A stretch of 20,236 nt of DNA. Source: a virus. The notes under the pieces are model-generated. The model made no database searches. It saw only the letters and a list, made by a program, of their open reading frames with translations, and had not been told where the DNA came from. Of the stretch, positions 1 to 20,236 are shown piece by piece. Where the stretch lies: positions 1 through 20,236 of IMG/VR virus record IMGVR_UViG_3300025141_001009; one strand, written 5' to 3'. The translations under genes and the position numbers were made by a program. Numbering within the stretch: position 1 is the stretch's first letter; the number at the start of each line of letters is the position of its first letter.

Positions 1-1
1 C

Positions 2-985
2 ATTGTCCGTAGAGCAGTGCTATATGGCATTGCCCGTGGGGATATTTGGCTATCCAAGATCCGTTATGACGAGCAGGGAGAAAGAATATTCTCCAACGTC
101 TGCCTGGAGGTTTACCTTAAGAGCAGGGGTACATGTTTGTTAGAACATGTGAACCTTGGTGCCTGTGAAGTAGACGAGATTGCTAATGCATTTTCGTCTG
201 GTATGTCTGAATTAATCGGACTTCATCCACAAACTGGAGTGCACACTTCAGGTGAGTATTTGCCCTACACCATAGACAGGCAGGTGGGTTTGGGGATGCT
301 AGGTCTGGCTAACCTTCTAGCAATAGAAGAAGTTACCTATGCCGAGTTCGCGGATGCACTTGACTTCCATCTAGAGTTGATACCTGGCGACAAAGTGAAT
401 CCTAAAGCAGTTAAAATTGTTGAAGGAATACAGGCAGGAATTAACATTGCTGCAAAACTTGCAAGGCTAGCTTCTATGGAGCGTGCCTTTGCTATTGCAC
501 CAACCGCTTCCTGTTCTTATCGCTACAAAGACCGAGCAGGCTATACCACAGCCCCTGAGATTGCACCACCAATCGGGCGCATTGTGGATAGGGACAGCTC
601 TACATTCGGTGTATCCCAATTTGACTACGGCTCAGTGGAAACTGCAGAAGATGTCGGTTGGGATGACTACTTCCGTGTAGCCAATGGCATCATGGAAATG
701 CTTCAATCTACAGGACTATGCCACGGCTATTCCTTTAACAGCTGGAGCGATGTAGTTACATACGACGAAGAGTTCATTGATGAATGGCTAGCTTCACCAC
801 AGACAAGCCTCTACTACAGCCTGCAGGTGATGCAGAACACTCAAGCTAAGGACGACATTATGAACGCCTTAGATGATAGTTTCCGTGACCTGTTCGACAT
901 AGATGACATATCCGATGATTCGGATGCAGTACCAAACTTATCAGAATACAGCGACCCCTCCACTTGTGTGGGTTGTGCTGAATAA
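2..985 (+). CDS. nrdA: Ribonucleotide reductase class I, large (alpha) subunit, C-terminal part (5' cut by window)
   Basis: Reduces ribonucleotides to deoxyribonucleotides together with the beta subunit encoded next. The frame is open to the left window edge, so the start and the N-terminal allosteric region are missing; a GTG at 17 is only an internal codon. Counting from position 2, residues 31-37 read SNVCLEV, matching the family's N-x-C-x-E catalytic motif (thiyl Cys34, Glu36). A second active-site Cys is likely in GTCLLEHVNLG. APTASCS fits the substrate phosphate loop. TSLYYSLQ supplies the Tyr-Tyr pair of the class I radical path, which B12-dependent class II enzymes lack. The C-terminal CVGC is the swinging redox Cys pair. 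The beta gene starts 16 bases downstream, as in an nrdAB operon. The class I call rests on the YY pair and the adjacent beta gene. From recall, such cyanophage enzymes were once annotated class II and then reassigned. Confidence 0.9.
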   Translation: MVRRAVLYGIARGDIWLSKIRYDEQGERIFSNVCLEVYLKSRGTCLLEHVNLGACEVDEIANAFSSGMSELIGLHPQTGVHTSGEYLPYTIDRQVGLGMLGLANLLAIEEVTYAEFADALDFHLELIPGDKVNPKAVKIVEGIQAGINIAAKLARLASMERAFAIAPTASCSYRYKDRAGYTTAPEIAPPIGRIVDRDSSTFGVSQFDYGSVETAEDVGWDDYFRVANGIMEMLQSTGLCHGYSFNSWSDVVTYDEEFIDEWLASPQTSLYYSLQVMQNTQAKDDIMNALDDSFRDLFDIDDISDDSDAVPNLSEYSDPSTCVGCAE

Positions 986-1001
986 CCACCGCTTAATTAC
1001 C

Positions 1002-1733
1002 ATGAAACCTGAATCACCCTATGTACAATTGCACGAACGCAAGCGCACCTGGACACCAGTCCAGATGGATGCTGGCCAACTGCTGCCTGGGGGTGAGGAG
1101 GTCATCCAACGTGCACTTGCACTGCGCATCCTTGAGATCCCTGTTGGGAATTTCATTACTGATGCAATGAAGGGTGACCTTCCTGAAGCAGCAGGTGTTA
1201 AAGAACTATTGTTATCAAACGTTAATGACGAACACAACCACGATCTCGCCCTTAACTACGCTGCTGAAGCACATCCAGTCCCTGAAAAAATTCAAGCAGA
1301 AGCTGACAAAGTTGCTGCAACTTGGATTGGATTTGACTGTCACCCCGTTCTCAAGGCAGCAATCCTTGAACGCTCCGTGTTCTTCGTGCTCCTGCCAATC
1401 TTCCGCTTCCTCGGAGACACTGGTCTTCGCACCATTAGTGCCGACATCAGCCGAGACGAACAAACCCACGTCGCAGCCCACACCTTAGTTGCTAAGGAAG
1501 TAGGTGCTTCAACTACTAAGGAATTGAATCGCCTACGCCGTGCAACTGTTAGTTGGGTTGTAGATCCACTGAAGGGAGAGAACGAGAACAGGTATCTGTC
1601 TGCTAATCACTGGCTAGCACAGAGTGATTCCTTGTATAAGAGTGGCAAGGCACCAGGCTTAGCTGATACAAGAGCTAGCCGTCAGCCTGCCTTCTTTGAA
1701 ACATCTAATGTAAACCTGCCACAATATGCATGA
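1002..1733 (+). CDS. nrdB: Ribonucleotide reductase class I, small (beta) subunit, short and lacking the usual radical Tyr
   Basis: Ferritin-like metal subunit that generates the radical for the upstream alpha subunit. I start it at ATG 1002 (MKPESPYVQL), because a longer frame from 903 only covers the end of the alpha gene. The 243-aa protein is much shorter than typical R2 (about 320-375 aa). Metal ligands can be placed by spacing: Glu45 (ILEIP), E77-x-x-H80 (DEHNHDL), Glu123 (ILERSVFF), E153-x-x-H156 (DEQTH). The residue seven after E77, where E. coli has radical Tyr122, is Leu84; the nearest Tyr is Tyr86. This suggests a non-canonical cofactor, as in Tyr-less R2 subclasses. Its last four bases overlap thyX (ATGA). 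Confidence 0.87.
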   Translation: MKPESPYVQLHERKRTWTPVQMDAGQLLPGGEEVIQRALALRILEIPVGNFITDAMKGDLPEAAGVKELLLSNVNDEHNHDLALNYAAEAHPVPEKIQAEADKVAATWIGFDCHPVLKAAILERSVFFVLLPIFRFLGDTGLRTISADISRDEQTHVAAHTLVAKEVGASTTKELNRLRRATVSWVVDPLKGENENRYLSANHWLAQSDSLYKSGKAPGLADTRASRQPAFFETSNVNLPQYA

Positions 1734-2368
1734 CACACACAGCTGAACTAGTCTGGATAACTCCAGACGCAGAAAAGCTCATTGGAAAAATTGCAAGGGT
1801 TTCTAACCCTGAGAACGAAGATAACCCTGACTATGAAAAGTTATTAAGATATCTAATCAAACACAAGCACTGGTCACCATTTGAGATGGCCAGTATGTGC
1901 GTGGAGATTGAGACTACCAGGGCTATCTCACCACAGATCCTGAGGCACAGGAGCTTCAGCTTCCAAGAGTTTTCCCAACGCTACGCAGTAGCTATGGAAA
2001 CAGAGCTGCCGAAACTACGGCGGCAGGACAACGGTAACAGACAGAACTCCTTTGATGACCTTGATGCTCAGCAGAAAGTATTTGCTGAGCTGGCAATTAC
2101 AGATCTCTTTAAAGAAGCACAGGATTGCTACGAAGCACTGCTTGACATGGGAGTGGCTAAGGAATGTGCCCGTGCCGTCCTACCACTGAACACTAAGACC
2201 AGACTATATATGTCTGGAACTATCAGGAGTTGGTTACATTACTGTGACCTACGCAGTTGGCACGGCACACAATGGGAGCATACACAAATTGCCCTCAACA
2301 TTTTGAATATACTTAAGGAACAAGTACCAACTATTACCGCTGCTATGTGGCCAAGTACAGATGACTGA
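1730..2368 (+). CDS. thyX: Flavin-dependent thymidylate synthase ThyX
   Basis: Makes dTMP from dUMP using FAD, NADPH and methylene-tetrahydrofolate, completing dNTP supply with the RNR genes upstream. The ThyX signature RHRxxSxxxxSxRY is complete at residues 72-85 (RHRSFSFQEFSQRY). HWSPFE at 47-52 matches the conserved stretch upstream of it. Length (212 aa) is normal for a ThyX subunit, which acts as a tetramer. The start ATG overlaps the beta-subunit stop as ATGA, and the end overlaps a small downstream ORF by 8 bases, so all are probably one transcript. No defect is visible. Confidence 0.95.
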   Translation: MTHTAELVWITPDAEKLIGKIARVSNPENEDNPDYEKLLRYLIKHKHWSPFEMASMCVEIETTRAISPQILRHRSFSFQEFSQRYAVAMETELPKLRRQDNGNRQNSFDDLDAQQKVFAELAITDLFKEAQDCYEALLDMGVAKECARAVLPLNTKTRLYMSGTIRSWLHYCDLRSWHGTQWEHTQIALNILNILKEQVPTITAAMWPSTDD

Positions 2369-2522
2369 ACGTTATGAGCGTTATACCAACGCATTACAGG
2401 TTGCTAAAGATCATGGAAACAAGATTTTTGAAGCAGCTATCCTGGCTGAAATGAAATTTATGCGGGAACGCGGAGAAGATAAAGCACAGGAATTGCCCAC
2501 ACGAGATGAACTTTATGACTAA
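2361..2522 (+). CDS. Small 53-aa hypothetical protein
   Basis: An ATG at 2361 lies inside the end of thyX (8-base overlap) and opens a frame of 53 codons ending at TAA 2520-2522. The product begins MTERYERYTN and ends TRDELYD. It is charged and helical in character (AAILAEMKFMRERGEDKAQE) with no Cys or membrane segment. The tight overlap, the full use of the gap between thyX and the SSB gene, and the protein-like composition support it as real. I do not recognise the family. It might be a small partner of the nucleotide-metabolism enzymes, but only position suggests this. Confidence 0.6.
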   Translation: MTERYERYTNALQVAKDHGNKIFEAAILAEMKFMRERGEDKAQELPTRDELYD

Positions 2523-2525
2523 ACT

Positions 2526-2550
2526 AAAGACTGAAAACAATACAGTCTTT
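2526..2550 (+). repeat. Perfect 8-bp inverted repeat just before the SSB start
   Basis: AAAGACTG (2526-2533) and CAGTCTTT (2543-2550) are exact reverse complements around a 9-base A-rich loop, and the ATG of the SSB gene follows at 2555. As RNA this would be a hairpin ending four bases before the start codon, with no T-run after it. It could modulate SSB translation, set an mRNA end or be an operator. The function is inferred only. Confidence 0.5.
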
Positions 2551-2554
2551 CAAT

Positions 2555-3211
2555 ATGAACTTTATATGTGCCACAGTTGAGCTACGACATTTGGGGGATA
2601 GCGTGCAAGCCTATGGGTTGGATTATTGCAGTGCTGACGCTGTTGTGCCCGGTAACGGCAGTGCTAGTGAGGTTCGATTCAGGCTTCTCTGCTACGAACG
2701 CCAAGGTCCTAAGCTCCAGGCCTTCCTTGATTGGAAGTCAGGCACCCGCGCCTTGATTACTGGTAACATTGTATTTAGCGATGACACAGCACAACCTTTG
2801 GATATCATTGTTACAACGATTGAGACTGCAGTACCGCAAAATATGTACTGCAATCAGGTTGTTCTTGGGAATGCGTTCTTCGGTTCAGATGAAATCAAAG
2901 AACGTAAGAACGGTCAAGTAGCCGTTAAAATTGGAACAACGTTAGACAATAGCGACGTTACAACGTGGCTATTTATGGAGACACATGAAAGCAGAAAGGA
3001 GAAACTTAATGGCAGAATTCGGAAGGGTCGCCCAATATGCGTCACTGGATATCTACGAGAATATCGTAAAGACGACAGCGACAGTCCTTACCGGGCTATC
3101 TGCGCGAATGACTTCACTACGCGGAAGGATAGAGAGCAAAGAAAGTCAGGACCGCAATCATCGGGAACTGCTTCGGGCTATACGGAGGTGGACCCGACCC
3201 CGGACTACTGA
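2555..3211 (+). CDS. ssb: Single-stranded DNA-binding protein with two OB-fold-like halves
   Basis: Probably coats single-stranded DNA at the phage replication fork. Residues about 100-188 resemble bacterial SSB: NQVVLGN start, an NGQVAVKIGT strand, TTWLFMETHES, a KGRPICVTGYL strand and a final YRAICANDF strand. The first 95 residues have a similar strand pattern (RFRLLCYER, SGTRALITGNIVF), suggesting a second OB fold. A low-complexity linker (about 189-207) leads to GYTEVDPTPDY, ending Pro-Asp-Tyr, in the place of the partner-binding tip of other SSBs. GxAxGYTEVDP also occurs inside the primase-helicase encoded downstream. The gene follows a hairpin and precedes a strong terminator, so it ends the first + strand unit. 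Confidence 0.75.
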   Translation: MNFICATVELRHLGDSVQAYGLDYCSADAVVPGNGSASEVRFRLLCYERQGPKLQAFLDWKSGTRALITGNIVFSDDTAQPLDIIVTTIETAVPQNMYCNQVVLGNAFFGSDEIKERKNGQVAVKIGTTLDNSDVTTWLFMETHESRKEKLNGRIRKGRPICVTGYLREYRKDDSDSPYRAICANDFTTRKDREQRKSGPQSSGTASGYTEVDPTPDY

Positions 3212-3261
3212 AGTTAAACGTGTAGGCCCTGGTTGCTTACGCCCTGACGATTAATAACACT

Positions 3262-3281
3262 GCCCCACTAGGGGCTTTTTT
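3262..3281 (+). terminator. Rho-independent terminator after the SSB gene
   Basis: GCCCC (3262-3266), loop ACTA, GGGGC (3271-3275), then six T. It lies 51 bases after the SSB stop and separates the RNR-thyX-ssb unit from the replication unit starting at 3341. Confidence 0.85.
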
Positions 3282-3317
3282 ATTACCCCACGCGGGAATA
3301 ATAAAACGTTTATATTA

Positions 3318-3350
3318 TTAGTGTCAACATTATTTATACTATGACACTAA
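3318..3350 (+). promoter_or_regulatory. 9-bp inverted repeat spanning the start codon, with a TATACT box between the arms
   Basis: TTAGTGTCA (3318-3326) and TGACACTAA (3342-3350) are exact reverse complements 15 bases apart. The second arm overlaps the ATG at 3341-3343. TATACT (3335-3340), a good -10 hexamer, sits directly before the ATG, and no Shine-Dalgarno sequence is visible. It could be an operator overlapping a promoter, with a leaderless or very short-leader mRNA, or an RNA hairpin hiding the start. The repeat is plain in the sequence; the role is inferred. Confidence 0.5.
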
Positions 3351-4078
3351 CTGTTATTCCGCCGGAACTCACTGCGGAGAAAGATAAAATTGAAACTAAA
3401 GAACCACAACCCTATTGGAAACCAAGCTCACTTAAGGATGGAGAATCAGAAGAATTCCGTTTACTCGGATGTTACGAAACGGGGCACGCCATCGTTGGAT
3501 GGCAGTATGCCTCTGAGGTTCTGGATGATAAATCTGGGGATCTTAGGTTTAACGGCTTTGTGGTTACTCGTAGCCATCCTGGTTCTCCCGCAGATATTGC
3601 CAGAGAAACCGACTGGTCCAAGCCTGATCGGCCCAAGATTGACGGAAGTTTCGTCAAGCCACGTAGGTTCCTCGCCTGGGTTGCCACCTCTGCTTCACGT
3701 GGAAGACTAGAAGTTCTATTCATTGAACAGAAATCTCTACGTGAAATGCTCACTGAGATCCTGCAAGAGGATGAAGACTATACCTGGACTGAAGAGGGGC
3801 TAGCAAATTTCTCAATCAAAATCTCTCGTAAGGGACAGGGACTAGAAACTTCTTACTCAATCCTTCCGAAGGTACGTGCTGTACCTGAGAAGATTAAAAA
3901 GGAATGGGCTAAGCAGCAGGACACTATCTGGTTACCTAACTTCTTTGAAGGTAAAGATCCCTTTGAAGGTAAGACAACTGACGAGAAAGGTCTACCTGCT
4001 GGTGGTGTGGACAAGAGAGGAGCCACTGTAATGCCTAAAACTACTAAGAAAAAAACTGACGACGACGCTGAATTCTAA
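3341..4078 (+). CDS. Probable second ssDNA-binding protein with acidic C-terminal tail
   Basis: 245 aa. I do not recognise the family firmly. The architecture is that of a phage ssDNA-binding protein: a beta-rich core (about 20-185, e.g. FRLLGCYETGHAIVGWQY, RRFLAWVATSASRGRLEVLFI) with basic and aromatic residues, a flexible Lys/Gly-rich segment (about 200-238, MPKTTKKK), then TDDDAEF. Acidic tails ending in an aromatic residue are the partner-docking tips of T7 gp2.5 and bacterial SSB. It opens the replication unit and overlaps the next gene by one base (TAATG). It could instead be a recombination mediator. If it is an SSB, the phage encodes two, since the 2555 gene also looks like one. Confidence 0.5.
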   Translation: MTLTVIPPELTAEKDKIETKEPQPYWKPSSLKDGESEEFRLLGCYETGHAIVGWQYASEVLDDKSGDLRFNGFVVTRSHPGSPADIARETDWSKPDRPKIDGSFVKPRRFLAWVATSASRGRLEVLFIEQKSLREMLTEILQEDEDYTWTEEGLANFSIKISRKGQGLETSYSILPKVRAVPEKIKKEWAKQQDTIWLPNFFEGKDPFEGKTTDEKGLPAGGVDKRGATVMPKTTKKKTDDDAEF

Positions 4079-4428
4079 TGCCTAACTCACTAGAAAATTT
4101 GCCTCCTGAAATGCAGGCACGTATCCAGTCAATGATTGCTGGAGCTAACCCTAACGCTGCACCACCACAAGAGGAGCAGCAACAAGCAGCACTTGCACAG
4201 AGACCACTGTCACTGATGGATCACGTCATTCAACTGCGGCAGGAGAACCAGTTCCTGCGTCAGCAAGTTGAGCAATTGACACATCAGATGGCAGCTTCTG
4301 CTCAAGTAACCGAAGCGGTAGGGAATGCGGTGGGACAGCTGTACCAGATGTTTTGCCAGCAAACCGAAACTACAAGTTACAGCTCAAATTTTGAAACGAC
4401 AAGGCCGTCGCTAGAAGATGAGTTCTGA
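4078..4428 (+). CDS. Coiled-coil protein of the replication operon, unknown function
   Basis: 116 aa. The N-terminal third is Pro/Gln/Ala-rich (NPNAAPPQEEQQQAAL). Residues about 48-72 carry leucine-spaced heptads (VIQLRQENQFLRQQVEQL) predicting a coiled coil, followed by an amphipathic helix. The end is TRPSLEDEF, another acidic tail closing with Phe, like the gene before it. It overlaps its neighbours by 1 and 11 bases, so it is co-translated between the candidate SSB and the exonuclease. It could be an oligomerising adaptor for replication or recombination proteins. I do not know a named family. Confidence 0.65.
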   Translation: MPNSLENLPPEMQARIQSMIAGANPNAAPPQEEQQQAALAQRPLSLMDHVIQLRQENQFLRQQVEQLTHQMAASAQVTEAVGNAVGQLYQMFCQQTETTSYSSNFETTRPSLEDEF

Positions 4429-5191
4429 TAAGCCCTACCGTATTCAGACACCTTCTGGATACCGCAAATATCTTTGCAGCGGGCTCTACATGCCTTCAGT
4501 TACCACTGTCTTAAGTGCGACTGAGACTGAAAAGTCAAAGGCAGGACTACGTACATGGCAACAGAACAACCCTGGTGCACTGGAGGCTGCATCAACGAGG
4601 GGTTCTGCTATCCATCTTTGTTGCGAGAATCACATCAGAGGGTTGCCAATCGGCTGCCCCGATGAGTATAGTGGGTTCTGGAATGGCATGAGTCAGTATC
4701 TCGACTGGTTCGATGTCATCCACTGGTCGGAACGCCCACTGCGCAAGGACTGGTATCACTTAAGGAGTGATGATAAAGAGGTGGCATACGTGTGGTCTAC
4801 GGAGCATATGTATGCAGGGTGTCCTGATTTGATTGGAGAGATTGGTGGTGTTAAGGTCATCGCTGACTTTAAGACTTCCAATGGTCCCTATATGAATTGC
4901 TTCCCTGACAGGGGAGACCGAATGGGCTTTGGTGGCTTCCGTAAATACCAAAAGTGTGCACAACAAATGGCTGCTTATCGTTTAGCACTGGCTGAACGTA
5001 CAGGTTATAAATGTGACGTAGCACTAATAATAGTATCCACGGAAGAACTTACCCAAGGTATATTTATAGACGGGGATCAGATGGACTTAGCGGAAAGTCG
5101 TTTCCTTAAACGAGCTAAACAATTTCACGATACGGAAACAACGAATGAAGATAAAGTTAGCAGTTCACAAGAGCTGCAAAAACAAGACTAA
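4418..5191 (+). CDS. PD-(D/E)XK exonuclease (RecB/Cas4-like)
   Basis: Probably a DNA exonuclease for recombination, end processing or host DNA breakdown. Motifs in order: RGSAIH (61-66) as the helical His/Arg motif, GCPDLIGEI (134-142) with metal ligand Asp137, VIADFKTS (147-154) giving the D150-x-K152 core, and QQMAAYRLAL (182-191) as the trailing Gln/Tyr helix of the RecB family. There are six Cys (20, 68, 69, 80, 135, 161, plus 180 in KYQKC), but no clear four-Cys Fe-S pattern as in Cas4. Length of 257 aa is normal for phage members. It overlaps the coiled-coil gene by 11 bases and the primase-helicase gene by 47. Confidence 0.8.
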   Translation: MSSDKPYRIQTPSGYRKYLCSGLYMPSVTTVLSATETEKSKAGLRTWQQNNPGALEAASTRGSAIHLCCENHIRGLPIGCPDEYSGFWNGMSQYLDWFDVIHWSERPLRKDWYHLRSDDKEVAYVWSTEHMYAGCPDLIGEIGGVKVIADFKTSNGPYMNCFPDRGDRMGFGGFRKYQKCAQQMAAYRLALAERTGYKCDVALIIVSTEELTQGIFIDGDQMDLAESRFLKRAKQFHDTETTNEDKVSSSQELQKQD

Positions 5192-7364
5192 CCCGCAGAA
5201 AGTTGCAACTGGTTGGTCGAACATCGTTGAAGATTTAGATTGGTTAGAAGGATGGGTGCGTGCTGGCTACGGCTGGTGCTCCACCCATTTTTTAAACCGT
5301 CATCGTAAATCTGAGAACGCAAGTGGCAGCAATATGATTGTTGTTGACATTGATGGTGACACAACACTAGATGCTTTCTGGGATACTCCCACAGCTCAAG
5401 CTTGGTGTGCTGGAACTTATACCTCTGCTAGCCATAGCTCTGAGGAGCATAGGTTCAGAGCCTTGTTCCCACTAGCTGTCCCGCTTACTACTATCAATCA
5501 GCACAAGGGTGCTTACTGGTTGATCGCTGATCGATTAGTTGCTGAACTTGGTCTCAAGGAACTTAAAGATAACTGCGGTCAAAAGCCTGAGCGACTTTGG
5601 TATGGCAATACTGAAGCAAGCTTTCAGTGGAACCCTGGTGCTGAAGTACCTAGCTTCCTGCTGGATCATATTGACTATGAAGAGCCAGTTGAATTTAACA
5701 AGAGCGATGTATCTGAGCAAGATATTGAACGCTGTCAGTGGCTGCTGCAGAACTTCCTACGGCCATCAGATGATGGTGAGTATGAAACGATGTATGTGCC
5801 GGTCATGGCTGCCTGTGCTGCCATAGGGACAGTGATGTTCGATGCATGGGTTGACTGGGTACTGAAAGGTCACCACGGTGAGAAGGAAGATAACATCCGT
5901 CCTTATAAATGGAAAGGTCTCGGTAACTACTCTGGACCTGCTAAGTTGTACTCACTTGCTAAGAAGCAGGATCCAAACTGGACAAGTAAGCTGCCATCTA
6001 ATCTAAGGTTTAGAGCTGCAGGTGCTGCCGTTGGATACACCGAAGTTGATCCACCAGTCAGCTTTGATGAAGTGATTGCAAACCACAAAGGAGAAGCTAT
6101 GGAGATTGAACCAGAACCCTTACCGGATAGTAAACAAGCTAAGACTAAGGGTAGACCTAAGCGTAACAGTGAAGCTGCTGCTAAAGAACGTGAGGAAGAT
6201 GTACGTAAAGTCAAAGAAGTACTATCTGATTTAAGACGTAACGAGCTGACAAGTCAGATTGAATACACTGATGCTCAAGGCAAAACCGTTGCGCTGCAAG
6301 GGAATGACCTTGAACTGATGACAACAAGGATGGCTTGTCAGAACGGTATCTTTATACCTGAAGCACGTATGAAAACAGCTGTGCAATGGGCTGCAGCGCA
6401 AAATACTTACTGTCCTATCCGTCGCTTCCTTGATAACTGTTCAGCTAATGCTAAGCCCCACAAAGACTGGGACCGTATTGGCGAAGTCTTCCTTGGGAAT
6501 AAGCACCAGATTGCCACCATTGCTATGCAACGGATGATGATTGGTGCTGTTGCTAGAGCATTCACCCCTGGTTGTTCCATGTCCTGGCTACCTATTCTTG
6601 TAGGTGCACAGGGTGTAGGTAAGTCACAGTTCAGTCGTAGCCTTGTTCCCGAAAAGTTATTTGCAGAGGTGACTACACCGCTGGAAACTTTGATGAAGGA
6701 ACAGTACAGGCTTCACGTTGCTTGGCTTCTAGAGCTTCCTGAGATTGATCACTTCTTCCAACTGAAGAACATTGAGAACTTCAAGAACCTAGTAACTACA
6801 AGGTGTGATGAGATTAGGAGACCTTACGCTACCTTACCAGAGAGACTGCCTAGAAGGTTCGTTATGATTGGAACTACCAATCGTAACCAGTTCCTTGTAG
6901 ACAGCACGGGTAATCGTAGGTTTGTTCCACTAGAAGTTGGTGCTGGGTTTGAAATACCCTGGCGACGATTAGCAGAGGAACGTGATAGTATATGGGCAGC
7001 TGCAGTTCAGGCTTACCGTAATGGTGCGCAGTATGAATTTGACAGCGGTGAGATTGCTGCAATTTCTGAATACATTCAGGAGTTCGGTGACCCAGACCCA
7101 TGGCTAGATAAGGTTGCTGGTTACATTGCTATCCGAGAGGAAGTAACTGTTGCAGAGATACTTACTAATGCACTTGAGCTTGACCCTAGATCACAGAGCA
7201 CACGTGAAAGTAGACGAGTAGTTAACGTCCTTCAGTCATTAAGTTGGCGACGACTTAACACTAGCCGTAAGGATCCAACTACAGGTAAGTCCAAGTCAAT
7301 ACGGATTTGGCAACGACCTAAGGATGATCCCCTTCCTGACGACCACATATTAAACGATTTCTAA
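5145..7364 (+). CDS. Primase-helicase: AEP-type primase fused to VirE-family ATPase
   Basis: Primes and unwinds DNA at the fork. The N-terminal part fits an archaeo-eukaryotic-type primase: VDIDGD (67-72) with the D-x-D metal pair, TSASHSSEEHRFR (93-105) with the S-x-H motif, and a possible third ligand Asp142. Residues about 192-280 look like a primase C-terminal helical domain. A charged linker (300-360) follows. The ATPase is VirE/SF3-like: Walker A GAQGVGKS (487-494), acidic Walker B stretch LLELPEID (528-535), sensor GTTNR (576-580), arginine motif GNRR (589-592). The linker contains GYTEVDP (297-303), also found at the SSB tail. The C-terminus is HILNDF, again acidic plus Phe. I chose ATG 5145 despite the 47-base overlap because the next in-frame Met lies inside the primase core. 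T7-like cyanophages usually carry a gp4-type protein instead. Confidence 0.82.
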   Translation: MKIKLAVHKSCKNKTNPQKVATGWSNIVEDLDWLEGWVRAGYGWCSTHFLNRHRKSENASGSNMIVVDIDGDTTLDAFWDTPTAQAWCAGTYTSASHSSEEHRFRALFPLAVPLTTINQHKGAYWLIADRLVAELGLKELKDNCGQKPERLWYGNTEASFQWNPGAEVPSFLLDHIDYEEPVEFNKSDVSEQDIERCQWLLQNFLRPSDDGEYETMYVPVMAACAAIGTVMFDAWVDWVLKGHHGEKEDNIRPYKWKGLGNYSGPAKLYSLAKKQDPNWTSKLPSNLRFRAAGAAVGYTEVDPPVSFDEVIANHKGEAMEIEPEPLPDSKQAKTKGRPKRNSEAAAKEREEDVRKVKEVLSDLRRNELTSQIEYTDAQGKTVALQGNDLELMTTRMACQNGIFIPEARMKTAVQWAAAQNTYCPIRRFLDNCSANAKPHKDWDRIGEVFLGNKHQIATIAMQRMMIGAVARAFTPGCSMSWLPILVGAQGVGKSQFSRSLVPEKLFAEVTTPLETLMKEQYRLHVAWLLELPEIDHFFQLKNIENFKNLVTTRCDEIRRPYATLPERLPRRFVMIGTTNRNQFLVDSTGNRRFVPLEVGAGFEIPWRRLAEERDSIWAAAVQAYRNGAQYEFDSGEIAAISEYIQEFGDPDPWLDKVAGYIAIREEVTVAEILTNALELDPRSQSTRESRRVVNVLQSLSWRRLNTSRKDPTTGKSKSIRIWQRPKDDPLPDDHILNDF

Positions 7365-7371
7365 GAGTACA

Positions 7372-7608
7372 ATGCTTGCTAACGATATAAAGATTGGGCT
7401 GCGCGTTCGCGTGGCAACCAATGACATGACTGCGCTTGTCGTAGGAAAACCTGAATACTACACCCCCAAAGCTAAGTTGGTTCGGATAAAGTATGAGAAT
7501 AGTACCCGCTATGAATACATGATTAACCATCAATTGGATGCACTTCCAGTTGATGAACAGTATCCAGCACACGGTGGGATCTATGTAAGACCTGAGAATA
7601 GCTTGTAA
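7372..7608 (+). CDS. Small hypothetical protein, beta-rich
   Basis: 78 aa, beginning seven bases after the primase-helicase stop and ending two bases before the next ATG. The sequence (IGLRVRVATNDMTALVVGKPEYYTPKAKL split over strands) suggests a small barrel of SH3 or KOW type, with alternating hydrophobic and basic residues. No catalytic motif or membrane segment is visible. The tight packing supports expression with the replication genes. I do not recognise it. Confidence 0.6.
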   Translation: MLANDIKIGLRVRVATNDMTALVVGKPEYYTPKAKLVRIKYENSTRYEYMINHQLDALPVDEQYPAHGGIYVRPENSL

Positions 7609-7610
7609 TT

Positions 7611-8405
7611 ATGGCTGAAGCACAACCAAGTAAGAAGGTGGGAGGCCATGCATTTGGCCGCCGCGTTCATCAAATATCTAACACTGCCGAGGAAGGTGAG
7701 CTGTGTATCTATACAGGACACGCAATCGGTAGGTTCTCTGCACACTCGATGCGGTTTGATAGTCATCAAGCCTGCACCAGATGTGTAGCTGCTGCTAGAG
7801 AAGGACGGATGTCACTAGACATTGACCGTCTGATGAAGAAGAACCGTAGGAGAGCACTGAAATTTTGGAGCCAAGTTGATATTGGTGCGCCAGATGAATG
7901 CTGGCAATGGCAGGGGTGCATAAATAACAGAACAAAACAACCCCAATTTGCCTGGAGACGCATTGGAATTTCCACGTCCACGCAGCATCATCCCCAACGA
8001 GTTGCTATGTGGTTTAGCTGGGGTGACCTTGGTTACACTGGCGTTAAGACCACTTGTGGTGACAAGTATTGCGTCAACCCTTTCCACCTAATTCCACAAC
8101 GGATTGGTGTATTTGTTGACCAAGAGAGCTACTTAGATAGCTTTGAACTTGCCTGCCAACTACAAACACTTAAGCAGGAAGTAGCAGAGTATGTAATGGA
8201 GGAAGCTTTGAAGGAAGAGATGAAGGATGACTCCAGCATCATTGATGAGCACGAAGCTTTAGTCCTTGACCCTGATACTGACTACAAAGCTAAGTTTGAA
8301 GCGGTCATGGAAGCCATGATGAGTGGTACTCACATCAGCACATTAGAAGCTGAAGACCCTGCTTTAAATAGAAACCCACCAGATAACGAGGAGTCAAATG
8401 AATAA
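7611..8405 (+). CDS. HNH-endonuclease-like protein with altered active-site motif and Cys/His N-terminus
   Basis: 264 aa. The middle resembles phage HNH (HNH_3-type) nucleases: CWQWQG (97-102), HPQRVAMWFSWGDL (127-140), then TTCGDKYCVNPFHL (147-160). Family members usually have a His before the Cys (cHxCxNxxCxNPxHL); here that place is Thr (TTC), while the Cys, Asn-Pro and final His remain. The N-terminal CIYTGH and CTRC may form a small zinc site. About 90 C-terminal residues are acidic and helical. It could be a structural DNA-binding relative or a nuclease using other ligands. Two bases separate it from the preceding gene. Confidence 0.6.
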   Translation: MAEAQPSKKVGGHAFGRRVHQISNTAEEGELCIYTGHAIGRFSAHSMRFDSHQACTRCVAAAREGRMSLDIDRLMKKNRRRALKFWSQVDIGAPDECWQWQGCINNRTKQPQFAWRRIGISTSTQHHPQRVAMWFSWGDLGYTGVKTTCGDKYCVNPFHLIPQRIGVFVDQESYLDSFELACQLQTLKQEVAEYVMEEALKEEMKDDSSIIDEHEALVLDPDTDYKAKFEAVMEAMMSGTHISTLEAEDPALNRNPPDNEESNE

Positions 8406-8418
8406 CCCCACGTTTAGT

Positions 8419-8443
8419 TTTAATAACGCTTATCCTTATTAAA
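8419..8443 (+). repeat. AT-rich 8-bp inverted repeat between genes
   Basis: TTTAATAA (8419-8426) and TTATTAAA (8436-8443) are exact reverse complements around a nine-base loop. They fill most of the 51-base gap before ATG 8457. With no GC stem or T-run it is not a terminator. It may be a promoter or operator region or an mRNA processing hairpin. Confidence 0.4.
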
Positions 8444-8456
8444 GAGTCATTCCATT

Positions 8457-8879
8457 ATGTCAAGAAGAACAGATCTATTGCAGCAGCTACTTGTCTCCGA
8501 TAAATTTGGAGAGGATAAAAGTCAGGAGCAAAAGTTCCTTGCTGCTACTGCTGAGTTGATACTTACTGACCTTATTAACATTGCTATTAACGGTGTTGAA
8601 AAGTATGGAGCTGGTTCACTAGTTGTCAATCTACAGAATGGAAGTTCAACCTTCTGTTCAGGTGATGACATATTAGCTGACCTTAATCTTGCTGAATCGG
8701 AAGAGGATGAGGATACTTTGAAGTTCCTACGCCAGCTGATATCAGAGGTTGATGAGAATGACTGGAAAACAAACGTCCTCATTACTCTGATATCCGATGC
8801 TGGAACAAGAACATTTGCAGTCGAAGCAGGCAGGAGCCAAGAAAGCCTCCGATCGCTTACTTCAGAATTCACAGGATAA
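8457..8879 (+). CDS. Hypothetical acidic protein
   Basis: 140 aa. Residues 1-55 are helical (LLQQLLVSDKFGEDKSQEQK, then AELILTDLINIAINGVEKY). The middle has a short strand pair around LVVNLQNGSSTF. Residues about 76-100 are acidic (ESEEDEDTLKFL). No signal peptide, membrane segment or known motif is seen. Its last 83 bases overlap the downstream gene in another frame. I cannot assign a function. Confidence 0.6.
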   Translation: MSRRTDLLQQLLVSDKFGEDKSQEQKFLAATAELILTDLINIAINGVEKYGAGSLVVNLQNGSSTFCSGDDILADLNLAESEEDEDTLKFLRQLISEVDENDWKTNVLITLISDAGTRTFAVEAGRSQESLRSLTSEFTG

Positions 8880-9465
8880 GCTTGCTGCCCAAGGGCTAAA
8901 GCTTCCGCTATATCCACCGCCACAGATTATTGAAAGAGCACGTACTGTTATGGGGTCTATTGACCTTGACCCCACTTCTGATCCTGTGCAGCAGGTACTT
9001 GTTAACGCTACTTCAGTACCTTCGTTAGAAGTTAACCCACTACAGGAACACTGGCACGGTAACGTATTCCTTTCACCCAAAGGAGCTGTAAGGAACACAC
9101 GCACCTGGCTTAATAAAGCTATCAGTGAGTACCGTAACAATTACATCAAAAGCTTTATCTTCTTTACCAGTGCGTCCGAACTCATTCGTTCTTCTCCTAC
9201 TATTTGGGATTACCCAATCTGTATCCCATTCAAGAGGGTTAAGCAGCTCCGTGCTACTAAGTCAGGATTTGAGCCTATCTCACCTTCTACTTGGAACGTT
9301 ATTGTTTACGGTCCTCCTCTGGACGCCACGCTAAATAACATTGACCGTATCGGTTTGTTCTATAGCACCTTCCGTGATGTTGGCCGTATCATCTTTAACG
9401 AGTATGCTGGTGACAGCTGGGCTAAAGACCTTGAGTTCTACGAAGAACAAAGGGGTGACGTATGA
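8797..9465 (+). CDS. Phage N6-adenine-methyltransferase-like protein with altered catalytic motif
   Basis: 222 aa. It resembles the phage DNA N-6-adenine-methyltransferase family: IDLDPTSDPVQQVLVNA (55-71) matches the 'I-D-L-D-P-A-S' stretch that starts those enzymes, and LQEHWHGNVFLSPKG (82-96) matches the 'L..W.G.vf.NPPYg' region. The catalytic NPPY/DPPY tetrapeptide is here SPKG, so the Asn/Asp and the aromatic residue are lost. Adenine methylation is therefore doubtful; it may bind DNA or SAM only, or act as a decoy. The start at 8797 gives an 83-base overlap with the previous gene; the next Met is inside the conserved region. It overlaps the next gene by four bases. Confidence 0.6.
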   Translation: MLEQEHLQSKQAGAKKASDRLLQNSQDKLAAQGLKLPLYPPPQIIERARTVMGSIDLDPTSDPVQQVLVNATSVPSLEVNPLQEHWHGNVFLSPKGAVRNTRTWLNKAISEYRNNYIKSFIFFTSASELIRSSPTIWDYPICIPFKRVKQLRATKSGFEPISPSTWNVIVYGPPLDATLNNIDRIGLFYSTFRDVGRIIFNEYAGDSWAKDLEFYEEQRGDV

Positions 9466-9875
9466 GCAAGAATATCGACAAGGACTTTTTAATCGAGCTA
9501 CCTTCTGGGTTGGCTGTGCATCCTTGCCGATTAATACACCGAGACGGCACACTAATGTGGAAGCACGCTTTAACGTATAAGCAGCGTTGGATCCATACAC
9601 CTGAGACACAAGCACAGGAAGCACACATTGTAAAGACTGCTTATCGACTGGAGGAACTAAACACTTGGGTGTCACAGAACCTTGAACCATGGGAATGCTT
9701 TGAGCCAATCACTTGGTATGCACCTAACTTACTTAAATATAAGGAGGGTATCAGCTGCCTATTTAGGCATACACTGCATGACAGTGAGACAGTCTATGAC
9801 TGCCTTAAAGACCATATCCAAGATCAAGAAGAGCTTGTGATACGTAACAACGACTTGTTCTTTAAGCGTTGCTAA
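9462..9875 (+). CDS. Hypothetical protein
   Basis: 137 aa, starting within the stop of the methyltransferase-like gene (ATGA). It is rich in Trp, His and Cys (Cys at HPCRL, WECF, ISCLF, YDCL and the C-terminal KRC), with amphipathic helices and no membrane segment. No known motif is recognised. It is the last + strand gene before a lone minus-strand gene that ends six bases away, so the two transcripts converge there. Confidence 0.6.
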   Translation: MSKNIDKDFLIELPSGLAVHPCRLIHRDGTLMWKHALTYKQRWIHTPETQAQEAHIVKTAYRLEELNTWVSQNLEPWECFEPITWYAPNLLKYKEGISCLFRHTLHDSETVYDCLKDHIQDQEELVIRNNDLFFKRC

Positions 9876-9881
9876 AGCTTC

Positions 9882-10211
9882 CTACATCTTGTCAATCAAA
9901 CGATTAAGATACCAACGGGCTTTCTCTGCATCTTGCAGGGAGTTGCCCTTCAACCATATCCGAAGCAGATACTTCAATGCCTGAGCGTGCAGCATCCCCA
10001 TCACTGGGTCATCAGCATCCTGAATTGCATCTTCAATGATGTTAATAGCTTCCTTGCTACCACGGGTGTAGTGCGCAGGACTATTTACCATGTCTACCAT
10101 ACCCTCATCTGACCTATAAAGGTTAGCTTTGTCGTTATAAACTTTGACAGCATCACGTGAACTGATTTCCTCATACATCTTCTTCCAGTTGTTCCCACTA
10201 GGTTCGTTCAT
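9882..10211 (-). CDS. DUF3310 protein (T7 gp1.7-related domain)
   Basis: 109 aa. Residues about 40-109 match DUF3310: VNSPAHYTRGSKEAINIIED, then G-x-L-x-A-x-x-L-K-Y-L-L-R-x-W-x-K-G and DAEKARWYLNRLI at the end. This domain is part of T7 gp1.7, reported as a nucleotide kinase, and is common in phage replication regions. The N-terminal 35 residues are charged and not recognised. It is the only minus-strand gene within the first 13 kb, convergent with the gene on its left and divergent from the deaminase-like gene on its right, so it needs its own promoter in the 60-base gap at 10212-10271. Confidence 0.8.
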   Translation of the reverse strand: MNEPSGNNWKKMYEEISSRDAVKVYNDKANLYRSDEGMVDMVNSPAHYTRGSKEAINIIEDAIQDADDPVMGMLHAQALKYLLRIWLKGNSLQDAEKARWYLNRLIDKM

Positions 10212-10271
10212 TAGTCCACATCAAGCGCTTTCATTCCCTAATATAGGATTAAATGTTCAATAATGTGACCT
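10212..10271. promoter_or_regulatory. Divergent intergenic region between DUF3310 and deaminase-like genes
   Basis: This 60-base AT-rich gap must hold the start signals of two divergent genes. CCTAATATAGG (10238-10248) is nearly palindromic and contains -10-like steps on both strands. CAATAAT precedes the + strand ATG at 10272. No strong -35 or Shine-Dalgarno is visible, so exact promoters are not assigned. Confidence 0.35.
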
Positions 10272-10835
10272 ATGCCATCACCAAAAGGCGACCCAACATA
10301 TATTAAAAATAAGGAGAAGTTCTTCCTTGAAGTAGCAGAGACAATTGCTAAAGCATCAACACATCCGATAGCACCAGGTGGGTGCGTCATGGTCCGTAGC
10401 CGTGAAATTATCGGTGACGGTCGAAGCCTACTAGCTGCATGTAAGGTTGAACTTGACTGTATCAGTCATGCTATTGCAACTGCTGCATCTAGAGGCACAC
10501 CCACAACAGGTGCTGTTATCTATAGCACCAGATATCCCTTCTCAGCCTCAGTCTTTCAAGCCTACATTATGGGCATCAGAAAGATTGTAGTCACTGCTCA
10601 TGAATGGGAGCCATTTTATAAAGACGAATTTAGACGTGCAGCACGACTAGCACGTGACCTATGTATTGCCATCGAGCCGTATTTTAAAGATGAAGACAAA
10701 CGCTTTGCGGTTAACAAACAACCGGAGGAGAGCCATGACGAGGAATTCTACCCAGACGGGAACCCTTATGAACAGGACGATTTCGACCCTGAAAACTCAG
10801 AAACAATCTACGATGAAGACCCAACTGCTATTTGA
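10272..10835 (+). CDS. dCMP/cytidine-deaminase-fold protein lacking all zinc ligands (pseudoenzyme)
   Basis: 187 aa. Residues 55-107 align without gaps to phage dCMP deaminases: A-I-x-x-A-A-x-x-G at 67-75, GAVIYSTRYP (80-89), then GIRKIVV (101-107). The active site is gone. The HAE motif is Asp62-Cys63-Ile64, so both the zinc His and the catalytic Glu are lost, and PCxxC is P-F-S-A-S (89-93), so both zinc Cys are lost. Deamination by the known mechanism is not possible. The fold may serve as a nucleotide sensor, partner of RNR or polymerase, or inhibitor. The C-terminal 50 residues are very acidic (DEEFYPDGNPYEQDDFD). Its last 23 bases overlap the exonuclease gene. Confidence 0.75.
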   Translation: MPSPKGDPTYIKNKEKFFLEVAETIAKASTHPIAPGGCVMVRSREIIGDGRSLLAACKVELDCISHAIATAASRGTPTTGAVIYSTRYPFSASVFQAYIMGIRKIVVTAHEWEPFYKDEFRRAARLARDLCIAIEPYFKDEDKRFAVNKQPEESHDEEFYPDGNPYEQDDFDPENSETIYDEDPTAI

Positions 10836-11340
10836 CTTGGAGAGTACAGGGCTATTACGCCGTGGAAGTTCCATACATTGCATTGTGATGCGCAACCTAG
10901 AAGCTGAAGACACTCCCATTGTCTTTGACTGTCAGCCTGACCGTGACATACAGCAAGGTATTAGACAGCTTGAGAGTGCTGATGTCCTTATTGGCCACAA
11001 CATTATCAGCTTTGATATCCCACTACTGAAGGAACAGTACCCCGAGTTTGAATACAAGGGTGAGCTGATTGACACACTTGTCCTTAGCAGACTGTTCTAT
11101 CCCAACATCATTGACCGTGACTTTGAACGTCGCCCTGATGGGATGCCACAGAAACTGTATGGGCGTCATAGTCTAGAAGCATGGGGCTATCGCCTACGTT
11201 GCTTCAAAGGTGACTATGGCAAGCACGAAGGTGCATGGGAAACCTACACCCCAGAGATGCTTGATTACTGCATCGGTGACACAGAAGTCACGCTGAAACT
11301 CTATCAAATGCTGCTTAGGAGGATTGATGGTTACACCTGA
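10813..11340 (+). CDS. DNA polymerase 3'-5' exonuclease domain as a separate protein
   Basis: 175 aa, the proofreading half of a T7 gp5-like family A polymerase. DEDDy motifs: FDLES (7-11) with Asp8 and Glu10, IGHNIISFDIPLL with the second Asp, and MLDYCIGDTEVT near the end, matching the T7 'V-Y-C-x-K-D-x-E-V-T' Tyr/Asp motif. I start it at ATG 10813 (MKTQLLFDLES), because longer in-frame starts only repeat the deaminase-like gene. It stops at TGA 11338-11340, 14 bases into the polymerase gene. In T7 both domains are one chain, so here the split lies between exonuclease and polymerase. The two proteins probably assemble. Confidence 0.85.
   Translation: MKTQLLFDLESTGLLRRGSSIHCIVMRNLEAEDTPIVFDCQPDRDIQQGIRQLESADVLIGHNIISFDIPLLKEQYPEFEYKGELIDTLVLSRLFYPNIIDRDFERRPDGMPQKLYGRHSLEAWGYRLRCFKGDYGKHEGAWETYTPEMLDYCIGDTEVTLKLYQMLLRRIDGYT
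11317..11322 (+). promoter_or_regulatory. Strong Shine-Dalgarno for the polymerase half, inside the exonuclease gene
   Basis: AGGAGG lies four bases before ATG 11327 and within the last codons of the exonuclease gene. Most genes here lack such a site. It supports separate initiation of the polymerase domain and argues that the split is genuine, not a sequencing frameshift. Confidence 0.65.
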
Positions 11341-12634
11341 TTACGTCAAACTTGAGATGCGTATGGCTGAACTGATGGCACAACAGGAAGCTTCAGGCTT
11401 TCAGTTCGATGTCGTTGCAGCTGAACGTGTCCGAGGAGAACTCGCGGAGGAGGCTAAAAGTATTGAAGAAAAAATTCGGGCCGTATATTTGTATGTGCCT
11501 GACAAAGTCTTCACACCAAAGCGGAACGATAAAAAGAAAGGCTACGTATCTGGTGCACCACTAACGAAGCTGAACGACTTCAACCCAACCAGCAGGCAGA
11601 ACATTGCTTGGGCATTGCAAACCTTTAGGGGTGCTCGCTTCACAAAGCAGACTGCTACTGGCAAGCCACAGGTTGATGAGGCAACGCTATCAGAAGTTAG
11701 AGACCTTGCACTAACCCAAGGTAACCAGCAGCTGTTTGAAGAATGCGAATGGTTTATTCGTTTGCTGACATTACAGAAGTGGATGGGTCAATTAAGTGAA
11801 GGTACTAACAGTTGGTTTAATACAATTGAAGAGGATGGTTGTATCCATCACACCTGCTCATTGGCCACACAAACGGGACGTAACGCGCACCGTGGCCCCA
11901 ACCTTGGGCAAGTGGTGAGTGCACCGTGGGCACGAGAGCTATTTGTTCCTCACCCTGGCCACAAGATGGTCGGAGCAGACCTTGAAGGCCTAGAGCTGAG
12001 GTGCTTAGGGCACTACCTCGCCAGGTATGACAATGGTAATTTCGCTTCAGTTGTACTCGATGGTGATATACACCAGCAGAATGCTGACCGTGTTGGCGTT
12101 ACAAGAACGCAGGTCAAGACTCTCACTTATGCTTTTATTTATGGCGCAGGTGACGCAAAGCTTGGCCACAGTTTATCTCCTGAGCTATCTGACGCACAGA
12201 AAAAGTCTCTCGGAACGGAACTTAGGCGCAAGTTCCTCGACGCTATCCCAGGACTAGAGCCCTTAGTAGAAGCTATCAAGGAGCGTGTACGCGCCTCAGG
12301 GAGGCTGCGAGGCTTAGATGGTAGACCAATCTTCTGTCGTTCAGAACACAGTGCCCCTAACTTCTTACTGCAAAGTGCGGGCGCGATTTTGTCTAAGCGC
12401 TGGTGCGTTATAGGTCAAGACTTACTAAATGAAGCGGGGCTTACCTATGATAAAGATTATACCCGCTGTGCCTACGTACACGATGAACAGCAGTTCTCTG
12501 TGATCCCTGCTGAAGCTGAACGTGTTGCTGAACTATTAGTGAAAGCAGCACCTATGTCTGGTCAGTACTATCAATTTAAAGTACCGATCACTGCAGCGTC
12601 AGACATTGGAGATAGCTGGGCTGCCACACACTAA
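11327..12634 (+). CDS. T7-like family A DNA polymerase, polymerase domain only
   Basis: 435 aa from ATG 11327. Motif A is VGADLEGLELRCLGHYLARY (215-234, Asp218), very close to T7 gp5. Motif B is RTQVKTLTYAFIYG (260-273) with Lys264 and Tyr268 at the place of T7 Tyr526 (E. coli Pol I 762). Motif C is YVHDEQQ (383-389). TQTGRNAHRGPNLGQV (181-196) is the template/fingers motif. GYVSGAP and FNPTSRQNI (72-93) follow the T7 order, but the loop before them is about 20 residues where T7 has the 76-residue thioredoxin-binding domain. It overlaps the exonuclease gene by 14 bases. Exonuclease plus polymerase total 610 aa, against 704 in T7. Confidence 0.92.
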   Translation: MVTPDYVKLEMRMAELMAQQEASGFQFDVVAAERVRGELAEEAKSIEEKIRAVYLYVPDKVFTPKRNDKKKGYVSGAPLTKLNDFNPTSRQNIAWALQTFRGARFTKQTATGKPQVDEATLSEVRDLALTQGNQQLFEECEWFIRLLTLQKWMGQLSEGTNSWFNTIEEDGCIHHTCSLATQTGRNAHRGPNLGQVVSAPWARELFVPHPGHKMVGADLEGLELRCLGHYLARYDNGNFASVVLDGDIHQQNADRVGVTRTQVKTLTYAFIYGAGDAKLGHSLSPELSDAQKKSLGTELRRKFLDAIPGLEPLVEAIKERVRASGRLRGLDGRPIFCRSEHSAPNFLLQSAGAILSKRWCVIGQDLLNEAGLTYDKDYTRCAYVHDEQQFSVIPAEAERVAELLVKAAPMSGQYYQFKVPITAASDIGDSWAATH

Positions 12635-12636
12635 CT

Positions 12637-12834
12637 ATGACAGAAGCAGAAGTAAAACATATGATTGATGCTGCTATTACACGGCACAATCGCAACGCAA
12701 GTATCCTCAGTATCATCATTGGCTGGGTGATGCTTGCAGCATTCATGGACGGGTTACTCCGTCTTATGGGACTTATCCCACCATTCCTTGGACTTGATAT
12801 AAGTCTTCTACCTAAAATCGCGGAACTAGTATGA
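12637..12834 (+). CDS. Small single-TM membrane protein
   Basis: 65 aa, starting two bases after the polymerase stop and overlapping the next gene by ATGA. The N-terminal 22 residues are polar and charged (MTEAEVKHMIDAAITRHNRN); residues about 23-57 are hydrophobic (SILSIIIGWVMLAAFMDGLL then PPFLGL), giving one or two membrane segments. It has no signal cleavage site. It could be a small lysis, superinfection-exclusion or membrane-anchoring protein. Not recognised. Confidence 0.6.
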   Translation: MTEAEVKHMIDAAITRHNRNASILSIIIGWVMLAAFMDGLLRLMGLIPPFLGLDISLLPKIAELV

Positions 12835-13172
12835 ACCAAGCAGACATTGACGCCATCAACGAGATGGCAAGTGAGGCAGGCCATCGCCTTCGTTTAGAAG
12901 AAGGTTGCCTCGGTGAATATTTCAGAGATGCAGACTTACCTTTGCTTGACGGTGAGAACACCTTTGAACGTGAAGAGTGTATGGATCCAACGATGCCTAG
13001 GTCTCAAATCTCCCTTGACCAAGAGAAAAAAGAAGCTGACGTTATCTTTGGCACACAACTACAGAATGTAGCCGACAAACTTAACGGTACTATTATTTAC
13101 CAGACCGTTGTTAACCACGACGGCACCAGTTACAAGCGTATTATTATTGAATATGCTATTAAGCATGATTAA
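12831..13172 (+). CDS. Hypothetical protein, end of the + strand replication block
   Basis: 113 aa. Acidic N-terminal half (EMASEAGHRLRLEEGCLGEY); the C-terminal half forms a likely beta-alpha-beta unit (ADKLNGTIIYQTVV, then YKRIIIEYAIKHD). It overlaps the preceding gene by four bases and its last 14 bases overlap the end of the convergent minus-strand gene. No known motif. Confidence 0.6.
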   Translation: MNQADIDAINEMASEAGHRLRLEEGCLGEYFRDADLPLLDGENTFEREECMDPTMPRSQISLDQEKKEADVIFGTQLQNVADKLNGTIIYQTVVNHDGTSYKRIIIEYAIKHD

Positions 13173-13797
13173 GGGCATATAGCATTGCTTCTTCATGCTC
13201 ACTCATATTGTTCTGCTCATTAGCTGTACCAACAGCAAAGCCACCACCACCTGCTGCGACAGCAAGGGCTGACCACATCATTGCTTTATTCCAATTGTCG
13301 TTACCTTTAAGTTGTTCTATTTCAATATCTTTTATTAGATTTTGAGTGCCGAGATAATCATCAAGTTGTTGTTGCACTTCAGGGCTAACACCGCTAACCA
13401 ACTCAACTGTATCCTCCTTTAGTTTCTGTGCTTGTACAGCCGGAGTGGTTACAGGAACAGCCACAGTGGTTACAGGAACAGCCGGACTGGCTACAGGAAC
13501 AGCCACAGTGGTTACAGGAGCTGGTGCATCTAATCCATAATAACGACGAGCTTCTGCTACTAGCTCTTGCTGTAGATCAGTCTTAACACCCGTATAGGCA
13601 ATGTGATCCCAAGCAGACTGAGCGCCAGGATTAGGGTTCAATGACGGTTGGTAAAAGTCACCATCTTTAGCGTCAATCAGACGCATCATCTTAGTATCTC
13701 TACTATCTATTTCATCGTCATAGATTTTTAAATATGGAGCCTGCTGACGAGCTATATGCTGCTCAAGATCACGCTTCCTTACTTTTCTTCTAGCCAT
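13159..13797 (-). CDS. Hypothetical (probably virion) protein with Val/Pro/Thr heptapeptide repeats
   Basis: 212 aa. A basic N-terminus (MARRKVRKRDLEQHIARQQ) is followed by a polar region (DGDFYQPSLNPNPGAQ), then about 28 residues of heptads VPVTTVA/VPVASPA, a helical charged stretch, and a Gly/Ala-rich hydrophobic segment (WSALAVAAGGGGFAVGTA) that could cross a membrane. The mix of repeat linker and Gly-rich hydrophobic helix fits an internal virion or tail-associated protein, but no family is recognised. It is the first of the minus-strand genes and diverges from the riboswitch cassette at 13806. Confidence 0.65.
   Translation of the reverse strand: MARRKVRKRDLEQHIARQQAPYLKIYDDEIDSRDTKMMRLIDAKDGDFYQPSLNPNPGAQSAWDHIAYTGVKTDLQQELVAEARRYYGLDAPAPVTTVAVPVASPAVPVTTVAVPVTTPAVQAQKLKEDTVELVSGVSPEVQQQLDDYLGTQNLIKDIEIEQLKGNDNWNKAMMWSALAVAAGGGGFAVGTANEQNNMSEHEEAMLYALNHA
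13441..13524 (-). repeat. 21-bp tandem repeat (four units) coding for heptapeptides
   Basis: Four 21-base units begin at 13441, 13462, 13483 and 13504. On the + strand each reads close to C(G/A)(G/C)A(G/C)TGG(T/C)TACAGGAACAGC. Units 1 and 3 resemble each other and units 2 and 4 resemble each other, giving a 42-base higher-order pattern; the last unit degenerates at its end. The encoded peptide alternates VPVTTVA with VPVASPA or VPVTTPA, an extended flexible linker. Copy number could vary by slippage. Confidence 0.85.
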
Positions 13798-13803
13798 TAC
13801 ATT

Positions 13804-13837
13804 TGTTGCAACATATATCCCATTTTACAGTTACAAT
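13804..13837 (+). promoter_or_regulatory. Putative promoter of the riboswitch cassette with a 10-bp palindrome
   Basis: TGTTGCAACA (13804-13813) is a perfect palindrome containing a TTGCAA -35-like hexamer (13806-13811). TACAAT (13832-13837) is a plausible -10, though the 20-base spacer is long. Transcription from it would begin just before the aptamer at 13847. The palindrome also lies seven bases upstream of the divergent gene's start at 13797, so it could control both. Confidence 0.4.
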
Positions 13838-13846
13838 TAAAGAGTA

Positions 13847-13900
13847 CGTTCATCCCTTACAAGGGACGCAAGTAGGTTCAAGATAGGAACTGAAGGAACG
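13847..13900 (+). ncRNA. Glutamine riboswitch aptamer (Downstream-peptide / glnA RNA class)
   Basis: The aptamer is recognised by its conserved segments in order: CGTTCATCC, GGACGCAAGTAGG, and GAAGGAACG. These match my recollection of the glnA/Downstream-peptide glutamine aptamers of cyanobacteria, cyanophages and marine metagenomes. The helices are present: P1 CGTTC (13847-13851) with GAACG (13896-13900); P2 TCCCT (13853-13857) with AGGGA (13862-13866); P3 GTTC (13876-13879) with GAAC (13887-13890). It precedes a short ORF, as the class name implies. The ligand is L-glutamine from published work on the family; binding by this copy is inferred. It is likely a cis-regulator reporting host nitrogen status. 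Confidence 0.85.
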
Positions 13901-13928
13901 GGATTATCCAAACCTACCGGAGTAATCC
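13901..13928 (+). promoter_or_regulatory. Expression platform: alternative pairings around the peptide's Shine-Dalgarno
   Basis: GGATTA (13901-13906) can pair with TAATCC (13923-13928), enclosing a loop that contains GGAG (13919-13922), a good Shine-Dalgarno seven bases before ATG 13930. In the same loop AACCTAC (13911-13917) is exactly complementary to GTAGGTT (13872-13878), part of the conserved aptamer core and of P3. The two states can compete, giving a simple translational switch or pseudoknot. The pairings are visible; the direction of control is not. Confidence 0.6.
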
Positions 13929-13929
13929 A

Positions 13930-14076
13930 ATGACTACTGTACAAGTACAAGGCCTTCTGGCCGCCCGCAATAAAGAGCTTCGCACCCAACGTGAGTTCCA
14001 TGCAGCCCGACTGCGTGAACTGAACAAGCACGTGGGGACTACCTACACCTACCGTGGTGTGTCCTACACTAAATAA
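13930..14076 (+). CDS. 48-aa Arg-rich downstream peptide under the glutamine riboswitch
   Basis: An ATG seven bases after GGAG opens 48 codons to TAA 14074-14076, followed at once by a terminator, so this is a one-gene cassette. The product begins MTTVQVQGLLAARNKELRTQ and is basic, with regularly spaced Arg in a predicted helix (residues 9-33), then TYTYRGVSYTK. YRGVSY recalls the short cyanobacterial DUF4278 motif. The spaced-Arg helix recalls glutamine synthetase inactivating factors (IF7/IF17), which glutamine riboswitches control in host cyanobacteria. That resemblance is from memory and unaligned. It may act on host nitrogen assimilation, but the function is unproven. Confidence 0.75.
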   Translation: MTTVQVQGLLAARNKELRTQREFHAARLRELNKHVGTTYTYRGVSYTK

Positions 14077-14083
14077 CTTAAAC

Positions 14084-14111
14084 GCCCTGGCTATCGCCGG
14101 GGCTTTTTTTT
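14084..14111 (+). terminator. Rho-independent terminator of the riboswitch cassette
   Basis: GCCCTGGC (14084-14091), loop TATC, GCCGGGGC (14096-14103) with one T-G pair, then eight T. It closes the 48-aa peptide unit and lies just before the end of the convergent minus-strand propeller gene. The opposite strand has no T-run after the hairpin. Confidence 0.92.
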
Positions 14112-14116
14112 ATTCT

Positions 14117-15289
14117 TTACAACGCTTCCCTAATGGAATACATAAGGCTATTATCAGAACCAGCAGCTGCTGATGCTATAAACATATTGCGTCCATAAGC
14201 AACAGCCCGCCAACCACTTGTGTCTTGATCTCCTTGTGTTGCTGTCCAGTTAACGCCATCATCTGAATACATCACACGGTTGGATCCTGGGCCTGAGGAA
14301 ACCGCTACAAACTTATTGTCTCCATAAGCAACTCCATACCAGTAGTCTTCTGACGTGGCATCAGTTGCTGTCCAATTAATACCATCGTCGGAATAGCTTG
14401 CTCTATTTGTACCATCTACTGAGACAGTAACAAACCTACCATCCGAGATTGAACCAGAAGGGTTACCAAATGCAATTGCCCTACAATCAGCAGTTTCATC
14501 AGCAGCAGCAGTTTGTGTCCAACTAACACCATCACTAGAGTACATAATACGGTTAGTTCCAGACTTAGCAGTCGCTACAAACTTATCCCTACCATAGGCT
14601 ATAGATTGCCACTTATTAGCTGACACTGCTACTGAAGTCCAACTAATTCCATCATCTGAATACATAGCACGGCCTTCAGCCACTGCTACATATTTACCAT
14701 TACCGCAAGCTACACCTACCCACGCGTAATCATCTACAGGTGGAGCTAGTGTCCATGTTCTGCCATCTGGTGAAGTCATTACACGGTTAGTACCATTTCT
14801 AGCAACTGCTACAAATTGGCCACCTCCAAAAGTTAAAGCTCCCCAAGTATTATTTTGAGGTGGCTGCACTGCTATCCAGTGAGTACCATCAATTGAATAC
14901 ATCACTTCATTGTTGGCAGACGTAATTACAAATGCGCCGCCACCATAAGCTAATCCAGTCCAATCGTAGCTAGGAAGCTCTGGCCCTGCTTTCCAATTAA
15001 TTCCAGAAGTACCCGGATCACCTCCGCCCATTGAAACCCATTCCAGGCCATCCCAAATCACCATTGATCCAGTATCAACATCCCAGAAAATGTCGCCAAC
15101 CTGAGGATCTATAGGACGCTCACTTGAAGAACCCTTAGGCAATCCAAGTGTTTGACCAAAAGCTATGTCCACCACGGCGTAGTTATCGCCTGGTGTCTTC
15201 ATGAAGAACTCATCAGTCTTGACATTATAAACAAGCTCACGATAGCCTAAATTCTTTTGTACAGTATTAAGCATTTGCCTATGATTCAT
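14117..15289 (-). CDS. Seven-repeat Asp-box beta-propeller, probable tail fibre or adhesin
   Basis: 390 aa. The first 100 residues look like a phage fibre attachment module: helical MNHRQMLNTVQKNLG, then PQVGDIFWDVDTGSMVIWDG, the 'GDIWyDTdtg.lyvWdG' motif common in tail fibres. From about 112 come seven repeats of 37-48 residues with W-x-x-[VI]-A-[YF]-G, F-V-A-V and, in six, an Asp-box: SIDGTHW, SPDGRTW, SDDGISW, SSDGVSW, SDDGINW, SDDGVNW. The seventh repeat stops before its Asp-box, while an isolated GINWKAG precedes the first repeat, so the N-terminal strand probably closes the last blade. It likely binds a host surface glycan. Asp-boxes are structural and do not prove sialidase activity. 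Confidence 0.82.
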   Translation of the reverse strand: MNHRQMLNTVQKNLGYRELVYNVKTDEFFMKTPGDNYAVVDIAFGQTLGLPKGSSSERPIDPQVGDIFWDVDTGSMVIWDGLEWVSMGGGDPGTSGINWKAGPELPSYDWTGLAYGGGAFVITSANNEVMYSIDGTHWIAVQPPQNNTWGALTFGGGQFVAVARNGTNRVMTSPDGRTWTLAPPVDDYAWVGVACGNGKYVAVAEGRAMYSDDGISWTSVAVSANKWQSIAYGRDKFVATAKSGTNRIMYSSDGVSWTQTAAADETADCRAIAFGNPSGSISDGRFVTVSVDGTNRASYSDDGINWTATDATSEDYWYGVAYGDNKFVAVSSGPGSNRVMYSDDGVNWTATQGDQDTSGWRAVAYGRNMFIASAAAGSDNSLMYSIREAL

Positions 15290-15405
15290 ATACTATTACT
15301 ATTTTAGCCATTCCAGATATTTAATTGTCTTCACCATAGTTCACATTTAATACGTTAAAATTAATTAACGCAAACAATTGGTTTGCACACTATATACTAA
15401 ATAAA
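15290..15405. promoter_or_regulatory. Divergent regulatory region with inverted repeat GCAAAC-N5-GTTTGC and TATACT box
   Basis: This 116-base AT-rich gap separates the propeller gene (minus) from the barrel gene (plus). GCAAAC (15370-15375) and GTTTGC (15381-15386) form an inverted repeat, an operator-like site. TATACT (15393-15398) is a good -10 only seven bases before ATG 15406, implying a leaderless or very short-leader mRNA. CTAAATAAA before the ATG also resembles a T4-type late promoter (TATAAATA). I see no further gene here. Confidence 0.45.
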
Positions 15406-15801
15406 ATGATTTCTATTCTTTCTAAGGCTGCTGCTGTTGTATGTGTATCCTGCCTTAGTGCTGGTTCTGCTGTAGCTGCTACTGCGCCTTACGTTAACAT
15501 CGAAAACAACTCTGGCTTCACTGGCCTTGATGAGTTCCTTGGTGGTGCTACTGACCTGCACGTAGGTGTTCAAACCGATCTGGGTGACTCCGGCCTGCTG
15601 TATCTGCAAGGTGGCCCCCGTCTCAACCACGTCAAAGATCAAGATATGAGCCAGGAGTATTCAGCTAAGCTGGGTGCAAGTGTGGATCTGTCTGACCAGT
15701 TCAATCTGTATGGCGAAATTCTTGCCGTTACTAACGACAAAGAATTCACTACTGATACCCTTTCCCTTGGTACTAAGGTCGGCGTTAAGTTCGTCTTCTG
15801 A
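15406..15801 (+). CDS. Small secreted outer-membrane beta-barrel-like protein
   Basis: 131 aa with a clear signal peptide (MISILSKAAAVVCVSCLSAG then SAVAA, cleavage near 25). The mature part has alternating polar/hydrophobic strands (DLHVGVQTDLG, GLLYLQGGPRLN, SAKLGASVDLS, NLYGEILAVTN, LSLGTKVGVKFVF). It ends in Phe, the outer-membrane beta-signal. Length allows about 6-8 strands. Proteins with a similar VNIENNSGF start occur in cyanophages as I recall. Codon use (many CTG, GTC, GGC) is more biased than in neighbouring genes, suggesting strong expression or recent host origin. It is a + strand single-gene cassette with its own promoter-like region and terminator among minus-strand genes. It may alter host surface permeability or block superinfection; neither is shown. 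Confidence 0.75.
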   Translation: MISILSKAAAVVCVSCLSAGSAVAATAPYVNIENNSGFTGLDEFLGGATDLHVGVQTDLGDSGLLYLQGGPRLNHVKDQDMSQEYSAKLGASVDLSDQFNLYGEILAVTNDKEFTTDTLSLGTKVGVKFVF

Positions 15802-15818
15802 TCTACATATATAAATCC

Positions 15819-15842
15819 CCCCTGCTAACGCAGGGGTTTTTT
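15819..15842 (+). terminator. Rho-independent terminator after the barrel-like gene
   Basis: CCCCTGC (15819-15825), loop TAAC, GCAGGGG (15830-15836), then six T. The seven-bp GC stem is perfect. It also lies between convergent genes, nine bases before the end of the minus-strand gene at 15851. Confidence 0.93.
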
Positions 15843-15850
15843 AATGTTTT

Positions 15851-16159
15851 TTATTTATCGAAAGCCTGTGTAAGACTTGGCTTGTAAGTACCTTCCTGCC
15901 TTAGTGATTTACTACGCTGCAACTTAGCGCCTTTATCACGCAGACGCTGCTGCTGAATTCCAATACCTTGTGAGAACCCACCAGTACCATCGCGGCGGTT
16001 CTGTGTCTTCATTGGGCGATTTTCTTCCCATGCCTGCTGACCACGCCACTGCTTAACTTTAGATACAGCACGTTGACGGTCACTTGATTTCCACTGCGAA
16101 CGGTCTTCAGCCTTAAGCCTACGTTTGTCAACTGGATTATTTCTTAAATTTACAGCCAC
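15851..16159 (-). CDS. Basic Gln/Arg-rich small protein, unknown
   Basis: 102 aa, starting at GTG 16159; an in-frame TAA lies five codons upstream and there is no ATG. It is strongly basic and low in hydrophobics (VDKRRLKAEDRSQWKSSDRQ, then RNR/RQQ-type stretches), suggesting a nucleic-acid-binding or intrinsically disordered protein, perhaps packaged with DNA or in the connector. It is last in the minus-strand run from 19764. An inverted repeat sits directly against the start codon. No family is recognised. Confidence 0.6.
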   Translation of the reverse strand: MAVNLRNNPVDKRRLKAEDRSQWKSSDRQRAVSKVKQWRGQQAWEENRPMKTQNRRDGTGGFSQGIGIQQQRLRDKGAKLQRSKSLRQEGTYKPSLTQAFDK

Positions 16160-16183
16160 AGGGATAGCACATTATATATCCCT
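16160..16183 (-). promoter_or_regulatory. 7-bp inverted repeat with TATAAT box abutting a GTG start
   Basis: AGGGATA (16160-16166) and TATCCCT (16177-16183) are exact reverse complements; the GTG of the minus-strand gene begins at 16159. On the minus strand a perfect TATAAT (16176-16171) begins the spacer. It may be an operator over a short-leader promoter or a hairpin controlling initiation. Confidence 0.45.
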
Positions 16184-16192
16184 ATTATATGA

Positions 16193-16432
16193 TTACTGAA
16201 TACCCAATGTCACTTGGCACTGCTTAATTGCTTGAGCCATTGGTTGCATTGTCTGGGCTAAATACACACCAGCGGAAGTATCTAATTCTGTAATTCTTTC
16301 ATCTAGTACCTTAGCTTTCTCCTCAAGTGCAGCAATCTTTTCGTCTTGCTTGCTTGTAATTACTTGGGTGCTCTTTAGAGAGACAAGCACCGCCACAACA
16401 GGTCCAACGATTGCGTAAATAAGTGGTTCCAT
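16193..16432 (-). CDS. N-terminal TM plus coiled-coil protein (i-spanin or anchor candidate)
   Basis: 79 aa. Residues 3-19 form one membrane segment (PLIYAIVGPVVAVLVSL) with no cleavage site. Residues 28-51 are heptad-rich (QDEKIAALEEKAKVLDERIT), predicting a coiled coil in the periplasm or cytoplasm. The layout fits inner-membrane spanins and some phage lysis proteins; a holin-like gene lies in the same run at 19528. I could not find an outer spanin partner immediately beside it. Confidence 0.6.
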   Translation of the reverse strand: MEPLIYAIVGPVVAVLVSLKSTQVITSKQDEKIAALEEKAKVLDERITELDTSAGVYLAQTMQPMAQAIKQCQVTLGIQ

Positions 16433-16466
16433 ATTATTGGTTTAACTATCTGTAGTCTACTAAAAA

Positions 16467-16805
16467 TTACATCAACATGAGACCATCGTCTTCAAGGTCA
16501 TCGTCTTCATACCCTTCGTCCATAATGTCCGTTGATATATCTTCGCCATCATCTGATAACTCCAAGAGTGTCACAAACGTTTCTTCACTTATGATTTCAG
16601 GCAGACCATGGGAAGTTTCTTCAATTTTAAATATAATTCCATTTTCCTGCAGCGTACTTTGTATCCCGTTCTTCTGTTCCATTCTACTTTTTAACAGCTT
16701 TAGTGCAGTCTTCTCCAGTGCTGGTCTAGACATTCGCCCTACCTCGTATCTAGCACGTTGCAGGGCAAACCTTTGTTCTATCGATAAGGTTGATGTGTCG
16801 GTCAT
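16467..16805 (-). CDS. nblA-like: NblA-like phycobilisome degradation protein with long acidic C-terminal extension
   Basis: 112 aa. Residues 6-57 match NblA, the small adaptor that feeds phycobilisomes to Clp protease in nitrogen-starved cyanobacteria. The pattern is TLSIEQRFALQ..R..V..MSR..LE......L...M...N.......G, collinear and gap-free with host NblA as I recall it (LSxEQxFxLQ, then xSRxxLExL). Host NblA is about 55-65 aa; this one continues with FKIEETSHG and a very acidic tail (84-112, YEDDDLEDDGLMLM). Phage NblA would free amino acids and reduce light harvesting. It has a GAGGA Shine-Dalgarno six bases upstream, unusual here. It lies in the late minus-strand run. The family call is from pattern only. 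Confidence 0.72.
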   Translation of the reverse strand: MTDTSTLSIEQRFALQRARYEVGRMSRPALEKTALKLLKSRMEQKNGIQSTLQENGIIFKIEETSHGLPEIISEETFVTLLELSDDGEDISTDIMDEGYEDDDLEDDGLMLM

Positions 16806-16950
16806 TTAATTCCTCGGTCCATTCTTCAATTAATTCTTTAGCAACTTCACTATAGAATTCTTGTTGCTGATACCAGCATAGCCAACTTTCGCTGCCTTTG
16901 GAGTGATTGCATTCTGTCTCAGCTGTAGTCGATCCGGCAGAAGCTGACGA
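16750..16950 (-). other. Coding-like open frame without a start codon, between oxygenase and NblA-like genes
   Basis: An open minus-strand frame of 66 codons (TAA at 16953-16951, TAG at 16752-16750) fills the 113-base gap and overlaps both neighbours. Its product looks protein-like, not random: SESWLCWYQQQEFYSEVAKE, then LIEEWTEELNDRHINL. It has no ATG, GTG or TTG. An ATG exists in a neighbouring frame at about 16911 (MQSLQRQRK), so one base change or a +1 shift could join them. It may be a frameshifted gene, a programmed frameshift product of the oxygenase gene, a non-canonical start, or chance. Confidence 0.4.
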
Positions 16951-17548
16951 TTAAATACCTTTCACCTGAAGTAATGGGACGACCTCCATGCTTATGTGTC
17001 AAAGCACCGGGGTGAAATGCAACCTCTCCTTGTTTACCTTTGAGTAATGTCTTGTGCTCTGGAAAGAATGTACCGCCGCCTACGTAGTCTGTTGGTGCAG
17101 ATAAAGTGACCAACGAAGTGAACGTTGAAGCGTCGTGATGTAGCTTCAATGAACCTTGTATATCTGGATTGTATCTAATAATAAATGTCTCACACTTCAA
17201 TCTTTTCTTGTTGATTGTAGTGTCATACAAACTATCAACAGTTGGTACAATTATATTTTTTATAGTACTCGCGTATATCTCAGCTAAATCTTTATTGAAA
17301 TTTTCAATTAAAACATCGTTAGTTGGATAGTTCTCGTGTCTACCTTCTGTCCAATTATCGAAAGTCTTGAGTTCTGCTAGCAGGTCATTACAGAACTTGC
17401 TAGAAAACAAGGGCATAGTATAGACACCAAAGCACGGGTTGTCTGCTATTAATTTGTATTCATAGCCGCTTGACAGCAACTCAGGTGCTAGAAATAAATC
17501 ATCCCAGCCATCATCTTCGTAATTTAATACGGTATTCTTTTCTTCCAT
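16919..17548 (-). CDS. 2-oxoglutarate/Fe(II)-dependent oxygenase (prolyl/lysyl hydroxylase-like)
   Basis: 209 aa. Likely hydroxylates a protein or other substrate using Fe(II), oxygen and 2-oxoglutarate. The double-stranded beta-helix motifs are complete: KLHHDAS (135-141) gives the H137-x-D139 iron pair, GGGTFF (157-162) the turn, and HPGALTHKHGGRPITSGERY (179-198) gives distal His187 with Arg197 ten residues later for 2-oxoglutarate. ETFIIRYNPD precedes the HxD strand as in procollagen-lysine hydroxylase relatives. Such oxygenases are frequent in cyanophages. It sits 12 bases after the large Ig-like protein gene, so that virion protein, rich in Pro, is a possible substrate (inference). ATATAAATG at its start resembles a late promoter. 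Confidence 0.87.
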   Translation of the reverse strand: MEEKNTVLNYEDDGWDDLFLAPELLSSGYEYKLIADNPCFGVYTMPLFSSKFCNDLLAELKTFDNWTEGRHENYPTNDVLIENFNKDLAEIYASTIKNIIVPTVDSLYDTTINKKRLKCETFIIRYNPDIQGSLKLHHDASTFTSLVTLSAPTDYVGGGTFFPEHKTLLKGKQGEVAFHPGALTHKHGGRPITSGERYLIVSFCRIDYS

Positions 17549-17560
17549 TTATATAGTTTA

Positions 17561-19225
17561 CTACTCAACCAAGTAAACTGTGGCTACTGAGCTGCCAGGT
17601 GAATCCGATGAATAAGCACTGGTGATATCACACTGAACTTGTACTGAACCTGGATAGGCTCCTTCAATATTTACGGTCACAGATTGATACCAATTGCCGC
17701 CAACGATTGTTGCTTGTCCATTTCTGATTGACCAAGCGTATACAAGATCTGTTGCATCGCCTGTGGTTACAGCAGTGAAATCTAGTTGGTCATATGCCGC
17801 TGCTGATGCACTTGCAGGACTAATGCTTACATCACCAATGGTTGTTGGTTCGACAACTGGTCCAAGTCTGTTGGATGTTTCTGTCCATAGTTCTTCGCCG
17901 TCATCGTCTCTAATCAGCACAAGGAATCCAAGCCATTTACCTAAGTCCTGTGCATATACTTCAGCATGATTAGGTCCAGTTGGGACAGTACCTTGAGGAA
18001 AGACTGCAGGGTTAGTGCGAAGCCCATTGTCATACACTGATTCCATATAAGTCACAATGACTGGATTATTTCCACCAGTGAATGTGGGGTCACCGCAAGT
18101 TATTGTGGTGCCGACAACAGGCACACCTGTCAGGACTGGTTGTTCTGTAACGACTAACGGTTGTATGACAGTCTTTGCACCTGTATAAGAAGGAACTTCA
18201 ACGCCATTTGCATCTGTAGCGCGGCTTACGATTCGTATCTGCATCACCCCCAAGGGGAGTAAATAAGATACTTCATTCTTAGCATTTGTAGTAGTAACCC
18301 ATTCAAGCTGGTTCCATGACCCACCGTTTACTGTGGTATATTCCCATCTATATACATATGTAACTGGCTCCGCACCACCTGTATAGCTTGCTGTTAGTGC
18401 AGTTACAGTTTCACCAACTTTGAATAGCTGCCCAGCTGGCCAGTTAGCACCACCGTTCGGGGCAATTTCAAGTGGAGGAGCAACTGGGTGTACGGGTCCA
18501 ACGAGGTTACCGAAGCTGGATAGGCTGTTTTGAGGATCACTTGCATCTCTAACTCTAAGTCCTAATTGAATCACATGACCAACTAAACTTGCGCTATCAA
18601 TAAGAAATTCTGGAACAGTGTCCACTTCCCCGTCCCAATTGCTATCCCAGCTTGTAGGAACCCAATCAGCAGCACCGTCTAATTTATGTTGCCATTTGAA
18701 TTGATAATTATATGGCAGTGTTCCGCCAGTCCACGTTGGTACTTGTGTGGCATAAGCAGTGGTTCCAACTTCTAATGGACTTTCAATTTGAGGTGCACCG
18801 TGAACTGTTAATGGTAAAGTTGGAAGTGGTAGACCATCGTATCGCTGTAGCCAACCTTGACGGGGAACATATTCGTAGTCATTGTATTCTGTAGAACCTG
18901 CAACGACTGCAGGTAATGTTCCTGCTACTACAATAATCGCCCTTGTTGCATACTTCCCTTCATTGTCCTTGTCAAATTCAATTTCATTATTATCTAAATC
19001 AATACGCAGCTCCATTTGATTAGAGGATGTTGCGATGTATAGTTCATAATTTTCTAAGCTAGCTGCAATGTCTACACGAGCACAGCCTTCATAGACCTTT
19101 GTTTTGTCATACCACCACATAGGCACATCCCAATGACAGGGATGCGTTGGTACTACAAGTGTTAACTCAGTACCGGTTTGTTCCAGCACTGTATTAAAGC
19201 CGTGGATTTTAATTGAGCTTGCCAT
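17561..19225 (-). CDS. Large multi-domain Ig-like virion protein
   Basis: 554 aa. Residues 1-110 form a distinct N-terminal domain (HPCHWDVPMWWYDKTKVYEG). Then at least three related beta-sandwich units follow, each with P-x-x-x-x-x-x-x-VG-T/E-T opening and a TGG-x-x-P loop: VGTTAYATQVPTWTGGTLPY, VGETVTALTASYTGGAEPVT, VGTTITCGDPTFTGGNNPVI. A final Ig/PKD-like domain starts at ISPASASAAAYDQLDFTAVT. The repeats resemble Ig-like displays on phage heads, tails and fibres that bind surface glycans. No signal peptide. It is followed by the oxygenase and preceded, four bases away, by a small helical protein. The exact virion location is unknown. Confidence 0.75.
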   Translation of the reverse strand: MASSIKIHGFNTVLEQTGTELTLVVPTHPCHWDVPMWWYDKTKVYEGCARVDIAASLENYELYIATSSNQMELRIDLDNNEIEFDKDNEGKYATRAIIVVAGTLPAVVAGSTEYNDYEYVPRQGWLQRYDGLPLPTLPLTVHGAPQIESPLEVGTTAYATQVPTWTGGTLPYNYQFKWQHKLDGAADWVPTSWDSNWDGEVDTVPEFLIDSASLVGHVIQLGLRVRDASDPQNSLSSFGNLVGPVHPVAPPLEIAPNGGANWPAGQLFKVGETVTALTASYTGGAEPVTYVYRWEYTTVNGGSWNQLEWVTTTNAKNEVSYLLPLGVMQIRIVSRATDANGVEVPSYTGAKTVIQPLVVTEQPVLTGVPVVGTTITCGDPTFTGGNNPVIVTYMESVYDNGLRTNPAVFPQGTVPTGPNHAEVYAQDLGKWLGFLVLIRDDDGEELWTETSNRLGPVVEPTTIGDVSISPASASAAAYDQLDFTAVTTGDATDLVYAWSIRNGQATIVGGNWYQSVTVNIEGAYPGSVQVQCDITSAYSSDSPGSSVATVYLVE

Positions 19226-19229
19226 TGTT

Positions 19230-19499
19230 TTAGTTGTTAGCTTGTAGGTGCGCCATTTCGGCGTGCATTAAATCACTGAGGTTTGCTACTTGTGCACAGG
19301 CACTAAGGATCAAGCCGCGTTGGTTTGGTGTTAAGTCTGCATCCAGGGCATCTTCTGATAGCACTTGTGCAATAGTTCCCATTGACATAATCAATGCAGG
19401 TAACCCCCAGCGCTCAACTAATGAATTCATTGCTGAAAGTAAAGGGTCTTCACCAGATTCCACTGCTTTCCAAAAATCCTCTCTTGCCTGTACATCCAT
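19230..19499 (-). CDS. Small helical protein, unknown (late region)
   Basis: 89 aa, all-helical in character (REDFWKAVESGEDPLLSAMN, then LPALIMSMGTIAQVLSEDAL and CAQVANLSDLMHAEMAHL). It has no membrane segment long enough to be sure, and no motif I know. It ends four bases before the Ig-like gene, so the two are co-translated. It may be a chaperone or structural partner for that protein, by position only. The complete mirror frame on the other strand is a shadow. Confidence 0.65.
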   Translation of the reverse strand: MDVQAREDFWKAVESGEDPLLSAMNSLVERWGLPALIMSMGTIAQVLSEDALDADLTPNQRGLILSACAQVANLSDLMHAEMAHLQANN

Positions 19500-19527
19500 A
19501 TGAATACCTTATGTTATATCTATTTTA

Positions 19528-19764
19528 CTAGAAATCTTCATCATCTTGTTTGAGTTTCTTCTTTGGTTTTTCTTTCTGAACTCTAGTGATACCGTAACTA
19601 GCAAGTACTGTCGTGACTAAGGAGCTGATGAATGCTGCATCGACGTTAGATGCTAGTCCAAAGTAGCTAGCAGTCAGCACAGATAGTGCCCACACCAGCA
19701 CACCAGCGGGGGCAAGATTAACTACTAGGTCTTTTATGAGACCATCCTTAGGTTTAAATCGCAT
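19528..19764 (-). CDS. Holin-like two-TM membrane protein
   Basis: 78 aa. A short charged N-terminus (MRFKPKDGLIKD) is followed by two hydrophobic helices (about 13-36, LVVNLAPAGVLVWALSVLTA; about 43-60, AAFISSLVTTVLASYG) and a charged tail (KEKPKKKLKQDDEDF). Two helices with a highly charged C-terminus is the class II holin plan. The gene begins the minus-strand run and diverges from secreted-protein genes on its right. An endolysin is not in the window, so lysis function is likely but not proven. Confidence 0.65.
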   Translation of the reverse strand: MRFKPKDGLIKDLVVNLAPAGVLVWALSVLTASYFGLASNVDAAFISSLVTTVLASYGITRVQKEKPKKKLKQDDEDF

Positions 19765-19815
19765 AAAGAATTAAGGATACAATAGATACAGCTGCGTTAG
19801 TCATTGTGAATAAGA
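19765..19815. promoter_or_regulatory. Divergent gap between holin-like and secreted-protein genes
   Basis: A 51-base gap that must serve two divergent genes. TACAAT (within GGATACAATAG, about 19776-19781) is a -10-like hexamer for the + strand. No convincing -35 or inverted repeat is visible. Confidence 0.3.
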
Positions 19816-20184
19816 ATGAGGTATCTATTACTATTATTACTGATAACTTTACCAGCTAAATCCCAGTCAGTCGCACCGTCTTTTACTACGGGTTCAATGA
19901 CCCAGACTGTGACTGCAACCCAGACAATCACTGAAACTATTGCAATTGAAAGGGTCGGAGGAGCGTTGACAACTTGGAATGGCGACAACATTAAAGCTAT
20001 AGACGCTAATGGAGCTGCATCAGCTGTTGGAGCAACAGGAACAACTTATCAAATCGTGGATACAGCACTGCCATGGCAACTAGATATTCTGACAAGGGCG
20101 GCGGGAGTCATAGAAACAGAAGACATAACACGAACCATCGAGACAGACACGGTTACAAATACGCTATCTGTCTTTGCGCAATAG
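19816..20184 (+). CDS. Small secreted protein of cyanophage type
   Basis: 122 aa. A strong signal peptide (MRYLLLLLLITLPAKS, cleavage near residue 16-18) is followed by a Thr/Ile-rich beta region (TTGSMTQTVTATQTITETIA, repeated T-x-T pattern) and a C-terminal Thr-rich stretch (TRTIETDTVTNTLSVFAQ). It ends Val-Phe-Ala-Gln. I recall similar proteins near structural genes in cyanomyoviruses but know no function. Its last 112 bases also encode the start of the next protein in another frame. Confidence 0.7.
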   Translation: MRYLLLLLLITLPAKSQSVAPSFTTGSMTQTVTATQTITETIAIERVGGALTTWNGDNIKAIDANGAASAVGATGTTYQIVDTALPWQLDILTRAAGVIETEDITRTIETDTVTNTLSVFAQ

Positions 20185-20236
20185 CACTGGTAGCACCAGT
20201 CAAAGCTGAGGATACTACATCTGTTAGTGCCCAACC
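20073..20236 (+). CDS. Secreted or membrane protein nested in the previous gene (3' cut by window)
   Basis: ATG 20073 opens a frame that stays open to the window end (54 complete codons). It overlaps the preceding gene by 112 bases in another frame. The first 28 residues are polar and rich in Arg, His, Gly and Asn (MATRYSDKGGGSHRNRRHN), followed by a hydrophobic signal-like segment (YAICLCAIALVAPVKAED) with a possible cleavage after Ala. It is a real gene by its signal sequence and resembles, as I recall, a conserved cyanophage gene in the same overlapped arrangement. The nesting resembles Rz/Rz1 spanins, but no lipobox is evident and the rest is missing. Confidence 0.6.
   Translation, partial: MATRYSDKGGGSHRNRRHNTNHRDRHGYKYAICLCAIALVAPVKAEDTTSVSAQ

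Follow-up and report, generated by a model that had tools for sequence, protein, structure and literature searches.

A short peptide shared by the SSB tail and the primase-helicase linker in a putative cyanophage clade

Two replication proteins of a viral clade carry the same short peptide, which is located at the C-terminus of a single-stranded DNA-binding protein (SSB) and again in the linker of a primase-helicase. The sequences of relatives confirm that this motif is real, clade-specific, maintained at the protein level, and common to both proteins. We consider AxGYx[E/Q]xDPxP[DN][YF] most likely to be a short linear motif for docking that is present twice in one replisome, wherein both copies would engage one putative pocket. 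The first copy lies at the free end of a predicted disordered SSB tail and the second lies inside a predicted disordered segment of the primase-helicase. If both bind the same pocket, then the two proteins would compete for, or share, a single hub at the replication fork. For example, single-stranded DNA might be handed from SSB to primase, or several hub molecules might be arranged around the helicase ring.

The DNA analyzed, hereafter called the window, is an IMG/VR record of 20,236 bases whose relevant features are collected in Table 1. A 70-kb relative (G006, 78% identity) encodes the photosystem II D1 protein (psbA), a family that 8 of the 11 compared contigs carry, and its terminase shares 54.6% identity with the Synechococcus phage S-EIV1 enzyme. 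The window polymerase is nearest to those of T7-like cyanophages (~45%). The combination of a D1 gene, an S-EIV1-like terminase, and a polymerase of this type suggests a cyanophage clade that has no isolate among the records searched. S-EIV1 itself carries no relative of the window SSB or primase, and GYx[EQ]xD is found nowhere in it.

Table 1. Positions of the motif copies and associated features in the window
Feature	Position	Strand	Basis or remarks
Double-OB single-stranded DNA-binding protein, 218 aa, motif copy 1 at C-terminus	2555..3211	+	AlphaFold, Foldseek, VIA, PDB profile
Motif copy 1, GTASGYTEVDP	3164..3196	+	SSB residues 204-214, ORF 2555-3211
Extended motif to SSB C-terminus, GTASGYTEVDPTPDY	3164..3208	+	SSB residues 204-218
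Second SSB-like protein, acidic end ..DDDAEF	3341..4078	+	PHROG 1192 SSB, weak, E 0.0033
Probable coiled-coil protein, end ..SLEDEF	4078..4428	+	Weak bZIP-like Pfam matches below cut-off
Primase-helicase, 739 aa	5145..7364	+	N4 gp43-related N-terminus, predicted disordered linker, VapE-type helicase C-terminus
Motif copy 2, GAAVGYTEVDP	6021..6053	+	Primase-helicase residues 293-303, ORF 5145-7364
Copy 2 region aligning with whole SSB tail, Phe-ended	6021..6065	+	Residues 293-307; column composition
Second conserved linker element, EPLPD	6114..6128	+	Residues 324-328; E324 and P325 in 90/90, P327 in 88/90
AT-hook-like (presumed) KGRPKR in linker	6147..6164	+	Residues 335-340; G336, R337 and P338 in 90/90
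Primase-helicase C-terminal tail, HILNDF	7344..7361	+	Aromatic end in 114/115, [DE][FY] in 113/115

Two proteins and the peptide they share

The SSB. The preliminary description of this DNA had named the first protein an SSB, and its predicted fold backs that name even though the ORF has no Pfam or PHROG match. The AlphaFold model (pLDDT 82, from 54 sequences) has two OB folds, and the best full-length matches found with Foldseek are double-OB SSBs of Thermus and Deinococcus (rows 1-5; 2cwa at E 1.2e-07). These same SSBs score Z 13.1-13.6 by VIA (13.6 for a Thermus SSB), although an editosome OB protein ranks first there (Z 16.0), and a profile search of PDB sequences returned a single chain, named ESSB (2ynq, E 0.0011). 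The modelled structure thus supports assignment as an SSB with a bacterial-type double OB fold. Residues 196-218 are predicted to be disordered, with nearly all positions below pLDDT 50. The window encodes two SSB-like proteins side by side, the other being the product of the ORF at 3341-4078.

The primase-helicase. The protein matches Pfam PF05272 (E 5.4e-52; 176.8 bits, where the cut-off is 25), as expected for a VapE-type helicase domain, and it also matches PHROG helicase/primase families. Its residues 39-200 are 31% identical to the N4 gp43 primase, and its closest solved relative is PriRep1 (7pds). The full-length model is poor (pLDDT 67.7, pTM 0.38), and in it the linker at approximately residues 291-340 is predicted to be disordered and undocked, with nearly all positions below pLDDT 50. 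A few residues past the conserved EPLPD element of this linker sits the GRP core of a segment that we take to be AT-hook-like, which could possibly make a minor-groove DNA contact.

The peptide. Re-reading both loci reproduced the initial observation that GxAxGYTEVDP occurs in the SSB tail and in the primase-helicase linker, with every shared residue encoded by a different codon. The copies are identical at 9 of 11 residues and differ at all 9 shared codons, and their DNAs agree at 20 of 33 positions. A difference at all nine codons is mildly unusual given the codon usage of the window (P = 0.013), and it argues against a recent copy and for nothing beyond that. The shared element is longer than was previously recognized. 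GxAxGYxExDPxP[DN][YF] fits the SSB tail through its last residue and also fits many primase linkers, and the linker of the window reads DPPVSF in this region.

Within a single genome, such a match could be a coincidence. When the two proteins were shuffled with their composition kept, 1 of 3000 trials scored 9/11, and among the 435 pairs formed by 30 ORF translations of the window, the SSB and primase-helicase are the sole pair at 9, with a runner-up at 7. One of these translations, ORF 2371-2520, has no relative that we could find and may not be a gene. Shuffling the whole set reached 9 in 1 of 200 trials, and so the match is no more than suggestive (~0.005 after allowing for all pairs) when considered from this genome only. 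Conservation in relatives settles the question. Both copies are conserved across 90 primase and 54 SSB sequences, which leaves chance resemblance with virtually no probability, and we reject it.

Conservation of the motif and its confinement to the clade

The relatives first gathered comprised 46 SSB loci and the best 80 primase loci, a sample that leans toward close relatives, and the non-redundant alignments contain 54 SSB rows and 90 primase rows. Five residues of the SSB tail (G208, Y209, D213, P214, and P216) are invariant in all 54 sequences, A206 is retained in 52, and position 218 is always Tyr or Phe. E211 is present in 51 of 54, with the alignment placing D in the other three. The primase linker is just as constrained in its core, where A295, G297, and Y298 are found in 90/90 and E300 and D302 in 89/90. 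Columns beyond this core are more relaxed, with P at 305 in 40/90, a mixture at 306 (S32, N28, D26), and F at 307 in 72/90. For the cyanophage contigs, the SSB tail thus has the consensus AxGYxExDPxP[DE][YF]-COOH and the linker of the primase-helicase has AxGYTExD, and the neighboring linker columns are far more variable than the motif columns in both families.

Several synonymous forms occur at every fixed position, and the motif is encoded by 63 different DNA sequences in the SSB set and 106 in the primase set. Because synonymous codons vary freely at conserved positions, selection must act on the peptide, and we reject the alternative that it acts at the nucleic acid level (DNA or RNA). Thus, the proposal in the preliminary description of a short linear motif kept by protein-level selection holds up, since both copies are retained in relatives as conserved islands within predicted disordered segments. 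The contrary outcome it had named, namely loss of the motif from homologues or the consistent presence of just one copy, did not occur when checked over 63 pairs.

The motif is narrowly distributed. Across G001-G006 and G009-G012, ten contigs that range from 41 to 87 kb, GYxExD is found only in the SSB tail, the primase linker, and frames of 9 and 22 residues, with no occurrence in any further long ORF. A DNA pattern for the motif gave one or two matches in each of 20 records, and its reversed control gave 0. When a DNA pattern for the tail plus stop codon was searched for in 2.9 million IMG/VR viral contigs, it was found at 83 places, all in the SSB family of the window, and one of these (L250) reads in a shifted frame. 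In L250 and L174 (contig 3300050343_000177), the SSB gene is frame-shifted near its end and the tail is readable in the other frame. The looser pattern GxAxGYxExDP occurs in at least 119 IMG/VR stretches, and among the 80 listed, the new loci (L273-L333) are either clade primases or scattered ORFs that are alike in the motif only.

Genomes of 84,980 prokaryote species yielded a single match to the tail pattern, in a Methanolinea bin where the frame does not end at the motif, and this is a chance match. No SSB relatives from isolates were found in a phage collection at E 0.01 or in genome contigs, searches from which the records nearest to the window were possibly excluded. The motif also shows that an uncultured cyanophage group, which is absent from the isolate records searched, has replication wiring overlooked by domain annotation.

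A joint Glu-to-Gln change and candidates for the receptor

The most divergent relatives are informative. L313 has an SSB and a primase that are only 53% and 54% identical to those of the window, with an exonuclease and a 3341 ORF at 82%, and it keeps both copies (SSB ..TAVGYDEIDPTPEGY; primase ..TAVGYTEIDPEPIY). In L339 and L340, the SSB reads ..AGYGQIDPVPTGY and the primases read ..TGYSQCDPEPIF and ..TGYAQCDPEPNF, with Gln replacing Glu in both copies. Gln is also present in L341 and L354, for which the primase alone is available. Over the region that aligns with the SSB tail, the primase linkers of L313 and L339/L340 read ..DPEPIY, ..DPEPIF, and ..DPEPNF, and the SSB tails of these lineages end in EGY or TGY. 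L313, L339, and L340 form a mosaic lineage in which SSB, primase, ThyX, and RNR are strongly diverged, with the exonuclease and the 3341 ORF remaining ~80% identical.

Among 63 distinct SSB/primase pairs, 57 are Glu/Glu, two are Gln/Gln, and four are of other types, and Gln is found in no pair besides L339 and L340. Since these two genomes are related, the joint change represents a single evolutionary event. Even so, the co-switch in sequence is our best single pointer to a common receptor and hints that both copies might face the same pocket. The two lineages also constitute a natural specificity swap that should be useful for finding that receptor.

Pairing between the copies does not extend to every residue. 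Three of the four other pairs have SSB tails with a shifted or inserted spacer that are matched with primases of normal spacing, and the fourth has a degenerate primase copy. Degenerate linkers are of two types, GYEGDEPLPD in L349-L351, where the SSB tail is normal, and GYMKSAVDPSPD in L353, for which a scan for relatives returned no further members of the lineage. At the other variable positions, sharing a genome makes the two copies hardly, if at all, more similar than copies taken from different genomes, and no position is significant, with 1037 (x1), 351 (x2), 4921 (x3), and 297 (x4) of 5000 shuffles reaching the observed identity in a test that omitted 3 of the 63 pairs whose core is not ungapped. 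These mismatched spacers and unmatched positions argue against tight pairing at every residue.

A common origin could explain the resemblance without any shared partner if the segment was once copied between the genes and each copy was then kept for its own reason. A weak BLAST match in L313 fits this history, in that SSB residues 190-218 align over 34 columns with the linker of its own primase (41%; E ~6e-4 against two contigs). However, the same residues have been kept while synonymous codons varied freely, and Glu changed to Gln in both copies jointly. We therefore judge separate functions following shared ancestry to be improbable, and we consider the absence of any docking role equally improbable.

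The receptor is most likely phage-encoded because the motif is confined to the clade. A third replication protein is our leading candidate, although it carries somewhat less than half of our confidence. A total of 17 protein families were screened for sites that are invariant elsewhere yet changed in the Gln lineage. No such change is present in the 3341 ORF, the coil protein, either exonuclease, the deaminase-like ORF, o7372, o8457, o8797, o9462, or o9882m. HNH and polA each have one, and ThyX and the RNR subunits have several. The preliminary description had proposed docking on a common partner such as the polymerase or the exonuclease. The linear motif in both proteins agrees with its docking proposal, but neither named enzyme gains specific support, given that the exonucleases lack any lineage-specific change and polA has just one.

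The SSB core is one of two less probable candidates, which we rate equally as unlikely but credible. Under this arrangement, the SSB tail would dock on a neighboring SSB, and the primase linker would mimic the tail to be recruited to SSB-coated DNA. The SSB of L339, which is the only full-length SSB of the Gln lineage, carries three changes (Q101H, V103L, and N106S) at otherwise invariant or nearly invariant sites that are unchanged in its sister L313. All three map to the first OB2 strand, where the protein is most highly conserved. However, these changes come from one protein and may be unrelated to the motif, and primase, ThyX, and RNR likewise have lineage-specific changes.

Co-divergence bears on this candidate as well. 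Distance matrices were compared for nine families from 32 genomes (36 pairs) after the tail and linker were removed, and the SSB-primase pair has the highest partial correlation (0.685). Without L313 and L339, the value falls to 0.313 and the rank to 8 of 36, indicating that the co-divergence is mainly due to this lineage.

The primase-helicase itself is the other candidate of this rank. Its primase or helicase domain might be where the SSB tail docks, in which case the linker copy would serve as a built-in competitor or as a link between subunits of the ring. Ten primase sites changed in the Gln lineage, and three of these (Q146E, A346S, and V353F) have the consensus residue in L313. The Q-to-E substitution reverses the E-to-Q substitution of the motif, as might result from a swapped hydrogen-bond pair. 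Nevertheless, only one lineage is involved, its primase is strongly diverged such that other changes are expected, and the linker is undocked in the full model, poor as that model is. Taken together, the lineage changes and the co-divergence keep the SSB core and the primase-helicase as candidates beside a third protein.

Phage SSB tails can meet host partners, and the psbA gene carried by this clade implies a long association with cyanobacterial hosts. The preliminary description had accordingly listed a host factor among the possible partners. This suggestion fares poorly, since the tail pattern is missing from the bacterial and archaeal genomes searched except for the one chance match, and neither the two proteins nor the motif occurs in the related phage S-EIV1. 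We consider a host replication protein to be an improbable receptor.

Acidic-aromatic C-termini and comparison with known systems

The SSB tail is one of several aromatic C-termini encoded in the replication operon. After removal of rows whose reading frames are truncated or greatly extended, an aromatic residue ends the SSB in 67/67 sequences, the 3341 ORF product in 92/94, and the 4078 ORF product, probably a coiled-coil protein as judged from its sequence, in 95/96. The primase-helicase likewise has an aromatic end in 114/115 sequences (Table 1). More specifically, [DE][FY] ends 92 of 94 distinct 3341 ORF sequences and 95 of 96 from the 4078 ORF. Aromatic ends are also common in o7372 (105/134) and HNH (95/130). 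They are rare in polA (0/57), exonuclease (1/106), ThyX (1/65), and o8797 (0/117), and each remaining family counted has 0 to 10 (o9882m, 10/131). Among 67 families present in at least five of the 11 contigs, 58 have no [DE][FY]-ended member, with genes in these contigs called as longest ORFs and not by a gene finder.

These ends raise the possibility of a broader clade-specific peptide code. Such a code would consist of one interchangeable motif in SSB and primase plus a second, acidic-aromatic motif in neighboring proteins, and the Glu-to-Gln change would represent a reset of pocket specificity for both ligands. We offer this model only tentatively and think it rather doubtful.

Phage replisomes serve as models for the coordination of SSB, primase, helicase, and polymerase, and several known systems resemble the docking motif proposed here. 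The tip of the E. coli SSB C-terminus reads DDDIPF. Like this bacterial SSB-Ct, the window peptide is conserved, ends a disordered SSB tail, and places a final aromatic residue near acidic ones. It differs in that AxGYxExDPxPDY spans 13-15 residues and is repeated inside a second replication protein. In addition, the tail ends in DPxP[DE][YF] in 54/54 sequences and not in the acidic, Ile-Pro-Phe type of tip. Many SSB-interacting proteins are reported to dock on the bacterial C-terminal tip (PMC10164576).

In phage T7, the SSB and primase-helicase also end alike (gp2.5 ..DEDGDF; gp4A ..NDTDF), which is comparable to ..AEF for the 3341 ORF product and ..NDF for the primase in the window. Acidic C-termini with a terminal Phe or Tyr are thus found on both the SSB and the primase-helicase. 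Unlike in the T7 tail ends, where GYxExDP is absent, the window system has one copy at an internal site and up to six proteins with aromatic ends. According to a study of gp4, its tails dock on the polymerase at basic patches (PMC12593628), and by analogy, the acidic-aromatic tails of this operon may meet the polymerase as well.

The T4 gp32 LAST peptide occurs twice in a phage ssDNA-binding system, internal and exposed, and one copy is reported to take part in a proposed closed-open switch (PMC12893549). The window peptide is similar in that one short sequence is present as an internal and an exposed copy. LAST differs in being basic (KRKST), in having both copies within one protein, and in having a core copy that forms a DNA-binding patch. 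The window motif is acidic, has no Lys or Arg at conserved positions, and lacks the K/R-rich segment followed by S/T.

Clamp-binding motifs and PIP boxes provide a further precedent, wherein a short motif is reused by several replisome proteins that share one hub. The reuse is the same, but the window motif does not resemble the clamp-binding sequences QLxLF or QxxLxxFF. Thus, the kind of motif is already known from SSB-Ct, T7 tails, and clamp-binding peptides. In the literature searched, which was mostly titles and the starts of abstracts, we found no description of GYTEVDP or this motif, of its terminal-plus-internal arrangement, or of the co-switch. The SSB tail and primase linker copies offer a clean two-peptide system for studying competition and hand-off at the fork.

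Two additional families have ends that resemble known or newly described tails. HNH proteins (7611-8405 and relatives) end with [ND]P[TVSI]..[FY] in 44/130 sequences, often as [ND]PTxDF/Y, which resembles the end of the SSB tail. The window HNH has no such end. By sequence likeness, the HNH C-termini might represent a partial third copy of the motif. Finally, a 222-amino-acid family with no PHROG match is encoded upstream of the RNR genes (L141:13461-14129 in G006). It is Phe-ended in 8/8 contigs that have the family, with [DE]F in four of the eight, and one member ends in DDEELPF, which is similar to the tip of SSB.

Follow-up and report, generated by a model that had tools for sequence, protein, structure and literature searches.

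A predicted pseudoenzyme with the dCMP deaminase fold encoded beside a split DNA polymerase in a lineage of marine phages

A gene in the IMG/VR virus record IMGVR_UViG_3300025141_001009 encodes a protein that, by comparison with its relatives, is very probably a pseudoenzyme: a dCMP deaminase fold selected as a noncatalytic protein-interaction subunit and stripped of the residues that hold the catalytic zinc, activate water and grip deoxycytidine. The gene lies against those of a split family A DNA polymerase, and our best explanation as a whole, which we hold tentatively, is that the pseudoenzyme may act as an adaptor of that polymerase. We refer to the whole analyzed stretch, positions 1 to 20,236 of the record and 20,236 nucleotides long, as the window; coordinates of the features are given in Table 1.

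Table 1. Features in and around the predicted pseudo-deaminase gene (window coordinates)
Feature	Position	Strand	Basis
Predicted pseudo-dCMP-deaminase gene, 187 aa	10272..10835	+	ORF, fold model, profile alignment
H31, invariant (95/95 letters), where T4/PBS1-type deaminases have a Cys ligand of their second (structural) metal site	10362..10364	+	Counting from aligned VG motif
S52, replacing the dC-binding Asn of GYNG	10425..10427	+	Alignment
E60, invariant (96/96), two residues before the catalytic-His position, where the second metal site has its Glu ligand	10449..10451	+	
D62-C63-I64, replacing H-A-E	10455..10463	+	Profile alignment, 96 sequences
P89-F-S-A-S93, replacing P-C-x-x-C	10536..10550	+	Profile alignment, 96 sequences
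Residues 109-130 (AHEWEPFYKDEFRRAARLARDL), lead-in and C-terminal helix, most conserved segment of the family	10596..10661	+	
Low-confidence acidic tail, residues 146-187	10707..10832	+	AlphaFold model, charge count
23-nt overlap between the end of the pseudo-deaminase gene and the start of the exonuclease gene	10813..10835	+	
3'-5' exonuclease subunit of the split T7-like family A DNA polymerase	10813..11340	+	
Polymerase subunit of the split family A DNA polymerase	11324..12634	+	
DUF3310 protein, upstream neighbor	9882..10211	-	
Conserved neighbor without family match	9462..9875	+	
Dam-like protein with altered catalytic motif	8797..9465	+	

Results

Fold of the Protein

The reading frame starts with ATG and is free of internal stops. 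Against the Pfam deaminase family PF00383, the window protein scored 19.4 bits (E 0.001), under the gathering cut-off of 25 bits; the profile matched all 19 family members scanned, the window protein included, at E ≤ 1 (best 1.7e-7), and the likeness to deaminases is therefore above chance. The AlphaFold model is confident in the core, where 10-residue blocks from 11 to 140 reach 73–93, and has low confidence in the tail. The top PDB matches found with Foldseek were the human, PBCV-1, S. mutans and S-TIM5 dCMP deaminases. In structure comparison, the model gave a Z score of 19.0 with PBCV-1 bi-DCD, a dCMP/dCTP deaminase (1.7 Å over 124 residues), 18.5 with each of the human and S-TIM5 enzymes, and 14–17.5 with RibD and TadA. 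By this model the protein would adopt the cytidine-deaminase-like alpha/beta fold, as a preliminary description made from the sequence had claimed.

Loss of the Catalytic Site

The family lacks both hallmarks of dCMP deaminases, the HAE motif and the zinc cysteines of PCxxC. A profile–profile alignment of 19 family members with nine phage deaminases that retain the motifs (E 4.7e-12, probability 97.6) ran gap-free through both, equating D62, C63 and I64 with His, Ala and Glu of the first motif and P89, F90 and S93 with Pro and the two Cys of the second; the earlier reading of HAE as DCI and of PCxxC as PFSAS is thereby upheld. HMMER comparisons with single PDB chains placed the first motif otherwise, shifted or gapped (RibD and the S. 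mutans deaminase). We considered an alignment artefact and rejected it on the profile–profile alignment, the helix start and the loop length: helix 63–74 of the model begins at the start point of the HAE helix, and the spacing from the first motif to the next strand is the same as in T4-type enzymes.

The comparison of homologs that the preliminary description had called for found the erased forms conserved across 96 distinct sequences. Position 64 is never Glu but Ile, Val or Leu in all 96, and Cys occurs at neither 90 nor 93; His at 62 occurs in two and Asp in 93. The Pro of PCxxC (P89) is retained in every sequence, and the replacements are themselves conserved, with F90 in 94, S91 in 92 and S93 in 84 of the 96.

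Judged from these alignments, the active-site loss is broader than first noticed. In the PBS1 phage deaminase, Val27 and Asn43 bind the dC moiety (PMC12697855), and both are replaced in the window protein, by G36 and S52. Gly occupies position 36 in 98% of 70 family sequences, position 52 holds Ser in 87, Ala in 7 and Thr in 2 of 96, and GYNG has become GDGR/S in the family. Twelve columns are invariant across nine active-type phage enzymes: the family keeps G37, G50, T86 and G101 and nearly always A22, and has lost His, Glu, both Cys, the Asn of GYNG (S52), the Ala of HAE (C63) and Val (G36).

The same losses bear on nucleotide sensing, one of the roles proposed at the outset, and weaken the version of it that uses the old pocket. 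A sensor could also work with this pocket closed, if the inter-subunit allosteric site, which takes dCTP or dTTP in the hexameric active enzymes, survives and signals to ThyX, RNR or the polymerase. Lys or Arg (K73 in the window protein) stands in 91 of 96 sequences at the place of T4 Arg115, the residue altered in PDB 1vq2 ("mutant R115E"), and both ThyX and RNR are encoded in the same cluster, in the window and in its relatives. The change of GYNG to GDGR/S with both dC contacts gone and the conserved Phe at a zinc-ligand position nevertheless make a dNTP sensor unlikely and, with the contacts of the former pocket gone, less likely than an adaptor.

Some trace of metal binding may be left. 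The PBS1 deaminase holds a second, structural metal with Cys, Cys, His, Ser and Glu ligands (PMC12697855), and H31 and E60, at ligand positions of this site (M2), are its putative remnant; by sequence comparison, the loop with the rest of the M2 ligands is missing from the family. Together with R51, D62, R87, H110 and W112, which like them are invariant or nearly so, H31 and E60 might form a different active site, perhaps with a metal at the remnant. The invariance of these two residues at M2 positions favors such a new catalyst, but the remaining ligands have gone with the loop and no solved structure among those compared stood out as having a site of this kind, and we consider the idea rather improbable.

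Homologs and Selection

Searches of IMG/VR with three queries returned 29, 159 (80 kept) and 284 (80 kept) relatives in overlapping sets. Among 50,697 phage records, the sole named relative was Bacillus phage SP-15, a weak match present in two records, and no cellular homologs were found except on four contigs of environmental genomes, which we take for phage DNA. The median dN/dS was 0.13 (quartiles 0.10 and 0.17), with 0.083 in the folded core, residues 1–145, and 0.44 in the tail, the fastest-evolving part of the protein. So that loci were not selected through the pseudo-deaminase gene itself, we searched with the downstream exonuclease. In all of the best 80 of the 374 loci so selected, the pseudo-deaminase gene was present in a single open frame, and 57 distinct copies from exonuclease-selected loci all carried the same erased motifs.

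These patterns indicate that the gene is under purifying selection, and the dN/dS and the conserved replacements bear out the selection for another role that the preliminary description had suggested. The loss of catalytic residues would also suit a decaying gene or a hitchhiker, but the low dN/dS, the intact frame in every one of the best 80 loci and the conservation of the replacements make this reading scarcely credible; we rejected random decay on the dN/dS and the intact frames. Of the outcomes named beforehand as contrary, a structure unlike that of deaminases and decay through stops or frameshifts, neither occurred.

Redistribution of Constraint

We measured constraint as mean pairwise conservation and compared the family with a control set of nine T4-type deaminases of similar overall divergence (mean identity 0.72, against 0.73 in the family core). 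Conservation is lower than in the control around the former active site, at 0.68 versus 0.91 in the HAE helix, 0.73 versus 0.87 in the PCxxC helix and 0.84 versus 0.94 in the sheet ending in GYNG. It is higher, at 0.89 versus 0.66, over the lead-in and C-terminal helix, a comparison that is approximate in that the T4 stretch was placed by its offset from PCxxC. Residues W112, E113, Y116, E119, R121, R125 and R128 are invariant in the family. The mean net charge over 90 sequences is −8.3 in the tail versus +2.2 in the core; tails range from −14 to +1, at least one of them being nonacidic. The window protein ends in DPTAI and has no terminal aromatic residue.

Gene Neighborhood

Gene order is constant in the long loci examined and runs thyX, SSB-like, Cas4-like, VapE-type primase-helicase, HNH, Dam-like, a gene of unknown function, DUF3310, pseudo-deaminase, exonuclease and polymerase; part of these names are ones we presume to apply, the rest coming from family matches. 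The overlap with the exonuclease start spans 8–29 nt and keeps one relative frame in all 83 nonredundant loci measured, which suggests coupled translation with the exonuclease. Split exonuclease and polymerase genes are also found in cyanopodoviruses, there without an adjoining deaminase, so a split polymerase has no need of the pseudo-deaminase. An active-type dCMP deaminase, like the pseudo-deaminase, adjoins DNA polymerase I in two other phages examined, and the ancestor may thus already have had this position.

The surroundings vary in some respects. The DUF3310 gene is oriented against its neighbors in most loci and with them in five, a one-gene inversion. Relatives also differ in the spacing of the exonuclease and polymerase genes, which overlap in some and lie as much as several hundred bases apart in others; at least one relative has a small additional ORF. 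The Dam-like protein is 22–31% identical to phage proteins matching PF05869 Dam; its catalytic motif reads PKGA in the window lineage (63-row alignment) versus NHPF or NHPY in three of the four such PF05869-matching proteins compared. The protein, encoded two genes from the pseudo-deaminase, may be another pseudoenzyme, and its AlphaFold model (mean pLDDT 45.5) is too poor to judge the idea. Three ORFs for replication proteins, with 3' ends at window positions 4078, 4428 and 7364, give acidic C termini that close with Phe (DDDAEF, LEDEF and LNDF), reminiscent of polymerase-docking T7 proteins. A possible 2OG-Fe(II) oxygenase is encoded at 16919–17548 on the minus strand, its matches falling under the Pfam cut-offs.

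Phage Lineage and Search for a Partner Deaminase

A related record of 77,923 bp carries a 785-bp repeat at its ends (97.7% identity) and is for that reason probably whole. It encodes psbA (photosystem protein D1; PF00124 match and sequence), transaldolase, MazG, an integrase and RNR, and its terminase shares 54% identity with the terminase from Synechococcus phage S-EIVl. On the evidence of psbA, transaldolase and the S-EIVl-like terminase, we assign the lineage to marine cyanophages and infer a marine picocyanobacterium as host. One unplaced cyanophage genome with psbA and hli, listed apart from an S-EIV1 group, figures in a study of viral genomes from the sea (PMC5332604).

S-EIVl and the window have in common ThyX, a Cas4-like protein, an HNH gene, DUF3310, the polymerase and the Dam-like protein. 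No homolog of the pseudo-deaminase was found in S-EIVl, and its polymerase ORF is unsplit, a contrast that favors a link to the split polymerase and is drawn from this one named relative. In S-EIVl a DCD-type dCTP deaminase gene directly adjoins the Dam-like gene, with DUF3310 near (34222–36490); the cluster that matches this region in the marine lineage carries the dead dCMP deaminase fold and no DCD.

The dead protein might be the regulatory partner of an active phage deaminase that escaped detection, and the fragmentary state of most related records leaves room for one. Yet in 20 related records, most of them fragments, no other PF00383 protein matched at E ≤ 1, and DCD (PF22769) and dUTPase were absent from all 21 lineage records, the window included and most again fragments. 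No partner deaminase appeared in four records read in six frames, and neither an active deaminase nor a dUTPase in the terminally repeated 77.9-kb record. Such an allosteric partnership is for these reasons very improbable. An active paralog and an alternative phage source of dUMP were likewise sought, and none was found in these mostly fragmentary records.

Discussion

Of the roles suggested at first, a partnership with the neighboring polymerase agrees best with the overlap and the synteny. Production of the protein would be matched to that of the exonuclease subunit, the two genes overlapping, and through the near-invariant C-terminal helix (HEWEPFYKDEFRRAARLAREL) and the acidic flexible tail the protein may help in holding or regulating the split family A DNA polymerase. 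We propose an adaptor on account of the fixed linkage, the overlapping genes, the shift of constraint and the acidity of the tail. On the other hand, the polymerase neighborhood was possibly inherited from the ancestor, cyanopodovirus split polymerases manage without an adjoining deaminase gene, and the tail evolves fastest and is nonacidic in at least one copy; the conserved helix could instead serve self-assembly. A stronger proposal, that the zinc-free pseudo-deaminase is an obligate accessory subunit of the phage replicative polymerase throughout a widespread marine cyanophage lineage, translated with the exonuclease, docking by its C-terminal helix, coupling or tuning exonuclease and polymerase, and with H31 and E60 as its sole surviving metal-binding feature, appears doubtful.

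Interference with host enzymes was also among the roles suggested. The protein could join or mimic a host or defense deaminase of the AvcD/DCD type and block nucleotide depletion; deaminase-based anti-phage defense does exist, as described for AvcD (PMC10511110), and a pseudo-subunit could conceivably poison an oligomer. Three members scanned against PADLOC-DB gave no match, and a ComEB profile matched Synechococcus elongatus while exceeding its cut-off in only 1 of 14 controls, the matching protein being unspecified. Counter-defense genes are typically neither slow-evolving nor embedded in a replication cluster. The slow evolution of the pseudo-deaminase and its place inside the replication cluster of the long loci seen speak against an antagonist, which we regard as improbable. 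After an adaptor, a sensor acting at another site, then a host-enzyme antagonist and then a new catalyst follow in order of probability.

The pseudo-deaminase has in common with the dCMP deaminases of PF00383 (T4 Cd, S-TIM5, human DCTD and PBCV-1 bi-DCD) the fold, the order of strands and helices, the structural glycines and the Pro of PCxxC. It differs from them in the replaced zinc ligands, catalytic Glu and dC-binding Val and Asn, and in its newly constrained C-terminal helix and acidic tail. ADAT3/Tad3, a eukaryotic tRNA deaminase subunit, has the same fold (Z 13.9, 7nz7_B) and is itself a pseudo-deaminase retained as a partner subunit, which keeps zinc, lacks the catalytic Glu and pairs with a catalytic deaminase. 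In the phage family, in contrast, the zinc ligands are lost and no partner deaminase was found in 20 records. The DCD of S-EIVl, presumably active by its Pfam match, belongs to a fold unrelated to that of dCMP deaminases; the phage that encodes it is related to the marine lineage through terminase, ThyX, DUF3310 and the Dam-like gene, and the marine-lineage records lack DCD. The T7 replication proteins gp2.5 and gp4 have acidic C-terminal tails, and the pseudo-deaminase resembles them in its acidic, flexible tail and in the place of its gene beside a T7-like polymerase; unlike in the T7 proteins, the terminal aromatic residue is missing in the window protein and the tail is fast-evolving.

In the full-text literature searched, which mostly does not cover subscription journals, we found no report of a catalytically dead family of phage dCMP deaminases, and the pseudo-deaminase is of a sort that we did not find described there. 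The dead gene exceeds the PF00383 cut-off in 6 of 20 related records, and many copies would be wrongly labeled dCMP deaminase by annotation tools and miscounted as an enzyme of pyrimidine metabolism that is absent from these phages. The family offers a natural example, spread over hundreds of environmental phage contigs, of an enzyme fold that appears to have lost its whole catalytic site, with both metal and substrate contacts, and gained a newly constrained surface, and it provides a testable lead to what may be an unknown replication component in a widespread group of ocean viruses.

Follow-up and report, generated by a model that had tools for sequence, protein, structure and literature searches.

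The locus described here raises a simple question: when the exonuclease and polymerase domains of a phage replicative polymerase are read as two neighbouring genes, are they truly made as two proteins, or does a sequencing error, a recoding signal or an intervening element conceal a single one? The locus lies in IMG/VR virus record IMGVR_UViG_3300025141_001009, a 20,236-base fragment that was analysed over its whole length and is hereafter called the window. An earlier note, drawn up from the letters of the sequence, had interpreted positions 10813-12634 as a T7-like DNA polymerase split between its two domains by stable gene fission. Our analysis makes it highly probable that the polymerase gene of this lineage was truly split, long ago, at the border between its exonuclease and polymerase domains and now specifies two separate proteins.

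Two overlapping genes carry the polymerase

Both genes lie on the plus strand and, at the coordinates that the note had given, in different frames. The first (10813..11340; ATG 10813 to TGA 11338-11340) encodes the proofreading part of a T7-like family A DNA polymerase, a 3'-5' exonuclease chain of 175 aa, and the second (11327..12634; ATG 11327 to the stop at 12634), in frame +1 relative to the first, encodes a 435-aa polymerase chain with thumb, palm and fingers. They overlap by 14 nt on the plus strand (11327..11340), from the polymerase ATG (11327-11329) to the exonuclease TGA, which arises from xxT GAy in the codons around polymerase Asp5. The strong AGGAGG that had been noted together with this overlap was likewise found, as a plus-strand Shine-Dalgarno sequence for the polymerase gene at 11317..11322, 4 nt before the ATG; its bases are those of two Arg codons, AGG AGG, close to the exonuclease 3' end. 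An alternative in-frame start, TTG at 11324..11326 (+), lies 3 nt upstream of the ATG and only 1 nt from the AGGAGG, and is less likely to be used than ATG 11327. Upstream, a plus-strand ORF of 187 aa with no assigned function (10272..10835) runs 23 nt into the exonuclease gene and forms one operon with it; this ORF is kept in G002 and G006, two of the relatives.

The identity of the two chains is established by several matches. Pfam assigns the first to PF01612 (E 2.9e-5, above the cut-off) and the second to PF00476 (E 6.8e-28), while the PHROG families are phrog_17 for the exonuclease and phrog_15971 for residues 4-435 of the polymerase. By phmmer, the exonuclease chain matches residues 3-186 of T7 gp5 and the polymerase chain mainly residues 318-704 (704-aa numbering), and among solved structures the best match of both halves is T7 DNA polymerase. 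As had been claimed, every motif is intact in the window: I (DLE), II (N-x3-F-D) and III (Y-x3-D) in the exonuclease, and A (DLEGLELR), B (RTQVKTLTYAFIYGAG) and C (VHDE) in the polymerase. PF00476 with motifs A-C, and an exonuclease domain with motifs I-III, are thus the features of a T7-like family A polymerase found here, the latter as a separate chain; the union of both domains in one polypeptide is the single feature missing, from the two ORFs of the window and from 112/112 relatives. In comparison with T7 gp5, the window thumb appears about 40 residues shorter where T7 has much of its thioredoxin-binding insert, as judged by phmmer only, which spreads polymerase residues 51-70 over about 60 T7 residues in that region of the thumb.

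The split is shared by a whole marine clade

The window is a single metagenomic contig, and a sequencing or assembly error, or a gene decaying in this one contig, would produce the same picture. An IMG/VR protein search returned 80 relatives at 67-84% identity, and wherever both halves are present in these, the exonuclease has its own stop and the polymerase its own start. A profile-based search and the addition of GTDB contigs raised the clade to 112 non-identical marine loci, all of which (112/112) are split and none fused, with ATG as the polymerase start codon in 110. The motifs, too, are kept across these 112 relatives except in a few rows (incomplete rows and three internal motif variants), and a motif-B pattern requiring Tyr at the 762 position is matched in every one. 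Error or decay, refuted by the same arrangement with intact active sites in 112 non-identical loci, can thus be given practically no weight.

Conservation of the fission throughout the clade is strongly supported. Fused genes are found only in outgroups, namely the MPP-A cyanopodoviruses (Syn5, P60, S-CBP2), T7-like phages and prophages of many bacteria, and S-EIV1. The search of related phages that the note had proposed therefore came out in favour of its reading, and the finding that it had named as fatal, a single fused gene in all relatives, is contradicted by the 0/112 count. The idea of stable fission is borne out by these counts and by the many members with genes interposed between the halves, while its second part, a separate dosage of the two activities, is compatible with the data and goes no further. 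Exonuclease and polymerase distances among the relatives are correlated (Mantel r 0.70, 0/999 permutations), which indicates that the halves mostly travel together. On this ground, the independent swapping of halves was rejected.

Genes come and go in the seam

The two halves stand 104-949 nt apart in 34 of 57 non-redundant relatives, in all three frame relations, and the spacers between them hold separate ORFs, one or two of them whole. Most contain a protein of about 80 aa resembling phrog_2171, a family with no assigned function (27/34 by the first query; e.g. L006 4657-4899 and L012 3850-4083), and ten contain a mini-protein of about 45 aa marked by 'CPVPWFYH'. Single cases hold a 191-aa ORF without assigned function or a GIY-YIG homing-type endonuclease, the latter lying in the seam of L003 (1654-2139) and L004 (1721-2206) and followed by the usual phrog_2171-like ORF. 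The note's statement that there is no intron or homing-endonuclease insertion consequently holds for the window, but not for these two relatives. According to a quick tree, spacer presence has changed at least 16 times. In the spacer-bearing members that were inspected, L012 among them, the polymerase start is overlapped in the same manner by the inserted ORF, whose TGA lies around the polymerase Asp5 codons. In the remaining, spacer-less members the overlap is mostly kept, and its 14-nt offset was the same in 32/32 of those tested.

The genes between the halves mean that, in this clade, the chains must be separate. One might nevertheless suppose a programmed +1 ribosomal frameshift at the exonuclease stop, yielding a full-length polymerase with the separate exonuclease as a by-product. 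A conserved frameshift would also give the +1 frame and 14-nt overlap common to most spacer-less relatives, and GenBank describes the genes of P-SSP7 and S-TIP37 as 'split or programmed frameshift'. The constancy of overlap and frame in the tested spacer-less members is, however, explained by shared descent, and no frameshift could join halves that, in relatives with the same polymerase start, stand 104-949 nt apart in three frames with one or two whole ORFs of their own in between. Moreover, the codon preceding the TGA differs between members (GCT, TCC, ACC, CAA, CCC and others), so that there is no conserved slippery site, and a good Shine-Dalgarno sequence and ATG are conserved at the polymerase start. 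The frameshift element of prfB has a short spacing between Shine-Dalgarno sequence and stop; here the two are about 15 nt apart. A frameshift gene was rejected in view of the interposed genes, the variable stop context and the want of a conserved slippery or stimulatory site, and we consider this explanation very unlikely.

Another explanation would see in the seam a former or present site of a mobile intron or homing endonuclease, with the halves spliced together as RNA or protein. The endonuclease in L003 and L004 would fit it; a group I intron in polA of cyanophage Pf-WMP3 (PMC3428280) offers a precedent; and an intron has been suggested for the split DNA polymerase of phage MEP401 (PMC10580990). 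But an Rfam scan at gathering thresholds of the window and six relatives with long spacers found no group I or II intron, the exonuclease stop and the polymerase start each stand alone, and the window is without any insert. Nor is there an intein-like extension, the coding ends in the window meeting at a domain loop. With no Rfam intron and no extra protein sequence at the window break, an intron- or intein-interrupted polymerase was rejected, and its chances are even slimmer than those of frameshifting. A homing-endonuclease origin of the fission event itself is possible.

Under two-protein fission, the seam represents an unusual site within a replisome operon, one that small genes enter and leave. 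It might be an evolvable docking slot, in which a small third protein has been gained and lost repeatedly as a replication or proofreading accessory tuning the association of exonuclease and polymerase; the third protein would be the phrog_2171-like one of about 80 aa, together with unrelated mini-ORFs, translated between the two chains. We put this forward as a tentative and rather improbable idea. In the loci examined, the phrog_2171-like ORF is confined to the exonuclease/polymerase seam, and neither the window nor G002 has it; the other phrog_2171 homologs in the phage collection come only from Synechococcus phages and cyanophages, most of which have genomes of T4-like size.

A probable translation start inside the exonuclease gene

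The exonuclease of spacer-less members mostly closes with Arg-Arg, after which come four or five residues that vary and then the stop. While arginine elsewhere in these genes is mostly encoded by CGT or CGC, the first seam Arg codon is xGG in 23/30 loci (background 0.16, p 3e-13) and the second is AGR, i.e., AGA or AGG, in 26/30 (background 0.21, p 2e-14). The loci being related, these p values overstate independence, but the bias is pronounced and extends across deep branches; once the loci are clustered at 88% identity, xGG is found in 13/17 and AGR in 16/17. This bias is best read as a sign of selection keeping the polymerase Shine-Dalgarno sequence inside the exonuclease gene.

We propose that one operon mRNA would give rise to two separate proteins. 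The exonuclease chain would terminate at 11340, and the polymerase would be begun afresh at ATG 11327, where we infer initiation in vivo, by ribosomes either recruited by, or re-initiating at, the AGGAGG within the last Arg-Arg codons of the exonuclease. Across 54 non-redundant loci the Shine-Dalgarno match is better at the polymerase start (mean of 4.8 matching bases) than at the exonuclease start (2.7; Wilcoxon p 4e-7), which is compatible with the dosage idea, i.e., with more polymerase than exonuclease being made. With such a pair, nature would provide a T7-type replicase in two chains, and the dose of proofreading could vary without that of polymerisation.

Could the two chains form one enzyme?

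For structure prediction, the two frames of the window were read through the TGA as one linked chain. The AlphaFold2 model of this joined chain (pLDDT 95, pTM 0.92) resembles the complete T7 polymerase (TM 0.89), a result to be read with the covalent link in mind and with the bias toward the T7 arrangement that fused homologs in the alignment introduce. Since the chain was linked and fused homologs guided the model, it tells us that the two sequences together are compatible with the whole T7 fold, which is not proof that separate chains bind. In the model, the break falls in a short loop between helix 147-171 of the exonuclease and helix 175-194 of the polymerase. As this loop joins two helices at the domain border, the two chains would most likely assemble non-covalently into a proofreading enzyme like T7 polymerase.

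Neighbouring genes and the probable host

The window begins with class I ribonucleotide reductase genes (large subunit fragment at 2-985, probable small subunit at 903-1733, overlapping by 83 nt), followed by ThyX, and its primase-helicase is VapE-type. Downstream of the polymerase, a glutamine riboswitch (RF01739; 13845-13904, +; 51.6 bits) stands directly 5' of a 48-aa ORF ending in YRGVSYTK (13930-14076, +), which has a terminator-like hairpin on its 3' side; the riboswitch recurs downstream of the polymerase in four relatives (L003, L006, L051 and L073) and may reflect phage-borne control over host nitrogen metabolism. Further on, a beta barrel resembling cyanophage outer-membrane proteins (15406-15801, +; PF24653, E 2e-26) provides a lead on the host and on a cell-surface function.

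The large terminase of G002, the contig of L044, is 54% identical to that of Synechococcus phage S-EIV1, the sole close isolate found, and the window shares ThyX and further genes with this phage; among the genes of G002 is also one for a sigma-70 factor of seemingly cyanobacterial type. Because of the S-EIV1-like terminase, ThyX and other genes, the PF24653 barrel, the glutamine riboswitch and the sigma-70 factor, a cyanobacterium is the likely host. A protein search of the phage collection found no isolate belonging to the clade, and a DNA-level search of phage genomes gave nothing beyond short matches of 68-75%. The clade is an uncultivated marine one, probably of cyanobacterial phages.

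S-EIV1 itself carries a fused T7-like polymerase (L110 30693-32564, KJ410740) with 36% identity to the polymerase half of the window, and despite this distant polymerase no other isolate has a terminase that comes nearer to that of a clade member. Low identity in the one gene beside the nearest match in the other suggests a polymerase replacement inside the lineage.

Relation to known split and fused polymerases

The polymerases closest to the polymerase half of the window are those of marine cyanopodoviruses, MPP-A and MPP-B, at 42-46% identity. In MPP-B (P-SSP7 ORF17A/17B, S-TIP37 17A/17B, S-SBP1 gp15/gp16) the gene is likewise split at the exonuclease/polymerase border into overlapping genes. 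The geometry is different, however: the MPP-B polymerase starts 40 nt before the exonuclease stop in frame -1, as against 14 nt and frame +1 in the clade, without AGGAGG and, in the 12 records compared (L082, L083, L085-L087, L091-L094, L098, L101, L102), identically and without a spacer ORF; the start is ATG, once TTG. MPP-B also have T7-like gene order and a gp4-type primase-helicase, in contrast to the VapE-type enzyme, class I ribonucleotide reductase genes and ThyX of the window. One further MPP-B record, L095 (P-GSP1, HQ332140), differs from all the others in that its exonuclease frame is broken about 110 nt before the polymerase, possibly through a sequencing error in the record.

For P-SSP7, proteomics 'confirmed ... 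a putative frameshift or ... a split variant' (PMC3350473). Some MPP-B loci, not all, have an A_AAA_AAC/T run just upstream of the polymerase, and no heptamer is conserved among the 12. Given this, we lean towards re-initiation over -1 frameshifting in P-SSP7-type phages. Split or recoded was thus left open for T7-like cyanopodoviruses (PMC3350473, GenBank notes), and the present clade settles the matter for its own kind.

Did the fission occur once, in a common ancestor of the MPP-B polymerases and the clade, or twice independently? This question concerns the origin of the split within the fission explanation, and we see the chances of the two answers as about even. For a single event, all split polymerases fall together in our careful 50-row tree (bootstrap 88, SH-aLRT 75), one state change suffices in the quick tree, and the same domain border is involved in both clades. 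Against it, neither of the two alternatives, each a grouping with the fused MPP-A clade, is rejected by AU tests on the 50-row tree (p 0.35, 0.44), a larger quick tree gave the alternative the higher likelihood, and frame and overlap differ between MPP-B and the clade. In the 50-row tree the window falls outside the MPP-B polymerases, in a clade of its own with full support (20/20 rows), possibly the sister of MPP-B. A single fission shared with MPP-B is favoured by the 50-row tree, but we do not claim it.

Fused polymerases (T7 gp5; Syn5, P60 and S-CBP2; S-EIV1) have the same two domains, order and motifs as the window pair, but in a single chain. The OM43 phages MEP401 and MEP402 (PMC10580990), for which intron splicing was considered possible, are also marine and have their family A polymerase divided over two ORFs, between which lies a small one without assigned function; their break, however, lies inside the polymerase domain (ORF13 comprises the exonuclease and the N-terminal polymerase part), and that of the window exactly between domains. 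In the T4-like Aeromonas phages 25 and 44RR, the replicative polymerase is made of two chains as well (PolB, gene 43A/43B), although it is a family B enzyme, broken at another point, with a seg endonuclease or untranslated sequence inserted. For phage 25, the 43A and 43B chains co-purify and show activity (Petrov et al. 2010, cited by PMC2988022). The window pair may work like them, as a two-subunit proofreading polymerase. PHROG 15971 ('DNA polymerase I') and phrog_403 ('DNA polymerase exonuclease subunit') are existing families of exonuclease-less and exonuclease-only phage chains; they are annotation families only, and describe neither the clade nor the seam genes. Where annotation or marker-gene surveys look for a single full-length PolA, this marine group may be mislabelled.

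A T7-like polymerase split at the exonuclease/polymerase border is therefore already known from MPP-B. What goes beyond the known cases is that the split is universal in the clade, that interposed genes show that the chains must be separate, and that the seam gains and loses small genes.

Follow-up and report, generated by a model that had tools for sequence, protein, structure and literature searches.

The closest described counterpart of the locus considered here is the type 1 glutamine riboswitch of gifB/IF17 in Synechocystis, for which L-glutamine binding and changes in expression have been reported (PMC6316151), the gene being switched ON by glutamine (PMC6316151, PMC11288750). At both gifA and gifB the core promoter bears NtcA sites through which expression is repressed when nitrogen is scarce (PMC6316151). 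That Downstream-peptide motifs can be followed by short ORFs is likewise already known (PMC2864571), and two further papers describe glutamine riboswitches in phages, namely a glnA element in S-CREM1 (PMC9964418) and the elements of Melnitz and Mosig (PMC9004378).

The stretch of DNA analysed here, referred to as the window, is the whole of the 20,236-base virus record IMGVR_UViG_3300025141_001009, which is probably a fragment. Within it we confirm a stand-alone cassette composed of a glutamine riboswitch, an ORF for a peptide of 48 amino acids (aa) and a terminator. An earlier sequence-only reading had proposed one plus-strand unit of aptamer, expression platform, 48-aa ORF and terminator, and all of these parts were found:

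13832 to 13837, plus strand: -10 element TACAAT, 9 bases before P1
13845 to 13904, plus strand: type-1 glutamine riboswitch aptamer (RF01739) with stems P1, P2 and P3
13847 to 13851 (CGTTC) and 13896 to 13900 (GAACG), plus strand: aptamer stem P1
13853 to 13857 and 13862 to 13866, plus strand: aptamer stem P2
13875 to 13879 (GGTTC) and 13887 to 13891 (GAACT), plus strand: aptamer stem P3
CGCAAGUA and GAAGG: aptamer segments of the glutamine riboswitch RNA of the cassette
13901 to 13928, plus strand: expression platform hairpin, GGATTA (13901 to 13906) with TAATCC (13923 to 13928), following P1 without a gap
13919 to 13922, plus strand: Shine-Dalgarno (SD) GGAG, just inside the 3' arm of the platform hairpin
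13930 to 14076, plus strand: 48-aa peptide ORF, ATG at 13930, stop ending at 14076
14084 to 14111, plus strand: intrinsic terminator with an 8-bp GC-rich stem, a 4-nt loop and T8

The covariance-model search suggested by the earlier reading (Rfam cmscan) returned RF01739 (Glutamine) at 13845 to 13904 on the plus strand with 51.6 bits (E 6.5e-9), far above its gathering score (35), the match spanning the full model (1 to 53) with P1 to P3 present, whereas the Downstream-peptide (type 2) model RF01704 reached 26.9 bits at the same site, below its threshold of 33. The aptamer is therefore of the glnA type, so that only half of the original designation, Downstream-peptide/glnA-type, is retained, and by homology its ligand would be glutamine. 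The three stems, previously placed at 13847 to 13900, were all located and, together with the platform hairpin, covary in 14 family leaders, with 94.8% of cells paired (74.8% when shuffled) and double changes in 47 cells, where shuffles give 13.7 (none of 500 being as high), counts that are inflated by the kinship of the sequences. Sliding the partners by one column reduces pairing in these leaders to 45-56%. In four family sequences P1 changes from CGTTC/GAACG to CGTTG/CAACG, and in these four the hairpin is weak or absent; in the platform hairpin itself four of the six pairs change on both sides within the family, and 88% of cells are paired. The terminator hairpin (14084 to 14103) folds at -17.4 kcal/mol and is followed by T8 at 14104 to 14111. 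Both glutamine sensing and the stand-alone organisation are well supported.

Two close IMG/VR homologues of the peptide (L002 and L003; 85% and 79%) both have RF01739 upstream, and 15 more distant ones (L287-L301), found via the relative L010, which is itself one of them, include 13 with RF01739 above the gathering score. Substitutions between the window and L002 or L003 affect chiefly the third codon position (6/6/16 and 9/4/17, respectively; dN 0.12, dS 0.66 and 0.85), with dN of 0.12-0.15 against dS of 0.66-0.87 among the three, and this bias, with dN well below dS, identifies the 48-aa ORF as a real gene, which is under purifying selection. In L002 a second small ORF (MIPFTTKVELLIAVVLIGIPVHLSVWLFWKNFL..., membrane-like; about 3148 to 3267, plus strand) lies right behind the peptide and before the terminator, and is absent from the window. 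The 48-aa peptide is phage-specific. In GenBank phages, tblastn with the peptide and a search with the cassette DNA gave no match. Recent transfer is not supported, since no credible homologue occurs among 251 genomes of the picocyanobacterial family.

The best matches of the window DNA polymerase are in Synechococcus T7-like phages (44-47%), and a cyanobacterial host is therefore likely for this marine virus. A plus-strand block encoding ribonucleotide reductase, exonuclease, VapE-type helicase and DNA polymerase A ends at 13172, which places the cassette close to where this block meets a minus-strand block. Of the description of the cassette as sitting between minus-strand late genes, the strand holds for its two flanks (212 and 390 aa), which would be late genes only putatively, and the upstream neighbours are the plus-strand replication genes. 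The flanking genes, for which no homologues were found in IMG/VR, vary among the window, L002 and L003, and the cassette carries a promoter element and a terminator of its own, in the manner of a moron. The repetitive 390-aa neighbour (14117 to 15289, minus strand) matches DUF6242 weakly (31.9 bits, cut-off 29), and a 2OG-Fe(II) oxygenase (phrog_61, E 2.7e-20) is encoded at 16919 to 17548 on the minus strand. An ORF reading as psbA adjoins the cassette in L053, and no glutamine riboswitch match was found in the three Synechococcus T7-like isolates examined (S-TIP37, S-B28 and S-RIP1).

AlphaFold2 with 16 family members predicts for the peptide an Arg-rich helix of 31 residues (3-33) followed by a C-terminal YRG beta-hairpin (residues 38-47, strands 38-41 and 44-47), at a mean pLDDT of 85 and pTM of 0.44; M1, E22, Y41, R42, G43 and Y46 are invariant across the family. 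Nothing significant was found for the window peptide in Pfam, NCBIfam or PHROGs. Profiles were compared using HHalign on strict sets with shuffled-column nulls. The phage peptides of L031, L038 and L053 score 51.1 against the family (null maximum 17.7), and cyanomyovirus T4-GC 937 scores 27.0 against the strict family (null maximum 17.9) over 16 columns; with phrog_545 the window peptide has no direct hmmscan match, while three of seven family members do match, the best at 4e-11. The YRGVSY end had been said to recall DUF4278, a likeness that is borne out, the DUF4278 set scoring 22.2 (null maximum 15.1) over 8 aligned residues only, in the YRGVxY hairpin, with no match of the window peptide to the Pfam model (PF14105) at E up to 1. 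Host picocyanobacteria carry Arg-rich peptides (MSIITVHYLQRHREE...) behind type-1 riboswitches and YRG peptides behind type-2 riboswitches. Residues 1-32 of the family match the former start to start at 22.4 (null maximum 19.0), and both host Arg-rich groups together at 23.5 (null maximum 14.5), over 32 columns with an HHalign probability of 55-64%; none of eight other families of helical riboswitch peptides exceeds 13.9. The family hairpin matches the host YRG peptides at 19.0 (null maximum 17.6). With helix and hairpin each matching a separate host peptide, the phage peptide looks like a joining of the two, a suggestive reading of the profiles. In picocyanobacterial genomes, Arg-rich peptides of 37-39 aa (MSIITVHYLQRHREEAARRAKE... 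and MSITTARQMARQAEEARRAARQ...; L320-L326, L329; L328, L330) stand behind an NtcA box and a type-1 glutamine riboswitch, and are candidate regulators of the IF-like kind in a clade that is said to be without them.

TACAAT, TACACT, TATACT or TAGACT occurs at an about constant distance before the aptamer in relatives. Among 18 distinct CGCAAG-type leaders from cyanophages, 14 have an NtcA site GTAN8TAC, its TAC opening the -10 element; kinship among the sequences inflates this count, though their spacers differ. These phage boxes start 23-28 bases before the aptamer (2000 shuffles: mean 0.38, maximum 4). The gifB leader in a Synechocystis-like genome (L302) has an NtcA box at -25, and so do, at -19 to -25, 14 of the 19 riboswitch loci from picocyanobacteria. 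The boxes on the core promoter, 19-28 bases before the aptamer, are in:

Viral leaders: L019, L031, L038, L053, L066, L287-L289, L292, L295, L297-L301
gifB and host leaders: L302 (gifB); L314-L317, L320-L326, L328-L330

In most relatives, then, repression by NtcA and activation by glutamine appear to act together. This second layer cannot be claimed for the window, because there, as in L002 and L003, the core promoter lacks GTAN8TAC, the window reading CAT-N8-TAC where most relatives have GTA-N8-TAC; nor does a convincing -35 element precede its aptamer. Another viral leader group (L006, L013, L069, L083, L085 and others) has an NtcA-type box at -38/-39. Many riboswitch cassettes of cyanophages also share a conserved near-palindrome in their -35 region, immediately before the NtcA box: GTTCGCC(A/G)TGAAC (L019, L066, L287-L289, L297, L298; variants in L292, L294, L299, L301), possibly an operator.

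How general is this layout? IMG/VR was surveyed with a strict aptamer pattern (at least 120 stretches), and one ORF rule was applied to viral and bacterial sets, so that the counts refer to the matches listed and are not population frequencies. Among these, the next SD-led ORF is of 70 aa or less at 119 of 119 viral riboswitch sites; in bacterial genomes, again among the matches listed, it is of 70 aa or less at 48 of 168 sites and of 150 aa or more at 110. The viral peptides split into several unrelated families, and in hosts IF7-like, DUF4278 and Arg-rich peptides are encoded behind type-1 riboswitches. Type-1 aptamers, often in tandem, also occur in L125-L242 (SAR11-type, SAR116, SAR86, Porticoccaceae and others), where those of marine proteobacteria precede small peptides and ORFs reading as ammonium transporter, glutamine synthetase (GS) and glutamate synthase, unlike the restriction to cyanobacteria stated in a review (PMC6316151).

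A different arrangement is seen in cyanomyoviruses, where the ORF T4-GC 430 (53-55 aa/codons; matched in 314 phage records) is a gene enclosed by the riboswitch, lying inside a glutamine-type aptamer in all 11 examined cyanomyoviruses with phrog_545-type genes:

Order: GACGCAAGTAAGTCGCGGAACGGAG(C)CGTTCATCCC-ATG...TGGGACGCA(A/C)ACGACT(G/A)A-AGGAACGG
Carriers: L268, L270, L271, L272, L303-L309 (ACG-2014d, S-CAM8, S-SM2, Syn33, S-SSM4, S-RIM2, Sf-CH1a, S-H9-2, S-TIM5, ACG-2014j, S-SCSM2R)

The last codons of T4-GC 430 (W-D-A-N/H-D-stop) are themselves aptamer bases, and CGACT at the end of the ORF has its complement, AGTCG, before it. In Bellamy (L276) the second aptamer is intact with a UUCG loop, and the ORF is absent.

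We consider it reasonably probable that the window cassette is a viral copy of a host nitrogen-excess module, the peptide of which, at high glutamine, binds a protein of host nitrogen metabolism. The cassette would have been copied in its logic, and perhaps in parts, from picocyanobacteria; presumably host RNA polymerase would transcribe the short leader from the dedicated -10 promoter. Without glutamine the hairpin directly after P1 would hold the SD region and the peptide would not be made, while at high glutamine the aptamer would close and translation would start. During infection the peptide, with its Arg-rich helix and YRG beta-hairpin, might then bind and modulate host GS, PII or a partner, a target in nitrogen metabolism being suggested purely by the company that the peptide keeps. 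A bolder version, which we entertain only tentatively, is that of a new phage-specific class of nitrogen effector, unrelated to IF7, joining the helix and YRG hairpin that are separate in hosts, made only under nitrogen excess and inhibiting a host nitrogen protein; equally tentatively, nitrogen excess would here be read by the glutamine ON switch, supplemented by NtcA repression in most relatives.

Directly 3' of P1, a hairpin pairs the SD in 94% of the 81 distinct viral leaders; the same SD-holding hairpin follows P1 in 24 of 24 distinct host small-ORF leaders, the platform hairpins of both having a mean z of about -3.3 against mononucleotide shuffles. In the gifB/IF17 leader (L302) CTCCT directly after P1 pairs with AGGAG, a layout shared with the platform of the window, and this anatomy, together with the ON response of gifB, suggests that the cassette riboswitch is a translational ON switch. 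When the leader was folded in two states, P1 being either favoured or penalised, release of the SD on P1 closure was not predicted, so that simple secondary structure does not account for the coupling step. An OFF switch, with glutamine repressing a peptide that acts under nitrogen shortage, could draw on this lack of ON bias in accessibility modelling and on the hairpin directly after P1, which could stack on closed P1 and be stabilised by it; but the published gifB switch of equal layout is ON, and the NtcA boxes of relatives lie at a position from which NtcA would act as a repressor when nitrogen is short (PMC6316151), and we regard an OFF switch as quite unlikely.

The peptide might alternatively be a true GS inactivating factor of the IF7/IF17 family acquired from the host, as the claim that its Arg helix resembles IF7-type inhibitors would imply. 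The gifB-like regulatory anatomy and the basic, Arg-rich helix agree with this, and some cyanobacterial type-1 riboswitches do stand before IF7-like ORFs, of which one has a weak IF7A match. The resemblance nevertheless fails: the window peptide has no match to NCBIfam GS_inact_IF7A (NF052599), and HHalign scores of 9.7 (against 14 IF7-type sequences; null 95% 13.0) and 9.0 are within the shuffled null, so that, of the two profile comparisons proposed earlier, that with DUF4278 exceeds its null over its 8 residues while that with IF7 is noise. A search of solved structures with an IF7 sequence (letter for letter as in L260) gave no significant match and hence no IF7 template there. Picocyanobacteria, moreover, appear to be without full-length IF homologues (PMC6316151), and their GS may therefore not be adapted to one. 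Membership of the IF7/IF17 sequence family is thus disfavoured, and we think it very unlikely, GS inhibition by analogy being possible. Of the proposal that the phage senses host nitrogen and makes a peptide that adjusts assimilation, the glutamine sensing stands and the IF7 route falls; since the helix instead matches the picocyanobacterial Arg-rich riboswitch peptide, a role in nitrogen control stays plausible via this different relative. Rather unlikely, in our estimate, is that the switch merely times expression to host physiology or infection stage, the peptide serving takeover, transcription or exclusion. That viral riboswitch peptides form many unrelated families would fit such timing, as would the glutamine riboswitch of methylophage Melnitz, which sits with tmRNA and not with a nitrogen gene (PMC9004378); yet host relatives of both peptide modules lie under glutamine riboswitches and NtcA boxes, and the bacterial riboswitch also precedes the ammonium transporter, GS and glutamate synthase ORFs.

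Phage riboswitches have mostly been noted as isolated curiosities; here the layout of sensor and tiny peptide recurs, and marine phages appear to read the nitrogen state of the host and to respond with an effector. Picocyanobacterial counterparts gain a viral relative, and, as the peptides are short enough to synthesise, cyanophage handling of host nitrogen assimilation becomes directly testable.

A partial literature search found nothing joining "cyanophage" and "DUF4278". The S-CREM1, Melnitz and Mosig elements are likewise of marine phages and of the same aptamer family as that of the window, and the consulted parts of their descriptions (PMC9964418, PMC9004378) present no controlled-peptide family, promoter or platform anatomy. 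In cyanomyoviruses, phrog_545/T4-GC 937 has a helix and then YRG...YRG.xYxK behind glutamine-type aptamers and is linked to the window family by profile comparison via L031, L038 and L053, whereas the window peptide has one YRG unit and not two, a canonical aptamer with P3 and no direct match. The gifB/IF17 riboswitch resembles the window in aptamer class, in the SD-holding hairpin directly after P1, in the short gap to the ATG and in a YRG-bearing product; the window differs in being phage-borne, in encoding 48 aa and not 149, in lacking an IF7-like part and an NtcA box, and in the C-terminal position of its YRG hairpin. The small peptides of picocyanobacteria, of the Arg-rich MSIITVHYLQRHREE type or the YRG type (cf. 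PMM1846/DUF4278), have a type 1 or type 2 glutamine riboswitch in front, and each module of the phage peptide has among them a weak match above the null; hosts keep helix and YRG modules in separate peptides, whereas the phage peptide joins both.
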